Assembly (NCBI RefSeq): GCF_003600155.1
Contig: NZ_QWLD01000050.1
Span: 1-64,000 of the forward strand
DNA length: 64,000 nucleotides
Direction: 5' to 3'
Source of the DNA: Nesterenkonia muleiensis
Lineage (GTDB): Bacteria > Actinomycetota > Actinomycetes > Actinomycetales > Micrococcaceae
The notes beneath the pieces were generated by a model. That model saw only the letters and a program-made list of their open reading frames with translations, was not told the DNA's origin and ran no database searches. Shown piece after piece: positions 1 through 64,000 of the stretch (position 1 is the stretch's first letter; each line of letters begins with the position of its first letter). A program made the position numbers and the translations under genes.

Positions 1-2367
1 GGAGTCCGGAGATTCGGTGGGTTCCTGAGTAGGTTCCGGGGTCTCAGTAGGTTCCGGATCCGGTTCGGGTGCACGTTCACCGTCGAAGGGAACCAGTGGA
101 TTGGGAATCGTGATCTCGCGCATCTGCTCGCCTTCCTGATGGAAGTCATAAGATCTGATCACGACACGGTCGCCATAAGAATCCAGCGTCAAGCCCTGAT
201 TGATATCCCTGGTGACCACTTCACTCACGTCCTCGGTATTCTCACCTTCTGCATCCCATTCGTTGTGCATAGCCAGGGTGCTGATGGCCCAGAAACCGTC
301 CGGGTGTCCGTTCTCGGTCCTGCGCTGCACGGCCCAGTCTCCCAGCTCCGCGGGGTAGTGGACGTGGCCCGCCAGCAGGATCGCATTGGGATAGTTGGCC
401 AGCGTCTCGGTCAAGAGGTCATTGTGCTGGTGATGGTCGCTGTACCACGGCAGCCAGGATGCTGAGGTGGTGTTTCCCAATGGGTAATGGTTCATCAGGA
501 TGACCTGCTTGTTCTGTTCAGTCCAGTACTGCAGGCGATCGATGACGAACTGCACCTGTTGAGTGCTCATCGGCACATCAGGTGGGTCAGCAGAGTCCTG
601 ACCGAATACGATGAGCGGCAGATCGCCGGAAGGACCTTCTAAGACATACTCACCCCAGACCTCGTCACGCTCGGCGAAGTCCAGGAATCGATCCCGGTTC
701 GCTTCGAAACCGCCTGGGAAATATCGCTCATGGTTGCCGATAGATGCTATGACCTGCCGCGGCAGAATGTCGGCTGCATCATCCATGACCTCATAGATTT
801 CGTCCCATTCCCACGGAGCGCCGGTGTCGACGATGTCTCCGGCCATCAGCAGGGCATCGGCATGAGGCAACAACTCGTTGTAGATAGGCAAGGCCTGGGC
901 GAGATCGTGGGGATGACCTTGAATGTCCGAGACCACCCATGCACTAGTGGGGTCGGAAGTGGCGGGCAGCAGGTGCTGGTGAACGGCTACGGAATCAATA
1001 CCCCAGTAGCGGGCGTCCTCACCGCCGGTGAAGGTCCAGGAGAAAACCGCCTCATGTGCCCCTTCCGGCACTTCCACGGTGGCTTCCTGCATGGAGTTCA
1101 TGTGCCGGGCATCGTAGTCGTTCTCCACGCTGTTCTCGTCCAGACGCAGGATCTCCTGGGGCTCGCTACCATCAAAACTCACCGTGACGACACCGGATTG
1201 CCCGGCTGCGCCTCGATAATGGCTGTCGAAGGTCAGTCGAAGAGCGAGCTCGCGGTCAATCGGCACTGGAGCACTGTGGAGTGTCGAAGAGAAATACTCA
1301 CCTCCGTATTGCTCAGCATCGGCAACCACTATGGTCTGGTCGGAGCGGCCGAAACGGTCGCGCATCAGATCAAGATCCTGGGACCAATGTGAACGGCTGC
1401 TGAAGGTCCAACCCTCCCAGGACTCCGCACCCCCGGCTGTGGATTCATCGACAGTGATCGTCCAATCCTGGGGAGCCTCATGTGAACCTGGGAGCTGGTT
1501 GTTGAAGTCTTCGCGCCAGATGACGCCGTCAGTCTCGGGGCTGGTGCTCTGCAGAGTGATGGGATCGAGATTCAATGCCTCTGGGTCGAAGTCGTAGCTG
1601 TCCTCAGGGTCATCCTCGTCGGCGGAACCGGTGTTGACGGTGAATGCGACGGCGTCAGTCAACGGCTCATACCCATCCTCTGCAAGGAACCAGGCCAGAT
1701 AGTCGCCGGGTTCCAGACCTGCAGTAGAAAACTCCACCTGCCCCTCGCCCTCGGGGGTGTATTCCCACATCAGCGATGGGACAGGTCCGGGAGTCATGTC
1801 ATCGCGGTAGATCCCGATCCAGTTCTGCGGATCAGGGGTGTCCGTGGAGTACGTGACAGTCAGTGTTTCTCCCTGATCCAGGGCAGAAGCACTGAGGTCG
1901 ACATGAGAGTCCTCAACGCCCTCGTCCTCATCATCCTCGGAGGTCACGATGGTGAACTCGACGGGGTCAGCGAGACGATCATAACCGTCATCGTGAAGGT
2001 ATTCGATGCGGTAACTGCCTGCAGGTAGCGGGTCATCGTCGCGATCGTTGAGCTCCAGTGACGCCGTTCCAGACTCTCCTGGCGCGTAGGCCCACGCCAT
2101 CCCTGCTTCAGGGGCAGGATCTGGCTGATCCTCGGTATAGACGGCCACCCAGTTTGTGTCGGCAGGCTGGTCGGTGAGGTACTCAACATCGATGGAGCCG
2201 GCTTCGAGGACCTCAGTGGTGCTCAGGACGATTTCGGATCCCTCTGGCTCCTCTGCGAAAGCTGCAGGAGAGATGGAGAGGGCCATCACCATCGTCATTA
2301 ATGCGGCAGTCATAGCTTTGAGACTCAAGGGCGAGGGCGGAGCGGGTGGTGAATGTGTCTGGGACAC
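1..2367 (-). CDS. Secreted metallophosphoesterase (partial, C-terminus outside window)
   Basis: The frame is open for 789 codons and runs off the left edge. The GTG start at 2367 follows a good AGGAG about 7 bases upstream. The first 39 residues form a signal peptide (hydrophobic stretch ending in AFA). Two related beta-sandwich repeats, each with an NWxxxY core (NWVAVY, NWIGIY), follow at about residues 40-140 and 165-250. A further beta-rich segment leads to a calcineurin-like phosphoesterase domain with the metal motifs DIQGH (about 480), GDIVD (about 507), GNHE (about 543), NHYP (about 624) and GHVH (about 667). The C-terminal part visible here is a Pro/Glu/Thr repeat linker, which suggests a wall-spanning or anchoring segment beyond the window. 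The substrate is unknown. Its neighbours (another phosphoesterase-fold enzyme, a HAD phosphatase and an importer) suggest extracellular release of phosphate or a phosphoester. Confidence 0.88.
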   Translation of the reverse strand, partial: MSQTHSPPAPPSPLSLKAMTAALMTMVMALSISPAAFAEEPEGSEIVLSTTEVLEAGSIDVEYLTDQPADTNWVAVYTEDQPDPAPEAGMAWAYAPGESGTASLELNDRDDDPLPAGSYRIEYLHDDGYDRLADPVEFTIVTSEDDEDEGVEDSHVDLSASALDQGETLTVTYSTDTPDPQNWIGIYRDDMTPGPVPSLMWEYTPEGEGQVEFSTAGLEPGDYLAWFLAEDGYEPLTDAVAFTVNTGSADEDDPEDSYDFDPEALNLDPITLQSTSPETDGVIWREDFNNQLPGSHEAPQDWTITVDESTAGGAESWEGWTFSSRSHWSQDLDLMRDRFGRSDQTIVVADAEQYGGEYFSSTLHSAPVPIDRELALRLTFDSHYRGAAGQSGVVTVSFDGSEPQEILRLDENSVENDYDARHMNSMQEATVEVPEGAHEAVFSWTFTGGEDARYWGIDSVAVHQHLLPATSDPTSAWVVSDIQGHPHDLAQALPIYNELLPHADALLMAGDIVDTGAPWEWDEIYEVMDDAADILPRQVIASIGNHERYFPGGFEANRDRFLDFAERDEVWGEYVLEGPSGDLPLIVFGQDSADPPDVPMSTQQVQFVIDRLQYWTEQNKQVILMNHYPLGNTTSASWLPWYSDHHQHNDLLTETLANYPNAILLAGHVHYPAELGDWAVQRRTENGHPDGFWAISTLAMHNEWDAEGENTEDVSEVVTRDINQGLTLDSYGDRVVIRSYDFHQEGEQMREITIPNPLVPFDGERAPEPDPEPTETPEPTQEPTESPDS

Positions 2368-2426
2368 AGATCTTCTCCTCTTATGTGTTATGTATTTAGG
2401 TTTCGTCAAGTGGTTTTGAAGGTTGT

Positions 2427-3431
2427 CTATGTGCCCGGATGGCGGAGGGTTGCTCGGACGGCTAGATGGTCTGAGGGAAAGGCGTTGTTGCGGTGATCCG
2501 GGATGTGACGGCAGATGCCTCCGTATTCGGTGAAGCCGGCGTCCTCGCGGGTATCGGCGCTATCAGCCGCGCCGCCCAGATGGTCGGCCTCCACCACTTC
2601 CAGTCCCTTGACGTAGATGAAGTCGATCCGGTCCCGCGGTTCCGTTTCTCGCAGCTCAATCTGCGACCAGGTCAACCCCGGGGACGCCCCCGGATCCGGA
2701 TGCACCGCACGGAAGGCATCGGTGAAGCCGTCTCCCATGAAACGCTGCGGTGCCGGCCACTGGGCCGCGGGGCTGTGCTCACCGTTCCAGTCCAACGAGG
2801 ACGGTACATTGAAGTCACCGGCGATCACCACCGGCGCATCGCCCAGTTCCTCCAAGAGCCGGTGCGTCTCAGCCAGCACGTGCTCCGCTTGAACTGTTCT
2901 CTGCTGCTCGCCCGCTTGGGCGAACACATCCTCTGCCGCCTCAGGAAAATCCCCGGCGCGATACGGGCCGTAGTCGGCAGAGGCCAGATGCACCGACCAG
3001 GCCAGCACATCTCCCATGCGCGTCTGTACCAGAGCCGCCGTGGCGAAGGGCGCCGTTTCAGTGGGCAGTAGCCGCACCGGTGCCGCGCTGAGCACCGCAC
3101 AGTTGAAGTCCTGCTGGGCCACCGTCATCCCTGCTGTGCGCCCCAGCCGCATTCCTGCAGTGCCGAAGCATTCCTGGAGCAGCACGATGTCGGCGTCTTG
3201 GGCATTCAGCACAGCAGCTTGCTTGGCCGCGGCGTCGTCGATCTCCCGGCCGCCGAACCAGAGGTTCCATGAAAAGACCTTCAGCGAGCGCAGCTCACGC
3301 AGCTTGGCGTGGAAAGCCTCCTCCGCAGTGAGACACGCAGAGGTGTTCTGACCGGTGGGAGTATCGGCCAATGTGTCCTGGGGCCGGCGAGAGTTCTCAG
3401 GTGGGAGCGTGCGCTCAGCGGGATGGGACAT
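2427..3431 (-). CDS. Endonuclease/exonuclease/phosphatase family hydrolase
   Basis: A 334-residue protein with the DNase I-like fold signature. Visible motifs are SWNLW (Asn56), LLQE (Glu87), GDFN (Asp206/Asn208), DRIDF (Asp270) and PSDH (320-322), which are the usual metal and catalytic positions. There is no signal peptide or membrane segment, so it should act in the cytoplasm. Family members cleave phosphodiesters in nucleic acids, sphingomyelin or inositol phosphates, and the sequence does not say which applies here. Its start overlaps the end of the HAD gene by 17 bases, so translation is probably coupled and it is the last gene of the importer operon. An alternative is a sugar- or glycerol-phosphodiester phosphodiesterase acting on imported substrate (inference from context). 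Confidence 0.85.
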   Translation of the reverse strand: MSHPAERTLPPENSRRPQDTLADTPTGQNTSACLTAEEAFHAKLRELRSLKVFSWNLWFGGREIDDAAAKQAAVLNAQDADIVLLQECFGTAGMRLGRTAGMTVAQQDFNCAVLSAAPVRLLPTETAPFATAALVQTRMGDVLAWSVHLASADYGPYRAGDFPEAAEDVFAQAGEQQRTVQAEHVLAETHRLLEELGDAPVVIAGDFNVPSSLDWNGEHSPAAQWPAPQRFMGDGFTDAFRAVHPDPGASPGLTWSQIELRETEPRDRIDFIYVKGLEVVEADHLGGAADSADTREDAGFTEYGGICRHIPDHRNNAFPSDHLAVRATLRHPGT

Positions 3432-4107
3432 GCTGCTCCCTCAGGCGTATGTGGTCCAGGCTCTCCACCCGGTGCGTGCAGGGCAGCTTAATCTGCGGGT
3501 TCGCGTTGACCCCCACCACCAGCAGTCCCGCGGCCAGAGCCGCCTGAGCCCCGGCGGGAGAGTCCTCGAACGCGACAGCCTGCTTCCTCTCTGCACCCAG
3601 GTGCTGGCAGGCCTGTTCGTACAGGTCGGGGGCAGGTTTGCCGGCAGCAACATCCTCCAGGGTGAAGACTGCCTGTGCCAGATCCATCAGCCCGGAGTTG
3701 GACAGCATAGCGGTCACATCGACGCGAAGCCCGTTGCTGGCCACCGCTACAGGCACCTGCTTGGCCAGCGCGGAGAAGAGCCGTACGGCCCCCGGCATCG
3801 GGGACACCCCGGCCCCCAGCAGTGAGGAGTAACGGTGAGTGAGCTGGTTCGCAATCGCCCCAGCTTCGTCTTCGCTGGTGAAATGCTCAGCGAGCCGGCC
3901 GGCCGTATCATCCACCGACAGGCCCAGGAAATCCTCGGCCTGGGCCTGTGGAGTCTGATGCTCGGCCAGCCAGTCCGAGATCATGTTCAACCAGATGGAC
4001 TCGGAGTCCACCAGCAGTCCGTCACAATCAAAGACCGCCGCGGAGATCCGGATCTCCGCCGGCCCGGCAGTAGTGTCCAGGTGCAGCAGAGCGTGCCGCC
4101 GGCTCAC
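3415..4107 (-). CDS. HAD-superfamily phosphatase, beta-phosphoglucomutase-like subclass
   Basis: A 230-residue protein. Motif I is FDCDG (nucleophile Asp27, acid/base Asp29), motif II is ASNG (about 119), the lysine motif is GKPAPD (about 147) and motif III is FEDSPAG (about 170). The segment between motifs I and II fits a helical C1 cap, as in beta-phosphoglucomutase and small sugar-phosphate phosphatases. The ATG overlaps the stop of the upstream ATPase gene by four bases (ATGA), so the enzyme is made together with the importer. It may dephosphorylate the imported ligand or a product of it. The cap lysine motif of phosphonoacetaldehyde hydrolase is not recognisable, so I do not call it PhnX. 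Confidence 0.85.
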   Translation of the reverse strand: MSRRHALLHLDTTAGPAEIRISAAVFDCDGLLVDSESIWLNMISDWLAEHQTPQAQAEDFLGLSVDDTAGRLAEHFTSEDEAGAIANQLTHRYSSLLGAGVSPMPGAVRLFSALAKQVPVAVASNGLRVDVTAMLSNSGLMDLAQAVFTLEDVAAGKPAPDLYEQACQHLGAERKQAVAFEDSPAGAQAALAAGLLVVGVNANPQIKLPCTHRVESLDHIRLREQHVPSR

Positions 4108-5183
4108 GGGGCGACCCGCTCGCGCACCTCATGGGCAAAGACGCGCAGAGCAGCGTCAGACATCACATGGGGAGTGACGCGAGTGCCTGGTGTCAGGTCG
4201 GCGGCCTCCGCCGCGGAGACTGAAGAGGTCACTTCCAGTCCCTCCACCGCAGTGGTGGTGTTGACTACGGTGCGCTCGCCGGTATAAATCTGCGAGACCA
4301 CGGTACAGGTACCGTCCTCGTCCGGGATCAGGGTGATGTCCTCGGGCCGGACGAACAAAGTGTCGAGATCCTTGGCCGGGGCCTGGACCGGAAGCTCACC
4401 GCCGCGGTAGTCGGCAGGTACTCCCACCTCGGTGACCGAGCCCACGAACCGGGCCACGAACTCGGTGCTCGGGTGTTGGTAGACCTCCCGCGGCTTATCG
4501 ATCTGCTCGATCACACCGGAGTTCAGCACCGCCACACGATTGGCGATGGCCAGCGCCTCTTCCTGGTCGTGGGTGACGAACATGGTGGTGATGCCCAGCT
4601 GCTGCTGCAGCCGGCGGATCTCCTCACGGATCTGCACACGCACGATGGCATCCAGCGCTGAGAGCGGCTCGTCCAGCAGCAGCACCTCCGGCTGGGTGGC
4701 CAGGGCGCGGGCTAGGGCGACTCGCTGTTGTTGGCCGCCGGAGAGCTGGTGGGGGAAGCGGGGGGCGAATTGGCCCAGGCCGCACATCTCCAACATGTCC
4801 GTCGCAGTCTTCCGGCGCTTCTCCGCTGCGATCTTGCGCACCCGCAGTCCGTATTCGACATTGTCCTGAACACTCATATTGGGGAAGAGGCTATAGGCCT
4901 GGAACACCATGCCGATGCCCCGCCGATTAGGGGTCACGGAGGTGATGTCCTTGCCCCCGACCAGCACACGCCCGGTAGTGGGTTTCTCAAAGCCGGCCAA
5001 GATGCGCAGCGCGGTGGTCTTCCCGCAGCCGGAGGGTCCTAGCACCGTGATCAGCTCACCGGCTCCGATGCGCAGGTCCATGTTCTGCAGGACAGTGGTG
5101 GGGCCGAACGCTTTGGAGATGCCGTCGAACACCACTTCGTTGGAGGCCTGGTCAGTGACAGTCCGAGTCGCAGGTGTACTCAT
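4104..5183 (-). CDS. ABC importer ATP-binding protein (PotA/FbpC/PhnT-like)
   Basis: A 359-residue ATPase that drives import through the two permeases encoded upstream. It has Walker A GPSGCGKT (about 49-56), the Q-loop in MVFQAYSLFP, signature LSGGQQQR, Walker B LLLDEP and H-loop THDQEEA. About 110 C-terminal residues with beta character match the TOBE regulatory domain typical of PotA/FbpC-type subunits. I chose the ATG at 5183 because it overlaps the permease stop in an ATGA arrangement and begins just before the conserved fold. A longer in-frame opening upstream lies inside the permease gene and is low-complexity Arg-rich read-through. The family imports ferric ion, polyamines, thiamine or 2-aminoethylphosphonate. 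The coupled phosphatases favour an organophosphorus ligand (inference). Confidence 0.92.
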   Translation of the reverse strand: MSTPATRTVTDQASNEVVFDGISKAFGPTTVLQNMDLRIGAGELITVLGPSGCGKTTALRILAGFEKPTTGRVLVGGKDITSVTPNRRGIGMVFQAYSLFPNMSVQDNVEYGLRVRKIAAEKRRKTATDMLEMCGLGQFAPRFPHQLSGGQQQRVALARALATQPEVLLLDEPLSALDAIVRVQIREEIRRLQQQLGITTMFVTHDQEEALAIANRVAVLNSGVIEQIDKPREVYQHPSTEFVARFVGSVTEVGVPADYRGGELPVQAPAKDLDTLFVRPEDITLIPDEDGTCTVVSQIYTGERTVVNTTTAVEGLEVTSSVSAAEAADLTPGTRVTPHVMSDAALRVFAHEVRERVAP

Positions 5184-6088
5184 GAGGCAGCAGCTTTCTG
5201 TTTCTGAAGGGAATGTTCGGCTCGGGCCGCTCGTCCTGCCGGAGAGAACCGGTCGGCCGAGAGGGTGGCGATGAACAGCAGCGCCCAGGTGGCGAGGTTC
5301 AGCAGCACTGCGATGGCGATCGAGGCCCGGAAGTTGTTGGAAGACACGTCGTAGAGCCAGACCGGGATGGTCTGCTGACCCAGAGTGGCCGCGATCGAGA
5401 ACTCGCCAAAGCACAGGGCAGTGGTGAAGAACACGGAGAACAGCATGGATCCGCGGATGTTCGGGATGACCACCCGCCAGATAGTGCCCCAGATACTGGA
5501 GCCTAAGATGGCCGAACCCTCCACCATGGCCTTCAAGGGAATGGTCCGCAGCCCGGCGTCTATGGAACGGAAGGTGAAGGGCAGGCAGAGCACCACATAG
5601 GTGCCCACCAGGATCAGCGGCAGATCAGGGTTCTGCAGGAACTGGCTGATCTGGCTGGGCACGGAGCCGCGGCCCTGCTGGGCGCCCCAGCGCAGCAGGG
5701 CGATGACTCCTGCGGCGATAGCGATCGGCGGGACCACCAGTGGCAGGGTGCACAGGATTTCCAGGATGGGCCGCAGCTTGGGCGCCCACAGGTGTACCGC
5801 CACCAGGGCAGGAACCAGCGTGGCGACCAGCACCACAATGGTCAACCCGGTGATCAGGAACGTACGGCTGGCTGCGGCGGCCAGGCTTGCGTCCTCGGTG
5901 ATCACCGAATAGGCGGCCAGTGAGAAGTTCCCGCCCGGGAAGACGGCGTAGTAGATGCTGCACAGTACCGGGATGGTGACATACAGCGCCACAGCGATCA
6001 CCGGCAGCCAGCGCGAGGTGCGCACTGCAATGCCCGGCCCTGATGTCTGCTGGCCGGACTTTTCGGCCTCGGTGGTTACTGCACCCAT
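5180..6088 (-). CDS. ABC importer permease, second subunit
   Basis: A 302-residue inner-membrane permease with about six membrane segments. The first lies around residues 27-47, and the EAA-loop region contains GSAILGSSIWGTIWR. It pairs with the permease encoded just upstream to form the channel. The ATG at 6088 is preceded by AGGAGGAG at good spacing and overlaps the previous gene by 13 bases, so I prefer it over the longer opening, whose first 69 residues are Arg-rich and lie wholly inside the neighbouring coding sequence. Homologues belong to the binding-protein-dependent transport group that serves Fe(III), spermidine or 2-aminoethylphosphonate. Confidence 0.9.
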   Translation of the reverse strand: MGAVTTEAEKSGQQTSGPGIAVRTSRWLPVIAVALYVTIPVLCSIYYAVFPGGNFSLAAYSVITEDASLAAAASRTFLITGLTIVVLVATLVPALVAVHLWAPKLRPILEILCTLPLVVPPIAIAAGVIALLRWGAQQGRGSVPSQISQFLQNPDLPLILVGTYVVLCLPFTFRSIDAGLRTIPLKAMVEGSAILGSSIWGTIWRVVIPNIRGSMLFSVFFTTALCFGEFSIAATLGQQTIPVWLYDVSSNNFRASIAIAVLLNLATWALLFIATLSADRFSPAGRAARAEHSLQKQKAAAS

Positions 6089-7041
6089 CGGGCGCTCCTC
6101 CTCTGCAGTCGGTTGAAGCCGAAGAGGACGACCACCGCGATGACCACCATCGTCACGCCCAGCGCCATGGCTATCGGCTGGCTCGCGGGGCTCTGTCCCA
6201 GCAGCGAGGAGATCGACAGTGGGATCAACGGGAAGCCGCCGGCGCCGATGAGCACCGCGGCGGAGGCGTGAGTGGCGAAGGCGGCGCCGAAGCACAGGAT
6301 CCAGCCGCCCAGCAGTGCGGGCATGGCGATCGGCAGACCCACGCGCGTCCAGAAGGTCACGGCAGAACCGCCGAGCGCGGCATTGGCCTCACGCCATTCC
6401 TTGCGGATGCCCACAAAGGTGGGCAGGGTCACCATGACCATGGTGGGGATGAGGAAGTACTGGTACATCACCACCAGACCCTGCCAGGAGTAGAGGGAGA
6501 ACCCGATGGCTTCCAGATTCAGTGCGGCGTAGATGATTCCGGCGTTGCCGAGGGTCACGATGAAGGAGAACGCCAGCGGAGCGCCGCCGTCGTTGGCCAG
6601 CACCGAGGAGAAGACGGCGACCACGGAGTCTAGCTTCTTGGACTTGATCTGGGCGATGCAGAACGCCGTCAGGGTGCCGACCACAGCTGCCACAGCGGAG
6701 CCCACCAGGGAGACCTGCACGGAATTGAGGACCGCCTGGGAGTGCGAGCCGCTGGTCAGTGCTATGAAGTTGTCCAAACCCACTGTGCTCCCGCCGTCGT
6801 CGGTGCTGACAGTGAAGGCGATGATCGCCATCCCGACGATCGGCAGGATGAAGAACAGCAGCAGGATCAGCCCCAGTGGCAGCAGTGAGAGCGCGGCGGG
6901 GGAGCACAGCGCTCCACCCACGCCTTTCCAGCGCTCACGGCTGAACAGCGGAGGCCTGACAGCAGCCGGGCTGCGGCCACCGGGGCCATTGCCTCCGGTG
7001 GCGCCGCCCGGACCAGCAGGCTGAGTGAGCGGGAGACTCAC
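6076..7041 (-). CDS. ABC importer permease, first subunit
   Basis: About 321 residues. A Gly/Pro-rich cytoplasmic N-terminus of roughly 45 residues precedes six predicted membrane segments, and the first is strongly hydrophobic (LLPLGLILLLFFILP). The EAA-like loop includes REANAALGGSAVTFWTR. I favour the GTG at 7041 because it forms a GTGA overlap with the stop of the binding-protein gene. A GTG six codons earlier (7059) is also in frame, and neither has a clear ribosome binding site, so the start is translation-coupled and uncertain by six residues. It forms the transmembrane channel with the following permease. Confidence 0.88.
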   Translation of the reverse strand: MSLPLTQPAGPGGATGGNGPGGRSPAAVRPPLFSRERWKGVGGALCSPAALSLLPLGLILLLFFILPIVGMAIIAFTVSTDDGGSTVGLDNFIALTSGSHSQAVLNSVQVSLVGSAVAAVVGTLTAFCIAQIKSKKLDSVVAVFSSVLANDGGAPLAFSFIVTLGNAGIIYAALNLEAIGFSLYSWQGLVVMYQYFLIPTMVMVTLPTFVGIRKEWREANAALGGSAVTFWTRVGLPIAMPALLGGWILCFGAAFATHASAAVLIGAGGFPLIPLSISSLLGQSPASQPIAMALGVTMVVIAVVVLFGFNRLQRRSARWVQ

Positions 7042-8171
7042 TGCACCGTACCGTCCCACTGCTCGTTGACGAGCTGCTGGTTGGCCTCACGCTGCTCCAG
7101 AGTAGGCTGCGGAGCCTCGATGCCGTCCTGGCTGGGCAACTCGGCCAGAGCATCCTCATTGACGGTGCCCTGCTCAATCATGGCGTCCAGGCGGACCGGG
7201 GAGACGTAACCCTCCAGCAGGATGTTCTGGCCCTCATCGGAGAAGAGGAACTCGAAGAACAGGCGAGCCACAGCCGGGTGGGGGGCGTCGTCATTAATGG
7301 AGGCGGCGTAGAAGGAGGAGACTTGGCCATCCTCCGGCAGGTTGATCTCCAGCTCGATATCGGCATCGGCCTCCAGATCGTTGGCAATCGGCTGCAGCAG
7401 GTAATCCCAGTCGATGACGATGGGTGTTTCGCCGGTCTCGATGGTTCCGGCGTCGGCCTCAACCGGAATCAGGTTGCCCATCTGGGAGAGCTCTCCGAAG
7501 AACTCGATACCGGGCTCGATATCGTCGAAGCTGCCACCATTGGCCTCGGCCGCGGCGTGGACGATCATGAAGGAGCCCTCCGAGGCGGTCGGGTTGGAGG
7601 GCAGAGCGACCTGACCGGAATACTGCTCATCCAGCAGGTCGGAGAAGTTCGTGGGGCATTCCTCCACGCGGGAAGTGTCGCAGCCGATGGCGATGGTGCC
7701 GCCCAGGTGGTTGATCCAGGTGCCGGACTCGGAGACGAACTCCTCGGGGATATCGTCAATGGTCTCCGGGGTGTACTCGGCGAGCAGACCGTCCTCGGCG
7801 GCCTCTTCTGCGAAACTGACGCCGGTGTCCAGGTAGTCCAGGGAGTTGTCCTGGCCCTGCCGGTTGATCACGGCGTTGATGAGGTCTTGGCTGGAGCCGG
7901 TGGAGGTGTCGTTGTTGATCTCGATCCCGTACTCCTCGGAGAAGGCCTCCAGCAGACCGCCGTAGTTGGCCCAGTCCTCGTAGAGGCCCATGGCGTTGAA
8001 AGTGCCTTCGGCCTGAGCATCTTCGATAAGCTGCTCCATGCCGCCGCCGTCCTCCACGGAGGTGGCATCGCGCCAGTGCTCGGTGTCGGTGCCTTCGCCG
8101 TCTCCGCTGCCGCAGGCAGTCAGGCCCAGGGCCAGCACAGTGGTGGTTCCGAACAGGATGCGAGTATTCAT
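7038..8171 (-). CDS. ABC importer solute-binding lipoprotein
   Basis: A 377-residue extracellular ligand-binding protein. The N-terminus has a short positive region, a hydrophobic core and the lipobox LTAC, so Cys21 should carry the lipid anchor. The mature protein is acidic, and its layout matches the bacterial solute-binding type 1/8 group used by Fe(III), spermidine or putrescine, and 2-aminoethylphosphonate importers. The ATG at 8171 follows AAAGGA about 11 bases upstream; an in-frame extension upstream would put an Arg-rich tail before the signal peptide and is unlikely. It is the first gene of a six-gene chain ending with a HAD phosphatase and an EEP-fold enzyme. The ligand cannot be read from the sequence. 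Confidence 0.9.
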   Translation of the reverse strand: MNTRILFGTTTVLALGLTACGSGDGEGTDTEHWRDATSVEDGGGMEQLIEDAQAEGTFNAMGLYEDWANYGGLLEAFSEEYGIEINNDTSTGSSQDLINAVINRQGQDNSLDYLDTGVSFAEEAAEDGLLAEYTPETIDDIPEEFVSESGTWINHLGGTIAIGCDTSRVEECPTNFSDLLDEQYSGQVALPSNPTASEGSFMIVHAAAEANGGSFDDIEPGIEFFGELSQMGNLIPVEADAGTIETGETPIVIDWDYLLQPIANDLEADADIELEINLPEDGQVSSFYAASINDDAPHPAVARLFFEFLFSDEGQNILLEGYVSPVRLDAMIEQGTVNEDALAELPSQDGIEAPQPTLEQREANQQLVNEQWDGTVQ

Positions 8172-8268
8172 TCTGCTTGTCAGTCCTTTGCCTCGTGTGG
8201 GCGCGGCGGGGAGTCGGTCGGTGCTGCGCCCCCTTGACACGGCCGCTCCTGGCGGCCCTTACCTTTCC

Positions 8269-8297
8269 ATCCTCACTAGTGAACTACTAATGGTCAA
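8269..8297 (-). promoter_or_regulatory. Promoter of the importer operon
   Basis: On the minus strand a TTGACC -35 (8292-8297) is followed after 17 bases by a weak -10, GAGGAT (8269-8274). The palindrome TCACTAGTGA lies across the spacer and -10 edge, where a bound repressor would block RNA polymerase. A perfect GGCCGC/GCGGCC hairpin (8241-8257) lies in the transcribed leader. The rest of the 345-base gap between 8171 and 8517 shows no gene. Confidence 0.5.
8273..8282. promoter_or_regulatory. Candidate GntR operator 1
   Basis: TCACTAGTGA is a perfect 10-base palindrome in the divergent region between the GntR gene and the importer. It shares the TCAC/GTGA arms with a second site centred 33 bases away, about three helical turns. 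Assignment to the adjacent GntR protein is inference. Confidence 0.5.
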
Positions 8298-8304
8298 GTG
8301 AAAG

Positions 8305-8316
8305 TTCACCAGTGAA
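8305..8316. promoter_or_regulatory. Candidate GntR operator 2
   Basis: TTCACCAGTGAA has perfect TTCAC/GTGAA arms around a two-base centre. It lies just upstream of the importer -35 element on the same face of the helix as operator 1, which would suit cooperative binding of two dimers. Confidence 0.5.
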
Positions 8317-8516
8317 TATGACATTTGTGTGAACTCTCGGTGACTGGCCAGGACCGTAGAACAGCGTAGTGAAGGGGCTACAGCCGCGCCGGGTGTCAGG
8401 ATTCTGCGCGGCATCGTAGACTTTTGGGCTGATACACATCGTGAGACAACTCGCTGCAGAGAACGACGACGGCGGAAGACGCCAGCGTTGTCCGGACTTT
8501 TTCAGGAGGATGCCTG

Positions 8517-9278
8517 GTGGGGACATTCGCATTCGCGGAGATCGCTCAGGCCATGGTCGAGGAAATCCGGGAGGGCACCTATCCCCCGGGCAGCTCGCTG
8601 CCATCGGAGCGTGAGCTGAGCCAGCGCTTCGGCGTCTCCCCCGGCACAGTTCGCATGGCACTTCGTGAGCTGGTGGCCGACGGCACAGTGGACGGTGCCC
8701 GCGGCCGGCCCAAACGCGTGGTGCGCGTACCCCGGCGCCCCGCCCCCTTCGATGAGTTCCGCAGCTTCGCCCAGTGGGCGCGCCGGCAGGGCTACGCACC
8801 CGGTGGCGAGGTGATTCTCTCCCAGTGGCGGATCGCCGATGCTCAGGATGAGCAGATGCTGGACGCCGCGCAGGGGCACCGGGTGCTCGACGTGGTGCGT
8901 GTGCGCACCCTGGACGGGGAGAAGGTCATGCTGGAGCACACCCATTACCCGGAGTGGCTGGGGGAGATCGTGGAGACGATCGCCGACGACGCCCCGTCGG
9001 TGACCTCGCTGCTGGCCGAAGAGCACCACGTCCACTTCAGCCACGCCGAGCACGCCTTCGGCGCAGAGCGGGCCCGGGTGCGCGACGCCGAGCACCTGGG
9101 AATTGCGCGCAACTCGGCGCTGCTGGTGCACCGCCGGGTCTCCCGGGACCCCAAGGGCCGCCCGCTGGAGTGGTCCACGGACCGTTACATCGCCGGGAAG
9201 ATCATGCTCTCTGTGGGCAACTCCTGGCACTCCAACCCGCTGCAGTGGATCACTCCCGAGGCCTTCGGGGCACAGTAG
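8517..9278 (+). CDS. GntR family transcriptional regulator, HutC/PhnR type (UTRA domain)
   Basis: A 253-residue regulator. The N-terminal winged helix-turn-helix includes the family signature YPPGSSLPSERELSQRF and the recognition helix around SPGTVRMALREL (about 25-60). The C-terminal region from about 85 resembles a UTRA ligand-binding domain. The GTG at 8517 is chosen because AGGAGG lies 7 bases upstream; an ATG at 8510 is out of frame. Its gene is divergent from the importer operon, so it is the likely local regulator, and its ligand may be the imported compound or a phosphorylated derivative. UTRA regulators of this type control phosphonate, histidine and amino-sugar uptake genes. Confidence 0.9.
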   Translation: MGTFAFAEIAQAMVEEIREGTYPPGSSLPSERELSQRFGVSPGTVRMALRELVADGTVDGARGRPKRVVRVPRRPAPFDEFRSFAQWARRQGYAPGGEVILSQWRIADAQDEQMLDAAQGHRVLDVVRVRTLDGEKVMLEHTHYPEWLGEIVETIADDAPSVTSLLAEEHHVHFSHAEHAFGAERARVRDAEHLGIARNSALLVHRRVSRDPKGRPLEWSTDRYIAGKIMLSVGNSWHSNPLQWITPEAFGAQ

Positions 9279-9305
9279 TGAGGCTCAGTGCGAGGGCCTG
9301 GGCAG

Positions 9306-9815
9306 CTAGGACTTTTCGACCGGTGTGTGTGTTCTGGTCAGCTCCAGCAGAGCTGCCGTCTGCTCCCGGCTGCTGCCCAGCTGGTCCAGCAGCGCCGAGC
9401 GTTCCGCTCCGGCGAATCCCTCCACTGCGGAAAACAGATGCTGGTCGGCAGTCACCAGGTGGGTCACCACTGCTGCCAGCGGGTGGTTGAGATCGGCTGC
9501 GGAGTCCACCAGAAGCACCGTGGGTATGCTGTGCTGCTCGGCGGCAATGAGCGCCTCGCGCCAGATGCCCGGGATGCTCGCCCGCTCGGGAACGCCGACG
9601 ACGATGACGTCGCAGCGCCTGAGGCGGGCCCGGCCGCTGGGGCCGGTGAGACCGACGGCGGAGGCGTTCAGGGGCACCGCTCCCACAGCTCCTACCTGCG
9701 GGGCGAGCCTGCTACGTGCGGCGCGGCCGAGCTTGCGCCCGGCTCTTCTGGCCCGGCGGGCTGTGGGGAACACCCGGGTGCCTAGCCAGCTGGTCTCCAG
9801 GGGTTTGTCAGGCAC
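9306..9815 (-). CDS. Hypothetical protein of the surface-polymer locus
   Basis: A 169-residue protein I do not recognise. The first 55 residues are rich in Arg and Ala. From about 68 onward there is an alternating strand/helix pattern (CDVIVVGVPE, IPTVLLVDS, VVTHLVTADQHLF) like half of a Rossmann-type domain, as in the nucleotide-binding half of some glycosyltransferases. No catalytic motif is clear. Its start overlaps the end of the asparagine-synthase-like gene by 8 bases, so it is translated with that gene. It is convergent with the GntR gene, with only 27 bases between them. Confidence 0.65.
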   Translation of the reverse strand: MPDKPLETSWLGTRVFPTARRARRAGRKLGRAARSRLAPQVGAVGAVPLNASAVGLTGPSGRARLRRCDVIVVGVPERASIPGIWREALIAAEQHSIPTVLLVDSAADLNHPLAAVVTHLVTADQHLFSAVEGFAGAERSALLDQLGSSREQTAALLELTRTHTPVEKS

Positions 9816-11538
9816 GAGCGATCCCTTCTGGATCCGCCGAGCGCAGCCGTGATCCGTATTCGTCCAGCCAGAGGGTGAGCATGGCCAGCCCCCGGATCAG
9901 ATGCTGTGGCCGTTGGGAGTTCAGCAGCCTCTGCCAGGCCACCAGCCCCTGGGGATCTGCGGGGTTCAGCGCCGCAAGATCCGGGGAGAGCAGCCCGGAG
10001 ACTGATTCGCGCTGAAGGAGGCCGGCAAGGTATCTGGCGCCTTCCCGGCTGGCGATCCGCCGCTTGTGATGACGGGTACCGGTGAGGTCGTCAGCTGTGG
10101 GCATACCCCGCAGTCTCTGGTCAGCGGCCACCAGAAGCTGCGGATACCATGCCCCCTCAGTCTTCACCGCATGTGGCAGCTGCAGGGCCAGGCTGGCCAC
10201 CTCATCGATCACCATCGGCATCACCGTGGGTTGGGCACCACCGAGCACCTTCGCCGGCGCCTGGGCGATCCCGGGAACCGTCCGCAGCAGATAGGAGGTC
10301 AGGGTGTGGGCGTTGGGATGGTCGGCGTAGCGCGCCGCAGTCCCCCCGGCCCCGCTGCGCGCCCGCTCCCCCACCGCCGAGGTCATGTCGCGGCGCAGCA
10401 CCTTCGGCGCATCGCTGAGGTAGCGTGAGCGGGCCCGCACTCTGGCGGCGATCAGCTCCTGACGGCTCATCCGATGCCCATCCTGAGGATCGGCGAAACC
10501 GCCTCCGAGCAGCACCCCGCCGCCGATCCCGTCGAAGACTGGGCCCGGGTGGCACCGGAGCCGGCGCGCCACTGGCATCAGCCAGAAATGGAGGGACGAC
10601 TGATGGTCGACGGCATCGGCGTAGTCGGCGAAGTCCTGGCCGAACTGGTCATAGTGCCCGGTGACAATCCGGTGGTCGATGCCCAGAGTCTCGGCGACCC
10701 GCGCGGCCACGAGCTCCTCCAGCGCCGAGCCGGCGTCTGAGCTGGTGGACCAGGCCGTCAGCAGCTGTGGTTCTGCGGCCTCCCGCAGGGCCAGTGCAGT
10801 GAGCATCCTGGAGTCCCTGCCGCCGGAGAGCATGGGATTCCCGGCCCCGCGGAGGTGGGGCCTCATGTGTTCGGCCATGGCCTCCACGGTCGCTCCGGTG
10901 GTCTCTGCCAGGTCCGCGGACCGCTGGGGGAGGTAATCTTCCCACGGCCAGTGAGCCTGCTTCAGCTGCGCAGTGTTGTCCTTGCCCTCAGCGGCGTCCC
11001 CGACTTCCACGTACTCCATGGGCATCAGTCGGCGAATCTCGGTGAAGGTGGTGCGCCCTGACAGCGGAGCGCCGAAGGCCAGGATCTCACTCCAGGCCTG
11101 CCAGTCGGCAGTGAGCTGCTCAGCAGTCTCGGCCAACCAGCGCAGCCGGGTGGAGAAGAACACCGCGTGATCAGTGATATGCACGTAGAGCACCTGACAC
11201 CCGGAGACGCTGCCGTGGAGGACTCCGGTCCCCCGAGCCGCTGCCCGCAGGCCGCAGAGGTCTCCCCGTCTGGCGGTCTCTTCCCAACTCCGATCCAGCA
11301 GGGTCTGATCAACCGCCCCTGCGGCATTCCAGGCCGCGGTGATGCTCCGCTCATCGCGCTGAAACGCCGCTGATGAGGTCCTGCGCAGAGTCAGGCCCGG
11401 CAGCAGGTGCGAGGGCTCCCAGCGGACTCCCTCGGATTCTGCGATCTCGGCCATCCGATCAGCACGCTGCCGGTGGGCCTCGGTCATCCGGCCGAGGACT
11501 CCGCAGACTGCGCCGGGCTGCAGCCGCTGCGCGATCAT
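9808..11538 (-). CDS. Asparagine-synthase-like protein (PP-loop amidotransferase domain)
   Basis: A 576-residue protein. The synthetase half carries the PP-loop SGGRDSR near residue 240, which binds ATP for adenylation of a carboxylate. The N-terminal half resembles the glutamine amidotransferase part of asparagine synthetases in layout, but the expected Cys directly after the initiator Met is absent (the sequence starts MIAQR). Ammonia release from glutamine may therefore be lost, or an amine may be supplied differently. Relatives occur in surface-polysaccharide and peptide clusters, where they amidate a sugar acid or join an amino compound. The gene overlaps its upstream neighbour by four bases. 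The substrate is unknown. The polymer role comes from context. Confidence 0.8.
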   Translation of the reverse strand: MIAQRLQPGAVCGVLGRMTEAHRQRADRMAEIAESEGVRWEPSHLLPGLTLRRTSSAAFQRDERSITAAWNAAGAVDQTLLDRSWEETARRGDLCGLRAAARGTGVLHGSVSGCQVLYVHITDHAVFFSTRLRWLAETAEQLTADWQAWSEILAFGAPLSGRTTFTEIRRLMPMEYVEVGDAAEGKDNTAQLKQAHWPWEDYLPQRSADLAETTGATVEAMAEHMRPHLRGAGNPMLSGGRDSRMLTALALREAAEPQLLTAWSTSSDAGSALEELVAARVAETLGIDHRIVTGHYDQFGQDFADYADAVDHQSSLHFWLMPVARRLRCHPGPVFDGIGGGVLLGGGFADPQDGHRMSRQELIAARVRARSRYLSDAPKVLRRDMTSAVGERARSGAGGTAARYADHPNAHTLTSYLLRTVPGIAQAPAKVLGGAQPTVMPMVIDEVASLALQLPHAVKTEGAWYPQLLVAADQRLRGMPTADDLTGTRHHKRRIASREGARYLAGLLQRESVSGLLSPDLAALNPADPQGLVAWQRLLNSQRPQHLIRGLAMLTLWLDEYGSRLRSADPEGIARA

Positions 11539-12743
11539 GAGGCGCTGACTCCGAGTTCCTGCAGACGCTGCAGGTGACGGGTGGGCCCGTGCTCGGCAGC
11601 GAACAGCTGACCCCGGCGGGACTGCTCCAGGTAGGCTTCCTGGTCCTCCCAGTACCGGTTCACCAACGCGAGGACCTCTGACGGTTCAGCGTAGAGTGCC
11701 GCCTCGCCGAAGATCTCTCGCAGATATCCGGGAAGCACCACCACACATCCGGCCGCGAGCGCCTCCATGATGGCGCGGCCGAAGGCCTCCCGCCAGCTGT
11801 GATGATGCATGTAGACCCAGAAGTCGATGCGCTGGAGAAACGCCGCCGGCTCCTCCGCGCCGAAAGGCTGCACATGCCATGCCGCCGGCACCGCGCCGAG
11901 GATCTGCTCGGGGATTTCAGCCCCGCCCAACACCTCGACCCGGTAGTCGCTGCTGTCTGGGTACGCCGCCAAAATCCCTCCGGCGGTGGCAGGCCATTTC
12001 TCCGGCTCAGGTCTGGAGTGCCGGCCGATCACCGGTTTCTCGTCGACGAAACCCGTTCGCGGCGTCGTCGTCGGCACTGTCCCGAAGATATTGACCCAGT
12101 CGTCTGCAGCAAGTCTGATGTCCCGGTGGTTCTGCGCCAGGATGCTGGCGCGCACCACCGGACTGATCGGGGCCCACTCCGGTGTGACCCCGAATTTCTC
12201 GCGGGCCCTTTGGTCAACCAGCGCCACCCTGTAGTGCCAGCTGCCCTCGGCGTCGACCGCAGCGTGGTTGGCCACCACCACGACCTGATCCGCTGTGAGC
12301 CTCTCCAGGGTGGGGGCACTGGTGGCTATCACATGCGGATGCCGGATGATCAGCAGTCTGACATGGGTCTCGGAGCGCGGTGAGACAGCACAGACACCGG
12401 GGAACTCCAGTGCCGACCGGATGTGGTCGCTGAAACCCATGATCGAATTGGTGACCCCGGACTGGACATGGATCAGTGCGGTGGAGATCCCTGCTGCCGA
12501 CTGCACCTGGGCCTCCTGGGCAATCGAGGCCGTGGTGCCCCCGCGGAGGCGGAAATCGGAGAGGAGGCCCACCTCTGCGGCCGCTGGAGGCTGCCATCCG
12601 GACTGGCGCAGCTGAGCTGCCAGTGTGCTCACCTCGCCGGACAGTTCAGCCACCCGATTGCGCAGCATGTCGAGATCGTCGCCGGTGACCCGTTGCCTGA
12701 TGCGTCCCAGGCGACGCCGCAGCCCATAACTTTTGCCCATCAT
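11535..12743 (-). CDS. Glycosyltransferase, GT4-like, with N-terminal coiled coil
   Basis: About 402 residues. A short coiled-coil-like N-terminus (LDMLRNRVAEL) is followed by a GT-B-type protein whose C-terminal half holds the retaining-transferase pattern EAFGRAIMEALAAG (E-x7-E type) and the block FGEAALYAEPSEV. The same block recurs in the C-terminal third of the 942-residue protein at 20623-23451, so the two are paralogous modules. The start is ATG at 12743 or the adjacent ATG at 12740; GAGG lies about 11 bases upstream. Only about 16 bases separate it from the divergent ATP-grasp gene, so at least one promoter must lie inside coding sequence. Donor and acceptor sugars are unknown. Confidence 0.82.
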   Translation of the reverse strand: MMGKSYGLRRRLGRIRQRVTGDDLDMLRNRVAELSGEVSTLAAQLRQSGWQPPAAAEVGLLSDFRLRGGTTASIAQEAQVQSAAGISTALIHVQSGVTNSIMGFSDHIRSALEFPGVCAVSPRSETHVRLLIIRHPHVIATSAPTLERLTADQVVVVANHAAVDAEGSWHYRVALVDQRAREKFGVTPEWAPISPVVRASILAQNHRDIRLAADDWVNIFGTVPTTTPRTGFVDEKPVIGRHSRPEPEKWPATAGGILAAYPDSSDYRVEVLGGAEIPEQILGAVPAAWHVQPFGAEEPAAFLQRIDFWVYMHHHSWREAFGRAIMEALAAGCVVVLPGYLREIFGEAALYAEPSEVLALVNRYWEDQEAYLEQSRRGQLFAAEHGPTRHLQRLQELGVSAS

Positions 12744-12759
12744 CCACACTTTATCCTCT

Positions 12760-13887
12760 GTGCCCATTAAGCTGTGGATCGTGCCTGCGCTGACAACTGT
12801 GCCCGATGCCCAACGGCCTACCGGCAAATTCATCACCGAGTATGTGCTGCCGCGCTGGGAGCAGCTGAACTCTTTTCGCAGCCTGCTGAGACACAGCCGT
12901 ATGATGGCCCTGATGCTCAGGCGCCGGCGAGTGCATGTCCATCAGGTGCAGGGCATCATCGCCGCCTACCTCTTCAACGGAGAGACCGTGGGCGGACAGT
13001 ACGGGCGCCTCACCACGCTGGTCAGCGATCAGGCCTTTGAGGCCTGCCACTCCAAGAGCCTGGCCCGCCGGTACTTCGCCGCGGCCGGTCTTCCGGTTCC
13101 CGAAGGACGAAGCTTCAGTGCTGATCAGAAGGGGGCCGCGGCTGACCTGATCTCCGGCACCGGCCCCTGGGTGATGAAGCCAGACGCGGCCCGGCACAGC
13201 CGAGGAGTGAGTTTCGGGGTCACCGAGAGCACCTTCGAGGCAGCCTGGGCCGGTGCTGTGGAGGCGAACCCCCGCTCAGCTGCGCAGGTGATGATCGAAC
13301 AGTTTCAGGATGCGATCAGTCTGCGCTTCTACGTGGTGGGCAGCATGGTCCAGGCGGTTGCCGCTCGGGTGCCGCTATTCGTGGTCGGCGACGGGACCAG
13401 CAGCCTGAGGCAACTGCTGGCCGCGTCCTTCGAGGCACGCCAGGTCAACCCGTTGCTGCGGATCACCCTCCCCGAGATCTCGCAGGGACTGCTGGGGAGC
13501 TCCGGGCGGTCTCTGGACGAGGTGCCCGGCCCCCACGAGCTGGTGCTGCTGAGTGAGGACGGCAACCTGCGGCTGGGCGGCATCCCCGTCGATGTCACTG
13601 AAGCGGTGCACCCGGCGCTCAACGACCTGGCCGTCAGCGCTGCGCATGCGATTCCGGGGCTGGGTGCTGCCGGGGTGGATCTTCTCACCCCAGATGTGGG
13701 CAGCACCGAGGACGCGGTGGTGCTCGACGCCGACGCCTGGTCCAACACCAGGATGCACCGCTACCCGGCGTTGGGCCGGCCCCGCCGTGCAGGGGCGATT
13801 GCCGCGGCCGAACAGATACTGCTCAGGGCAAAGTACTGGGACAAACCGGTACTGCCCCCGGAGTCTCAGGACCCCGACGACGACTAG
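12760..13887 (+). CDS. ATP-grasp domain ligase
   Basis: About 375 residues with an ATP-grasp fold resembling the ligase halves of cyanophycin synthetase and GshAB. An N-terminal substrate region (to about 100) is followed by KSLARRYFAAAGLPVPEG, the ATP-binding WVMKPD and MIEQF strands, and a C-terminal metal-site region (AAGVDLLTPD, VVLDADAW). Such enzymes join a carboxylate to an amine through an acyl phosphate. The start is uncertain: GTG at 12760, GTG at 12781 and TTG at 12733 are all in frame and none has a convincing ribosome binding site, so a leaderless message is possible. It opens the plus-strand half of the polymer locus, 32 bases before the next gene. Confidence 0.78.
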   Translation: MPIKLWIVPALTTVPDAQRPTGKFITEYVLPRWEQLNSFRSLLRHSRMMALMLRRRRVHVHQVQGIIAAYLFNGETVGGQYGRLTTLVSDQAFEACHSKSLARRYFAAAGLPVPEGRSFSADQKGAAADLISGTGPWVMKPDAARHSRGVSFGVTESTFEAAWAGAVEANPRSAAQVMIEQFQDAISLRFYVVGSMVQAVAARVPLFVVGDGTSSLRQLLAASFEARQVNPLLRITLPEISQGLLGSSGRSLDEVPGPHELVLLSEDGNLRLGGIPVDVTEAVHPALNDLAVSAAHAIPGLGAAGVDLLTPDVGSTEDAVVLDADAWSNTRMHRYPALGRPRRAGAIAAAEQILLRAKYWDKPVLPPESQDPDDD

Positions 13888-13919
13888 ACTCGGAGACCAG
13901 TTCAACGAATGGGAGATCC

Positions 13920-15281
13920 ATGGACGTTCTGACAGCTCTCCGGCGCCGCACGCTCGGCGCCGCGCGACGGGTCAGGAAACTGGTGCGGCGGCAGACTGCC
14001 CCAGCACCCACCAGAGCCAGTCCTGAGGAGGCGTCGGCCGCGCTGTTCGTCGGACACACCCGTTTCAGCGTCCATCAGTTCGGCTCCCGCTACTTCAACG
14101 CCACCCGTGAGGGTCAGGCCGGTGCCGGATTCACCGAGGACCAGTACACCGCCTGGCTCTACAGCGATGAGCGGCTGAACCCGCGAACGGAGATCTTCAC
14201 CCAGCTCAGCCTTCCTCAGCTGGCCGAAGCCGCCAAGGACTTCAACGTGGTGCACTACGTCTCATACTCCCCCTCGCTGCCGCAGAGGCACAAGGACGCT
14301 CTGCTGGCAGCGGCAGAACGCTATGACTTCCTGGAACTGAATGAGACGGAGAGAACAGTCTCATCCACGCCGGTCAACAGCCTGATCCGCAGAGCCGCAC
14401 AGAAGCACGGCTTCGAATCGGGAGCAATCGGGGTGTATCGGCTGGACGACGACGACGTCCTCTCCGTGAACTACTTCCACCTGATGGCACCGTATGTGCG
14501 CAGCAGCCATATCGGCTGGTGGGCCTCCCAGGGACGCGGGGTGGCCGGCATCAGGGTCGGTGACGAATACGTCTATGTCCGCGACTACTACTATCCCAAG
14601 AGCGCCTTCGGCCCGCTGTGCATCGCCGGCTACGACCAAGGGGACGTCACTCATACCCGGGCACCCAAACACACGATCATGGACCACACCAATCCCACGA
14701 TTCTGGACTCGCGGGAGCCTGCGTACTTCCATATCCGGCACCGGGGCCAGGACAGCACACTGGGGGGAAAGCCCATGCCCTTCTACCCAGAGGCGATGAT
14801 GCGGATCCGCAGCCAAGGGCCTGCAGACCTCAAGCAGGTGCAAACCCTTTTCCCACTCCTGGCAGATAAGCTGCATCTGACCCCGGGCCGCGAGCAGGAG
14901 GCCACCGACGTAGCGTCCTCTCCGTTCACTGTGACTCAGGAACCGGTCACCTTCGGCTGGGAACAGCCGGGCTCGATCGCGCTGCGCCTTGAGCTGGAGG
15001 AAGGCAGGAAGCTCACTCCGCAGCAGGTCCGTGTGCTGTTCTCCACCGAGCAGGATGAGGGCTGTGAGTACTCCCCGGAACAGGAGCGGGAGTTCTTCGC
15101 GGCGGCAAAAGTCCAGTCAGAGCACCGGGGCTACTGGACGTGGATGCCTCACCAGAGCACCGGGCTTGGCCACCTGCTGGTGATCGAGCCCCCAGAGGGA
15201 GTCCAGGTGAAGAGTCTGAGCCTGCAAGCAGAGCACGGTGAGACTTTGGATATTCTGCGGCTGACCGCCTACCCGCTATGA
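13920..15281 (+). CDS. Putative rhamnosyltransferase-like glycosyltransferase (PF11316 type), copy 1
   Basis: A 453-residue protein. After a basic N-terminus of about 40 residues comes a domain starting FVGHTRFSVHQFGSRYFNATR. It continues with a YRLDDDDVLSVNYF segment near 180, a DxD-like acidic cluster typical of GT-A transferases that coordinate the sugar-nucleotide metal. The layout matches the putative rhamnosyltransferase family. The C-terminal 130 residues have no recognised domain. It is a clear paralogue of the protein at 16897-18144 (shared TRFSVHQ, FNATR, LDDDD and QDSTL blocks). A GGGAG lies a few bases before the ATG, and the gene overlaps the next by four bases. Confidence 0.8.
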   Translation: MDVLTALRRRTLGAARRVRKLVRRQTAPAPTRASPEEASAALFVGHTRFSVHQFGSRYFNATREGQAGAGFTEDQYTAWLYSDERLNPRTEIFTQLSLPQLAEAAKDFNVVHYVSYSPSLPQRHKDALLAAAERYDFLELNETERTVSSTPVNSLIRRAAQKHGFESGAIGVYRLDDDDVLSVNYFHLMAPYVRSSHIGWWASQGRGVAGIRVGDEYVYVRDYYYPKSAFGPLCIAGYDQGDVTHTRAPKHTIMDHTNPTILDSREPAYFHIRHRGQDSTLGGKPMPFYPEAMMRIRSQGPADLKQVQTLFPLLADKLHLTPGREQEATDVASSPFTVTQEPVTFGWEQPGSIALRLELEEGRKLTPQQVRVLFSTEQDEGCEYSPEQEREFFAAAKVQSEHRGYWTWMPHQSTGLGHLLVIEPPEGVQVKSLSLQAEHGETLDILRLTAYPL

Positions 15282-16900
15282 CCAGATTCTCTGTGATGAA
15301 GCGTCTTCGGGGTCTGTTCATCCCCCAGCGGGTCTCCCATCCCGAGCAGCTGTGGCGTGAGTACACCGCGAGCCCGGACACCCACCCGCTGCTGCCGAAT
15401 ATCTCCCACGCAGGTTACCGCTCAGGCGATACCCCCATTCCGGACCGAGACGGCCCAATCTTCGATGTCCGGGACTTCGGCGCTCAGCCGGGCGCCACCA
15501 GCGGCTCAGATGAGGCGGTTGCCGCCGCTGTTGCTGCTGCCGAAGAGGCCGGGGGCGGCGTCGTGCTCTTTCCCGAAGGGACGTTCTTCCTCTCCTCGGT
15601 GATCTGGCTCCACTGCTCTCATACAGTGATCCGTGGAGCAGGCGTGGGGAAGACCACCTTGTCCTTCACTGCCCCGCTTCAGGAGGCCTACCGCCGGTCC
15701 CGCATGGGTGAATGGTCCTGGACCGGCGGGTTGGTCTGGTTCATTCCGCGCCAGCTGCGCAGCGAGCTCGAAGCCTCCGACTGGACGTGGGGCTCCAACG
15801 AAGGGTGGACCGGCGCCGAGGAACTTGCCTCAGTCTCACAGCCTGTCCGCCGTGGCGCCCGGGAGATCTCGGTCTCCGATGCCTCGGCGATCACTGCCGG
15901 TGACTATGTTGTGCTGACCGTGACCAGCCCACCGGACAACAGCCTGCTTGCGCACTTGTGCGGGGATCTGCCTCCGGGCAGCTATGACTTCGCCGCGCTG
16001 GCCAGCTCCCTGCACCGGCAGAGGAACTACCGGCACTACCGATGGCCGGTTCAGGTGCAGGATGTCCGTGGCAACCACCTGATCCTGGCTCAGCCCACCA
16101 AGATCGACCTGCGCTCTGAGTGGAGCCCCACGGTGATGTCACTGGGGCCCCATATTGCCGAGTCGGGCATTGAGGATCTCACCATCCGCATGCCGGCGGC
16201 GCAGCAGCAGCCGCATAACCAGGACCTCGGGTTCAACGGACCGCATTTCCAAGCCGCGCTGAACTGCTGGGCCCGACGCGTGGAGATCATCGACAGCGAG
16301 AACGGCTTTGGACTGACCTCCGCCAAGGGCATCACACTGACTGAGGTTTCGGTTGCCGGGAAGGCTCGGCACCACAGCTTCATCTGCCGTGAGCAGACCC
16401 ACGACTGCCTGGTCCATCGATTCTCCATTGCCCCGGCCACCACCAAGCTGGCAGAAGGCGCCCAGACCCACGGGCTCAATGTGGAGGGCTACTCCTCGGG
16501 AAACGTGTGGTCTGCAGGCGATATGGAAGGGACCTTCGACTCACACCGGAGAATCCCCTTCGAAAACGTACGAACTGATATCAGGGTCACCAACACAGGC
16601 TCACTAGGCGGCGCCAAGAAGGCAGGACCGCACTGGGGAGCACGGTTCGTCCACTGGAACATTGAGGTGACCAACCGGCGGGCCTACGCTGTGCGCCTGG
16701 AGCAGCATGCACCGTACAGCGCCATGGTCGGGGTGCGGGGCCCAAGTAAGCCCCACCCCCGGCCGAGTGAATATTCTGGTGACCTCCAGTCAGTCCTGCT
16801 CCATGCCGGCCCTGAGATCTCACCCAGCAATCTCTACCTTGCCCAGCTGAGGCACCGGCTGGGATCTGCTCCCACCCGGACGAGGAAGGAACCGCAGTGA
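15278..16900 (+). CDS. Right-handed beta-helix protein (pectate-lyase-3-like)
   Basis: A 540-residue protein. The block FDVRDFGAQPGATSGSDEAV (about 60-80), followed by GGGVVLFPEGTFFLSS and IRGAGVGKTTLSF, is the start signature of pectate-lyase-3/glycoside-hydrolase-28-like beta-helix proteins. No signal peptide or membrane segment is visible, so it appears cytoplasmic, which is unusual for a polysaccharide lyase. It is translated through ATGA and GTGA overlaps between two paralogous glycosyltransferases, so a role in making, trimming or epimerising the polymer fits better than degradation of an external glycan (inference). Family members include lyases, hydrolases and epimerases, and catalytic residues cannot be assigned by eye. 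Confidence 0.8.
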   Translation: MTRFSVMKRLRGLFIPQRVSHPEQLWREYTASPDTHPLLPNISHAGYRSGDTPIPDRDGPIFDVRDFGAQPGATSGSDEAVAAAVAAAEEAGGGVVLFPEGTFFLSSVIWLHCSHTVIRGAGVGKTTLSFTAPLQEAYRRSRMGEWSWTGGLVWFIPRQLRSELEASDWTWGSNEGWTGAEELASVSQPVRRGAREISVSDASAITAGDYVVLTVTSPPDNSLLAHLCGDLPPGSYDFAALASSLHRQRNYRHYRWPVQVQDVRGNHLILAQPTKIDLRSEWSPTVMSLGPHIAESGIEDLTIRMPAAQQQPHNQDLGFNGPHFQAALNCWARRVEIIDSENGFGLTSAKGITLTEVSVAGKARHHSFICREQTHDCLVHRFSIAPATTKLAEGAQTHGLNVEGYSSGNVWSAGDMEGTFDSHRRIPFENVRTDIRVTNTGSLGGAKKAGPHWGARFVHWNIEVTNRRAYAVRLEQHAPYSAMVGVRGPSKPHPRPSEYSGDLQSVLLHAGPEISPSNLYLAQLRHRLGSAPTRTRKEPQ

Positions 16901-18144
16901 ACACTCTCTTCATCGGATACACGAGGTTCAGCGTCCACCAGTATGAGTCGGGGAGCTTCAACGCCACCCGAAAGACTGGTGGCTTCTCCAAGGAGGAATA
17001 CACCAACTGGCTCTATGACCGTCAACGGCTGGATACTCGCACCGACATCTTCCTCCAGGAGAGCCTGCCCCAGCTTCAGCAGGCTTCGCACAGCTGCGAT
17101 CTGGTCCACATCGTCACGATCTCACCCTCTCTGCCGGAGAAGTACAAGGAGGCGCTTCAGCAGGCGCGCTCACGGTACAGGTTCCTGAGAGTCCATGAGA
17201 CCAAGAAACGTGCCGCACCCAGTCATCCCAGCCTCCCCTTGGTGAAGACCATGCTGGTCAAACGCGGTATGCAGGGCCGGAGCTTCGGGATGTACCGGCT
17301 TGACGATGATGATCTTCTTCCGATCGACTACTTCGAGCGGATGGCCCCCTACATCACCGACGAGCATGTGGGATACCGGGTCTCTTTCCCGCAGGGCATC
17401 GGCGCCGTTCGCGCACAGAACGGATACGTGCTTCCCTGGACCTTCTACGAGGCGAAGTCCTCGGCCGGCTTCCTGACCGTGCACAAGCTCTCTTCCGACG
17501 GGCAGAAGATCTATGGACTGGAGGCCCGCCATCATCTCAAGGGGCACCACCGGGCCGACCGGAACTTCCCGGTCATCCTCGATGGCCGCAGTCCCGGGTT
17601 CTTCCGCGCTCGTCATGAGACCCAGGACAGCACACTCAGCTCCTCTGCCGGACCGTTCTTCACCCGGGTGGTCAACCAGGTGATGGACCGCCCACGTGCC
17701 GAACAGGACGCCATCGGGTCCTTCTTCCCCCACGTGGCGGCACGCATTAGCGCCTCTGCCGAACACCTCCCTGCCAGTGAGAGTCTCCTTTCAGCCCCTG
17801 CTCAACTGGCGGTAGGCTTCTCCGCCGAGTGCCACTACCAGCAGCCCATGCTGCTCAGCGGAAGCCTCCACAGCTCTGTCTCCTCCCCGGCGGTGCATCT
17901 GGGCATCACCGTCGATCAGCAGCAGAGTGCCGGGGCCGAAGAGTTCTTCGCGGAGGCCGGCTTCACCCGGGAGGCGGAGAATCGATACGTGCGGCCGCTG
18001 CGCTGCGCCGAGAAGCAGATCACCGATGTGCTCGAGCCTGCACACGGAACGACTATCACCGAATTCGACCTCTCCAGCTCTGAGGAGGGCGCTCTGACGT
18101 CTCTGTTCGCTGCCCCTCTGAAATCTCAGGGAGTTCTCACATGA
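16897..18144 (+). CDS. Putative rhamnosyltransferase-like glycosyltransferase (PF11316 type), copy 2
   Basis: A 415-residue paralogue of the protein two genes upstream, without the basic N-terminal extension. Shared blocks are GYTRFSVHQYESGSFNATR at the start, YRLDDDDLLPIDYF near 130 and ETQDSTL near 245. The LDDDD cluster is the probable metal and nucleotide-sugar site of a GT-A fold. The GTG start overlaps the stop of the beta-helix gene (GTGA), so translation is coupled. The C-terminal 130 residues differ more between the copies, which may reflect different acceptors. The transferred sugar is not determined by sequence; rhamnose is only the family name. Confidence 0.8.
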   Translation: MNTLFIGYTRFSVHQYESGSFNATRKTGGFSKEEYTNWLYDRQRLDTRTDIFLQESLPQLQQASHSCDLVHIVTISPSLPEKYKEALQQARSRYRFLRVHETKKRAAPSHPSLPLVKTMLVKRGMQGRSFGMYRLDDDDLLPIDYFERMAPYITDEHVGYRVSFPQGIGAVRAQNGYVLPWTFYEAKSSAGFLTVHKLSSDGQKIYGLEARHHLKGHHRADRNFPVILDGRSPGFFRARHETQDSTLSSSAGPFFTRVVNQVMDRPRAEQDAIGSFFPHVAARISASAEHLPASESLLSAPAQLAVGFSAECHYQQPMLLSGSLHSSVSSPAVHLGITVDQQQSAGAEEFFAEAGFTREAENRYVRPLRCAEKQITDVLEPAHGTTITEFDLSSSEEGALTSLFAAPLKSQGVLT

Positions 18145-19373
18145 CATCTGGTCCTGATTCATCGGCGATGGGGACCCTCCGCAGACAGGCGATGCTCAGT
18201 CTCAGAAGCAGGCGGCTGCTGGGGCGGCCGGTCTCAGATGCGCGCTCGATGACCTGGCCCCTCAGCACCGCTCAGGGCGAGGCAGAACTGGTTCTGCGCA
18301 GCTCCGGGGCGAAAATCACCCTGGAATGCCGCAGCCATGACCCCCTGACGGCCCGCTCGCTGCGGGCGGCATTGGTCGCCGATGCCCGATTGGTCGCAGA
18401 GCCCCACGAGCATCATGTGCTCGCCACCTTAGGGTCAGAGAGCAGGGGGTTTGCTAAGCGGGCGCTGCGCGAGACGACCGCCTGGGCCACCACCGTGCAG
18501 GAGCGAACTGCACGCAGCAAGCAGATCAATGGCGGGGACACCGCGCTGCAGCACCTCGTGGCCCAGGGCATCTGGTACGACCGGCGGCCCAACTTCGGTG
18601 ATGCGGTCGGCCCTTGGTTGGTGGCAACCATGACCGGCAAGGAGATCGTCAACGTCCGGAAAACCCGCGAAACCCCCTCGAAGGCTCGGGGACGCGCCAC
18701 TTTGCTGGTGGGGTCCATCATCCAGATGCTCAATCGGCACAATGTTGACATCTGGGGAAGCGGTCTGATGCGCCCCCTGTCTCAGGAGCAGGTGGTGGCG
18801 TTCTCCCGGCTGCGGAAGATTCGGGTCCGTGCAGTCCGCGGCACACTGACCGCAGACGAGCTGCGGACCAAGCTCGGTTGGGAGGTGCCAGAGGTCTACG
18901 GCGACCCCGCGCTGCTTCTGCCGAGGTTCCTTCCGGTACAGACCCGCGGAGACCACATCACGGTTGTTCCGCACCTGAAGCACCGAAACGCCATGACTGA
19001 CCTGCACAGCGGCAGGCTGCTGGTGGCAGACGTCCGCGAGGACCTTGAGACGGTGGTGGCCCAGATCGCCTCTGCGCGGGCCTGCATCTCCACGTCACTG
19101 CACGGAATCATCGTGGCCCAGGCCTACGGGGTCCCCTGGCTGTGGCTGAATGTCACCGACTCCCCGGTCGACGGCAGGGACTTCAAGTTCGACGATTTCT
19201 TCACCACGATCGACTCATCGGCCGTCGCGCAGACCGATGTGCCGCTCCACGATCTGGCCGGACTGGACTTCGCTGGATTGGCCGAAGGGGCAACGCTTCC
19301 TGAGCTCAGAACCGACCTGGACCTGCTGGAGGCTGCACTGCCGATCCGCAAAGCCTCTCAGCAGCGTCAGTAG
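18141..19373 (+). CDS. Polysaccharide pyruvyl transferase family protein
   Basis: A 410-residue protein. NFGDAVGPWL (about 155), WGSGLMRPL (about 205), VRAVRGTLTADEL (about 230) and SLHGIIVAQAYGVPWLWL (about 320) are the usual blocks of this family, which adds pyruvate ketals from phosphoenolpyruvate to sugars of exported polymers such as exopolysaccharides and secondary wall polymers. The added pyruvate brings negative charge and can serve as a binding site for SLH-type proteins. It is the last gene of the plus-strand run, coupled by ATGA to the glycosyltransferase before it. Its last 7 bases overlap the convergent TupA-like gene, so there is no room for a terminator between them. Confidence 0.85.
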   Translation: MTSGPDSSAMGTLRRQAMLSLRSRRLLGRPVSDARSMTWPLSTAQGEAELVLRSSGAKITLECRSHDPLTARSLRAALVADARLVAEPHEHHVLATLGSESRGFAKRALRETTAWATTVQERTARSKQINGGDTALQHLVAQGIWYDRRPNFGDAVGPWLVATMTGKEIVNVRKTRETPSKARGRATLLVGSIIQMLNRHNVDIWGSGLMRPLSQEQVVAFSRLRKIRVRAVRGTLTADELRTKLGWEVPEVYGDPALLLPRFLPVQTRGDHITVVPHLKHRNAMTDLHSGRLLVADVREDLETVVAQIASARACISTSLHGIIVAQAYGVPWLWLNVTDSPVDGRDFKFDDFFTTIDSSAVAQTDVPLHDLAGLDFAGLAEGATLPELRTDLDLLEAALPIRKASQQRQ

Positions 19374-20626
19374 CACCAGTTGCTGCAAGGCCGATGAGTG
19401 CGCTTCCACGCCGAGACGTGCTCCTGCTCTGCAGACGGTGACAGCTCGCCGTACCACCAGGGATACTTTCGCCGACCATAGAGAGGACCGTAGGGCCTCC
19501 CTGCAGCGAGGTCTTCCTCAAGCCTGACTTGGGCTTTGATCCACTCCGCCCCCATGAACGCATCATGTTCTCCCCGGTAGCGCTGACGGCCGCCGGGGGT
19601 GGGGGTCAGCTCGCCCAGGACGAGTCCTCGAGGGGACTGGTACAGATCGACGCGGATAAACGGCGTCCCCACAGCTCGAGACAGGTGCTCTGCAGTCCCG
19701 ACGACTTCTTCCAGGCTCTCTGGCACAGGGATCCCCGGATCGTGGGTGCCCATCTCTGCGACCTTGCCGAGGTCCTCTCCCTGGGCCCCGATGTACCGCC
19801 GGGTGAAGGTTCGCCGGTCCATCGACCCCTCTGGACCCGCCTGCATCAGCAGAATCTGCAGCACTTGACCATAGGCGGTGTAGACCTTGATGTCCTCTGG
19901 CACCACAGACGCTGAGACGCTCTCCAGAAACTCCTCGGCAAAATAAGGTCCGTGCCAGGTCTCCAGGCGGTCGAGGATCTCTTGGGGCGGCTGATCGCCC
20001 GGGAAATGGAATGCCCCGTCCAATGTGCGCCACCCCTTGCCCTCACGCTGGAGGATGAAGACCCCATGACCGCTGTGACCGCCGTCTGACTTCAGGACAA
20101 ACCTGTCAGAGGCGATAGATCTCAGATGGATCTCCTCTGGGCGGTGCCACACCTGAAACACCTCAGGCACATCGACGCCGTGGCTCTGAGCCAGCGAATA
20201 GTTGCGCAGCTTATAGGGAAGCTGCCACATGGAGACCCGGCCCGGGGACAAGCTGGTGAAACGCTGCTCGTAGAGCTCCCGGTAGGCGGTCAGCAGGGCC
20301 AGGAACGAGGGCGAGTCCAAGCGACCGCGCGAGCGCTGGAGGTCCTTCTCGAGGCGCCGGATGCTCCTGCTGAGCTCCTCAGTCTCCTGGTGGTGCTGGT
20401 CCAGGAGTTCGATCCTCTGACGCTCCAAGCCCTCACTGCGCTCACGAAAGGTCTCCACGCGGCGCAGCGCTCTGCCCACGCGGTCCTCGAGCCGAAGCCG
20501 TTCAGCCTCGTTCCACCGGACTTTGCCCTCCAGCCGCCGAGTCTCGGTCTCCAACGCGTTGATGGTGCGCTCTCGGCGGGCAACCGGCGGAAACCGTCGA
20601 ACCGCTCGTGCCCCTAAACGTCTCAT
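19367..20626 (-). CDS. TupA-like ATP-grasp protein with N-terminal coiled coil
   Basis: A 419-residue protein. About residues 15-110 are a charged coiled coil (heptads rich in Arg, Glu and Leu). The remainder carries ATP-grasp features: FVLKSDGGHSGHGVFI (ATP loop), FAEEFLES, and a metal/phosphate block near the C-terminus, GELTPTPGGRQRY. This arrangement matches the TupA-like ATP-grasp family, named for teichuronopeptide synthesis in an alkaliphilic Bacillus. Such an enzyme would join amino acids to a sugar-acid polymer or its precursor. I chose ATG 20626 because it overlaps the preceding stop (ATGA); a longer opening upstream lies within the neighbour. It ends tail-to-tail with the pyruvyl transferase gene. 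Confidence 0.8.
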   Translation of the reverse strand: MRRLGARAVRRFPPVARRERTINALETETRRLEGKVRWNEAERLRLEDRVGRALRRVETFRERSEGLERQRIELLDQHHQETEELSRSIRRLEKDLQRSRGRLDSPSFLALLTAYRELYEQRFTSLSPGRVSMWQLPYKLRNYSLAQSHGVDVPEVFQVWHRPEEIHLRSIASDRFVLKSDGGHSGHGVFILQREGKGWRTLDGAFHFPGDQPPQEILDRLETWHGPYFAEEFLESVSASVVPEDIKVYTAYGQVLQILLMQAGPEGSMDRRTFTRRYIGAQGEDLGKVAEMGTHDPGIPVPESLEEVVGTAEHLSRAVGTPFIRVDLYQSPRGLVLGELTPTPGGRQRYRGEHDAFMGAEWIKAQVRLEEDLAAGRPYGPLYGRRKYPWWYGELSPSAEQEHVSAWKRTHRPCSNWCY

Positions 20627-23451
20627 GAGACCAACTGGCCCTCCAGGATCTGGTCTGCGGAAGCGTACTTGATGCGAGCCAGATAGTCCGAAGCGCTGCG
20701 ATTCTGCTGGAGAAAAGCAATACCGCTCTGCTGTTGCCGAGCATAGCTTTCGGGGTCCTCCCACAGCTTCTTCAGCGTGCGCCGCACATCCTTGGGCTCA
20801 GCGTAGACCGCAGCCTCGCCGTAGACCTCTCGGTACTCTGGGCTGAGAACCACGACCACTCCGGTCTTCAGCGCCGCCAAGACGCTCGGTTCCACCGATT
20901 CGTGCCAAGGGCGCTCATCGAAGCAGACCAAGAAGTCCAGAGCCTGCAGATAGTCCAGGAAGCTCTCCTCCCCCGGAGGCTCAACGGTCCAGGTCGGGGG
21001 CACTCCGTCGGGGCCGATCACGCCCCTCTGGCGCAGGGCTTCCGGCTGGGCCCGGAGCTCAACTCTGATATCGCCTCCACTGGGATAGATCTGGGACCTC
21101 AGCGTCCTGCTGGGCCAGTGCGACTCCGTCTCATAGACCGGCCTGCCAATCACCGGTACGCGGGCGACGTCGTGCTCGTCGTGCCTCAGCTGCGGCACAT
21201 AGCTGATCACGGAAATCCAGTTGTAGTCCAACAGCTCCTGAGGCGGCAGCTGACCGGTCAGATAGCTCCGGGCCAGAGCAGACTGCGGTGCCCACAACGG
21301 TTGCTGGCCCAAAGCCGCCAGGCAGTTCCGGCTCACCTGGTCGATCGAGTAGTACCGGTCGTCCGAGGACAGCGCGGCGGGAAGCTGATTGGCCACCACC
21401 ACAATCTGAGCGGCATCGACTTTCGAGACCAGACCGGGGTCCAGCTGCAGCACCGTCGGCCAGTGGATGACCATCAGCGGGGTGATCGCTGCTCGATCCA
21501 GACTGAGCCAGTCGATCCGTCCTTGCAGAAACAGCCGCTCCACCTCCGGTACCAGGCGGCGCTTGGCCGCGGAGGGCACCAGCCCGTTCTGCAAGGCGAT
21601 GAACCCGACCGTGAGGCCAGCTTCAAGGGCCGCTTCGATTTCTTGCACCAGCCCCAGGGTGTTGCCGCCGAGGGCACCGAATTCGGACAGGTAGATCACG
21701 TCATAGTGCGGAATATGGGTCTTGTCCCGCTCCGGAAGAAACGAAGGCGGTGCCACGAACAGCCGCTTGTCCGGGTTCATCGGCATATACGCGCTGGCGC
21801 CGGCCCGAATGTCCTGATGCCAGGCCCCGTACGCCCGCTGATAGATCTCCCGGTCAGGGTGGCGGTACCCAAGCCCGAAGTCCGCAGACGTGAGATTGTC
21901 CTCACCCAGCAGTGAGAAGGCCAGGGGAATGGGATCATCGGCGACAAGCTTGGTGTTGAACACCAGCTCGAACCGCTTCTTGTACTCGTTGTCGGCCGAT
22001 TTGCGGACAGCGTCCCAGTAGCCGAGCTTCTCCTTCACTGTTTCCCTGCGGAACATGATGGAGGCGAAGCTGGGATGAATCACCCGGTCGGGCCCCCAGC
22101 GGACCTGGAACTTCAGGTGCTCATCCACCCGTACCCACTGGACAATGTTCGCGTGTTTCTCCGGATGTCTGATCAGATCACGAACCTGCCGCTCAATACG
22201 CTGAGGGTGGTGCCAGTCATCCTTATCCGCGATCGTGACAAACTCACCGGTGGCCAGCTCAAAGGCCTCGTTGCGGACCGAATAGGCCCCGCGGTTCTGC
22301 TCACACAGGATGAGCCGGATCCGGCTGTCCTGTGCGGCCCAGCCTTCAAGCTGTGCCCGGTACGCAGTGGGGCTGCCCTGCTCGTCGTGCTGCGGGGAAG
22401 CATCATCAATGATGATGATCTCCAGATTCGACCACGACTGATTGAGCAGCGATCGGATGGCCACATCCGTGGCAGCGTTGGGTTCATAGATGGGCATGAT
22501 CACGGTGACCAGCGGCAGGTTCTTGCCTTGCGCGGGCGGAGCCTCGCACCGGATCTGGTAGAACGACGGCGCGGCGGGGTCTTCGAACGTTGGCTGGGCA
22601 AGGTGGTACCTGCCGAACTCTTCGGCGAGTAGGGAACCCCACTGCCCCGCCTGGTGCCTATCACCGGTGACGTTCGGGTTGACGGTGTTCAGGCGCAGAT
22701 AGCGTTGGGAGTAATCCCGCTCAGCATCGGGGTCCTGATAGTCCAGCACCTCATCGGCCTTGGAGAATTCACCGTTCCAGGTCAGCAGGTCCGAGTAGTG
22801 GGAGCGGTCCACGCCGTCTGTGAAAACGCGCAGTCCGTAAAGTTCCTCAGCCAGTGCGTACAGAGAGAGACAGGTGAAGAGATCCCTGTTGTCCAGACGC
22901 TGGCTGTAGAGCACCCGCGCCAGCGACAAATACGCCGGAAGCCACAGCAGTTCCTTGAACTGTGAACGCCGTTGCAGATCCGTTGAACGAAACCGCAATG
23001 ACTCGATCTCCCTGGCCAAGGCCCGGTAGTCGTAGGTTCCGGAGGTGGCGCTCAGGGCCAGCACATCGCGGGCACCGGTCAGACGGGTCTCACGTGCCGT
23101 ATTGGCGAACCACTGCAGCCTGCCACCGCGTCGCAGCTCCTTGGCCCACTGCAGCAAGGTCGGGTCATGGCCGGCTGCCGCCCGGTCGGCAGCTCCGCTG
23201 TGCTGGAGCACCGGGGCGGGCAGGTCGAAGGCATTCCCGAACAGACGCCGCCTGGCCTCCTCATTGCCGTAGATGACAAGGCAGAGAATTCCTACCAGCA
23301 GGGCAGTGAGGCATATCAGCGCCAACTCCCACAGCTGGAAAAGCCCGGCGGCAACGGCGAACAGCGCCAGAGGTCCCGCCAGAGCCAGGGTGATTTTGTG
23401 GATGCGGCTCATCCGCCGGACTCCCCGCTTGACCTGCCCAATTATGCTCAA
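20623..23451 (-). CDS. Large two-domain glycosyltransferase (GT2 fused to GT4-like module)
   Basis: A 942-residue protein. Two adjacent hydrophobic segments near the N-terminus (about 20-60) anchor it to the membrane. After a helical region comes a GT2 domain (about 315-560): VTVIMPIYEPN, LEIIIIDDASPQ, and DKDDW as the DxD-type site. The last third (about 610-930) is a GT4-like module paralogous to the 402-residue protein at 11535-12743, sharing ALGGNTLGLVQE and YGEAAVYAEPKDV. Two catalytic domains suggest successive additions to one growing chain. The start could be TTG 23451 (AAGGAAG about 9 bases upstream) or ATG 23412 (GGGGAG 8 bases upstream), a difference of 13 residues. Confidence 0.85.
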   Translation of the reverse strand: MSIIGQVKRGVRRMSRIHKITLALAGPLALFAVAAGLFQLWELALICLTALLVGILCLVIYGNEEARRRLFGNAFDLPAPVLQHSGAADRAAAGHDPTLLQWAKELRRGGRLQWFANTARETRLTGARDVLALSATSGTYDYRALAREIESLRFRSTDLQRRSQFKELLWLPAYLSLARVLYSQRLDNRDLFTCLSLYALAEELYGLRVFTDGVDRSHYSDLLTWNGEFSKADEVLDYQDPDAERDYSQRYLRLNTVNPNVTGDRHQAGQWGSLLAEEFGRYHLAQPTFEDPAAPSFYQIRCEAPPAQGKNLPLVTVIMPIYEPNAATDVAIRSLLNQSWSNLEIIIIDDASPQHDEQGSPTAYRAQLEGWAAQDSRIRLILCEQNRGAYSVRNEAFELATGEFVTIADKDDWHHPQRIERQVRDLIRHPEKHANIVQWVRVDEHLKFQVRWGPDRVIHPSFASIMFRRETVKEKLGYWDAVRKSADNEYKKRFELVFNTKLVADDPIPLAFSLLGEDNLTSADFGLGYRHPDREIYQRAYGAWHQDIRAGASAYMPMNPDKRLFVAPPSFLPERDKTHIPHYDVIYLSEFGALGGNTLGLVQEIEAALEAGLTVGFIALQNGLVPSAAKRRLVPEVERLFLQGRIDWLSLDRAAITPLMVIHWPTVLQLDPGLVSKVDAAQIVVVANQLPAALSSDDRYYSIDQVSRNCLAALGQQPLWAPQSALARSYLTGQLPPQELLDYNWISVISYVPQLRHDEHDVARVPVIGRPVYETESHWPSRTLRSQIYPSGGDIRVELRAQPEALRQRGVIGPDGVPPTWTVEPPGEESFLDYLQALDFLVCFDERPWHESVEPSVLAALKTGVVVVLSPEYREVYGEAAVYAEPKDVRRTLKKLWEDPESYARQQQSGIAFLQQNRSASDYLARIKYASADQILEGQLVS

Positions 23452-23495
23452 GACGCTGAACTTCCTTCATCGACACTGGCCTCGTTAAGGCAAGT

Positions 23496-24314
23496 CTAAT
23501 GCCCCGGAGAGGCCCGCCGGGCAATGAAGAAGATCCGGCGGAAGGAAAGAATGGTGCCGATCCGGGTTCTCGGATACGCCTCGCGCAGGGCCGCCTTGTA
23601 TTCAGCAGTGAACTGTTCCAGCTCCTGCGGCGGAAGAGCCGAAAGCACCGGGCGTGCTGCGGCGCCGGATATCCAGTCGAACACCGGGTCTTCGCCCTGG
23701 AGAATGTGCTGATAGGTGGTCTCCCAGGCTTCGACCTCCCAACCGTCGCCGGCGACATCGAGCATATAGTCGATGACTCCGGCGGTCGGGTTCAGCAGCG
23801 AACCTGGAACGATATGCTCTGCGTAGGGGCTGCGCCCGGCAAGTTCGTAGAGCAGCCGATGGCTGGGGGCGGCGAAGTTCCCGGGAATCTGGACCGCCAG
23901 TACACCGCCGGGGGCGATATGCCGCTGAATCTCCGGCAGCAGGTCACGGTGATCCGGCAGCCACTGCAGGGCAGCGTTGGAGACCACAAGGTCCACCTGC
24001 TCAGCCGGGGCGAAGGTGCGGATGTCTGCGCGCTGGTAGGTGATCTTCGCGTCGTCGCGCGTGTACTCCCTGGCGGCATCCAGCATCTGGGCGCTGGAGT
24101 CCACTCCGGTGATGTGTGCGGCCGGCCAGTGGTGCCGCAGCACCGGCATCCCATTGCCGGGGCCGCACCCATAGTCGATGATGCTGCGCGCATTCGGGTG
24201 GTTGACCCTGCTGAGGAGATCGATGAAGGGGCGGGTGCGCTCAGAGGCGAATGCCAGGTAGCGCGACGGGTTCCAGGCTGTCTCAGCGGACTCGCCGGAG
24301 GCGGGTGTGGGCAT
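23496..24314 (-). CDS. tam: Trans-aconitate 2-methyltransferase
   Basis: A 272-residue class I SAM-dependent methyltransferase that detoxifies trans-aconitate by methyl-ester formation. The order of blocks matches E. coli Tam closely: WNPSRYLAFASERTRPF at the start, SAM motif DYGCGPGNG (about 47-55), TGVDSSAQML, VSNAALQWLPDHRDLL and PGGVLAVQIPGN. About 20 extra residues precede the conserved start. It sits between the large glycosyltransferase gene and the divergent exporter genes, and nothing suggests it acts on the polymer. A wall-precursor methyltransferase is a less likely alternative. Confidence 0.85.
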   Translation of the reverse strand: MPTPASGESAETAWNPSRYLAFASERTRPFIDLLSRVNHPNARSIIDYGCGPGNGMPVLRHHWPAAHITGVDSSAQMLDAAREYTRDDAKITYQRADIRTFAPAEQVDLVVSNAALQWLPDHRDLLPEIQRHIAPGGVLAVQIPGNFAAPSHRLLYELAGRSPYAEHIVPGSLLNPTAGVIDYMLDVAGDGWEVEAWETTYQHILQGEDPVFDWISGAAARPVLSALPPQELEQFTAEYKAALREAYPRTRIGTILSFRRIFFIARRASPGH

Positions 24315-24433
24315 GAGCTGATTCTAGGGTTCCGGCAGCATTGCCACTGCAGACCATGACATGGAACGCAATGAATGAGTCAGATCTCACCTGTGCGGGG
24401 TGCTGCTTCCACGGCTCATCAGAGGCCCACTGA

Positions 24434-24439
24434 TAGAAT
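24434..24439 (+). promoter_or_regulatory. Candidate -10 element for the exporter genes
   Basis: TAGAAT stands 59 bases before the permease ATG in the divergent gap between tam and the exporter. No strong -35 is seen at standard spacing, so this is a weak assignment. Confidence 0.35.
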
Positions 24440-24497
24440 GGGCTGCGCTTTGCCCCGCCGTGAGCGGAGCACGCACTTCACCCTCGGGAGGACTTTC

Positions 24498-25433
24498 ATG
24501 GCAGCACCGGCCGCTGAACGGCATGCGCCCAGTTTCCAGCTCGGGCCCCAACGCGTGATCCAGATGGACGGCAGCACGCTGGTCCGAGTCGGGGCACGTC
24601 CCTCGCTGCTGCAGTACGTCAGAGACATCTGGACCTTCCGTCACTTTCTGCGGTACGACGCCCACGCCCGGACTTCCTCGCAGAACAACCTGGACTCCAT
24701 GGGCCGGGTGTGGATGGTGCTCAACCCCATCCTGCAGGCTGCGGTGTACTTCTTCATCTTCGGCTACATCCTGGAGACCCACCGTGACGTGGTGAACTTC
24801 ATCGGGTACCTCATCATCGGGGTGCTGACCTTCCGCTTCATCTCAGGGGCGGTGACCAGCGGCTCCAACTCGATCGCCAATAACCAGCAGGTGGTGCAGG
24901 CCTTCAACTTCCCGCGCGCCTGCCTGCCGATCTCTGCGACAGTGCGCGAGCTCTTCGCCACCGTACCCACATTCTTCGTGATGGCAGTCCTGGTGTACTT
25001 CATCGGTGATTATCAGGTCGGAGATATGGAGCGCGCCGAAATCGTGTTCAACTGGAAGTGGCTGATGTTCTTCCCGGCGATCTTTCTCGCGCTGCTGGTG
25101 ATGACCGGGTTCAGCCTGATCCTGGCCCGGCTGGTCTCCAATTTCAACGATGTGAAGCACATCATCACCATCGGCACCCGGCTGTGGTTCTACGCCTCCG
25201 CCGTCATCTTCAGCGTGGAACGCTTCGCTGACGTGGGCCATGACTGGATCATCACAGTGATGTACTTCAACCCGGCGTTCTGTGTGCTGGACATCATTCG
25301 CGATGCCTGGCTCTACGACGGTCTGGGTGATCCGTTCCGTTGGATCGTCTTGGCCAGCTGGGGCGTGGGTTCGCTGGTAATCGGGCTGATCATCTTCTGG
25401 CGCGGCGAAGAGACCTACGGACGGGAGCGCTGA
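24498..25433 (+). CDS. ABC-2 type polymer exporter permease (TagG/Wzm-like)
   Basis: A 311-residue membrane protein with a cytoplasmic N-terminus (about 75 residues) and six predicted membrane segments, typical of ABC-2 permeases for teichoic acids or O-antigens. The block NLDSMGRVWMVLNPILQAAVYF and the later FNFPRACLPISATVRELF are standard for the family. I start it at ATG 24498, which has GGGAGGA about 5 bases upstream; a longer frame upstream lacks one. The ATPase gene follows after 10 bases. Together they should export the polymer made by the locus across the membrane after its assembly on a lipid carrier. Confidence 0.88.
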   Translation: MAAPAAERHAPSFQLGPQRVIQMDGSTLVRVGARPSLLQYVRDIWTFRHFLRYDAHARTSSQNNLDSMGRVWMVLNPILQAAVYFFIFGYILETHRDVVNFIGYLIIGVLTFRFISGAVTSGSNSIANNQQVVQAFNFPRACLPISATVRELFATVPTFFVMAVLVYFIGDYQVGDMERAEIVFNWKWLMFFPAIFLALLVMTGFSLILARLVSNFNDVKHIITIGTRLWFYASAVIFSVERFADVGHDWIITVMYFNPAFCVLDIIRDAWLYDGLGDPFRWIVLASWGVGSLVIGLIIFWRGEETYGRER

Positions 25434-25443
25434 GCCTGAACTG

Positions 25444-26490
25444 ATGAGCACACCTGCTTCAAACTACACCCCCCGCCGGGCCAACTGGATGTCCACCAAC
25501 GGCAAGACCAGCGACGGGCTGGACCTGGACCCGGAGAGCTTCGACGAGGGCTTCGGGTTCGACGAGATCGAAGAGATCGCCTGGGACGATCATCCGCTGA
25601 CCCAGAGTGCTCCCCTGGTGGAGACGGTGGACCCCAAAAACGTCTCGGTGGTGGTGGACGCTGCGTCGAAGACCTACCGCATCCGCTCCGGCAACGAGCA
25701 CCTGAAGTCCACCAAGCGCCTCAGCAAGCAGGTCCAGAGGGTTCTGGGCTCCGGCTGGTCAGAGGTGCATGCACTGGATGAGCTGAGCTTCGTGGTCAAC
25801 CGCGGTGAAACAGTGGGCGTCATCGGGACGAACGGATCTGGAAAGTCCACCCTGATGAAGCTGCTGACCGGCAAGATCCGGCCCAGCACCGGAGAGGTCT
25901 ATGCCACCTCCACCCCGATTATGCTCGGTGTCAATGCGGCCCTGGTGAAACAGATCTCTGGGCGGGAGAACATCCGCCTCGGTTGTCTGGCGATGGGCCT
26001 GTCACCTAAGCAGGCTGAGCAGAAGTTCGACATGATCGTCGAGATCTCTGGCCTCAAGGATGCGCTGGATATGCCGCTGAAGGCCTATTCCTCCGGCATG
26101 GCCTCACGTCTGCAGTTCGCCATCGCGACCAGTGTGGACCCGGACATCCTGCTCATCGACGAGGCGCTGAACACCGGTGACGCCCAGTTCCGCGCCAGGA
26201 CCAAGAAGCGGCTGGACGAGGTCCGTTCCCAAGCCGGCTGCGTCTTCCTGGTCTCCCACTCACTGGGGACCATCAAGCAGATGTGCACCCGGGTGATCTG
26301 GATCGAGCAGGGCAGGATGCTCGCTGACGGTGACCCCGAATGGGTGTGTTCGCAGTACCAGGAATACACCGACCACAAGTCCAACGGCCGGATGCGCTCA
26401 GCCCAGATCGTCTACGACCGCACGCTGCTGAAGCTCTCCCCCCTCCAGATCGAGTTCGCCGATGGCACCCGCCCCACCAAAGCCGGGTAG
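25444..26490 (+). CDS. ABC polymer exporter ATP-binding protein (TagH/Wzt-like)
   Basis: A 348-residue ATPase with Walker A GTNGSGKST (about 130), a signature region reading YSSGMASRL (the degenerate signature common in TagH/Wzt proteins), Walker B ILLIDEALNTGD and H-loop VSHSLGTI. An acidic extension of about 60 residues precedes the nucleotide-binding domain and contains many Asp and Glu; I do not recognise it. The C-terminal tail after the ATPase domain is short, unlike Wzt proteins with carbohydrate-binding domains, so chain-end recognition is not expected. It pairs with the permease directly upstream. Confidence 0.88.
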   Translation: MSTPASNYTPRRANWMSTNGKTSDGLDLDPESFDEGFGFDEIEEIAWDDHPLTQSAPLVETVDPKNVSVVVDAASKTYRIRSGNEHLKSTKRLSKQVQRVLGSGWSEVHALDELSFVVNRGETVGVIGTNGSGKSTLMKLLTGKIRPSTGEVYATSTPIMLGVNAALVKQISGRENIRLGCLAMGLSPKQAEQKFDMIVEISGLKDALDMPLKAYSSGMASRLQFAIATSVDPDILLIDEALNTGDAQFRARTKKRLDEVRSQAGCVFLVSHSLGTIKQMCTRVIWIEQGRMLADGDPEWVCSQYQEYTDHKSNGRMRSAQIVYDRTLLKLSPLQIEFADGTRPTKAG

Positions 26491-26551
26491 CCAGCGGCGG
26501 GTGCGCCCGGCCTGCAGATGAGCAGTGTGCTTGCGCGCTGCGACTTCAGGA

Positions 26552-26628
26552 CGTGAAGTCCGGCGGAAGCCGGACAAGAGGGGCCGGGTGACCCGATTGG
26601 GCCGAGTGAAGACTCGAGCTTGCGCGAT
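26552..26628. repeat. Structured intergenic element, copy A (three to four hairpins)
   Basis: Between the convergent exporter ATPase gene and ndk, the sequence folds into ACTTCA/TGAAGT, then GTCCGGC/GCCGGAC closed by GGAA, then an AGAGG linker and a GGCC-rich stem, then GAGT/ACTC. The first two hairpins and the AGAGG linker match the order seen between clpP2 and clpX, with different stem bases but kept pairing. It could act as a two-way terminator or be a dispersed repeat. The remainder of the gap up to 26695 shows nothing else. Confidence 0.5.
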
Positions 26629-26695
26629 ATCTTCCGAGGCGATTGAGGGTTGGAGCACCGTGGGTGCGGCACATGTGCCCGGCCCCGGAACTGGC

Positions 26696-27106
26696 TCAGA
26701 ACCAGATAGAAATCTCGCGCTCGGCCGACTCCACCGAGTCGGAGCCGTGGACGAGGTTCTTCTGCACCTTCTCGCCCCAGTCCCGCCCCAGATCCCCGCG
26801 GATGGTCCCTGGGGCTGCCACCGTCGGATCAGTCTGGCCCGCCAGGGAGCGGAAGCCCTTGATGACCTCATCGCCCTCCACCACAGCTGCCACCACGGGC
26901 CCGGAGAGCATGAAGTCCACCAGCGGCTGGTAGAACGGCTTGCCCTGGTGCTCTGCGTAATGGGCGGCGAGCTGATCCTCAGACGCCGAAAGCTGCTTCA
27001 GCTCTGCGATCCTGTATCCCTTGGCCTCGACGCGGCGCAGAATCTCACCGGTGAGTCCGCGGTCCACCCCATCGGGCTTGATCAGCACCAGAGTGCGTTC
27101 GCTCAT
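26696..27106 (-). CDS. ndk: Nucleoside diphosphate kinase
   Basis: A 136-residue enzyme that moves the gamma phosphate between nucleoside triphosphates and diphosphates through a phosphohistidine. The start ERTLVLIKPDGV and the active-site block NLVHGSDS (His120) are diagnostic, and the length is normal. It is the last gene of the ileS-folC-DUF4233-ndk chain and overlaps the preceding stop by four bases. In many actinobacteria a ribonuclease E/G gene with rplU-rpmA follows; here the next gene is the convergent exporter ATPase. Confidence 0.96.
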   Translation of the reverse strand: MSERTLVLIKPDGVDRGLTGEILRRVEAKGYRIAELKQLSASEDQLAAHYAEHQGKPFYQPLVDFMLSGPVVAAVVEGDEVIKGFRSLAGQTDPTVAAPGTIRGDLGRDWGEKVQKNLVHGSDSVESAEREISIWF

Positions 27107-27606
27107 TCTTCGTTCTCCTCACTGTTCGCGTCTTCAGGGCCGGGGGCGCCTTGACGCTCGCCGTGCAACTGTTCTTCCACCCTGTATCTTTTCATCTTTT
27201 CCTCATCGAGCTGAGCGCCCTTTGACACCGCGTACCACCAGCAGACGGCAAAGGCGATACCTGGCAGCACCGCCAGCGGCACCACCAGCCCCTGCGAGGT
27301 GATCAGAGCGACCATGGCGAAGCTGAAGATGATGGCCCCCTGCATCACCCAACCCGCCGGATAGCCCCAGCGCTTGTGCAGCACACCGCAGAGGGCCACG
27401 CAGAGCAGGGCAATCGCGCAGGCCGCGCCGAAGAGCCACCACGCATAGGGCTCGTTCTGGTTCAGTCCCCAGGCGGCCAGCCCGAAGAAGAACATCAGAG
27501 CACCTTCTAAGCACAGCACCGTGGAGGCGAAGAGTGCCTTGACCGAACGCGGGGGCCGTGTCTGACCTGACTCCCATTCGCGCTGGGCACGGGTTTGCCG
27601 GGCCAT
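27103..27606 (-). CDS. DUF4233 family membrane protein
   Basis: A 167-residue protein with four predicted membrane segments (about 23-45, 52-72, 83-103, 107-127) and a charged C-terminal tail rich in Glu. A small protein of this family between folC and ndk is a standing feature of actinobacterial genomes; its function is unknown. The ATG overlaps the folC stop and its own stop overlaps the ndk start, so all three are translationally coupled. Confidence 0.88.
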   Translation of the reverse strand: MARQTRAQREWESGQTRPPRSVKALFASTVLCLEGALMFFFGLAAWGLNQNEPYAWWLFGAACAIALLCVALCGVLHKRWGYPAGWVMQGAIIFSFAMVALITSQGLVVPLAVLPGIAFAVCWWYAVSKGAQLDEEKMKRYRVEEQLHGERQGAPGPEDANSEENEE

Positions 27607-29054
27607 CAGTCATCACCTCCCGGAGCGTCACCGTCCGGTATGCCGGTGTCGACGGCGCCGAATAGCGCGCGGGCCTCGGCCACCAAGGTGATCGACCCGG
27701 TGATCAGAAGTCCCCCAGTCTCGGAGGCCTGGCGCTCATCGATGCGCGTCACCGACCAGGCGATGGCCTCGTCGAGCTGATCTGTGGTGTGGATCTGCTC
27801 CTCGCGGAAGCCGGCATCCAGCGCCAGCTCTGCCAGCTCCGCCGCGGGGACGGCCCGGGCTGACGTGGACTGAGTGAGACAGAGGTCACTGGCCAGTCCG
27901 CTGTACTGGTCGAAGAGCGTCTGGAGCATCTGCCGCGCATCCTTGTCCTGCAGCACGCCGATCACCAGCACCAGCTGCGTGAACTCGAAGCTCTCCTTCA
28001 GCGCCAGAGCACTGGCCTCGAGGCCGGCCGGATTATGGGCAGCGTCGACGAGGATGGCCGGGGAGGAGCGCAGCGTCTCCAGCCGCCCAGGTGAGGTGAT
28101 GTGCTCACATGCTGTGCGAAGGTTCTCGATGTTCAGCGGACGCTCCCCGCCGCCGATGAACGCCTCCAATGCGGCGACGGCGAGCGCGAAGTTCTCCGCC
28201 TGGTGGGCCCCCAGGAGAGGAACCAGCAGATCCGGGTATCGGCCCGCCAGGCCTTGGACAGTGACCTGCTGACCGCCGACTCCAGGAAACCGCGATTCGA
28301 CGCCGAATTCCACGCCCTCAAAGCGGAAGGGCACTCCGGCGGCCCGGGCGGCCTCCAGCAGGACATCGGCGGCGTCGCGCTCCTGCGCTGCGGAGATGAG
28401 GAATCCGCCGGGTTTGATGATCCCGGCCTTCTCCTCAGCGATCTCCTCGATGGTCTCACCCAGCATCTCGGTGTGGTCCAGGCTGATCGGTCCGATGACC
28501 TGGACCGCGGCCTCGGCCACGTTGGTGGCGTCCCAGGAGCCGCCGAGGCCGACCTCCAGGACCATGACGTCCACGGGTTCGTCGGCGAAGATGGCGATGG
28601 CCAGCACAGTCAGCAGCTCGAAGAGGGTCAGCGGCTTCTCACCGCGCTCGGTGAGCTGTAAGTCCACCATCCCGATGTGCGGTCTGATCTCATCCCAGAT
28701 CCGCACAAAGGTCTCATCCGGGACAGGTTTTCCGTCCACCGCGATGCGTTCGGTGACCGGGCCCATATGGGGCGAGCTGTAGCGGCCCACTCGCAAGTCA
28801 TGGGCCAGCAGGCCGGCCTCGAGCATCCGTGCGGTGGAGGTCTTGCCATTGGTGCCTCCGACCTGGATGACCGGTGCGGCCCGCTGCGGCTCACCCAGGA
28901 TCTCCATGACCAGCTGCATGGGTTCCAGACGGGGGCGCATATCGGACTCCGGCGCCCGGGCCAGCATCTCGGCATAGATGCTGGCCACGGAGAACTCGTC
29001 CGCGGCCTCCGGACCGGTGAAGTGCTGGCCGGGGAATTCGGCATGCTCAGGCAT
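27606..29054 (-). CDS. folC: Bifunctional folylpolyglutamate synthase / dihydrofolate synthase
   Basis: About 482 residues. It adds glutamate to dihydropteroate or to folates using ATP in the cytoplasm. The Mur-ligase-type ATP loop [13 protein letters not shown] (about 83), [12 protein letters not shown] and the central [22 protein letters not shown] block identify Fol[13 protein letters not shown] lies in the C-terminal domain. ATG 29054 is chosen over a longer frame because it overlaps the ileS stop by 8 bases. The residues before the fold suit a normal FolC N-terminus. Confidence 0.93.
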
Positions 29055-32000
29055 GGGTCTCCTTGACTGCGGCCACACTGGCGCGGGTCTCCTCGGTGTG
29101 CTCACCGGCAACCAGGTTCAGCTCCACGGTCAGCGTCTCAGCCTTGACCAGCTGGGTGTGAGCCTCCACGGCGCTGATCACCTCGGGAGAGCCGGTCAGG
29201 GTGGTGACGATCCGGTCGGAGACGTTCAGGTCAGCATCCTTGCGGGCGGCCTGGACGCTGCGGACGACGTCGCGGGCGATCCCCTCAGCGATCAGCTCAG
29301 GGGTCAGTGCGGTGTCCAGGACCAGGAAGCCGCCGTTGTCGAGAACGGTGACGGCGGTATCGCCGGTCTCCTCCGAGACTGTGGTGGTCAGGGTGTACTC
29401 CCCCTCCTGCAGCACCAGGCCACCGGCGGTGATCATCCCGTCCGTCACGCTCCAGTCACCGGATTTCGCACCCCTGATGGCGTGCTGGACATCCTTGCCC
29501 AGCCGAGGACCTGCCACCCGGGCGTTGACCACCAGCTGCTGGCCGATGCCGAACTCCGAGGCAGAGACCTCGGCAGCCTCCAGCAGCTTAATCTGCTTGA
29601 TGTTCAGTTCATCCGCGATGATCTGCTCATAGGTTCCTGAGAGGGCCTCAGCCTGCGGCACCACGACGGTCAGGGTGGCCAGCGGCTGGCGGACCCGCCG
29701 TTTGGCCTGCTTGCGCAGCGCTGAGGCGGCAGAGGTCACCACACGGGTCAGTTCCATCAGCTCCACGGCCTGTTCGTCCCGGACATAGGCGGCAGGGTCC
29801 GGCCAGTCGGCCAGGTGCACGCTGCGCCCGCCGGTGAGCCCGCGCCAGACCTCTTCGGAGATCAGCGGCAGCAGCGGCGCGGCCACCCGGGTGAAGGTCT
29901 CCAGCACGGTGTAGAGCACGTCATAGGCGGTGAAGTCTTCCTTGTAGAAACGCTGCCGGGACCGCCGGATGTACCAGTTGGTCAGGGTCTCTGCGAACCG
30001 GCGCAGCGCATCGCAGGCGCTGGAGACGTCGAACTCATCCAGGGCCTCGGTGACCTCGCGGACCAGATCCCCGGTGGCGGCCAGGATGTAGTGGTCCAGA
30101 GGTGAGAGGGCTGCGTCGTCATCAATGGCCTTGGCGGTGTAGCCGGCACCCTGATTGGCCGTATTGGCGTAGAGGGCGAAGAAGTGCCAGGCGTTCCACA
30201 GCGGCAGGAGCACCTGGCGGACTCCTTCGCGGATGCCCTCCTCGGTGACGACCAGGTTGCCGCCGCGCAGGATGGGAGAGGACATCAGGAACCAGCGCAT
30301 GGCATCGGAGCCGTCGCGGTCGAAGACCTCGTTGACATCGGGGTAGTTCTGCAGCGATTTGGACATCTTCTGCCCGTCGGAGCCCAGCACGATGCCGTGG
30401 CTGATCACGTTGGAAAAGGCCGGCCGGTCGAACAGGGCGGTGGCCAGGATGTGCATGGTGTAGAACCAGCCGCGGGTCTGGCCGATGTACTCCACAATGA
30501 AGTCTGCCGGGTGGTGGCCGTCGAACCAGTCGGCGTTTTCGAACGGGTAGTGCACCTGGGCGAAGGGCATCGATCCGGAGTCGAACCAGACATCCAGCAC
30601 GTCCTCCACCCGGCGCATGGTCGAGGTGCCGGTGGGGTCGTCGGGGTTGGGCCTGGTCAGCTGGTCGATCCAGGGCCGGTGCAGGTCCGGCTCCCCGGCC
30701 GCATTGCGCGGGTAGTCGCCGAAGGCCTCCTTGAGCTCTTCCAGCGAGCCGTAGACCTCAGTGCGGGGGTGGTCCGGGTCATCGGAGACCCACACCGGGA
30801 TGGGACTGCCCCAGTAGCGGTTGCGGGAGATCGACCAGTCACGGGCGTTTTCCAGCCATTTGCCGAACTGGCCGTGCTTGACGTTCTCCGGGATCCAGTT
30901 GATGTCCTCATTGATCGACAGCATCCGGTCCTTGAACTGGGTGACGGCCACATACCAGGAGGTGACGGCCTTGTAGATCAGCGGAGTCTTGCAGCGCCAG
31001 CAGTGCGGGTAGGAGTGCACATAGGACTGTTCGCGGACCAGCCGGCCATCGGCTCTGAGTCGGTTGATGATGGTCCGGTTGGCCTCGAAGACCTGCACTT
31101 CGGCGATATCGGCCAGTGGGGTGCTCCCGTCGGGGAGGGCTTGGGCGAACATGGGAAGGAAGGCCCCGGCGGCGTCCACGGAGAGGATCACCGGGATTCC
31201 GGCGTCTTCGGAGGACTTCTGGTCCTCCTCGCCGTAGGCGGAGGCCTGGTGGACCAGACCGGTGCCGTCGGTGGTGGTCACATAGTCCTCGATCAGCACC
31301 CGCCAGGCGTTCTCGGTGCCCCAGGCCGACGTGTCCGCGTAGTAGTTCCACAGCGGTTGGTACTCCAGCTGGGCGAGATCCTTGCCGAGGTAACGTCCCA
31401 CCACGGCAGCCTGAGCAGATTCTGCCGCGGAGACGTCCTCGTGATCCTCGAATCCGAGGTCTTTGGCGTAGTCAGCCACCAAATCCGCAGCGATCATGTA
31501 CTTGCCCGGCATAGCGCCGTCTGCGGGAGCTTCGACCACCGCGTATTCGACCTCTGGGCCTACGGCGACTGAGAAGTTGGTGGGCAGGGTCCAGGGGGTG
31601 GTGGTCCAGGCCAGCAGGTTCACCCCTTGGAGCTGGTCACCGAGCATGCCTCCGCCGGTGATCGGGAACGTGACGGTCACCGAGGGGTCCTGGCGCTCCT
31701 GGTAGACCTCGTCGTCCATGCGCAGCTCATGGTTGGACAGCGGGGTCTCGTCCTTCCAGCAGTAGGGCAGCACCCGGAAGCCCTGGTAGGTCAGGCCTTT
31801 GTCGTGAAGCTGCTTGAAGGCCCAGATGACCGATTCCATGAATTCGACGTTGAGCGTTTTGTAGTCATTCTCGAAGTCGACCCAGCGGGCCTGCCGGTTG
31901 ACGTAGGCCTCCCACTCTTTGGTGAACTTCAGCACGTTGTTGCGGCAGGCGTCGTTGAAGTGCTCGATGCCCATGGCTTCGATCTCGGCCTTGTCCTTCA

Positions 32001-32364
32001 TGCCCAGATCCTTCATGGCGGCCAGCTCGGCGGGCAGACCGTGGGTGTCCCAGCCGAAGCGGCGCTCCACACGCTTGCCGCGCATAGTCTGGTAGCGCGG
32101 GACCAGGTCCTTGACGTATCCGGTCAGCAGGTGCCCGTAGTGCGGCAGGCCGTTGGCGAAGGGCGGGCCGTCATAGAAGACGAACTCCTCAGTCTCGGGC
32201 CGGGAGTCAATGCTGGCTTGAAATGTACCGTCGGCCTCCCAGTACTTCAGGATGCGCTCCTCGATCTCCGGGAAGCTCACAGAGGCGGGGACCCTGCGCT
32301 CACTGCTGGTCTGGGCCGAGGCAGAGCTCGCGCGGGGGTATGTGGGAGAGGAATTCTCAGTCAT
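29047..32364 (-). CDS. ileS: Isoleucyl-tRNA synthetase
   Basis: A 1105-residue class I synthetase that charges tRNA-Ile. The HIGH-type motif appears in [14 protein letters not shown], the editing domain lies in the middle, and the KMSKS motif is in [23 protein letters not shown] and the tryptophan-rich zone are as in the long eukaryote-like IleS type. ATG 32364 is preceded by AGGA at 8 bases; an ATG three codons earlier and a TTG further up are possible. The gene is headed by a T-box leader, so its expression should rise when tRNA-Ile is uncharged. It is the first gene of the chain to ndk. Confidence 0.95.
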
Positions 32365-32419
32365 GAAGGGCATCCTGGCGGTACGGGCTGATGGTCGTCT
32401 CTGCAAGGACGTCTCTCTT

Positions 32420-32465
32420 TGACCCCAGCGGGATTCGAACCCGCATTACCTCCCTGAGAGGGCGG
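32420..32465 (-). pseudogene. tRNA-Glu(CUC)-like 3' half embedded in the ileS leader
   Basis: Read on the minus strand, the 46 bases contain an anticodon arm with loop CTCTCAG (anticodon CUC, U33 and A37 in place), a TAAT variable loop, a perfect T arm (GCGGG/CCCGC around TTCGAAT), and a TGGGGTC acceptor strand plus A. The anticodon stem has one G-A mismatch. No matching 5' acceptor strand or normal D arm lies upstream, where the T-box core is found instead, so it cannot fold as a full tRNA. No CCA follows. Confidence 0.6.
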
Positions 32466-32646
32466 CAAGGCCAAGAACAACGCGGTACCACCTTGCTTGC
32501 ACAGTGCCTGGTATTCACACCGTGCCGCTTCATGACTGCTGTGACGGGCTTACCCGTCCGGTTCTACTGGGGAGACGGGGCGACGTCGTCGTCCTCTTCT
32601 CCTGTTCCTCCGGAAGCTCACCGGTGATAGCCGGATCAAAGCTGCT
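32465..32646 (-). promoter_or_regulatory. T-box leader of ileS (ultrashort stem I, actinobacterial type)
   Basis: The minus-strand RNA contains the specifier hairpin around GGCTATCACCGG with an ATC isoleucine codon at 32626-32628, followed by the GAGC...CCGGAGGAAC block seen in actinobacterial ileS leaders. An ACGGG/CCCGT hairpin follows, and then the near-invariant T-box core AAGGTGGTACCGCG (32481-32494), whose TGG pairs with the tRNA acceptor end. There is no terminator with a T-run between it and ileS, so control is likely at translation, as described for this class. Confidence 0.88.
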
Positions 32647-32652
32647 GGACTG

Positions 32653-32658
32653 ATTCTA
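32653..32658 (-). promoter_or_regulatory. Candidate -10 element of the ileS promoter
   Basis: TAGAAT on the minus strand lies just before the T-box leader, giving a start of transcription near 32646 and a leader of about 280 bases. A TTGGGC that could serve as -35 is 19 bases upstream, which is slightly long. Confidence 0.45.
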
Positions 32659-32739
32659 CGGGATGCCACCAAAACCGGCCCAATTGCGCCGGCCCCTCAG
32701 TGCGGGATCCCGTAATGAGGAAGCACGTACAATATCTCA

Positions 32740-33255
32740 ATGCGCCGGATCAGGATTCTTAAGCCCACCGACTCCGGAGCGATCACCAGCCTTCTGCGAA
32801 CCAACCGAGAATATCTGGCACCGTGGGAGCCAGAGCGGACCGAAGCTTACTTCACCGATGATGCTCAACGCGAACTTATCCAAGAAACCCTCAAGGAACA
32901 CGCAGCTCAGCGCTCCACTCCATTCGTGATTCTCGATAACGGTGACACCGTCATCGGACGGTTGACGCTGAGCGGCATTACCCACGGTGCCTTTCAATCT
33001 GCCGCTATGGGCTATTGGCTCAGCCAAGACTGTCGAGGGAGAGGATTTGCTACCGAAGCAGTTGCTGAAGCCGTTCGGTTCGCCTTTGACGACCTGGGAC
33101 TTCACCGCGTACAAGCCGAAACCCTCCCTCACAATGCTGCTTCCCAGCGAGTCCTCGAGAAGAACGGTTTCCGAGAGTACGGGTTTGCGCCGAAATACCT
33201 GAAGATCGCAGGGCAGTGGCAGGACCACATCCTCTACCAGTTGCTGGCCGAATAG
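32740..33255 (+). CDS. GNAT family N-acetyltransferase (RimJ/RimL-like)
   Basis: A 171-residue acetyl-CoA-dependent acetyltransferase. The start RIRILKPTDSGAI, the central MGYWLSQDCRGRGFATEAV (acetyl-CoA pyrophosphate loop) and NAASQRVLEKNGFREYG are the standard RimJ/RimL blocks. Relatives acetylate ribosomal protein N-termini or small amines, and the target is not known here. A TACAAT element (32728-32733) ends only 6 bases before the ATG, so the message may be leaderless. The codon use and base composition look less GC-rich than the flanking synthetase genes, and a decayed toxin gene lies just downstream, so this may be an acquired patch. Confidence 0.88.
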   Translation: MRRIRILKPTDSGAITSLLRTNREYLAPWEPERTEAYFTDDAQRELIQETLKEHAAQRSTPFVILDNGDTVIGRLTLSGITHGAFQSAAMGYWLSQDCRGRGFATEAVAEAVRFAFDDLGLHRVQAETLPHNAASQRVLEKNGFREYGFAPKYLKIAGQWQDHILYQLLAE

Positions 33256-33308
33256 CCTTCGCTCTTCCTGGACCGTTTCTCTGCCAGACCGGCCCATTTG
33301 CGCCGAGC

Positions 33309-33522
33309 GAGACGCTGCGGACGATCCGCCGCTTCGAGTACGCCGAGTTGCTCACGCCAGCTGAGGCCGAGCGGTATGTCCACGTCATCTCCACCACAAG
33401 GTGAGCCCCTACGACGCCGCCTATGTTGCCATCGCTGAGCGGACCGGCCGCTTGTCACACTTGACAAGCGACTGGCGCGGGCTGCCACGAACCTGGGCGT
33501 AGAGGAGAGCATCCCTCAGTAG
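33309..33522 (+). pseudogene. Decayed PIN-domain (VapC-like) toxin
   Basis: Three short segments in different frames read as parts of a VapC-like protein. The first is ETLRTIRRFEYAELLTPAEA, ending at a stop near 33404. Next is SPYDAAYVAIAERTGR from 33404, the hallmark helix with the conserved Asp. After a one-base shift comes LVTLDKRLARAA, containing the second acidic site, and the tail ends at the TAG at 33520-33522. The N-terminal catalytic strand is not found and no VapB antitoxin is present. No intact product can be made. This fills most of the gap between the GNAT gene and mgtC. Confidence 0.65.
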
Positions 33523-33580
33523 GGCAGGTATCTGGAAAGTGAGAGGTGTGGATTCAAAGCTCCCGGCGTAGGGTCGGGGG

Positions 33581-34288
33581 ATGGAGATCGACCTCATCCC
33601 TGACACCCTCGGCACCGAGGCCCTGCTGCTGTTCTGCGCGTTCGTGCTCTCTGGGGTAATCGGCCTGGAGCGGGAGATGCGGCAGAAGTCCGCCGGGTCC
33701 CGCACCCATATTCTGGTGGGCCTGGGCGCGGCACTGTTCACCCTGGTCTCTGCCTACGGTTTTTCTCACCTGCTCGGCGACGACGTCATCCTGGACCCTT
33801 CCCGCATCGCCGCCCAGATCGTCTCCGGGATCGGATTCATCGGTGCAGGAGTGATTTTTGTGCGCCAGAACATCGTCTCCGGACTGACCACTGCTGGGTC
33901 CATCTGGGTCACTGCGGCGGTCGGCATGGCATGCGGAGCCGGGATGCCGATCATCGCCGGGCTGACAGTGGTGTTCTACCTGCTTGCCGTCACTGTGGTC
34001 ACTTGGGTCGCCAAGAAGCTGCCCAAGCAGGGCCGAATCAGTCGCTATGACATCCGCTACCAGGACGGCCGTGGCATCCTCCGCGACGTGCTGGTCACCG
34101 CCTCGGAGCTGGGCTACGAAGCGGCGTTGGACAGCACCCGGCGCAAAGAGACCGACGAGGGCCCGGTGGTCGATGCCCAAATGGCCTTCTCCCGCAAGCA
34201 GTACCTCTCCCCCGATGCCCTGCACCAGCGTCTCAGTGAGCTCGACGGCGTGTTGGAAGTCCGCACCATCGAACGCGACCACGACTGA
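33581..34288 (+). CDS. MgtC/SapB family membrane protein
   Basis: A 235-residue protein. Four to five membrane segments occupy residues 15-145 and hold the family blocks GVIGLEREMRQKSAGSRTHILV and IVSGIGFIGAGVIF. The C-terminal cytoplasmic part (about 150-235) is ACT-like in pattern. Family members help cells survive low magnesium or phagosome-like stress, partly by restraining the F-type ATPase, and others are simple transport-associated proteins. The gene stands alone, convergent with valS, and a strong hairpin follows it. Confidence 0.9.
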   Translation: MEIDLIPDTLGTEALLLFCAFVLSGVIGLEREMRQKSAGSRTHILVGLGAALFTLVSAYGFSHLLGDDVILDPSRIAAQIVSGIGFIGAGVIFVRQNIVSGLTTAGSIWVTAAVGMACGAGMPIIAGLTVVFYLLAVTVVTWVAKKLPKQGRISRYDIRYQDGRGILRDVLVTASELGYEAALDSTRRKETDEGPVVDAQMAFSRKQYLSPDALHQRLSELDGVLEVRTIERDHD

Positions 34289-34293
34289 TGTCC

Positions 34294-34354
34294 GTGGGTG
34301 CTCCTGCTGCGCACATGGACCAGTGATCCGTCTCCATGCAGCAGGAGTGCCCAC
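34294..34354. terminator. Strong hairpin between converging mgtC-like gene and valS
   Basis: GTGGGTGCTCCTGCTGC (34294-34310) pairs with the mirrored arm at 34338-34354, giving a 17-pair stem with two G-U pairs. ATGGA/TCCAT inside it can extend the helix. No long T-run follows on either strand, so it is probably a two-way terminator or mRNA 3' stabiliser. Confidence 0.6.
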
Positions 34355-34383
34355 AACACCTCTGGGAGGGCAGAGCCAGGGAT

Positions 34384-37011
34384 CTACTCCTGGTCTGCAA
34401 GGACCACATCGGAGATGCTGATCTCCTTGGCGGTCTCCCATTCGCTGACCAGTTCCAGGGCACGGGCCCTGGTGGCGGCGCCCAGATCAGACAGTGCTGA
34501 CTCAAGGTAGCCCAGCGCCTGTTTGGGGCCGGTGATGCGCGCTGAGAGGATCTCGGTGCGCTGTTTGACCTTGGCCTCGGCCTTGGCCCGGCGCAGTCCG
34601 GTCAGCGCCTCAGAGACCGCATCCAGCACCGCGGGTGAACCGGCCACCGCGTCAAGGGCTGCCGCCTGCGGCCAGGCTGCCGCATGTACCGACCCGTGCC
34701 TCCACCAGCGCCACACCTCATCGGTGGCGAAGGGCAGCACCGGGGCGAACAGCCGCAGCAGCACATCCAGCGCGGTCGCCAGGGTGGCGCGCACAGAGGC
34801 CTGGGCGGCCTCCCCCTGAGCACCATAGGCGCGGTCCTTGACCAGCTCCACATAGTCATCGGTGAACGACCAGAAGAAGCTCTCCATGATGTCCAAGGCG
34901 CGGGCGTAGTCGTAATTCTCGAACTGCCCGGTGGTCTGGTCGACCACGGTACGCAGCTTGGCCAGCAGGGCACGATCGAGAGGCTCGGTGATGACCTGCG
35001 CTGCGGCGTCGTCGGCCACGATGTGCTCTTCAGTGACACCCATGCCGAAGGCGAACTTGGAGGCGTTGAGCAGCTTGATCGCCAGCCGGCGGCCGATCTT
35101 CATCTGGCCGACCTCATAGGCGGTGTCTGCGCCCAGCTTGGCACTGGCCGCCCAGTAGCGCACCGCATCGGCGCCGAACTGCTCCAGCGGCTCGGTGGGG
35201 ACCACCACATTGCCTTTGGACTTGGACATCTTCTTTCGGTCCGGGTCCAGGATCCAGCCGGAGATGGCGGTGTTGGTCCACGGGACGGTGTCATGCAGTG
35301 AGTTGGCGCGCACCATGGTGGAGAACAGCCAGGTGCGGATGATGTCGTGGGCCTGCGGCCTCAGGTCGAAGGGGAAGACCTTGTTGAACAGTTCCGGGTC
35401 ACGCTCCCACTTCCCGGCGATCTGCGGGGTCAGTGACGAGGTGGCCCAGGTGTCCAGCACATCGGGCTCGCCCATGAAACCATCCGGCTGACCACGCTGG
35501 GACTCGTCGAAGCCGGGGGCCGGCTGGGAGGCAGGATCCACCGGAAGCTGGGACTCCTCGGGCAGGATCGGGTTGTCGTAGTCGGGTTCCCCGGCCGCGT
35601 TCAGCGGGTACCAGACCGGGATCGGCACGCCGAAGAAACGCTGCCGGGAGATCAGCCAGTCACCGTTGAGGCCCTCCACCCAGTTCTCGTAGCGGGAGCG
35701 CATGAACCCGGGGTGCCAGTCGATCTTGCGTCCACGCTCCAGCAGCTGGTCGCGGCGCTGCGCGTCCCGTCCGCCATTGCGGATGTACCACTGGCGTGAG
35801 GTCACCACCTCCAGTGGTTTGTCACCCTTCTCGTAGAAATGCACCGCATGGGTGATCTTCTCCGGCTCGGCCCGCAGCAGGCCACCGGAGGTCAGCAGCT
35901 CGACCACCGCCTCCTTGGCCGAGTGCACGGTCTTGCCGGCCAACTGCTCATAGTTGGTCCGGCCCTCTGCGGTGGTGATCCACTCCGGGGTCTCCCGCTG
36001 GAAACGGCCGTCACGGCCGATCAGCGCACGGGTGGGCAGCTGCAGCTCACGCCACCAGGTCACATCGGTCATATCACCGAAGGTGCAGATCATCGCGATG
36101 CCGGAGCCTTTCTCCGGGTCGGCCAGTGGATGGGCCTTGACCGGCACCTCCACACCGAACAGCGGGGAAGTCACCGTTTTCCCGAACAGCGGCTTGTAAC
36201 GCTCGTCCTCGGGGTGGGCCACCAGTGCGACACAGGCCGGCAGCAGCTCAGGGCGTGTGGTGGCGATCACGGCCTCGTTGCCAGACCCGTCGGTGAAGGG
36301 ATAGCGGTAGTAGGCGCCCGGGCGTTCCTTGGCCTCGAGCTCGGCCTGGGCCACCGCGGTGCGGAAAGTGACGTCCCACAGGGTGGGAGCCTCCGCGGTA
36401 TAGGCATTCTCGGAGCAGACCTCGCGCAGGAAGGCTCGCTGGGAGGCGGCTCGGGAATCGTCGTCGATAGTCCGGTAGGTCTGCCGCCAGTCCACCGACA
36501 GTCCCAGGGCGGTGAAGAGGTCCTCGAAGACCTTCTCGTCCTGAACCGTCAGCGTCTCACAGAGCTCGATGAAGTTCTGCCGGGAGATCACGTCCCAGTC
36601 CCGCTGGTTCTTGGCCGGGCTGGCCGGCGGGCTGTAGTCCGGTTCGTAGGGTTTGGTCGGGTCGCAGCGCACACCGTAGTAGTTCTGCACCCGGCGTTCG
36701 GTGGGCAGGCCGTTGTCGTCCCAACCCAGCGGGTAGAAGACCTTTTTGCCGCGCATCCGCTTGAAGCGGGCCATCACATCGGTCTGGGTGTAGGAGAACA
36801 TGTGGCCCACGTGCAGTGAGCCGGAGGCAGTGGGCGGCGGGGTGTCTATCGAGTACACCTGGTCACGGCTGGCGGTGGAGTCGAAGTGGTAGATCTGCTC
36901 AGCCTGCCACGCGGTGTTCAGCTTAGGCTCCAACCCTTCCAGGGCGGGCTTCTCGGGGACTTCAGGAATCTTGTATGCGGGCGTGTCGGTGCCCTTTATA
37001 TTTTCGGCCAT
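34384..37011 (-). CDS. valS: Valyl-tRNA synthetase
   Basis: An 875-residue class I synthetase that charges tRNA-Val and edits mischarged threonine. The HIGH motif is in PPPTASGSLHVGHMFS and the KMSKS motif in RKKMSKSKGN. The block ETLTVQDEKVFEDLFTALGLSVDW is typical of the actinobacterial ValS form. I start it at ATG 37011; an ATG three codons earlier is equally possible, since neither has a strong ribosome binding site. It is transcribed alone, divergent from the SDR gene, and no T-box core is visible upstream. Confidence 0.95.
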   Translation of the reverse strand: MAENIKGTDTPAYKIPEVPEKPALEGLEPKLNTAWQAEQIYHFDSTASRDQVYSIDTPPPTASGSLHVGHMFSYTQTDVMARFKRMRGKKVFYPLGWDDNGLPTERRVQNYYGVRCDPTKPYEPDYSPPASPAKNQRDWDVISRQNFIELCETLTVQDEKVFEDLFTALGLSVDWRQTYRTIDDDSRAASQRAFLREVCSENAYTAEAPTLWDVTFRTAVAQAELEAKERPGAYYRYPFTDGSGNEAVIATTRPELLPACVALVAHPEDERYKPLFGKTVTSPLFGVEVPVKAHPLADPEKGSGIAMICTFGDMTDVTWWRELQLPTRALIGRDGRFQRETPEWITTAEGRTNYEQLAGKTVHSAKEAVVELLTSGGLLRAEPEKITHAVHFYEKGDKPLEVVTSRQWYIRNGGRDAQRRDQLLERGRKIDWHPGFMRSRYENWVEGLNGDWLISRQRFFGVPIPVWYPLNAAGEPDYDNPILPEESQLPVDPASQPAPGFDESQRGQPDGFMGEPDVLDTWATSSLTPQIAGKWERDPELFNKVFPFDLRPQAHDIIRTWLFSTMVRANSLHDTVPWTNTAISGWILDPDRKKMSKSKGNVVVPTEPLEQFGADAVRYWAASAKLGADTAYEVGQMKIGRRLAIKLLNASKFAFGMGVTEEHIVADDAAAQVITEPLDRALLAKLRTVVDQTTGQFENYDYARALDIMESFFWSFTDDYVELVKDRAYGAQGEAAQASVRATLATALDVLLRLFAPVLPFATDEVWRWWRHGSVHAAAWPQAAALDAVAGSPAVLDAVSEALTGLRRAKAEAKVKQRTEILSARITGPKQALGYLESALSDLGAATRARALELVSEWETAKEISISDVVLADQE

Positions 37012-37106
37012 AGCGCCCATTCTGCCATGCCGCCGGCACCACCCAGGCGTCTCACATGCTAAGAAACACAACGCACGACGACGCCGTTTCTCAGTACGCT
37101 GGAGCC

Positions 37107-37868
37107 ATGATCACTGAAGCTGCCCCTCGCCGCGCACTTGTCACCGGTGCCTCCTCCGGGATCGGCGCCGCCACCGCCCTGCGTCTGACCTCGGAGGGGT
37201 GGCAGGTTTTCGCCCTGGCCCGCCGAGCCGAGAAGCTGGAGCACCTGGCCGAGCAGGAGGGCATCATCCCGCTGGTCTGCGATGTCACCGACCCCGAACA
37301 GGTCGCCGGTGTGGTCGAGACGATCACAGCAGCCGGTGGAATCGACACGCTGATCAACAACGCTGGCGGGGCACTGGGAGTGGACCCGGTGGGCACGGGC
37401 AAGGTTGAGGACTGGCGCTGGATGTTCGAGGTCAACGTGCTGGGCACCCTGAACGTGACCCAGGCGTTTTTGCCCATGCTGCGAGAACACGGCGAAGGGA
37501 CAGTCCTCAACGTCACCTCCACCGCCGGCTACACGCCCTACGAAGGAGGCGGCGGCTACAACGCTGCCAAGTACGGCCAGCATGCCCTCACCGGCGTCCT
37601 CCGGCTTGAGGAGGCCGAGCACAACATTCGTGTCATCGATGTGCTGCCAGGGATGGTGCACACCGAGGAGTTCACCGCCAAGCGGTTGCGCGGGGACACC
37701 GCTGCGGCGCAGAAGGTCTACGCCGGGGTGGAGAAGCCGCTGGTCGCCGAGGACATCGCTGAGGTCATCACCAACGCGGTGACCCTCCCTCACCACGTGA
37801 ACCTGGACCAGATTGTGGTTCGTCCGGTGGCCCAGGCCGCCCAGCACAAGGTCATTCGGAAAAACTGA
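37107..37868 (+). CDS. Short-chain dehydrogenase/reductase
   Basis: A 253-residue classical SDR. The nucleotide loop TGASSGIGAA (about 13-22), the NNAG motif (about 88), the catalytic Ser in NVTSTAGYTPY and the YNAAKYG active site (about 152-158) are all present. Arginines after the second strand (ARRAEK) suggest NADPH preference. Relatives of this type include 3-hydroxy acid dehydrogenases such as YdfG. The ATG at 37107 is a few bases after GGAG. A longer frame upstream would overlap the divergent valS promoter region. Confidence 0.88.
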   Translation: MITEAAPRRALVTGASSGIGAATALRLTSEGWQVFALARRAEKLEHLAEQEGIIPLVCDVTDPEQVAGVVETITAAGGIDTLINNAGGALGVDPVGTGKVEDWRWMFEVNVLGTLNVTQAFLPMLREHGEGTVLNVTSTAGYTPYEGGGGYNAAKYGQHALTGVLRLEEAEHNIRVIDVLPGMVHTEEFTAKRLRGDTAAAQKVYAGVEKPLVAEDIAEVITNAVTLPHHVNLDQIVVRPVAQAAQHKVIRKN

Positions 37869-37969
37869 GGCGCGGCGGACACTGCTGGTGCTCGGCGATG
37901 GAATGACTCGGAGCTTCTCAGGGTTGGCATGGGCGGAACCTGATTGCCTCTGATGAAAGGACCGAGCTG

Positions 37970-38569
37970 ATGGCTGAGCGCGTTGATTTCTGGTTCGACC
38001 CGATTTGCCCCTTCGCCTATGCGACCTCCCGGTGGATACTCGAGGTCGAAAAGGTCCGTGACATCGAGGTCCGTTGGAACGTGATGAGCCTGGGTGTGCT
38101 CAACGAGGGCAAGAACCCCGCACCTACTGAGGACGACGACGTCCTGGCACGTTGGATCCCTGCCCGGACCTCCACCGCTGTGGCGGCCACAGCCCCGGAC
38201 AGGCTCGGTGACTTCTACACCGCCATCGGCCACGACATCCACGTCACTGGTCACCGCGACTTCGAGGGGGCCGCACGCCGCGCGCTGACCGAGATCGGCC
38301 TTGATGAATCACTGGTCGAGGGGGCCAAGACCGATTCCTACGACGAGGCCATGCGCAAGACCCATGAGGAGGGCATCTCCCAGGTCGGACAGGATGTGGG
38401 CACCCCCATCGTGGCCTTCGAGGGCACCGCCTTCTTCGGTCCGGTGATCACCCGGGTTCCCACTGGTGAGGAAGCGGGAAAGATCTTCGACGCCGCAGTG
38501 ACGCTGGCCGGATACCCCTACTTCTTCGAACTCAAGCGCTCACGCACCGAAAGGCCCCAGCTCGGCTGA
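37970..38569 (+). CDS. DsbA-family protein of the mycothiol-dependent Rv2466c group
   Basis: A 199-residue thioredoxin-fold protein with a helical insertion. The start VDFWFDPICPFAY and the run SRWILEVEKVRDIEVRWNVMSL are very close to Mycobacterium Rv2466c, a mycothiol-linked oxidoreductase that activates a nitro-prodrug and helps in oxidative stress. The active site here reads CPFA, so the second Cys of the usual CPWC motif is missing (Cys13 kept, Ala16 in place of Cys). It would have to work as a monothiol enzyme. The start has AAAGGA at good spacing. It is convergent with the mycothione reductase gene, which supports a shared mycothiol redox role. Confidence 0.88.
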   Translation: MAERVDFWFDPICPFAYATSRWILEVEKVRDIEVRWNVMSLGVLNEGKNPAPTEDDDVLARWIPARTSTAVAATAPDRLGDFYTAIGHDIHVTGHRDFEGAARRALTEIGLDESLVEGAKTDSYDEAMRKTHEEGISQVGQDVGTPIVAFEGTAFFGPVITRVPTGEEAGKIFDAAVTLAGYPYFFELKRSRTERPQLG

Positions 38570-38580
38570 CGGAGGTGCTC

Positions 38581-40014
38581 CTACAGCGGAGCATCGGGTG
38601 GCACCGTGACATCCAGGCCGAGCAGGGCGTTCTCAGTGACCTCCATCAGTGCCGGGTGGATCCAGTACTGTCCGCGGGCCACGCTGTAGGCGTCCTGCCC
38701 GAAGCTCATGGCGTGCACGATCGGCTGGATCAGGTTGGAGGACTGGTACCCCATCGCGTGGGCCCCCAGGAGCCGCCCGTCGCGGCGGTCGGCGATGACC
38801 TTCATGATGCCGTAGTCGTCCTCCATGGCCCAGCCGTAAGCAGTGTCCCCGTACCGTTGGGTCTTGGTGGTGATGTTCTCCGCTCCGACGGCGGCGACAG
38901 CCTGAGCCTCGGTGAGCCCCACCTGGGCGATTTCAGGGTGGGAGAAGATGGCCGAGGGGATAGCTTGGCGCCGGACCTTCCGCAGATTCTCGGGGTTCTC
39001 CAGGTTGTGGGCGACCACCCGCGCCTCGTGGTTGGCCACATGTTTGAGCATGGGTTCGGAGCTGATATCGCCCAGGGCGTAGACCCCCTCGAGGGCCTCT
39101 CCCCCGCTGAGCACCTGCTGGTGGTCGTCCACCGCGATCCGGCCGTCGGCCAGCACGTCGATCCCCGCTTCTTGGGCACCGACCAGGTCGCTATTGGGGG
39201 TGCGCCCGATGGCGATGAGGATGACGTCGACGGCGTACTGCTCGGTCCGTCCGTCAGAAGTCACCAGGCGGGCAGTCACCGTCCCGTCCTCATTCTCGAC
39301 GACACCGGCAAGGGTTCGCTGGTAGAGCACCGACCAGTTCTTCTCCGCCTCGGCGGAGTAGGCTTCGGCGATGTCGCTGTCCAGCTGGTTCATCAGGCCC
39401 AAGCTGCGGTTGGCCTGGATCACCTCAGCGCCGAGGCCGGAGAAGATCCCGGCGAACTCACAGGCGATGTACCCGCCGCCGATGATCAGGACCCTCCGGG
39501 GGCGTTCCTCGAGCCGCATGATGGTCTCGGAGGTGTGCACCTGCGGCAGATCAACCCCGGGGACATCCGGGAGCACTGGGCGGGAGCCTGCGGCGATGAC
39601 CAGCTGGTCGGCCTGCACCTCGGTGCCCGACTCACTCCGGAAAGATGTGGGAGAGGTGAGGACGACCCTCTCAGGGATGAGGTCCACGTTGCCGAGCTGT
39701 TCGCGGTACTGACGGCCTGCGGAGGATATGGCATCGATGCGCCCGAAGATGCGGTCCCTGATCGCCGGCCAGTCGGCGCCGAGGGTATTCATCTCTACAC
39801 CGAGCCGAGCGGCTTCCTCTGGGGTCCGGGCCAGGGCCGAGGGCCGGACGAACATCTTGGTGGGTATGCAGCCGACGTTGAGACAGGTTCCTCCGAAAGC
39901 GCCGGTGGCCTCAATCCCCTGGTCGGCCAGGGCTACCTTTTTGCCGTCCCAGAACGGGGTGATCAGGGAGTTGCCGGAGCCGGAGCCGATGATGGCCAGA
40001 TCGTGGGTCGTCAT
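38581..40014 (-). CDS. mtr: Mycothione reductase
   Basis: A 477-residue FAD flavoprotein that reduces mycothiol disulfide with NADPH. It has the FAD loop GSGSGNS (about 10-16), the redox disulfide motif GGTCLNVGCIPTKMF (Cys44, Cys49), the NADPH loop IIGGGYIACEFAG (about 183), the second FAD site YALGD, and the C-terminal His-Glu block HPALMEVTENALL. The GSGSGNS start and the CLNVGCIPTKMF block are the features that distinguish it from other disulfide reductases. The ParA-like gene ends 3 bases upstream, so it may be cotranscribed with it. Confidence 0.92.
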   Translation of the reverse strand: MTTHDLAIIGSGSGNSLITPFWDGKKVALADQGIEATGAFGGTCLNVGCIPTKMFVRPSALARTPEEAARLGVEMNTLGADWPAIRDRIFGRIDAISSAGRQYREQLGNVDLIPERVVLTSPTSFRSESGTEVQADQLVIAAGSRPVLPDVPGVDLPQVHTSETIMRLEERPRRVLIIGGGYIACEFAGIFSGLGAEVIQANRSLGLMNQLDSDIAEAYSAEAEKNWSVLYQRTLAGVVENEDGTVTARLVTSDGRTEQYAVDVILIAIGRTPNSDLVGAQEAGIDVLADGRIAVDDHQQVLSGGEALEGVYALGDISSEPMLKHVANHEARVVAHNLENPENLRKVRRQAIPSAIFSHPEIAQVGLTEAQAVAAVGAENITTKTQRYGDTAYGWAMEDDYGIMKVIADRRDGRLLGAHAMGYQSSNLIQPIVHAMSFGQDAYSVARGQYWIHPALMEVTENALLGLDVTVPPDAPL

Positions 40015-40017
40015 GGA

Positions 40018-40824
40018 TCAGGGGTTGAGCTTCTTGGCCGGCACCAGCTGCTTGATGAGCTCGTCGAAGCTCTTGGCCATATCGCGGACCTGGTCACCGG
40101 GCCACTGGTGCACCGGATAGGCTGCGCCCTGAATCTGCTGCCAGTGGGGGTTCTCCTCCAGCACCGGAAGCATCAGCTTCTCGGCGTAGAGCCGCTCCAT
40201 CTCCAGCAGCCGGTACTCGTGTTCGGCCGAGTCGGCCCGAGCACGGTTGACCACCACCCCGGCCTGGGTCAGTTGGGGGGCGAACTCGTTGGAGAACATG
40301 CGGATGGCACGCATGGTGCGTTCGGTGCCGGCCACGGAGAACAGACTCGGCTCAGCCACCAGAAGCACCTGGTGGGAGGCTGCCCAGGCAATGCGGGTCA
40401 GCCCGGACAGTGAGGGCGGGCAGTCCACCAGCACCAACTCGTAGCCGGTGAGCCCCTCCAGCAGAGTCTTGAGCCGCCTCATATCGCGGAGGCGGATATC
40501 AGGGCGGTCGAAGGTGGCCGAGAGCGCCGAACCTACTATCACATCGAGCGTGGCATCCTTCTGCTTCTCATCATCCAGCAGGTCGACCCAGCCGGAGCGG
40601 ACCACATGGTCGGTGATGGTGGCCCTGCGCGACTCTTTCAGCAGTTGCCCGGCCTCCCGCCCTGCTCCCCGGGACACGTTGAGCCCGGTGGTGGCATCAG
40701 CATGCGGGTCAAGGTCTATGACTAAGGTCTTGACCCCGCTGTTGAGAGCCGCTGAGGCCAGGCCCATGGTGACCGAGGTCTTGCCGACCCCGCCTTTCAG
40801 ACTGGAGACGCTGAGAATCTGCAC
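40018..40824 (-). CDS. ParA/MinD-like ATPase, orphan
   Basis: A 268-residue deviant-Walker ATPase. KGGVGKTS (about 10-17) has the signature lysine, and DLDPHADATTGL and VLVDCPPSLS are the switch motifs. Family members place chromosomes, plasmids, division sites or surface complexes. No parB, parS or plasmid-replication gene is next to it, so it is probably not the chromosome-segregation pair. It lies just upstream of mtr with 3 bases between them. A small monooxygenase gene precedes it, with a hairpin region between. Its cargo is unknown. Confidence 0.85.
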   Translation of the reverse strand: MQILSVSSLKGGVGKTSVTMGLASAALNSGVKTLVIDLDPHADATTGLNVSRGAGREAGQLLKESRRATITDHVVRSGWVDLLDDEKQKDATLDVIVGSALSATFDRPDIRLRDMRRLKTLLEGLTGYELVLVDCPPSLSGLTRIAWAASHQVLLVAEPSLFSVAGTERTMRAIRMFSNEFAPQLTQAGVVVNRARADSAEHEYRLLEMERLYAEKLMLPVLEENPHWQQIQGAAYPVHQWPGDQVRDMAKSFDELIKQLVPAKKLNP

Positions 40825-40837
40825 CTGTCCATCCTAT

Positions 40838-40889
40838 GCCGAACAGCGGTCTTGCCGGATGACCTGAGAGGGCAGGTCGGAAGTTCGGC
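40838..40889. terminator. Nested hairpin between the monooxygenase and ParA-like genes
   Basis: GCCGAAC (40838-40844) can pair with GTTCGGC (40883-40889) around an inner GACCTG/CAGGTC hairpin (40861-40878). There is no T-run, so it may be a factor-dependent terminator or only local structure. Confidence 0.35.
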
Positions 40890-40895
40890 AGCCGA

Positions 40896-41225
40896 TCAGC
40901 TGACTTTCATCTCTCCCATCTCTTCCCATCCGTCGGCGTCGATGGTGCGGGAGATGATCCGCGGGGTGGACGAAAGAGCCTGGTACATCCGGCCCTGGGG
41001 CGAGATGGCCTTCTGAAAGTGGTCAGAGGTGACATGCGCCTCGGCGGCGTCGTCCTCAAACCCCTCCACCAGCACATATTCGTGCGGGTTCTCCACGCCA
41101 CGGGACCATTCGAAGAACTTATTGCCCGGTTCGGCCCGTGTGGCCTCGGTGAAGTCACTCACGATCTCCGGCCACTGGTCGGAGAGTTCAGGCTTCACCG
41201 GAAACTTCACGACGATCAGAATCAT
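40896..41225 (-). CDS. Antibiotic biosynthesis monooxygenase (ABM)-domain protein
   Basis: A 109-residue single-domain protein of the ferredoxin-like ABM fold. It starts ILIVVKFPVKPELSDQW, with EPGNKFFEWSRGVENPHEYVLVEGFED in the middle and a DHFQ helix near 73. Relatives include quinol monooxygenases such as YgiN and small haem or autoinducer-processing proteins; the substrate cannot be assigned. ATG 41225 is preferred (AAAGG about 8 bases upstream) over an in-frame GTG three codons earlier. Confidence 0.85.
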   Translation of the reverse strand: MILIVVKFPVKPELSDQWPEIVSDFTEATRAEPGNKFFEWSRGVENPHEYVLVEGFEDDAAEAHVTSDHFQKAISPQGRMYQALSSTPRIISRTIDADGWEEMGEMKVS

Positions 41226-41266
41226 AGAATGCACCTTTGGTAGGAGTGTCTGATGAACTCAGGCGT

Positions 41267-41884
41267 TCAGGAGGCCTGCTGCCGCCTGGCCCGCAGCTGG
41301 GCCAGTTCGTCGGTGCTCCCGAAGGCGGAGAGCTCGGCCTGCTCAGCGCGTCCCGGCGACTGCTCCTCGCTGCGCTCCCGGGGCAGTTCGGCCAGGCTTC
41401 CCTCCACCTCGCGCCAGACCCGGCCCACCGCGATGCCGAAGACGCCCTGACCGCCCTGAACCAGGTCGATGACTTCATCGGTGGAGGTGCACTCGTAGAC
41501 GCTGGCGCCGTCGGACATCAGGGTGATCTCTGCGAGGTCCTCGACTCCGCGTTCGCGCAGGTGCTCGATGGCTGCGCGGATCTGCTGCAGGGAGACTCCG
41601 GTGTCCAGCAGGCGCTTGACCACTTTGAGCACCAAAACGTCCCGGAAGGAGTAGAGGCGGGCGGAGCCGGAGCCTGAGGCGTTGCGCAGGGACGGCTTAA
41701 CGAGTTGTGTGCGCGCCCAGTAGTCCAGTTGGCGGTAGGTGATTCCGGCGGCGGAGCAGGCTACCGGTCCCCGGTACCCCATCTCCTCGTCGAGATCGGC
41801 CAAGCCGTCGTCGAACAGGGGGTCCTGAGCTACGTGGCGGGAGTGCTGGCTGTGGCGCGGCACTTCTGCGCGTTGGTCCTTCAC
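41267..41884 (-). CDS. MerR family regulator of the Rv1830 type
   Basis: A 205-residue protein. After about 30 variable residues, GYRGPVACSAAGITYRQLDYWARTQLVKPS is the MerR helix-turn-helix, then ARLYSFRDVLVLKVVKRLLDTGVSLQQI. The C-terminal 100 residues, with ASVYECTSTDEVIDLVQGGQGVFGI, match the sensing part of the mycobacterial Rv1830 group. It is the fifth member of the conserved gcvH-garA-ftsR-DUF151-merR order, which supports the assignment. No metal-binding cysteine pair of classical metal sensors is visible. Confidence 0.88.
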   Translation of the reverse strand: MKDQRAEVPRHSQHSRHVAQDPLFDDGLADLDEEMGYRGPVACSAAGITYRQLDYWARTQLVKPSLRNASGSGSARLYSFRDVLVLKVVKRLLDTGVSLQQIRAAIEHLRERGVEDLAEITLMSDGASVYECTSTDEVIDLVQGGQGVFGIAVGRVWREVEGSLAELPRERSEEQSPGRAEQAELSAFGSTDELAQLRARRQQAS

Positions 41885-41990
41885 TCAGGCACCTCTCGTC
41901 TTTGGTGTGTTCGGGGAAGCGAGTTCTCTCTGCCAGTGTATCGGCGCAGTGCGGCCAAGTGGCGGCAACAGTGGAGAGGCTCGGCGTGTC

Positions 41991-42542
41991 TCATGAACGG
42001 TCGAAGTCCTCCGGGCCAGCTTCGGAGAGGAACTTCTGGAACTCACGAATCTCGTCCTCGGAGATGGGGCCCTTGCCCGCCAGCTGCTGGGCCTCCGGGC
42101 TGGCGCCTTGGCTTGAGTCGGCGGTGGTGTACCGGGGCCGCACCGAGACCGCTTTGAGAGTCTCCCGGTCCATGGTGACCCGGCAGTGAGCGCGAACCGC
42201 CACCGCAATAGCGTCAGACGCGCGGGCGTCGACGGTCTTGCCGCTGTTGAGCTGGATGGAACCGGCGTAGGTGCTGGTGTCGAGCAGCCTGATCTCCACC
42301 GCATCGATGCCCTGCCCGAAGCTCTCCAGCACGCTGGTCAGCAGGTCGTGGGTCATCGGACGCGGCGGCACATCCCCTTGAAGGGCCCGGGCCACCGCGG
42401 CCGCCTCAGCGGGTCCCACGATCACCGCCACGTGCAGGTCCTCGGTGCTGGGCTCTGCGCCCCGCAGTATCAGCACAGGCTGGTTGCTGGGCAGCTCGAC
42501 GCGTACGCCGACCACCTCCAGCTGCACCTGTGACTGGTCCAT
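41991..42542 (-). CDS. DUF151 bifunctional-nuclease family protein
   Basis: A 183-residue protein. LEVVGVRVELPSNQPVLILRG opens the domain, RPMTHDLLTSVLESFG lies near 82-97, and KTVDARASDAIAVAVRAHCRV is the conserved core. Plant and algal members show nuclease activity, but the bacterial role is not settled. It is the Rv1829 position of the conserved block between ftsR and the downstream MerR gene. The tail after about 135 is not conserved. Confidence 0.88.
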   Translation of the reverse strand: MDQSQVQLEVVGVRVELPSNQPVLILRGAEPSTEDLHVAVIVGPAEAAAVARALQGDVPPRPMTHDLLTSVLESFGQGIDAVEIRLLDTSTYAGSIQLNSGKTVDARASDAIAVAVRAHCRVTMDRETLKAVSVRPRYTTADSSQGASPEAQQLAGKGPISEDEIREFQKFLSEAGPEDFDRS

Positions 42543-42567
42543 GGGTCCAGTCTAGGCGCTGCGCGGC

Positions 42568-43323
42568 TCAGCGGCGATCGATTCTCTCAACCGCTGAGTC
42601 CATGATGGAGGCTCGGAGGTCTTTCAGGCACTGCAGCATCTCCTTGGAGGACTCGGCGACTCGGGCCCGTGCCGCGGCGTCCTTGCGGGCAGCCTGCGGG
42701 GCCATGGCCCGGGCAATCAGGTCGAGCTCAGCGTCGGCGGAGCGGCGCAGGGTGGCCAGATGCTTGGGCTCGAGCCCGTAGCGGGCAAGCACTCGCACGG
42801 CCTTGACCGCCTTGAGGTCGTGGTGACTGTAGTTGCCCTGAGCATCGGCGGAGATGATGCGGAACTTCTCCAGCGTGTCGAGCATCCCCCGGGTCGCACC
42901 AGAAAGGGCACGCAGCTCCTTTCTGCTCATCGGCCGGGTGCGCCCGGTCAGCTGTGCGGCAAGCTCCCCGGTGACCTCGCGCGGTCCCACCGGCGCGGAC
43001 TCCGGCAGCGCTTCGGGCTTCTCCCCGGAGTCGATGGCGTCCATCGTCTGTTTGATGACATCAAGGGGCATATACCGGTCCCGCTGCAGAGCAAGGATGA
43101 ACCTGAGCCGTTCGACATCTGCGGCAGAGTACTTGCGGTAGCCCGAGGAGGTGCGGGCAGGCTCCACCAGATCCCGTTCCTCCAGGAATCTCAGCTTTGA
43201 GGCCGAAAGGTCGGGAAACTCGAACTGCAGTTCGCGCAGGACCTCGGAGATGGTGAAGACATGCGAGTCGGCTAGACCGGCATTCTCAGCCGGCTTGGGC
43301 TGGCGAGCTGGTGTTGCACTCAC
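42568..43323 (-). CDS. ftsR: FtsR-like MerR-family regulator
   Basis: A 251-residue regulator of the Rv1828/FtsR group, which in corynebacteria activates ftsZ. The N-terminal helix-turn-helix lies in FTISEVLRELQFEFPDLSAS and KLRFLEERDLVEPAR, with YRKYSAADVERLRFILALQ as the wing and linker. A second helical domain begins near PMSRKELRALSG. I use GTG 43323 because AGAGGA lies 7 bases before it; an in-frame TTG at 43341 has no ribosome binding site. Its place next to garA is conserved across the phylum. Confidence 0.88.
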   Translation of the reverse strand: MSATPARQPKPAENAGLADSHVFTISEVLRELQFEFPDLSASKLRFLEERDLVEPARTSSGYRKYSAADVERLRFILALQRDRYMPLDVIKQTMDAIDSGEKPEALPESAPVGPREVTGELAAQLTGRTRPMSRKELRALSGATRGMLDTLEKFRIISADAQGNYSHHDLKAVKAVRVLARYGLEPKHLATLRRSADAELDLIARAMAPQAARKDAAARARVAESSKEMLQCLKDLRASIMDSAVERIDRR

Positions 43324-43420
43324 AGGCGCATCCTCTTTCAAGTTTCAGGGGAAGGAAAGAAGTTCAGCCTCAGAATAACCTGTCCATACCGGAATGCAGG
43401 GTATTTGGCGTACCGGGAGG

Positions 43421-43861
43421 TCAGCTGGTCCCGCTGTAGAAGGTCAGCCTGAACTTGCCGATCTGCACCTCGTCACCGGCGCTGAGGGTGTGGCGGTCCA
43501 CCCGGTCATGATTGACATAGGTGCCGTTGAGGCTGCCCAGGTCTTCGACGTCGAAGCCTTTGTCAGTGCGTTCGATCTTCACATGCCGCCGCGAGACGGT
43601 CACATCGTCAAGGAAGATATCGGCTTCAGGGTGACGCCCTACGGTGGTCTCATCCCGGTCGACCAGGAAGCGAGCGCCCTGGTTCGCGCCGGTGTGGGCG
43701 ATCAGCAGCGCAGAGCTCTTCGGCAGAGCATTGATGGCCGCATTGTCCTGCTCAGAGAGTTGAGCCTCCAACTGCCCGGTCTGAGCCGGCGGCAGTGCGA
43801 TGGAGGTGGTCTCCGAGGCGCTCTGCGGCGGGTGCTGCCGATCATGGTGCTGTTCGGGCAA
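43421..43861 (-). CDS. garA: FHA-domain protein GarA/OdhI, 2-oxoglutarate dehydrogenase inhibitor
   Basis: A 146-residue protein. An N-terminal tail carries SETTS, matching the ETTS site phosphorylated by PknB/PknG kinases in mycobacteria and corynebacteria. The FHA domain has VGRHPEADIFLDDVTVSRRH and DLGSLNGTYVN. Unphosphorylated GarA binds and inhibits the E1 part of 2-oxoglutarate dehydrogenase and also affects glutamate metabolism. TTG 43861 is the chosen start: GGGGAGGAG lies 5 bases before it, and the resulting length fits the family. A longer frame would overlap gcvH. Confidence 0.9.
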   Translation of the reverse strand: MPEQHHDRQHPPQSASETTSIALPPAQTGQLEAQLSEQDNAAINALPKSSALLIAHTGANQGARFLVDRDETTVGRHPEADIFLDDVTVSRRHVKIERTDKGFDVEDLGSLNGTYVNHDRVDRHTLSAGDEVQIGKFRLTFYSGTS

Positions 43862-43925
43862 CGGTTCTCCTCCCCTCAGACGAGGTGTGGTGCTGGGATA
43901 ACAACCATATAACAGCAGATCGGGT

Positions 43926-44309
43926 TCAGCCCACCTGTTCGGTGTACTGCTCTGAACTGAGAAGTGCATCAGCACCGGAGTCTTCGGCCAGTTTGACCTC
44001 GAAGAGCCAGCCTGCGCCGTAGGGGTCGGAGTTGATGGCCTGGGGCTCGGCGTCGAGGGTTTCGTTGACCGCCACGATCTCCCCTGCCACCGGTGCGTAG
44101 ATGTCGGAGACCGACTTGGTGGACTCGACCTCGCCGACCACGTCCCCGGCGGCGACTGTGGAGCCTACCTCGGGGTGTTCCACGTACACCACCTCGCCGA
44201 GGGCGTCCTGGGCGAAGTCGGTGATGCCGATGCGGACCACCCCTTCGGATTCTGCGGCGACCCATTCGTGCTCGGCGCTGTACTTCAGCTCAGCGGGGAT
44301 GCTGCTCAT
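43926..44309 (-). CDS. gcvH: Glycine cleavage system H protein
   Basis: A 127-residue lipoyl carrier that shuttles the aminomethyl group between the P and T proteins. The lipoylation site is the Lys in VESTKSVSD (about residue 65), and YAPVAGEIVAVNE and DPYGAGWLF are typical. The gcvP and gcvT genes are not in the window; in actinobacteria gcvH is often separate and linked to garA, as here. Confidence 0.94.
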   Translation of the reverse strand: MSSIPAELKYSAEHEWVAAESEGVVRIGITDFAQDALGEVVYVEHPEVGSTVAAGDVVGEVESTKSVSDIYAPVAGEIVAVNETLDAEPQAINSDPYGAGWLFEVKLAEDSGADALLSSEQYTEQVG

Positions 44310-44342
44310 CTGGCTTAGGCTCCTTGGGGTGGTGAGACAACT

Positions 44343-44365
44343 GGTGCTGAGGACAACTTAGCACC
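44343..44365 (-). terminator. Weak hairpin after the NarL-type regulator gene
   Basis: GGTGCT/AGCACC pairs across 11 bases between the regulator stop and the gcvH leader. No T-run follows, so termination is only possible. Confidence 0.3.
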
Positions 44366-44392
44366 CCGGAGGGAACTGCGGCAGGCCGGTGC

Positions 44393-45064
44393 TCAGCCGA
44401 GTATGCCTTCGCGGATGGCGCGCAGCACGGCATTGGTGCGGTCACGGGCCCCGAGCTTCACCAGAATCGAGGAAATGTGGTTTTTCACCGTCCCTTCGGC
44501 CAGATGGACCAGTTGGGCGATCTGCCGGTTGGAGTATCCTTCGGCCACCAGACGGAGCACCTCGGTCTCACGCTCGGTGAGACTCTCCAGCACCACGCCT
44601 GCGGATCCCGCCGGCGGCGGTGAGGTTCTGATGGCCCGCACCAGCCGGTCGGTGATCGAGGGGGCGATGAGCGTTCCGCCTTCAGCCAGCGCATGGACGG
44701 CCTGGGCCAGCTGCTCCACGGTGACGTCTTTGAGGAGGTAGCCGCGAGCCCCGGCGCGCAGAGCGTCGAGCACCAGGACATCATCGTCGAAGGTGGTGAG
44801 CACCAGAACGGGGATCTCACTGCCGGACTCCTGCAGCCTCTGCAGCAGCCACAGACCGTCGTAGGCCGGCATGCGCAGATCCAGGAGTATCACCTCGGGA
44901 GACTGGCCTTCGAGCGCGGCGAGCGCCTCTGCGCCGTCCCCAGCCTCTGCCACCACGGTGATCCCGCCGAGCTCCAGCAGGGTCCTGATGCCCTGCCTGA
45001 CCAGGGTCTGGTCATCGACCACCATGACCTGCGGCTGCTCAGCGGTCGCGGCGAAGTCCTCCAT
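44393..45064 (-). CDS. NarL/FixJ-type response regulator, no adjacent kinase
   Basis: A 223-residue regulator. The receiver domain has VVDDQTLVR, the phospho-acceptor in LLDLRMP (Asp near 61), LTTF and the Lys in LLKD. The LuxR-type DNA-binding domain at the C-terminus has LTERETEVLRLVAEGYSNRQIAQLV and EGTVKNHISSILVKLGARDR. Most such genes sit next to a HisKA_3 kinase, but neither neighbour is one: upstream is the sugar-importer ATPase gene and downstream is gcvH. Its signal and targets are unknown. Confidence 0.92.
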   Translation of the reverse strand: MEDFAATAEQPQVMVVDDQTLVRQGIRTLLELGGITVVAEAGDGAEALAALEGQSPEVILLDLRMPAYDGLWLLQRLQESGSEIPVLVLTTFDDDVLVLDALRAGARGYLLKDVTVEQLAQAVHALAEGGTLIAPSITDRLVRAIRTSPPPAGSAGVVLESLTERETEVLRLVAEGYSNRQIAQLVHLAEGTVKNHISSILVKLGARDRTNAVLRAIREGILG

Positions 45065-45138
45065 AAAGTCTCAGCCTACTGCCCGGCGACCTTTGTCCAG
45101 AGGTGCCGAAAGTCATGGGCCAGTTCAAGACCGCTGGC

Positions 45139-46401
45139 TCAGCCGCCGTTGGCCGCAGCCCGCTCCCGGTCGCGCCGACGGTCCTCGGCCGCCTGGCGGG
45201 TCAGCTCGGAGCCGGCCTCGGCGTCGCGGGTCAGGTTCTCCCCGGTGGCGGGGTCGAACAGGTGGATTCTGCCGGCGTCGACCCACAGCTCGGCGGTGTC
45301 GCCGCCGCGGACCCGTGACATGGCGTCGACGGCCACCACCAGTTGAGTGCGCAGTTCGTCGGTGTCCATATCCGCGGCGAGGTTCTGCAGGACCTCGGCC
45401 ACCCGCGGGTCGTTCTCGTAGCTGATGTAGGCGTACTGCTCATTGCCCAGCCACTCCACGTGGCTGAGCTCGGCGGAGAAGACCGACCCACGGGCCCGGC
45501 GGCTCTCGCGCACCTGGGATGCCTCCTCGAAGAACTCCGGTCGCGCACCGGCCAGCACCACATCTTTGTCCTGACCGGCAGCGGCGATGTGCTCAGGAAG
45601 CTCGATCTCGCCCAAAGGGGTGCTCAAGCACATCGCTCCGGTGGAGCTGCGCTGAACAGTGCCGGGGATGAAGTTCATTGACGGCGCGCCGATGAATCCT
45701 GCCACGAACAGATTGGCCGGCTGCTCATAGAGCTCCCGCGGCGAGGCGATCTGCTGGAGCACGCCCCGCTTCAGCACGGCCACCCGGTCACCGAGGGTCA
45801 TCGCCTCGGTCTGGTCGTGGGTGACGTAGACGCTGGTGGTGTTGAGTCTGCGCTGCAGCTGGGAGATCTCGGTGCGCATCTGGCCACGCAGCTTAGCGTC
45901 CAGGTTGCTCAGAGGCTCGTCGAAGAGGAAGGCGTTGGCCTCCCGCACGATGGCCCGGCCCATCGCCACACGCTGACGCTGGCCGCCGGAGAGGTTCGCC
46001 GGCTTACGGTCCAGGTGCTCGGTCAGCTCCAGCATCCCTGCGGCACGCTGCACCTTGTCCTTCACCTCCTCCTGGGTGAACTTGCCCTTGGCCAGGCGCA
46101 TGGGGAAGGCGATGTTCTCGAACACCGTCAGGTGCGGGTAGAGCGCGTAGTTCTGGAAGACCATGGCCAGGTTGCGGTCCCGCGGGGGCTTGTCGTTGAC
46201 CACGTCCCCGCCGATGCGCAGCTCGCCGGAGGTGACGTCCTCCAGCCCCACGATCATTCGCAGCAGAGTGGACTTTCCGCAGCCGGAGGGCCCGACGAGT
46301 ATGACGAACTCGCCGTCCTCGATATCTATAGAGATATCGTTGACCGCCGGAAAGCCGTCGTCGTACTCCTTGACGATGTTGTTCAGGGTGATCGATGCCA
46401 T
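45139..46401 (-). CDS. sugC: Sugar ABC importer ATP-binding protein (SugC/MsmK/UgpC type)
   Basis: A 420-residue ATPase with Walker A GPSGCGKST (about 37-45), Q-loop MVFQNYALYPHL, signature LSGGQRQR, Walker B LFDEPLSNLDAK and H-loop VTHDQTEA. A C-terminal TOBE/OB region of about 180 residues is normal for the MalK group. A tail rich in Arg, Ala and Asp ends the protein. It is last in the lpqY-sugA-sugB-sugC order, 26 bases after the second permease. In mycobacteria the same set takes up trehalose released during mycolate or cell-envelope turnover; here trehalose is likely but not proven. Confidence 0.9.
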   Translation of the reverse strand: MASITLNNIVKEYDDGFPAVNDISIDIEDGEFVILVGPSGCGKSTLLRMIVGLEDVTSGELRIGGDVVNDKPPRDRNLAMVFQNYALYPHLTVFENIAFPMRLAKGKFTQEEVKDKVQRAAGMLELTEHLDRKPANLSGGQRQRVAMGRAIVREANAFLFDEPLSNLDAKLRGQMRTEISQLQRRLNTTSVYVTHDQTEAMTLGDRVAVLKRGVLQQIASPRELYEQPANLFVAGFIGAPSMNFIPGTVQRSSTGAMCLSTPLGEIELPEHIAAAGQDKDVVLAGARPEFFEEASQVRESRRARGSVFSAELSHVEWLGNEQYAYISYENDPRVAEVLQNLAADMDTDELRTQLVVAVDAMSRVRGGDTAELWVDAGRIHLFDPATGENLTRDAEAGSELTRQAAEDRRRDRERAAANGG

Positions 46402-46427
46402 GCGCTTTCCTTTCTACGCTTCTGCTC

Positions 46428-47267
46428 TCAGCCTTTGACCGCGCCTTGGGTCAGCCCTGAGACAATCTGTCGCTGGAACAGCAGGACCAGTACGACCACG
46501 GGGATGGTGACCACGATGGCGGCCGCGGAGATGGCCCCGGTGGGCTGTTCGAACTGTGAGGCTCCGGTGAAGAACGCCAAAGCGGCAGGCACTGGCCTGG
46601 CGGCCTCGGTGGAGGTCAGTGAGATTCCGTAGACGAAATCGTTCCAGGCGATGAAGAACGCAATGATCGCGGTGGTGAACACCCCGGGTGCGGCTAAGGG
46701 GACGATGGCCTTGCGGAAGGCCTGCCACTGTGTGGCACCGTCGACCTGAGCCGCCAGCTCCAGATCCCAGGGGATCTGGCGGAAGAACGCCGAGAGCGTC
46801 CAGATGGAGATCGGCAGCGTCAGGGACAGGTACGGGATGATCAGGCCGAGCCAGGTGTCGTACAGCCCGATCTGCCGCCAGACGTTGAACAGCGGTGTGA
46901 CCACCGAGATCACCGGGAAGATGGAGACCGCCAGGGCCGCACCGAGTACCAGGCGCTTGCCGGGGAAGTCCAGCCTCGCTATGGCGTAGGCGCACAGTGT
47001 GGCGAGCACCACGGCGATGAAGGTGGCGATCAGCGTGATGCCGATCGAGTTCCGCAGGGCGGTGAGGAACAGCTCCTGCGCCTGCCCCACGAAGATCATC
47101 TCGTAGTTGGCCAGCGTCCAGCTGGTGGGCCAGAACCTCTGGTTGCCCAGGTCTCCGGGAGTCTTGAAACTGTTGGCGAAGATCGCCACCACGGGGAACA
47201 GCGAGTACCCCAGCACCAGCACCGCGGCAATGGCCCAACCCAGTCGGGTCTTCGTCGTGACGCTCAT
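46428..47267 (-). CDS. sugB: Sugar ABC importer permease, MalG-like (SugB)
   Basis: A 279-residue permease with six membrane segments. The EAA motif lies in [29 protein letters not shown] (about 190-215), the contact site for the ATPase. The start codon overlaps the SugA stop by one base (TGATG), so the two permeases are translated together. The first segment is a signal-like anchor. Confidence 0.9.
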
Positions 47268-48253
47268 CAGCCTTTCCCTCCCTTCTTGGCTTTTCCTCCG
47301 CCGGCGTCTGTCCCAGAGGCGAGGTCGACTTTGAACAGCTTGATCGCCACGAAACAGATCAGCAGCACACAGGCGAACAGCACTACGGAGACCGCTGAGC
47401 CCAGCCCGATCTCCAGCCTGCTGATCGACTGCCGGTAGGCCAGCAGGGCGAGCACTTCGGTGTTGGCCTCACCACCGGTCATGATGAAGACATTGTCGAA
47501 GATCCGGAAGGCATCCAGTGCCCTGAAGAGCACTGCCACCATGATGGCGGCCTTCATATTCGGCACAGTGACCCGGTAGAACTGCTGCCAACGGGTGGCT
47601 CCGTCCACCTTGGCCGCCTCCACCAGCTCGTCCGGCACCTGGGCCAGGCCCGCCAGCAGGAGCAGGGCGATGAACGGTGTGGTCTTCCAGATCTCGGAAG
47701 CCATGATGACGGTGACCGCGGTGCCGAAATTGGAGAACCAGTCCAATTCGTCGCTGATGCCGGGCAGCCAGGAGAACCAGTTGTTCACGAACCCTGAGTT
47801 GATGTCGAACATGTAGTACCAGGCAAAGGCCGAAACCACGGTGATGATCCCGTAGGGCACCAGGATCGCGGTGCGCAGCAGACCTCGCAGGCTCTTGAGC
47901 GCACGGTGCATCACCAAGGCCAGGGCGAAGCCCAGAACCAGCTCCACGGCAACAGTGACGACAGTGATCAGCACCGTGACCAGGAATGGTCTCCAGAATC
48001 CCCAGTCGGTGAACAGCAGAATGTAGTTGTCCAGGAAGACGAAGGAACGATCGTCTGGTGCGGTGAGCCGGAAGGAGTACAACGAGTCGAAGACCGCTTG
48101 CCCGATCGGGTAGGCGGTGACCGCCAGCATGATGACAAAGGCCGGACCGGCGAGAATCCATCCCAGCCGAGTTTCGGCCCTGGCCCGCTCGGACTTCTTC
48201 GGCTTCTCCCGCTGCCGCCTAGAGGCTGGGGCGGACTTCACGGTGTCAGTCAC
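47267..48253 (-). CDS. sugA: Sugar ABC importer permease, MalF-like (SugA)
   Basis: A 328-residue permease. A basic N-terminus of about 30 residues precedes the first membrane segment; there are six in all. The EAA block is in [25 protein letters not shown] (about 212-235). ATGA overlap with the lpqY stop couples its translation to the binding protein. It makes the substrate channel with SugB. Confidence 0.9.
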
Positions 48254-49530
48254 AGCAGACGCTCCCCTCTGAGGACTTCACCGATGAAGGTATCGGCCCG
48301 CTGCGGTGCACGGTCGGGATCGATGCCGGAGATCGGTGTGAATTCATCCTGAATCACTTCGGAGATCTCGTTGTAGTACGGGGTCTGGGGTCTGGGTGCA
48401 GCCTCATCGAGCGCCTCGCGGATGACATCGGCCATAGGGTAGTCCTCCTCGATGCGAGGATCGTCGAATGCCGACTCCGAGGAGGGAGGATTGCCGTTGG
48501 TCACAAAGTACTCTGCCTGGTTCTCTGGCTGGACGATACACTCGATGGCCTCATACGCCAGATCATGGTGTTCGGAGTCGATGCCGACGCCCAAATTGAT
48601 TCCTCCCAGCGGTGCCGCTGCCGGAGTCTCAGCGTCCACGCGCGGGTAGGGGGCCCAGCCGACATCGTCAGGAACGTCTGATTCGATGCTTCCGTCCTCA
48701 GCTGCCGCATTGGTGGCAGCCCAGACAAAGGGCCAGTTGACCATGAAGGAACCGTGGTCGCGCTGGAACATCAGCATGCCCTGATTCTCGTCCATGGACG
48801 CCACGCCTGGACCTGCTAAACGATCCTGACCGATAACACTGATGATCTCTGCGGCCATGCGTCCGGCATCCGAGTCCAGGGTCGTCTCCAGGTCCTCTGC
48901 CGAGGCTGCCGGATCCACCAGGATGGATTCCTCCTGTGATTCGACAAGCGCGTTGACCCAGACGGTCATGGACTCAGCCCGGACCCCTTGAATGCTGATG
49001 TACTTGTCCTGTTCCCTGACAGCATCGATGATCTCCTCCCAGGTCACCGGCTGGCTCATATCGAGTCCGGCAGCCTCTGCCACCGATTCCCGGTACCAGA
49101 GAATCTGCGTGTTGGCCCAGAAGGGCACTGTGACGATTTCGTCTTTCCACATCGCACCGGCAAGGGCACCGTCCAAGGTGTCCTCTGTGGTGCGCTCTGC
49201 GACATCGTCAGGGACCGGTGCTAAGAATCCGGGCTCGGCCAGCTCCGGGATGAAGGGCGGGTCGATGGACATAATGTCCAGCGAGGAGTCGCCTGCTGCC
49301 AGGCGGCGTGCCAGCTGTTCGCGCTGGTCCGGCGCGTCATTGGGCAGCAGCGAGGTCTGGATGCGGTATGCACCGTCGGCCTCTTCGGTGCACTGGTCAG
49401 CAAGTGCCTGCTGTCCGCCGTCGTCCGGGTTGATGTACCAGGTCAGCACTGGAGTGCCATCGTCGGTACCGCAGCCGGTGAGCAAGAGCGCCCCCACTGC
49501 GACAGCGGCGCCAGCCGTACGTCCTTTCAC
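48250..49530 (-). CDS. lpqY: Sugar-binding lipoprotein, LpqY-like (probable trehalose)
   Basis: A 426-residue type 1 solute-binding protein. Signal peptide and lipobox LLTGC place the anchor Cys at about residue 20. Blocks such as REQLARRLAAGDSSLDIM, TNTQ-like ANTQILWYR, MVNWPFVWAA and YPMADVIREALDEAAPRPQTP line up with mycobacterial LpqY, the trehalose receptor. The GTG start at 49530 has AGGAGG about 10 bases upstream. A CRP/GlxR-like site lies just ahead. It heads the importer operon. Another disaccharide is the main alternative ligand. Confidence 0.88.
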   Translation of the reverse strand: MKGRTAGAAVAVGALLLTGCGTDDGTPVLTWYINPDDGGQQALADQCTEEADGAYRIQTSLLPNDAPDQREQLARRLAAGDSSLDIMSIDPPFIPELAEPGFLAPVPDDVAERTTEDTLDGALAGAMWKDEIVTVPFWANTQILWYRESVAEAAGLDMSQPVTWEEIIDAVREQDKYISIQGVRAESMTVWVNALVESQEESILVDPAASAEDLETTLDSDAGRMAAEIISVIGQDRLAGPGVASMDENQGMLMFQRDHGSFMVNWPFVWAATNAAAEDGSIESDVPDDVGWAPYPRVDAETPAAAPLGGINLGVGIDSEHHDLAYEAIECIVQPENQAEYFVTNGNPPSSESAFDDPRIEEDYPMADVIREALDEAAPRPQTPYYNEISEVIQDEFTPISGIDPDRAPQRADTFIGEVLRGERLL

Positions 49531-49552
49531 CGGTACCGAACCTCCTCGCTGG

Positions 49553-49568
49553 GGTGATATGAATCACA
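49553..49568. promoter_or_regulatory. CRP/GlxR-like binding site upstream of lpqY
   Basis: On the minus strand TGTGATTCATATCACC matches the cAMP-receptor consensus TGTGA-N6-TCACA with one mismatch at the last base. Its centre is about 30 bases upstream of the lpqY start, a position suited to repression or close-in control. Sugar-importer genes are frequent targets of GlxR-type regulators. Confidence 0.55.
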
Positions 49569-49618
49569 TTACTCAGTGGAAACATTAGTACCTTCACGCG
49601 GCAATGGGAAGGGCTTCG

Positions 49619-50911
49619 CTACGCGGACTTCTTGCGGAGCTTCTTCGCCTCGTCCCGGGTGATCATCAGGGGCTCGGCGCCGTCGCGGACCACCTCTGCG
49701 GTGATGGAGACCGAGGCGATATCATCCCGGCCGGGCAGGTCGAACATGATGGGGTTGAGCACGTTCTCCAGGATCGAGCGCAGTCCACGGGCTCCTGTCC
49801 CCCGGGCCTGGGCGAGTGCGACCACGGCGGCAATAGCATCCTCGTCGAAGGTCAGCTCGACATCGTCCAGGCTGAAGATCTTCTGATACTGCTTCACCAG
49901 TGCGTTCTTCGGCTCGGTGAGAATCTCGGTGAGGGCGTCCTCATCAAGCTCCTCCACTGTGGCGACCACTGGGAGCCGGCCGATGAACTCGGGGATGAGG
50001 CCGAATTTGTGCAGATCCTCGGGCTCCACATCGGCGTAGCTGGCCTCGCCGGGAACAATGGTGGACAGCGGAGCCCCGAAGCCGATGCCTTTGCGGCCGG
50101 CCCGGGACTCGATGATCTCCTCCAGACCGGCGAATGCGCCGGCGACGATGAACAGCACATTGGAGGTGTCGATCTGGATGAACTCCTGCTGGGGGTGCTT
50201 GCGGCCACCCTGGGGGGCCACCGAGGCGGTGGTGCCCTCCAGGATCTTCAGCAGCGCCTGCTGCACGCCCTCACCGGAGACGTCCCGGGTGATGGAGGGA
50301 TTCTCCGATTTGCGGGAGATCTTGTCGATCTCGTCGATGTAGACAATGCCCTGCTCGGCCTTCTTGACGTCGCCGTCGGCGGCCTGGATCAGCTTCAGCA
50401 GGATGTTCTCCACATCCTCACCCACGTATCCGGCCTCGGTGAGGCTGGTGGCGTCGGCGACGATGAACGGGACCTGCAGCTTCCGGGCCAAAGACTGTGC
50501 CAGGTAGGTCTTTCCGGAGCCGGTGGGGCCGACCATGAGGATATTTGACTTGCCGATCTCGACGTCGTCGTACGGGCCCTTCTCCAAAGAGGCGGTCTTG
50601 GACGCTGAGCCGGTGACTTGGATGCGCTTGTAATGATTGTGCACTGCGACCGCCAGCGCTCGCTTCGCCTTGACCTGACCTACCACGTACTCGTCCAGGA
50701 AGTCCTTGATCTCCCTGGGGGTGGGCAGTTCGACCTCAGCGGTCTCCTGGACCTCGTTGAGGTACTCCTCGATGATCTCGTTGCACAGCTCGATGCATTC
50801 GTCGCAGATATAGACACCGGGGCCTGCGATCAGCTTGTACCGCACCTGCTTCTGGGACTTGCCGCAGAATGAGCACTTCAGCAGGTCAGTGCTCTCACCA
50901 ATTCGGGCCAT
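49619..50911 (-). CDS. clpX: ATP-dependent Clp protease ATP-binding subunit ClpX
   Basis: A 430-residue AAA+ unfoldase that feeds proteins into ClpP. The N-terminal zinc finger has CSFC (13-16) and CDEC (36-39). Walker A is [10 protein letters not shown] (about 120), Walker B IVYIDEID, the pore loop GYVGEDVE, and the IGF-type loop for ClpP docking reads GKGIGFGA. It lies downstream of clpP1-clpP2 in the same direction, separated by about 260 bases of structured repeats, so it may have its own promoter or be partly uncoupled from the protease genes. Confidence 0.96.
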
Positions 50912-51017
50912 AGTCAGGCAACCCTCTCACCGCGCAGATCGTTTCAGGAACTACATCAAGCCTACGGCAGAGCCAGGACATGGACCGGAACCGCCACGGA
51001 TCATGACGTCCCGCTGA

Positions 51018-51170
51018 GGCGCAAGCCCGCTTAGAGGCGGCGCGACATGTGCCCGCCGCCGGGACAAACCGGGCCTCGAGCCAAGCGAAGCGACGGCGAG
51101 CCCTTCAGGCGTGAAGGCGAGCGCAAGCTCGCCGAGAGGCGGCGCGACATGCGCGCGCCGCCGGGATCAA
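51018..51170. repeat. Paired GC-rich structured repeats between clpP2 and clpX
   Basis: Two copies of about 50 bases (51019-51067 and 51121-51170) share GCGCAAGC, then AGAGGCGGCGCGACATG, then CGCCGCCGGGA, with 102 bases between the starts. Each forms a long GGCGGCG/CGCCGCC hairpin. The second copy is preceded by CCTTCA/TGAAGG and by GCGAGC/GCTCGC closed with a GCAA tetraloop. A third related element lies at 26552-26628. The remaining bases of the gap show nothing further. Confidence 0.65.
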
Positions 51171-51171
51171 C

Positions 51172-51849
51172 TCAGACCGGCAGCTTGCGGGAGGACAGCA
51201 CCTCGTCAACCAGGCCGTACTCCTTGGCACCTTCAGCCGAGAGGAACTTATCGCGGTCGATATCCGCAGCTACTTCCTCGGCAGTCTTGTTGGTGTGCTG
51301 GGCCAGCACCTCCTCCATCCAGGTACGGATGCGGCGGATCTCATCAGCCTGGATGCCCAGATCAGTGGCTGTGCCGCGGGCACCTCCCATCGCCGGCTGG
51401 TGGATCAGCACGCGCGCATTCGGCAGCGCCAGGCGCTTTCCCGGCGTGCCGGCGGCAAGCAGCACCGCAGCGGCCGAGGCCGCCTGGCCCAGACAGACAG
51501 TCTGCACATGTGGGCGGATGAACTGCATGGTGTCATAGATCGCGGTCATCGCGGTGAAGGAACCACCCGGGGAGTTGATGTAGAGGGTGATGTCCCGCTC
51601 GGAGTCCATCGACTCCAGCACCAGCAGCTGGGCCATGATGTCATCGGCGGAGGCATCATCCACCTGTGCCCCGAGGAAGACGATGCGGTCCTCGAAGAGC
51701 TTGGCATAGGGGTCCTGCCGCTTGAAGCCGTAGGGGGTGCGCTCCTCGAACTGCGGCAGGATGTAGCGGGACTCGATGCTGCCGGGGGCATGAGGCACAG
51801 CCTGCGGGCTCTGTGCGGGCTGGGGGTTCTGGTGGAAATCAAAGTTCAT
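51172..51849 (-). CDS. clpP2: ATP-dependent Clp protease proteolytic subunit ClpP2
   Basis: A 225-residue serine peptidase subunit. The catalytic Ser125 is in QAASAAA and His150 in VLIHQP; the Asp should lie near 200. A 30-residue N-terminal propeptide-like region precedes the fold. In actinobacteria ClpP1 and ClpP2 form a mixed two-ring protease. ATG 51849 has AGGAGA about 8 bases before it; a longer frame reads back into clpP1. The gap to clpP1 is 59 bases, so the two form one operon. Confidence 0.95.
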
Positions 51850-51908
51850 CTCAAAGTCTCCTGTGAAGTCCTGGTGGCCTGTGAGGTCTCGGAAGCCGGC
51901 GCCGTCGC

Positions 51909-52517
51909 TCAGACTCCTCCGCCGCCGGAGACGGTCGAGGACCGCTGGGCGATCTTGTCGAAGAAGCCGTACTCCAGGCCATCTTCCGCAGTGAACCACT
52001 TGTCGCGGGCGTTGTCCTTGAGGATCGTGTCCACCGACTGGCCGGTCTGCTCAGCGGTCAGCTCGGCCATGACCTGCTTCATATGCTTGATCAGCTCAGC
52101 CTGGATGCGCACATCCGACTCGGTGCCGCCGATGCCTCCGGAGGGCTGGTGCATCAGGATGCGGGCGTGCGGGGTGGCGAACCGCTTCCCGGGGGTCCCG
52201 GAGGACAGCAGGAACTGGCCCATGGAGGCGGCCAGGCCGGTGGCCACCGTCACCACGTCGTTCGGGATGAACTGCATGGTGTCGTAGATGGCCATCCCGG
52301 CGGTGACGGAGCCGCCCGGGGAGTTGATGTAGAGGTAGATGTCGCGCTCAGGGTCCTCGGCCGAGAGCAGCAGCATCTGGGAGCAGATGGTGTTCGCGTT
52401 ATCGTCGCGCACCTCAGAGCCCAGCCAGATGATCCGCTCCTTGAGGAGCCGGTTGTAGATGTAGTTCTCCTGGGATGCCGGGTCCACGCTCGAGGCAGTG
52501 GGCAGCTGCTCAGACAT
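51909..52517 (-). CDS. clpP1: ATP-dependent Clp protease proteolytic subunit ClpP1
   Basis: A 202-residue subunit with catalytic Ser98 in LAASMG and His123 in [18 protein letters not shown] is the oxyanion strand. The C-terminus ends with a Gly-rich tail (SGGGGV). It is the first gene of the clpP1-clpP2 pair, and its upstream region holds two palindromes and a candidate ClgR-type box, in line with the stress control of clp genes in this phylum. Confidence 0.95.
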
Positions 52518-52599
52518 CGAGTTCCTCCAAAGGTCTCTTCACGGGTTCTGCTACGACATTACTGGAGACAGAGCACGACGACGCCGAGCACACCGGACT

Positions 52600-52613
52600 G
52601 TTCGCCGTCGGCA
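52600..52613. promoter_or_regulatory. Candidate ClgR-type box upstream of clpP1
   Basis: GTTCGC-CGTCG-GCA, 83 bases before the clpP1 start, fits the published actinomycete ClgR pattern GTTCGC-N5-GCG with one mismatch. The same CTGTTCGCCGTCG 13-mer recurs at 52968-52980, nearer the end of tig. Low confidence without a motif search. Confidence 0.35.
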
Positions 52614-52641
52614 CAGCTTAGTTCCGCCGGCGGGGAAATCT

Positions 52642-52655
52642 CTCACCATGGTGAG
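52642..52655. promoter_or_regulatory. 14-base perfect palindrome upstream of clpP1
   Basis: CTCACCATGGTGAG is self-complementary and lies 125 bases before the clpP1 ATG in a gene-free stretch of about 540 bases (52518-53055). It could bind a dimeric regulator. A shorter palindrome, CCGCCGGCGG, lies just before it. Confidence 0.4.
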
Positions 52656-52664
52656 GAATCATTG

Positions 52665-52723
52665 CCGAGTGTTGGAATCTCTCCGCGCCGCATGTCCCGA
52701 GGCGGAGGGATTCCAGCACTCGG
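52665..52723. repeat. 22-base inverted repeat (long hairpin) upstream of clpP1
   Basis: The arm at 52665-52686 (starting CCGAGTGTTGG) pairs with the arm at 52702-52723 (ending AGCACTCGG), with only two non-Watson-Crick positions, around a 15-base loop. There is no T-run, so it is not a simple terminator. The rest of the gap between clpP1 and tig shows no gene. Confidence 0.6.
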
Positions 52724-53055
52724 TGCCACGGCCATCACACCTACAGCAAGTCCTATCGGTGCGCACACGGACCCCAGAGGTCTGGGACCCGCGCGGCTGC
52801 ACAACTGCCGGGTGGGCCACGTCAGGGAGCCACGCTCACCTGAGCTGATCGCCAGACTGACATGATCGCACCCGCCATGTCACAAGTTCGCGGGTCAGTC
52901 GGCCAGCGGTGAAACATCGATGGTGTGATGGATGGTCAGCGCCGCGCCCGGACAGCAATCACTCTGTCTGTTCGCCGTCGCTGAGGAACTGTGCCTACGA
53001 GACAGGTATACCCCGGCACCATGGGCACCAGGGCACACCTCTGTGTTGAACGTGC

Positions 53056-54477
53056 TTACTTGTCCTCGGACTCCTCGGCCGGCGCTGTGTCTTCAGCTGC
53101 CTCTTCTGCCTCGGTGGTCTCGTCAGCGGCATCGGAAGTGTCTGCTGAAGACTCGTCCGGGGCGTCGTCGTTCTCCTGCTCGTCCGCGGGGGTGACGAAC
53201 TCGGTAAGATCCACCTCGTTGCCGTCGGTGTCGGTGACCTTGGCCAGCTCCAGCACCTTGGCCAGGGCCTTGCGGCGGCGGACCTCTCCCATGATCATCG
53301 GGACCTGGCCGGCCTGATCCAGCATCTGGGCGAACTGGTTGGGCTCCATGCCGTACTGCTGGGCAGTGGCCACGATGTACTCGATGATCTCACCCTGGTC
53401 GACCCCGATCTCTTCCTTCTCAGCGATCAGGTCCAGGACGATCTCATTGCGGAAGGCCTCCTCGGTCTGCTCCCGGATCTCGGTGCGGTGCTCATCCGTG
53501 TCGTGGGAGTCGCCCTCAGAGTGCCCTTGCGAGCTGAAGTGCTGGTTGATCTGCTCCTCGACCACGGATCCCGGGACCGGAACCTCGACCAGGCCCATCA
53601 GCTTCTCGAGGACTTTGTCACGGGCTTCTACGCCCTGCTTCTCCAGGATGGTGGATTCGGCCTTGGACCTCAGGTCATCTTTGAGCTCATCAATGGTGTC
53701 GAACTCAGAGGCCAGCTGGGCGAACTCGTCGTCGGCCTCGGGCAGCTCACGCTCCTTGACGGCAGTCAGGGTGACCTTGACGTTCGCCTCTTCGCCGGAG
53801 TGCTCACCGCCGGCCAGGGTGGTGGTGAAGGTGGCGTCCTCCTCAGCGGAGAGCCCCTCCAGGGCCTCGTCCAGGCCCTCAAGCATGGTGCCTGCACCCA
53901 CCTGGTAGCTGAGTCCGGTGGCGTTGTCGACCTCGTCATCGCCGATGGTGGCAACCATGTCGATGGTGACGAAGTCATCGGTCTTCGCCGGCCGTTCGAC
54001 TTCCTTGAGAGTGCCGAAGCGGGAGCGCAGAGCGTCCAGCTCCTCCTGGACGGCCTCCTCGTCAGCCTCCTGGGGCTCGACCTCGACCTCCAGACCGGCG
54101 TAGTCGGGCAGCTCAACCGTGGGCTTGACGTCGAGTTCTCCGGAGAACTTCAGCACGCCCTCATTGGTCTTGACGTCAGGGATCTCCTCGACCTCTACCT
54201 CGGGGCGGGAGAGCGGGGTGACCTCTGCTTCGGCGAGACCGGCCTGATAGAACTCCTGCAGACCGTCGTTGATGGCCTGCTGGATGACGGCCTCGCGGCC
54301 GAAGCGCTGATCGATGATGGGGGCGGGGACCTTGCCCTTGCGGAAACCCGGGATCTGAACCTGGTTGGCGATGCTCTTATAGGCAGCCTTGATCTTGGGC
54401 TCAAGCTCCTCGCCGGACACCTCCACGGTGAGCTTGACTCGAGTCGGGTTCAGTTCTTCGACGGTGCTCTTGACCAC
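53056..54477 (-). CDS. tig: Trigger factor
   Basis: A 473-residue ribosome-bound chaperone with peptidyl-prolyl isomerase activity. It begins KSTVEELNPTRVKLTVEV, has the ribosome-docking loop GFRKGKVPAPI (about 47), a central FKBP-type domain and a helical C-terminal domain. An acidic tail of about 40 residues (Glu, Asp, Ala, Thr) ends the protein, longer than in E. coli and typical of actinobacteria. GTG 54477 has AGGAG 7 bases before it; a longer frame would run into tRNA-Pro. It precedes the clp genes in the same direction. Confidence 0.94.
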   Translation of the reverse strand: MVKSTVEELNPTRVKLTVEVSGEELEPKIKAAYKSIANQVQIPGFRKGKVPAPIIDQRFGREAVIQQAINDGLQEFYQAGLAEAEVTPLSRPEVEVEEIPDVKTNEGVLKFSGELDVKPTVELPDYAGLEVEVEPQEADEEAVQEELDALRSRFGTLKEVERPAKTDDFVTIDMVATIGDDEVDNATGLSYQVGAGTMLEGLDEALEGLSAEEDATFTTTLAGGEHSGEEANVKVTLTAVKERELPEADDEFAQLASEFDTIDELKDDLRSKAESTILEKQGVEARDKVLEKLMGLVEVPVPGSVVEEQINQHFSSQGHSEGDSHDTDEHRTEIREQTEEAFRNEIVLDLIAEKEEIGVDQGEIIEYIVATAQQYGMEPNQFAQMLDQAGQVPMIMGEVRRRKALAKVLELAKVTDTDGNEVDLTEFVTPADEQENDDAPDESSADTSDAADETTEAEEAAEDTAPAEESEDK

Positions 54478-54540
54478 GTATGGGCTCCTGAATATTGCTC
54501 TAGCTGAGATTGCTGTTGACGTGCCGGTCTTCAAGCCGGA

Positions 54541-54566
54541 GCCCGCCGCCACTGCTGGCGGCAGGC
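54541..54566 (-). terminator. Hairpin between tRNA-Pro and tig
   Basis: On the minus strand GCCTGCCGCCA pairs with TGGCGGCGGGC around GCAG (11 pairs, one G-U). It follows tRNA-Pro by a few bases and has no T-run; it may end or process the tRNA transcript. Confidence 0.45.
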
Positions 54567-54577
54567 TTCCCACTCTG

Positions 54578-54651
54578 TCGGGAAGACAGGATTTGAACCT
54601 GCGACCTCTCGCTCCCAAAGCGAGCGCTCTACCAAACTGAACTACTTCCCG
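54578..54651 (-). tRNA. tRNA-Pro (anticodon UGG)
   Basis: The cloverleaf is complete: CGGGAAG/CTTCCCG acceptor stem, D arm with TTCAGTTTGGTAGAG, anticodon stem CTCGC/GCGAG with loop TTTGGGA, and T loop TTCAAAT. No CCA is encoded after the discriminator A. Confidence 0.93.
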
Positions 54652-54787
54652 TTTGCCTGCACGTGCTCACACACGCCCCGGGGCGTACGCATGAACCGCT
54701 ACACAATACCGTGATCCACCGCTGTGCGGCGAATCCTCATCACCTCTTGCTCGGCACTGATGACTGATCACCTCTCTGCCACAGCAG

Positions 54788-54818
54788 AAAAGGCCGCTGA
54801 CTAATGAGGTCAGCGGCC
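54788..54818 (-). terminator. Rho-independent terminator after tRNA-Lys
   Basis: GGCCGCTGAC/GTCAGCGGCC is a perfect 10-base stem with a 7-base loop, followed on the minus strand by TTTT. It sits between the two tRNA genes. Confidence 0.85.
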
Positions 54819-54839
54819 TTGTTCCCGAGAGTCTGAGCG

Positions 54840-54912
54840 TGGGCCCCGCGGGACTTGAACCCGCAACCTGCAGATTAAGAGTCTGATGCTCTGCCAGTTG
54901 AGCTAGAGGCCC
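54840..54912 (-). tRNA. tRNA-Lys (anticodon CUU)
   Basis: The acceptor is GGGCCTC/GGGGCCC with one wobble pair, the D arm is GCTCAACTGGCAGAGC, the anticodon arm is CAGAC/ATCTG-type with loop CTCTTAA, and the T arm is GCGGG/CCCGC with TTCAAGT. The gap from here to 55025 holds nothing I can name. Confidence 0.93.
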
Positions 54913-55025
54913 TCGAATGAGAACTTCAGCTTCTCAGAAATAGTGCCCGCCTTCACGCGGACAACGACATGCGACTTTATCACCTAATCATCCCTGGTGC
55001 CACTCTGCCTAGTGTGAAGCTGCTC

Positions 55026-55568
55026 TCAAGCACGCTTACGCTCAACCACATCCATGAAGTGGTCGAGGAAGGCGTAGAAGTCTTCCACGTCCAGCTGCTG
55101 GTTCAGCGCGACTTCAGGCAGCTGTGTGAAAGTGACGCGATATTGCACATCCAGCTTGACTCTTCGCCCGGTGGAAAGTGCGATCTCCACCGTCGAATCC
55201 TCAGCGGCCATTCCTGCCAAGTTGGTCAGGTTCACCAGTACCGGCACACTGGGCGAGGGCTTGCCCCTGCCCTCCGAGGGTGGCAGGACCTCAGCGGGGT
55301 CCAGGGGGCAGAGCACCAGCTCGGCCGGCTCCCGCCGGTATCCCACAATCAGGTGCCGTGCCGCTTCGGCCGCCTCCTGGGCAGAAAGCTCGGCGGTGGA
55401 GTCCTCACCGCTGGACACCACAGGCTCTGGATGCTCCGCACGGCCGAGCAGATTCTCCGCGTAGAGCAGATTGTAGGAGCCGAAGTTCATCACCGAGGCG
55501 TCGAAGACCTCGCGGAAGGCGGCAACCAGCTCCTCCTCCGGGGGACTGCGATCAGTACTGATGACCAT
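55026..55568 (-). CDS. Hypothetical protein, conserved-looking
   Basis: A 180-residue soluble protein I do not recognise. It has a helical N-terminal third, a variable middle and a C-terminal part with a strand-rich block (RRVKLDVQYRVTFTQLPEV) ending in a helix (FLDHFMDVVERKRA). Codon use is like that of its neighbours, so it is probably a real gene. It is divergent from bcp, and the two starts are about 50 bases apart. No ribosome binding site is clear at the ATG. Confidence 0.7.
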   Translation of the reverse strand: MVISTDRSPPEEELVAAFREVFDASVMNFGSYNLLYAENLLGRAEHPEPVVSSGEDSTAELSAQEAAEAARHLIVGYRREPAELVLCPLDPAEVLPPSEGRGKPSPSVPVLVNLTNLAGMAAEDSTVEIALSTGRRVKLDVQYRVTFTQLPEVALNQQLDVEDFYAFLDHFMDVVERKRA

Positions 55569-55617
55569 GCAGGTAGTCTACGTGGGAGCACATACATGCC
55601 AAGGACAGGAGCCCTCC

Positions 55618-56085
55618 ATGACTGCACAATTGAGCCCCGGAGATACCGCACCCGCGTTCACCCTTCCCGCTTCCGACGGCAGCAACGTCTCGCTGAGCGA
55701 CTACCGCGGCCAGAAGGTGATCGTCTATTTCTACCCCAAGGCTTCGACCCCGGGATGCACCACCCAAGCCTGTGACTTCCGGGATTCACTGGCCTCCCTG
55801 CAGGCAGCCGGCTACCAGGTGCTGGGACTCTCCCCCGACCCGGTCTCCGCCTTGGAGAAGTTCAGCAGCATGGAGGACTTGAGCTTTCCCCTGCTTGCTG
55901 ACCAGGACCATGCTGTGGCCGAGGCCTACGGGGCCTGGGGCGAGAAGAAGAACTACGGCAAGGTCTATGCGGGACTCATCCGTTCGACTGTGGTAATCGA
56001 TGAGGAGGGCAACGTCACTCTCGCCCAGTACAACGTGAAGGCCACCGGTCACGTGGCCCGGCTGAGAAAGACCCTGGGCCTGTAG
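55618..56085 (+). CDS. bcp: Thiol peroxidase of the BCP/PrxQ group
   Basis: A 155-residue peroxiredoxin that reduces hydroperoxides. PGCTTQACDFRD contains the peroxidatic Cys47 and a resolving Cys52, the PrxQ pattern. APAFTLPASDG and VSLSDYRGQKVIVYFYPKA are the standard start. ATG 55618 has AGGAG 6 bases upstream; a longer frame overlaps the divergent gene. Electron donors could be thioredoxin or, in a mycothiol organism, mycoredoxin. Confidence 0.92.
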   Translation: MTAQLSPGDTAPAFTLPASDGSNVSLSDYRGQKVIVYFYPKASTPGCTTQACDFRDSLASLQAAGYQVLGLSPDPVSALEKFSSMEDLSFPLLADQDHAVAEAYGAWGEKKNYGKVYAGLIRSTVVIDEEGNVTLAQYNVKATGHVARLRKTLGL

Positions 56086-56133
56086 GATAGTGCGCTGTCG
56101 CGGTCGCTTATCCAGATAGCGTGGCGGCGATCC

Positions 56134-56215
<82 letters not shown>

Positions 56216-56216
56216 C

Positions 56217-57878
56217 GTGAACGTTCTGTCCCGGCGCCTGTTCCTGGGCGCCTCCTCCGCCGCGGGAGCTGCTGCCGCACTCTACTCCGCAAACGGTGAA
56301 GGAGCCGAGCAGACTGACCAGCCTCCGGAGGAGGACGACGGCGACGCCGCGCCGGAAACCTCCGGTGCAGTGACCATTGCCGGGATCCACCCCCCGGCAT
56401 CATTGGACCCCGGTATGGCCACTGACACCGAAACCGAGCGGGTCCTCCGGCAGATCTTCGAGCCGCTGGTCGGGGTAGACCCCAGCACCGGCTCAGTGGC
56501 ACCGCTGCTGGCGGACCAGTGGGAGGTCAGCGCCGATGAGCTGACCTACACCTTCATCCTGCGTGAGGGCGTGGTATTCCACGACGGCAGCGCACTGACC
56601 GCTGAGGTGGTGGTGGAGAACTTCGAACGCTGGGGACGGTTGGACTACCTCTACGGCTATGGGAACATCAGCCGATCCACCCCCCTGGCCTTCCCCTCGG
56701 TCTTCGGCGGGTATCTGAACTCCGATGACTGTGTGCTGGAGTCCGTGGAAGCCGAAGACGAACGCACTCTGGTGTTGACCCTGAGTACACCGGTGGTCTA
56801 CCTGCTGCAGGCCCTGACCCTTCCCGCCTTCGGAATCGCCTCTGCCGAGGTGCTGGTCGACAATGACCCGGGGCTGATCTCCCGCGCACCCATGGGGACC
56901 GGCCCCTACCGTTTGGCCGAGCCGGAGAACGACGACGGCGCAACGGTCACCCTCCAGGCCTTCGATGAGTACTGGGATGCCGCAGAGGGACCCGCTGAGG
57001 TGACCATCCGCCCACTGCCCAAGAGCTTCGACCGACTCCGTGAGCTTCAGCGCGGCCAAGCCGATGTCTACGACCTGATCACCGCGGACAACCTGCGCTC
57101 ACTCGTGCAGTCAGGCCGGCTGATCCTGCAGCGCGACCCGTTCTCAGTGCTCTACATGGGGTTCAACCTCGATCATCCGGTCATGTCCGACGTCCTGGTG
57201 CGGCAGGCTGCGGCCCGGGCGGTGAACCGTCCGGAGCTGGTGGAGAACATCTTCCTCGACGGCACCCGGCCCGCCTACCAGTTCACCCCGGCCGCGCTGG
57301 CAGTCCACTCCGACACCGCCTTGCAGCACAGCTACAGCCTCTCGCTGGCCCAGGAGCTGCTGGAGGACTCCGGCTACGACGGCGAGCCCTTGGACTTCTA
57401 CTACCCGATCACCACCACCCGCAGCTACCTGCCCCGACCAGAGGCGGTGTTCGCCGCCGTGGCTGCGGACCTCACCGCCGCCGGGTTTGTGATCCGGCCC
57501 AAGCCGGTGCGCTGGTCCGACGGATATGTCGAACAGCTCATGGGTGACTCCTCCCGGGCCATGCACCTGCTGGGCCGCAACGGGGGCTTCCGCTCACCGC
57601 ACACGTTCTTCTCTCCGCTGTTCGGACAGGCCAGCCGGGAGTTCAACTTCCACGACGAAGAAGTCATCGAGCTTCTCAACAGCGCCCGCGCCGAATCCGA
57701 GGAGGAGGACCGCATTCAGCTGTACCAGGAGGTGGCCGACATCATTCAGGACCGGCTTCCGGCGCTGCCGCTGGCCTATCCGATCTCGGGGTTGGCCCTC
57801 GGCTCGGGGATGGCGGACTATCCGATGTCTCCGGTGCTCAACGAACGCTTCGCTGAGATCCGCTTGGCCGAAAGCTGA
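56217..57878 (+). CDS. Extracellular solute-binding protein family 5 (oligopeptide/dipeptide type), Tat-like signal
   Basis: A 553-residue protein. The start NVLSRRLFLGASSAAG is a twin-arginine-type signal (SRRLFL), with no lipobox Cys. The fold blocks FEPLVGVDPSTGSVAPLLADQWEVS, TYTFILREGVVFHDG, GTGPYRL and LYMGFNLDHPVMSDVLVRQA are family 5. No permease or ATPase gene is near, so its partner transporter is elsewhere, or it works as a periplasm-type chaperone or sensor. The GTG lies one base after the tRNA-Leu 3' end, so there is no leader. Further-in starts would cut off the signal. Confidence 0.87.
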   Translation: MNVLSRRLFLGASSAAGAAAALYSANGEGAEQTDQPPEEDDGDAAPETSGAVTIAGIHPPASLDPGMATDTETERVLRQIFEPLVGVDPSTGSVAPLLADQWEVSADELTYTFILREGVVFHDGSALTAEVVVENFERWGRLDYLYGYGNISRSTPLAFPSVFGGYLNSDDCVLESVEAEDERTLVLTLSTPVVYLLQALTLPAFGIASAEVLVDNDPGLISRAPMGTGPYRLAEPENDDGATVTLQAFDEYWDAAEGPAEVTIRPLPKSFDRLRELQRGQADVYDLITADNLRSLVQSGRLILQRDPFSVLYMGFNLDHPVMSDVLVRQAAARAVNRPELVENIFLDGTRPAYQFTPAALAVHSDTALQHSYSLSLAQELLEDSGYDGEPLDFYYPITTTRSYLPRPEAVFAAVAADLTAAGFVIRPKPVRWSDGYVEQLMGDSSRAMHLLGRNGGFRSPHTFFSPLFGQASREFNFHDEEVIELLNSARAESEEEDRIQLYQEVADIIQDRLPALPLAYPISGLALGSGMADYPMSPVLNERFAEIRLAES

Positions 57879-57970
57879 GCAGCCTGCGTCAATTTCCTGC
57901 CCGCTATGGCCCGGCGGTAGAGTCGGAGCCGAATCCACTTGATCATCTGAGCATTCTGAGGAGCCCTGCC

Positions 57971-59467
57971 GTGAGCGAGTCACCGTCGACCACCTCATCC
58001 CAGCGTTTCGACGTGATTCTGATCGGCGGTGGCATTATGTCCACCACGCTCGGGGCCATCCTCAAGGAGCTGCAGCCCGAGTGGCGCATCGCCCTGTTCG
58101 AGAAGCTCGACGGCGCCGGCCAAGAGTCCTCAGACCCGTGGAACAACGCAGGGACCGGCCATACTGCTTTCTGCGAGCTCAACTACACCCCGCGGGGGAC
58201 TGACGGTTCCATCTCCACCGCCAAGGCCTGCGGCATCGCCGAGCAGTTCCACGTCTCCCGGCAGCTGTGGTCGCACTGGGTCCGTGAGGGCACACTGGGT
58301 TCGCCCCGGACCTTCATCAACGCACTGCCGCATATCAGCTTCGTCTGGGGGGAGAAGAACTGCCAGTACCTGCGAGACCGCTACGAAGCGATGCGGGCCG
58401 AGCCGCTGTTCGCCCACATCGAGCACAGCGAGGACCTGGACGCCATCGGCGAATGGGCACCGCTGCTCTCAACCGGGCGCGCCGCGGAGCAGCCGGTGGC
58501 AGCCTCGAAGTTCGAGGACGGCACCGACGTGGACTTTGGATCGGTCAGCCGTCAGCTAGCCGGACACCTTGACTCCGAAGGTGTGGAGCTGCGCTACAGC
58601 CACGAGGTCACCGGTCTGTCCCGCGGCACAGACGGCCGTTGGGACCTGAAGGTCAAGAACACCGCCGGTGGGGAGAAGTTCACCGCCAGCGCCCGGTTCG
58701 TCTTCGTCGGAGCCGGCGGCGGCGCCCTGAGCCTGCTGCAGTCCAGCGGCATTGAGGAGATCAGGGGCTTCGGCGGGTTCCCCGTCTCCGGGCAGTTCCT
58801 GCGCGCCCTTGACACCTCTACCGCGGAGCAGCACCACGCCAAGGTCTACGGCCTGGCCTCGGTGGGCGCTCCGCCGATGTCTGTGCCCCATCTGGACACC
58901 CGGTTCGTGGAAGGGCGGCGTTCGCTGATGTTCGGCCCCTATGCCGGCTTCTCCACCAACTTCCTGAAGTCCGGCTCGTACTTCGATCTGCCGTTCTCCG
59001 TGCGCGGGCACAATCTGCTGCCGATGCTGCGGGTCGGGGCCACCAACACCTCTCTGGTGACCTACCTGCTCAAGGAGATCGCCAAGACGCACAAGAAGAA
59101 GGTGGAGGCGCTGCGAGACTTCTTCCCGGAGGCCGAGGCCGACAAGTGGGAGCTCATCACCGCAGGCCAGCGGGTACAGGTGATGAAGAAGAACGAAGAC
59201 GGCAAGGGTGTTCTGCAGTTCGGCACCGAGCTGATCGCCGCCGCCGACGGTTCCATCGCGGGCCTGCTGGGCGCGTCCCCGGGGGCCTCCACTGCCCCGA
59301 GCATCATGTTCAAGCTCCTGGAGCGCTGCTTCCCGGGGCAGATCGAGGCGTGGAAACCCCACCTGGAGGTCATGGTGCCCTCTTACGGCCGGATCCTCAA
59401 CGAGGACGAAAAACTCCTGTCAGAGGTGACCGAGTCCACCGCGGAGGCTCTCCAACTCGACGTCTGA
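57971..59467 (+). CDS. mqo: Malate:quinone oxidoreductase
   Basis: A 498-residue FAD enzyme on the inner face of the membrane that oxidises malate to oxaloacetate and passes electrons to quinone. FDVILIGGGIMSTTLG is the FAD site, and ESSDPWNNAGTGHTAFCELNYTP is diagnostic. VMVPSYGRILNEDEKLL lies at the C-terminus. GTG 57971 has GAGGAG about 7 bases before it. The gap of 92 bases upstream may hold its promoter. It is followed after 18 bases by a hydrolase gene. Confidence 0.96.
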   Translation: MSESPSTTSSQRFDVILIGGGIMSTTLGAILKELQPEWRIALFEKLDGAGQESSDPWNNAGTGHTAFCELNYTPRGTDGSISTAKACGIAEQFHVSRQLWSHWVREGTLGSPRTFINALPHISFVWGEKNCQYLRDRYEAMRAEPLFAHIEHSEDLDAIGEWAPLLSTGRAAEQPVAASKFEDGTDVDFGSVSRQLAGHLDSEGVELRYSHEVTGLSRGTDGRWDLKVKNTAGGEKFTASARFVFVGAGGGALSLLQSSGIEEIRGFGGFPVSGQFLRALDTSTAEQHHAKVYGLASVGAPPMSVPHLDTRFVEGRRSLMFGPYAGFSTNFLKSGSYFDLPFSVRGHNLLPMLRVGATNTSLVTYLLKEIAKTHKKKVEALRDFFPEAEADKWELITAGQRVQVMKKNEDGKGVLQFGTELIAAADGSIAGLLGASPGASTAPSIMFKLLERCFPGQIEAWKPHLEVMVPSYGRILNEDEKLLSEVTESTAEALQLDV

Positions 59468-59485
59468 GCGGAGGACAACGACGAC

Positions 59486-60268
59486 GTGGGACAGTTGCGC
59501 TACCCCGCTCCGGACACCCGACGCACCGCACACGGACTGACGGTTCACACCTGGGAGCACCAGCAGCCGTTATCCGGCCCGATCATCCTGATTCACGGTT
59601 TCGCCTCCAATACCCTGTTCAACTGGGTCAAGACTGGCTGGCTGGATCCGCTGATGGAGACTGGGCGCAGCGTGATCTCCGTAGACCTCCCCGGCCACGG
59701 TGCTTCCCGGGATGTAGACCCCACCGGGCTGAGCATGGACGAGGTACTGACCGACCTGCACCGGCTGACCTCCGAAATGGGCCCGCACACCGCGGTCCAC
59801 GGCTATTCCCTGGGCTCACGCGTGGCCTGGCAGTTCGCCCATGCCCATCCCGGTTCAGTGGCCCATCTGGTCATCGGCGGATCACCGGTCACCGCTGAGG
59901 CCTACCACGTGGATCCAGCCCAGGCCCGGGCCTGGGCCGCAGGCGGCTCCGAACCGGCCGATGAACTCACCCGTGGCTACATCACCGTAGCCGCTATGAC
60001 CCCCGGGCAGAACCTGCCCCATGTGGTGGAGCTCAGGTTGGCACTGGGAGCTGACCTCATCCCTCCGGAGGAGACTGTTCCATCGGTCCCCACACTGGTG
60101 GTCGCAGGCGGCAACGATGAGATCGCTGCCGGGTCCGAGCAGATGGCGCAGTGGGTACGGCAAGCTGGCCAGCCGGCACGCTTCGTGGAGCTGCCCGGGC
60201 GCAACCATGTCAATGCGCTGACGTCCCGGGACTATAAGGGCGCGGTGACGGACTTTCTTCGGAGCTGA
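59486..60268 (+). CDS. Alpha/beta hydrolase
   Basis: A 260-residue serine hydrolase. The oxyanion strand LIHGFASN (about 36), nucleophile elbow GYSLGSR (Ser about 111) and C-terminal PGRNHVN (catalytic His) are all present, with an Asp near GGNDEI. There is no signal peptide. The substrate is unknown; the family covers esterases, lipases and C-C hydrolases. It follows mqo closely. Its last 59 bases overlap the convergent membrane-protein gene, so both ends encode protein on opposite strands. Confidence 0.88.
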   Translation: MGQLRYPAPDTRRTAHGLTVHTWEHQQPLSGPIILIHGFASNTLFNWVKTGWLDPLMETGRSVISVDLPGHGASRDVDPTGLSMDEVLTDLHRLTSEMGPHTAVHGYSLGSRVAWQFAHAHPGSVAHLVIGGSPVTAEAYHVDPAQARAWAAGGSEPADELTRGYITVAAMTPGQNLPHVVELRLALGADLIPPEETVPSVPTLVVAGGNDEIAAGSEQMAQWVRQAGQPARFVELPGRNHVNALTSRDYKGAVTDFLRS

Positions 60269-60740
60269 CGCTGAAGCGCAGCATCACCAGCACCGGCACT
60301 GCTGCGGCGGCGATGATCCCGCAGGCCACCAGCGGCGCTGTCCAGGCGGCGAGGAAACCGCACACCAGCGTCAGCAGGAAGGAGAGCCCCAAGGCGGTGC
60401 GGTCCAGCCGGCGCTGCGGGGCGCAGATCCGCTCCGCCGGTGCTGCCGCGCCAGCGGCAAGGCTCAGCGTCAGGGCAAGCACCAGATGACCCTGTTCAGC
60501 TGACGTGACCAGCAGAATCACCAGCACCACGTAGATCACGGTCTGACACAGCAGCAGATTCCGCCAGCTCACCCACCGGGACAGGAGCCGGGCGATTCCG
60601 GAGGAGAGGAGGAACCCCGCCACCGCTGCCGCCCCCGCGCCCAAGGCAATCCACCATCCTGCCGCGGAGAGGCTCAGTCCGACGGCGAAGGGCAGCAGTG
60701 TCCCCGGCAGGCGGGCCAGCAGCTGGAGGACCCTGATCAC
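60210..60740 (-). CDS. Small polytopic membrane protein
   Basis: A 176-residue protein with about five hydrophobic segments (10-30, 33-53, 62-80, 88-103, 115-155). The first half resembles the start of a major-facilitator protein, but the length is far too short for one, so it could be a shortened relative or a separate family. ATG 60740 overlaps the sbcC stop (ATGA), which argues it is translated. I cannot assign a function. Confidence 0.6.
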   Translation of the reverse strand: MIRVLQLLARLPGTLLPFAVGLSLSAAGWWIALGAGAAAVAGFLLSSGIARLLSRWVSWRNLLLCQTVIYVVLVILLVTSAEQGHLVLALTLSLAAGAAAPAERICAPQRRLDRTALGLSFLLTLVCGFLAAWTAPLVACGIIAAAAVPVLVMLRFSVSSEESPSPRPYSPGTSAH

Positions 60741-63700
60741 GAGGCTCCCACCAGTTCCAGCGTCGAGCCGCGATGGGTCTTGCTGACTTTCAGCTGTACA
60801 GGGATCTGCTGGTGCATCTCGGTCACGTGGCTGACCACGCCGATTCTCCGACCTTCACCCTGCAAGGTATGCAGCGCCGCCATCACAGAATCGAGCGTCT
60901 GCTCGTCCAGGGAGCCGAACCCCTCATCGATGAACAGGCTGTCCAGTCCGATGCCTCCTGACTCGGACTGCACCATCTCCGCCAGCCCCAGGGCGAGCGC
61001 GAGTGCAGCCATGAACGTCTCACCCCCGGAGAGAGACTCTGCCGGCCGCTGCTGTTCGGCATACTCATCGTGGACTTTGAGGTCGAGTCCGCGCAGTCCG
61101 CGCCCACCGCGGTCGGCGTCGAGCAGAAGCTGGTAACGGCCATCTGTCATTGCGCTCAGATGCTGGGTGGCGGCCTCGGCCACACGTTCCAGTCTGGCGG
61201 CCAGCACGAAGGTGGTCAGGCGCATCCGTCGGCTGTTGTCGCCTCCCACACCACGTACTGCTTCGGCCAGTTCAGCACGGCGAAGGGTGTCAGCCGCCTG
61301 CTGGTTCCGGTCGGTGAGCGACTGCTGCAGCGCAGCAGCTGTGCGTTCGACACCACGAGCTTCAGCGGTGAAATCGGTGAGCCTGCGGTGGGCCTGCTCG
61401 TAGGAGTCCTGGGCTTGGGCGGCTGCCCGTTCAGCCTCCTGCAAGTCTTCTTGGCTGGGGGACTGCTCCTCAGCAGCGGCACGGCGCATACCGGCTTTGA
61501 CGTCGTGGTCATATTCGGCCTCGTAGTCGAGGCTGGCAGCGGTGGCCATGAAGGACTCCAGCACTTCGGTGAGCCGCGGCAGCTCATCCTCTGGCAGCAG
61601 TGCGGCTGCGACCGCTTGAGCGTGGGGGAAGGCCGAGACGGTCAGATCCTCATTGACTTCCGCTCTGCGCTCATCAGCCAGCTGCTGGGACTGTTCAGTC
61701 TCCTGGCGCGCCTGTCGGGCAGCGGTGAGCCTGCCCTGCAGCGCGTCCAAGGCCGCGAGGCGGTCCGCCACGGAGTCATGGTCTCCGCGCAGGGTGGCCA
61801 ACCTCTGCTCCAGATCCCTGACCTCCTGGTTCAGCCGGGCCGATTCTGCGGCCCCAGCGGCTTCGGCGTGACTGGCCTCGGTGTGCTGCTGGCGCAGCTG
61901 CGCCAGTTCCTCCCGGGTGCGCTCTGCCTCGTTGTGCAGACGTCGCTGCTCGGTGCGCTGCTGCTGGGCGGTCTCGGCCCGGTTGGTGGCCTCGGTGCAC
62001 AGCCTTTCCGCCTCGGTCAGAGTGAGGTCTGCGCACTCCCCCAGGGCTGCCCGGGAGGCCTGCAGCGAGTCGGCAGCGCTGCGCTGGGCGGCGCGGGCAG
62101 CTTCCAAGGCTGAACGCGCCTCCTGAAGGGCTTCGGAGGCGGCCTCGAGCTCTTCCTCCGTGACACTGCTGGTACCGGCATCCAACGGTTGGGGGTGATC
62201 GGTAGATCCGCAGACCAGACACGGCTCCCCTGGTGAGAGCTCCTGGGCGAGCCGGTGGGCCACTGACTGCAGATAGCGCTGTGAGATCTCCCGGAGCCTC
62301 TGTTCACACGAGGTCTGGTGCTTCTGAGCCGCAGAGACGTCCTCGTCCAGCACTGCGACCTGTTGAGCCGTGCTGTCCCGTTCAGCCACCCGTTCTGCCC
62401 GGGTCTGGGCGGCAGCCAGCGCAGCCTGGGCGGCGTCGTACCGCTGATCGACCTGCTCGGCGCTGAGCAGCTGAGCCACGATCTCATCGCGCGCCTGCTG
62501 CTTGGCGCCTACCAGGGCCTCGAACTCAGTGGCGCGTTCCCGAGCCCGGACCAGTGCCTGCTGGCTCTGCTGCGCGGAGGAGACCCGCTCAGCGTGACGC
62601 TGCTCGACCTGGCCGGTCTGTGGATCGGTCAACCGTGCTCTGAGGTCCACCAGCTCATCGAATGCCTGATCGTAGGTCTGGGCAGAGATGTCGGACTGGG
62701 CCCGCAGGGCCAGCTCTGCCGCTTCCTCGGCCCGGTGCTGCTCGGCGCGGCGGTGCCTGACGGCCTGCTCGTGCTGCTCAGCACGCTTCAGGCTCTCCTG
62801 CAGCGCCGATGCCGCGTGATGGCTGGCGATCTGCTTCTCAGCGCGCTGCGCCTCTGGCTGCGCCTTCTGGTGGGCCTGGAGCCTGGCGGTATGCTCAGCC
62901 CAGCGCGTCAGCTGCCGATGCCGCAGGGTCAGGACCTCCAGCTCTTGGGCAGCGGTCTGCGCGACCTGCTGAGCCTGCGTGGCGGCCGCCTCCAAAGTCT
63001 GCCGGCATCGTCCGGCCTGCTCCAGCACGGCATCTGCCAGCTCTTCCTCCGGGAGGTCCTCGCTGCCCGGCATCTGCTCCCCCAGCAGAGCCTCCGCACT
63101 GGTGCGCAGCGACTCCGCATGCACATGGACCCGAGCCGCCAGCTCGTTGAGCTGAGACTCGGAGTCACGCTTGCGCTCCCAGAGGTAGTGTTCGAGCTGC
63201 TCATAGGTGGCAATGTCGAACAGCTGCTCGAGGATCTTCCGCCGGTCCTCGTTGGTGGCATGCATCAGCTGGGCGAAGGCCCCCTGCGGAAGCATGATCA
63301 CTTTGGTGAACTCGTCCATGTCCAGTCCCAGAATCCCGGAGAGCTCTCTGTCGCCTTCGGCAATCTTGTGCACCGGGACAGGGCTCCACGCCCCGCGCTC
63401 GAACCGCTTGATGAACACCGCCGGGCCCTCGGCCTGATCAGCGGCACCGGCACGTTTGGCAGGCCGGTAGTGCCGGGGCTCACGCCGGACGTGGAAACGG
63501 TCCTGACCGCAGGAGAACTCCAGCTCCACATAGGGTTTCCGCTCTGCTGGGGCATGCTGGGACTTCAGTCCGTCGCTGCGCCGCTGACCGGGGACATCCC
63601 CATAGAGGGCGAAGGTGATGGCGTCCAGCACGGAGGTCTTCCCCGATCCGGTCTGTCCGCGCAGCAGAAACAAGCCGTCTGCGCTCAAGGCATCGAAGTC

Positions 63701-63760
63701 AACGGTCTCGGTGCCGGCGAAGGGCCCGAAGGCGCAGATTTCCAGACGGTGGAACTTCAT
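60737..63760 (-). CDS. sbcC: Exonuclease subunit SbcC (Rad50-like)
   Basis: A 1007-residue SMC-type ATPase that, with SbcD, opens DNA ends and cuts hairpins. Walker A is GQTGSGKTSVLD (about 36), the signature is SLSGGETFMAALALALG (about 905) and Walker B LDSLFIDEGFGSLDE. Between them lie two long coiled coils broken at about residue 510 by the zinc hook CLVC. It is coupled to sbcD by ATGA upstream and to the membrane-protein gene by ATGA downstream. Confidence 0.93.
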   Translation of the reverse strand: MKFHRLEICAFGPFAGTETVDFDALSADGLFLLRGQTGSGKTSVLDAITFALYGDVPGQRRSDGLKSQHAPAERKPYVELEFSCGQDRFHVRREPRHYRPAKRAGAADQAEGPAVFIKRFERGAWSPVPVHKIAEGDRELSGILGLDMDEFTKVIMLPQGAFAQLMHATNEDRRKILEQLFDIATYEQLEHYLWERKRDSESQLNELAARVHVHAESLRTSAEALLGEQMPGSEDLPEEELADAVLEQAGRCRQTLEAAATQAQQVAQTAAQELEVLTLRHRQLTRWAEHTARLQAHQKAQPEAQRAEKQIASHHAASALQESLKRAEQHEQAVRHRRAEQHRAEEAAELALRAQSDISAQTYDQAFDELVDLRARLTDPQTGQVEQRHAERVSSAQQSQQALVRARERATEFEALVGAKQQARDEIVAQLLSAEQVDQRYDAAQAALAAAQTRAERVAERDSTAQQVAVLDEDVSAAQKHQTSCEQRLREISQRYLQSVAHRLAQELSPGEPCLVCGSTDHPQPLDAGTSSVTEEELEAASEALQEARSALEAARAAQRSAADSLQASRAALGECADLTLTEAERLCTEATNRAETAQQQRTEQRRLHNEAERTREELAQLRQQHTEASHAEAAGAAESARLNQEVRDLEQRLATLRGDHDSVADRLAALDALQGRLTAARQARQETEQSQQLADERRAEVNEDLTVSAFPHAQAVAAALLPEDELPRLTEVLESFMATAASLDYEAEYDHDVKAGMRRAAAEEQSPSQEDLQEAERAAAQAQDSYEQAHRRLTDFTAEARGVERTAAALQQSLTDRNQQAADTLRRAELAEAVRGVGGDNSRRMRLTTFVLAARLERVAEAATQHLSAMTDGRYQLLLDADRGGRGLRGLDLKVHDEYAEQQRPAESLSGGETFMAALALALGLAEMVQSESGGIGLDSLFIDEGFGSLDEQTLDSVMAALHTLQGEGRRIGVVSHVTEMHQQIPVQLKVSKTHRGSTLELVGAS

Positions 63761-64000
63761 GCCTTCTCCCCCGCCGACGCTGTCCTGACTGCCTCCAGGG
63801 CGGTCTCCACTGTGTTCAGCTCCTGCTGGGTCGCTGCCCGGCTGCGGACATGCTGGAGAAAACCTGCGACGACGTCCAGCTCGCTCTCTGCCTGGTGCAG
63901 CCTCTGTGCGTAGCTGCCGGCGGAATCGGTCAGTCCCGCGCCGGCGTAGCTGTAGTGCATCAGATGCGGGTATGCCTCACGGAGCCTCTGGTAGGCGCGT
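63757..64000 (-). CDS. sbcD: Exonuclease subunit SbcD (C-terminal part, gene continues beyond window)
   Basis: The reading frame enters from the right edge with YQRLREAYPHLMHYSYAG and runs to a stop that overlaps the sbcC start. The helical C-terminal tail fits the Rad50-binding end of Mre11/SbcD proteins. The nuclease motifs lie outside the window, so identity rests mainly on linkage to sbcC and this terminal block. Confidence 0.8.
   Translation of the reverse strand, partial: RAYQRLREAYPHLMHYSYAGAGLTDSAGSYAQRLHQAESELDVVAGFLQHVRSRAATQQELNTVETALEAVRTASAGEKA

Follow-up and report, generated by a model that had tools for sequence, protein, structure and literature searches.

The ileS gene and its leader

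The window analysed here is the whole 64,000-nucleotide stretch of Nesterenkonia muleiensis DNA (genome G000). Its minus strand carries ileS, the gene for isoleucyl-tRNA synthetase (Table 1), whose product matched the Pfam domains tRNA-synt_1 (3.8e-128) and Anticodon_1 (2.1e-28). The closest named relatives of the protein, among 80 that were kept, came from N. sphaerica (85 percent) and N. ebinurensis (82 percent). A program-made list of open reading frames starts the gene at a TTG codon upstream of the ATG at 32364. Genes for a GNAT acetyltransferase and for MgtC lie divergently upstream of the ileS leader (32740-34288, plus strand), and are followed by valS on the minus strand.

The preliminary description had placed a translational T-box with an ATC specifier in front of ileS, and this assignment held. 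A search of 701 bases with the covariance model RF00230 produced a match at 32648-32455 on the minus strand, with a score of 36.3 bits (E 2.2e-6; gathering score, 93). The same model matched 6 of 13 relatives' loci at 20.4-52.1 bits, all below 93, and no match was obtained in the remaining seven at E values up to 10. Low or absent scores in relatives, together with the 36.3 bits obtained here, indicate that this general model gives leaders of this kind low scores. The Ile specifier ATC (32628-32626) is located in a 6-nt loop, CUAUCA (32630-32625), of a short stem I, as in class III T-boxes. It is followed by an AGUAGA motif, presumably the stem II S-turn; CAGTAGA precedes the T-box in 25 of 28 Nesterenkonia leaders. 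The T-box core reads CAAGGUGGUACCGCG at 32495-32481, with the bulge UGGUACC (32490-32484) between helices A1 and A2. The labels used for the leader parts largely follow the T-box literature (PMC7583486 and PMC10482949).

Leaders were extracted from 28 of 30 genomes of the genus (none was obtained from G008 and G026). All 28 have the same order of elements: CAAGG or CGAGG, UGGUACCGCG, a loop, GUCCU(U/C)G, AGGA close before the start codon, and AUG. Judged by complementarity, GUCCU(U/C)G can pair either with CAAGG/CGAGG or with AGGA in every one of them. In a larger set of 102 leaders, of which 88 were parsed and 14 were not, helix A1 covaries by A-U, G-C, and C-G exchanges, with 2 of 440 cells non-standard (the 3' strand was taken as the best-pairing candidate, which favours good pairing). 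A ribosome site was found in 75 of them; here GUCCU does not always match AGGA fully, with a non-standard pair at the first position in 17 leaders and at the last in 7. The ileS leader is most simply read as a class III translational T-box of the usual kind, with its core intact. By analogy with known class III T-boxes, GUCCU would pair with AGGA and mask the ribosome site when uncharged tRNA-Ile is absent, and uncharged tRNA-Ile would stabilise the antisequestrator (A1/A2) and free AGGA.

Table 1. Coordinates of the ileS gene, its leader elements, and related features.
Feature	Position	Strand	Basis
ileS, isoleucyl-tRNA synthetase	29047..32364	minus	ATG at 32364-32362; Pfam matches
Possible 29-codon upstream ORF, starting inside the tRNA piece and overlapping the ileS start	32357..32446	minus	translation only
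AGGA, ileS ribosome site	32373..32376	minus	AGGA close before ATG in 28/28 genus leaders
GUCCUUG, A1 3' strand and alternative anti-Shine-Dalgarno strand	32404..32410	minus	28/28 genus leaders
70-nt insert, apical loop of A2	32411..32480	minus	loop comparison with genus leaders
tRNA-Glu(CUC) 3' half, nucleotides 27-73, 44/47 identical	32420..32466	minus	genome's own gene
Intact T arm (GCGGG UUCGAAU CCCGC)	32428..32444	minus	sequence and fold
A1 5' strand CAAGG, T-box bulge UGGUACC, A2 5' base GCG	32481..32495	minus	sequence; A1 covariation
Stem III hairpin of the discriminator	32499..32525	minus	sequence and fold
AGUAGA and ACGGG-UAAG-CCCGU hairpin (stem IIA/B)	32544..32568	minus	sequence
Stem I apical part, CCGG-CUAUCA-CCGG	32621..32634	minus	sequence; inside RF00230 match
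Intact tRNA-Leu(gag) gene	G000:C55:271924-272011		

A piece of a tRNA-Glu gene caps helix A2

The apical loop of A2 is 70 nt long in the window, compared to 7-55 nt in the other 27 Nesterenkonia leaders, and most of it can be aligned with the 3' half of the tRNA-Glu(CUC) gene present elsewhere in the same genome (G000:C3:301-373). The local score of the match was 79, and 100 dinucleotide-shuffled versions of the loop reached at most 26. Against the tRNA-Glu(ctc) genes of the genus, the piece showed 94 percent identity in 19 of 30 genomes and between 89 and 91 percent in the remaining 11. A tRNA-Glu 3' half had earlier been reported to follow the T-box directly; its identity was borne out over 47 nt, but 14 bases, UUGUUCUUGGCCUU (32480-32467), separate it from the T-box core. 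The three differences from tRNA-Glu fall in the anticodon arm and just 5' of the T arm; both the T arm and the 3' strand of the acceptor are free of substitutions, in agreement with the earlier reading. The tRNA 5' half is missing, as had also been stated: ARAGORN returned no tRNA, and the Rfam tRNA model gave a weak score of 14.8 bits (gathering score, 29). The same two results rule out a tRNA gene or pseudogene as such.

The fragment had been thought to occupy the position of the sequestrator and the ribosome-site control region. This was not the case. GUCCUUG and AGGA are both located downstream of the insert and are kept across the 28 leaders, and so the insert constitutes the tip of A2 and leaves the switch strand intact. 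A displaced sequestrator was ruled out by comparison with relatives' leaders. When A1 and an open bulge were imposed on the fold, the insert was predicted to extend A2 and to form both the T arm and an anticodon-like arm; under the same constraints, 7 of 7 tRNA-matching A2 inserts of the genus folded as A2 extensions. For the insert stretch alone (76 nt), a three-way junction containing these two arms was predicted, but the stretch was no more stable than its shuffles (z -0.55; 49 of 200 folded equally well), and for the whole leader z was -1.72, with 7 of 100 shuffles as stable.

The three-way junction and the unaltered T arm and acceptor strand could be taken to mean that the tRNA-Glu half is a functional tRNA mimic, kept for cutting by RNase P/Z or for binding of a synthetase or EF-Tu, and thereby controlling ileS. 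The insert also weakly matches the mascRNA model (19.2 bits) as well as the tRNA model. Both matches, however, are below the gathering scores (42.5 in the case of mascRNA), the only substitute for the missing 5' acceptor strand of the tRNA is a predicted helix rich in G-U pairs, and a stability equal to that of shuffles argues against such a role too. The leaders of other species, described below, bear on it further.

We also considered that the insert created an upstream open reading frame, beginning at 32446 and 29 codons long, whose translation is coupled to that of ileS. The frame overlaps the ileS start by 8 nt, and according to the alignment, its GGAGG-UA-AUG arose within the tRNA piece through the substitutions there. 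GGAGG, however, stands only 2 nt before the AUG, and a spacing of 2 nt is too short. We regard a coupled upstream frame as extremely unlikely.

Pieces of other tRNAs in leaders of the genus

A2 loops at 110 ileS loci were compared with the 41 tRNAs of the window genome. A loop of at least 18 nt was obtained at 69 loci (33 had shorter loops and 8 none); 17 of these were from the genus, including two duplicates, and 52 from other genera. Eight loops scored above 100 of 100 shuffles, all of them from Nesterenkonia (seven genomes). The 52 loops from other genera scored at most 24 against these query tRNAs, which are all from Nesterenkonia, and their lowest shuffle counts (1, 2, 4, and 4 of 100) are about the level expected by chance. 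A second query pooled 146 tRNA sequences from ten Nesterenkonia genomes, four of them represented by near-full sets. Of the A2 loops, 12 were too short for this comparison, and 7 of the remaining 16 scored higher than all 40 shuffles. Stem III loops were cut out of 24 of the 28 leaders, and one of these, from G001, was positive.

The strong cases besides that of the window were as follows. In G015, the A2 loop contains an antisense piece of tRNA-His (30 nt at 90 percent). In G025, it contains an antisense piece of tRNA-Ser, identical to that species' own gene at 30 of 32 positions with one gap; this insert scored 39 against the tRNA-Ser of G000 and 52 against the tRNA-Ser of G025 itself. In G001, Stem III contains the anticodon arm of tRNA-Arg(acg) (nucleotides 24-52) in antisense orientation, with 96 percent identity over 25 nt. 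A full tRNA-Arg(acg) gene was not found in the G001 assembly, and the donor gene was thus not seen there. A decayed antisense tRNA-His piece in G029, a sister of G015, is a supporting case. Weak cases were a 23-nt tRNA-His-like piece in G004, whose score rose from 27 (with tRNA-Lys of G000) to 29 with its own tRNA-His, a 17-nt tRNA-Phe piece in G006, and a 20-nt tRNA-Ser piece in the A2 loop of G001. The G001 leader (L036) therefore bears two tRNA-like caps, the tRNA-Arg arm on Stem III and a tRNA-Ser-like T arm on A2.

The comparison of relatives' leaders, to which the preliminary description had pointed, thus yielded GUCCU(U/C)G and AGGA throughout and pieces of other tRNAs in sister leaders. 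The tRNA of origin differs between neighbouring species, and the pieces occur in either orientation. On a tree of IleS (29 rows, at most 420 residues, with modest support at several forks), the A2 pieces require at least three changes when strong calls are counted and six when weak ones are included; the Stem III piece of G001 is one event beyond these. Judged from sequence, there are at least four captures of tRNA pieces (Glu, His, Ser, and Arg) at A2 or Stem III tips in Nesterenkonia. Not all caps could be traced to tRNA, since the 55-nt A2 loop of G014 (L248) matched no tRNA and nothing else in its own genome below E 0.5, and the long A2 loop of G028 matched none of the 146 pooled tRNAs.

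These leaders also bear on the proposed mimic. Effects on decoding, on processing by RNase P/Z, or on binding to the synthetase had been suggested for the fragment, and the comparison lent them no support: other tRNAs occupy the same loop, and the His or Ser pieces of G015, G029, and G025 are antisense, neither of which is accounted for by a tRNA mimic on the sense strand. Given these observations, a functional mimic is very improbable.

Background level of tRNA-like matches

To what extent do tRNA-like matches occur outside of leader loops? When the 41 tRNAs were searched with blastn against the 110 loci (587,618 bp, with seven contigs present twice as judged by equal lengths), all six matches scoring 35 or more, from five genomes, were in leader hairpin loops. 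In the 28 genus loci, where A2 loops make up 675 of 86,415 bp, the four top matches of the 146 pooled tRNAs (scores 79, 50, 45, and 45) were likewise all in leader loops. At a score of 35, the G029 piece tied with a coding-region match common to related species. Since a coding-region match also reaches 35, the short pieces of G006, G004, and the G001 A2 loop (17-23 nt) are near background. None of ten stem I and stem II loops beat all 100 shuffles, the lowest count being that of the window's own loop (2 of 100).

Some candidates were rejected. Loops of G005, G007, and G010, which by eye are tempting as decayed tRNA-Glu, were not above shuffles, and a Leucobacter Stem III match to tRNA-Pro had a background-level score of 32.

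Searches of whole genomes recovered the leader sites of G015 (tRNA-His, E 6e-5), G001 (tRNA-Arg, E 5.7e-5), and G025 (tRNA-Ser, E 0.009). Short matches with similar E values were present elsewhere in G022 (3.1e-5), G016 (3.5e-4), G021 (6.4e-5), and G002 (3.7e-4); tRNA genes or further fragments may account for some of these non-leader matches. In G000, 89 sites carry the T-arm motif GGTTCRANYCC, against 19 for a reversed control; 35 of the sites are in tRNA genes and 54, the leader included, are outside. Reading 20 of the 53 sites outside both the leader and tRNA genes revealed one clear tRNA piece, from tRNA-Leu. This is a 3' copy of tRNA-Leu(gag) of about 60 nt (G000:C55:275580-275720, L173), on the same strand as the intact gene and 3.6 kb beyond it, and it resembles the trace left by an integrated element. 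In G022, 23 nt identical to the 3' end of tRNA-His (C9:91871-91893) are found on the same strand as the gene and 45 kb from it; this copy is likely an island attachment site.

Leader loops were also surveyed more widely. In the family, where 199 of 395 genomes matched, no tRNA piece was recognised by eye outside the genus among the matches listed. At the order and class levels, a very degenerate pattern for T-arm-like A2 loops, which missed the window's own 70-nt loop, matched 17 of 396 and 20 of 394 genomes, respectively; no convincing tRNA piece was seen by eye among these matches, many of which were not leader-like.

Another possibility is chance convergence, in which GC-rich hairpins with 7-nt loops come to resemble T arms. 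Short T-arm-like hairpins do occur elsewhere, as with CCGGGAUCGAUCCCGG in two g84 genomes, and they are about as long as the weakest Nesterenkonia cases. The window match, however, spans 47 nt, acceptor strands and an anticodon arm are among the matched parts, and the G025 piece fits the tRNA gene of its own species best. Antisense tRNA pieces, moreover, would not yield a T loop. The evidence for G000, G015, G001, and G025 is strongly contrary to convergence, which we regard as having a next to negligible probability.

Origin and likely role of the captured pieces

Elements that attach at tRNA 3' ends could have mis-inserted in the leader and left a 3' part of the tRNA behind, and a mobile-element scar had been named as one origin of the window's fragment. 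The window piece, which runs to nucleotide 73, does correspond to the 3' end of a tRNA gene, and in best alignments, six of eight pieces end within about 2 nt of nucleotide 73, a count that includes three weak pieces and two species sharing one event. Their extents are 27-73 for Glu and 44-73, 38-72, and 51-73 for His, with Ser pieces reaching the last bases and the Phe piece nucleotide 71. The genus also contains 3' copies of the kind described above, from tRNA-Leu(gag) in G000 and tRNA-His in G022. Against this, the Stem III piece of G001 is an internal anticodon arm, different tRNAs would require different integrases targeting one loop, no element lies between the T-box core and ileS in the leaders that were read, and no integrase was found by Pfam among the four neighbouring genes checked (those for IleS, GNAT, MgtC, and ValS). 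The proposed scar keeps a small probability for pieces that end at a tRNA 3' end, as most of them do.

The explanation that we favour, and consider probable, is that the window contains a class III ileS T-box in which a captured tRNA-Glu gene piece forms the tip of A2, and that such captures are recurrent in Nesterenkonia. The presence of both orientations, of various tRNAs, and of an internal arm argues against use of the pieces as tRNA. The insert would rather be a self-closed spacer with a passive role. In the modelled fold, the tRNA piece would act as an extra stem that clamps the two A2 strands together, and as a cap it is most likely either passive or of mild tuning effect. The tips of Stem III and A2 appear to tolerate self-pairing inserts in Nesterenkonia. 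Arms of tRNA self-pair in either orientation, and retention of the pieces would thus be explained if the tips accept any self-pairing insert. We infer that capture occurred at the level of DNA; repair or template switching at hairpins is our guess as to how.

A bolder version, which we think unlikely, is that a targeted process brings tRNA 3' ends and arms into the discriminator hairpins of this riboswitch, whose own ligand is a tRNA bound by its 3' end, for example via tRNA or its cDNA kept close to the leader. The variable architecture of T-boxes would then be partly built from tRNA, and the caps would tune the balance between the ON and OFF states.

Comparison with known systems

The class III T-boxes, of which the Nocardia farcinica ileS leader is an example, share with the window leader a short stem I whose apical loop of 6 nt contains the specifier, a stem II, and a T-box discriminator, and the N. 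farcinica leader precedes the same gene; the definition of the class is that of PMC10482949. The window leader differs in having a 70-nt extension of A2, 47 nt of which are a tRNA-Glu gene piece.

Remnants of tRNA 3' ends at the integration sites of genomic islands are similar to the leader pieces in that both are partial tRNA genes, mostly the 3' part. Unlike these remnants, the leader pieces lie inside an mRNA leader, away from a tRNA gene and with no island seen, come from various tRNAs in both orientations, and include an internal arm. For annotation, this is a warning that tRNA remnants in the leader of an essential gene need not be tRNA genes or island borders. The predicted acceptor-like stem and anticodon-like and T arms of the window insert are reminiscent of mascRNA and other D-armless tRNA-like folds. 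The insert, however, scores less than half of the mascRNA cut-off and is part of a bacterial leader.

In the open-licence literature, represented mainly by titles and the beginnings of abstracts, we found no report of tRNA pieces in T-boxes; as far as this literature goes, recurrent capture of tRNA pieces by T-box hairpin tips is new, on a known riboswitch. It makes two questions testable: whether these hairpins are free spacers, and what repeatedly brings tRNA pieces to one leader. According to the review PMC7583486, insertions in Stem III and above A2 are frequent in translational T-boxes and may help folding or contact tRNA, and insertions of unknown structure and function occur in every T-box domain. 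The Nesterenkonia inserts are found in the same two places, Stem III and A2, and the source of several of them is tRNA genes. They thus provide a concrete origin for several otherwise unexplained T-box insertions, and do so in an RNA that binds a tRNA as its ligand.
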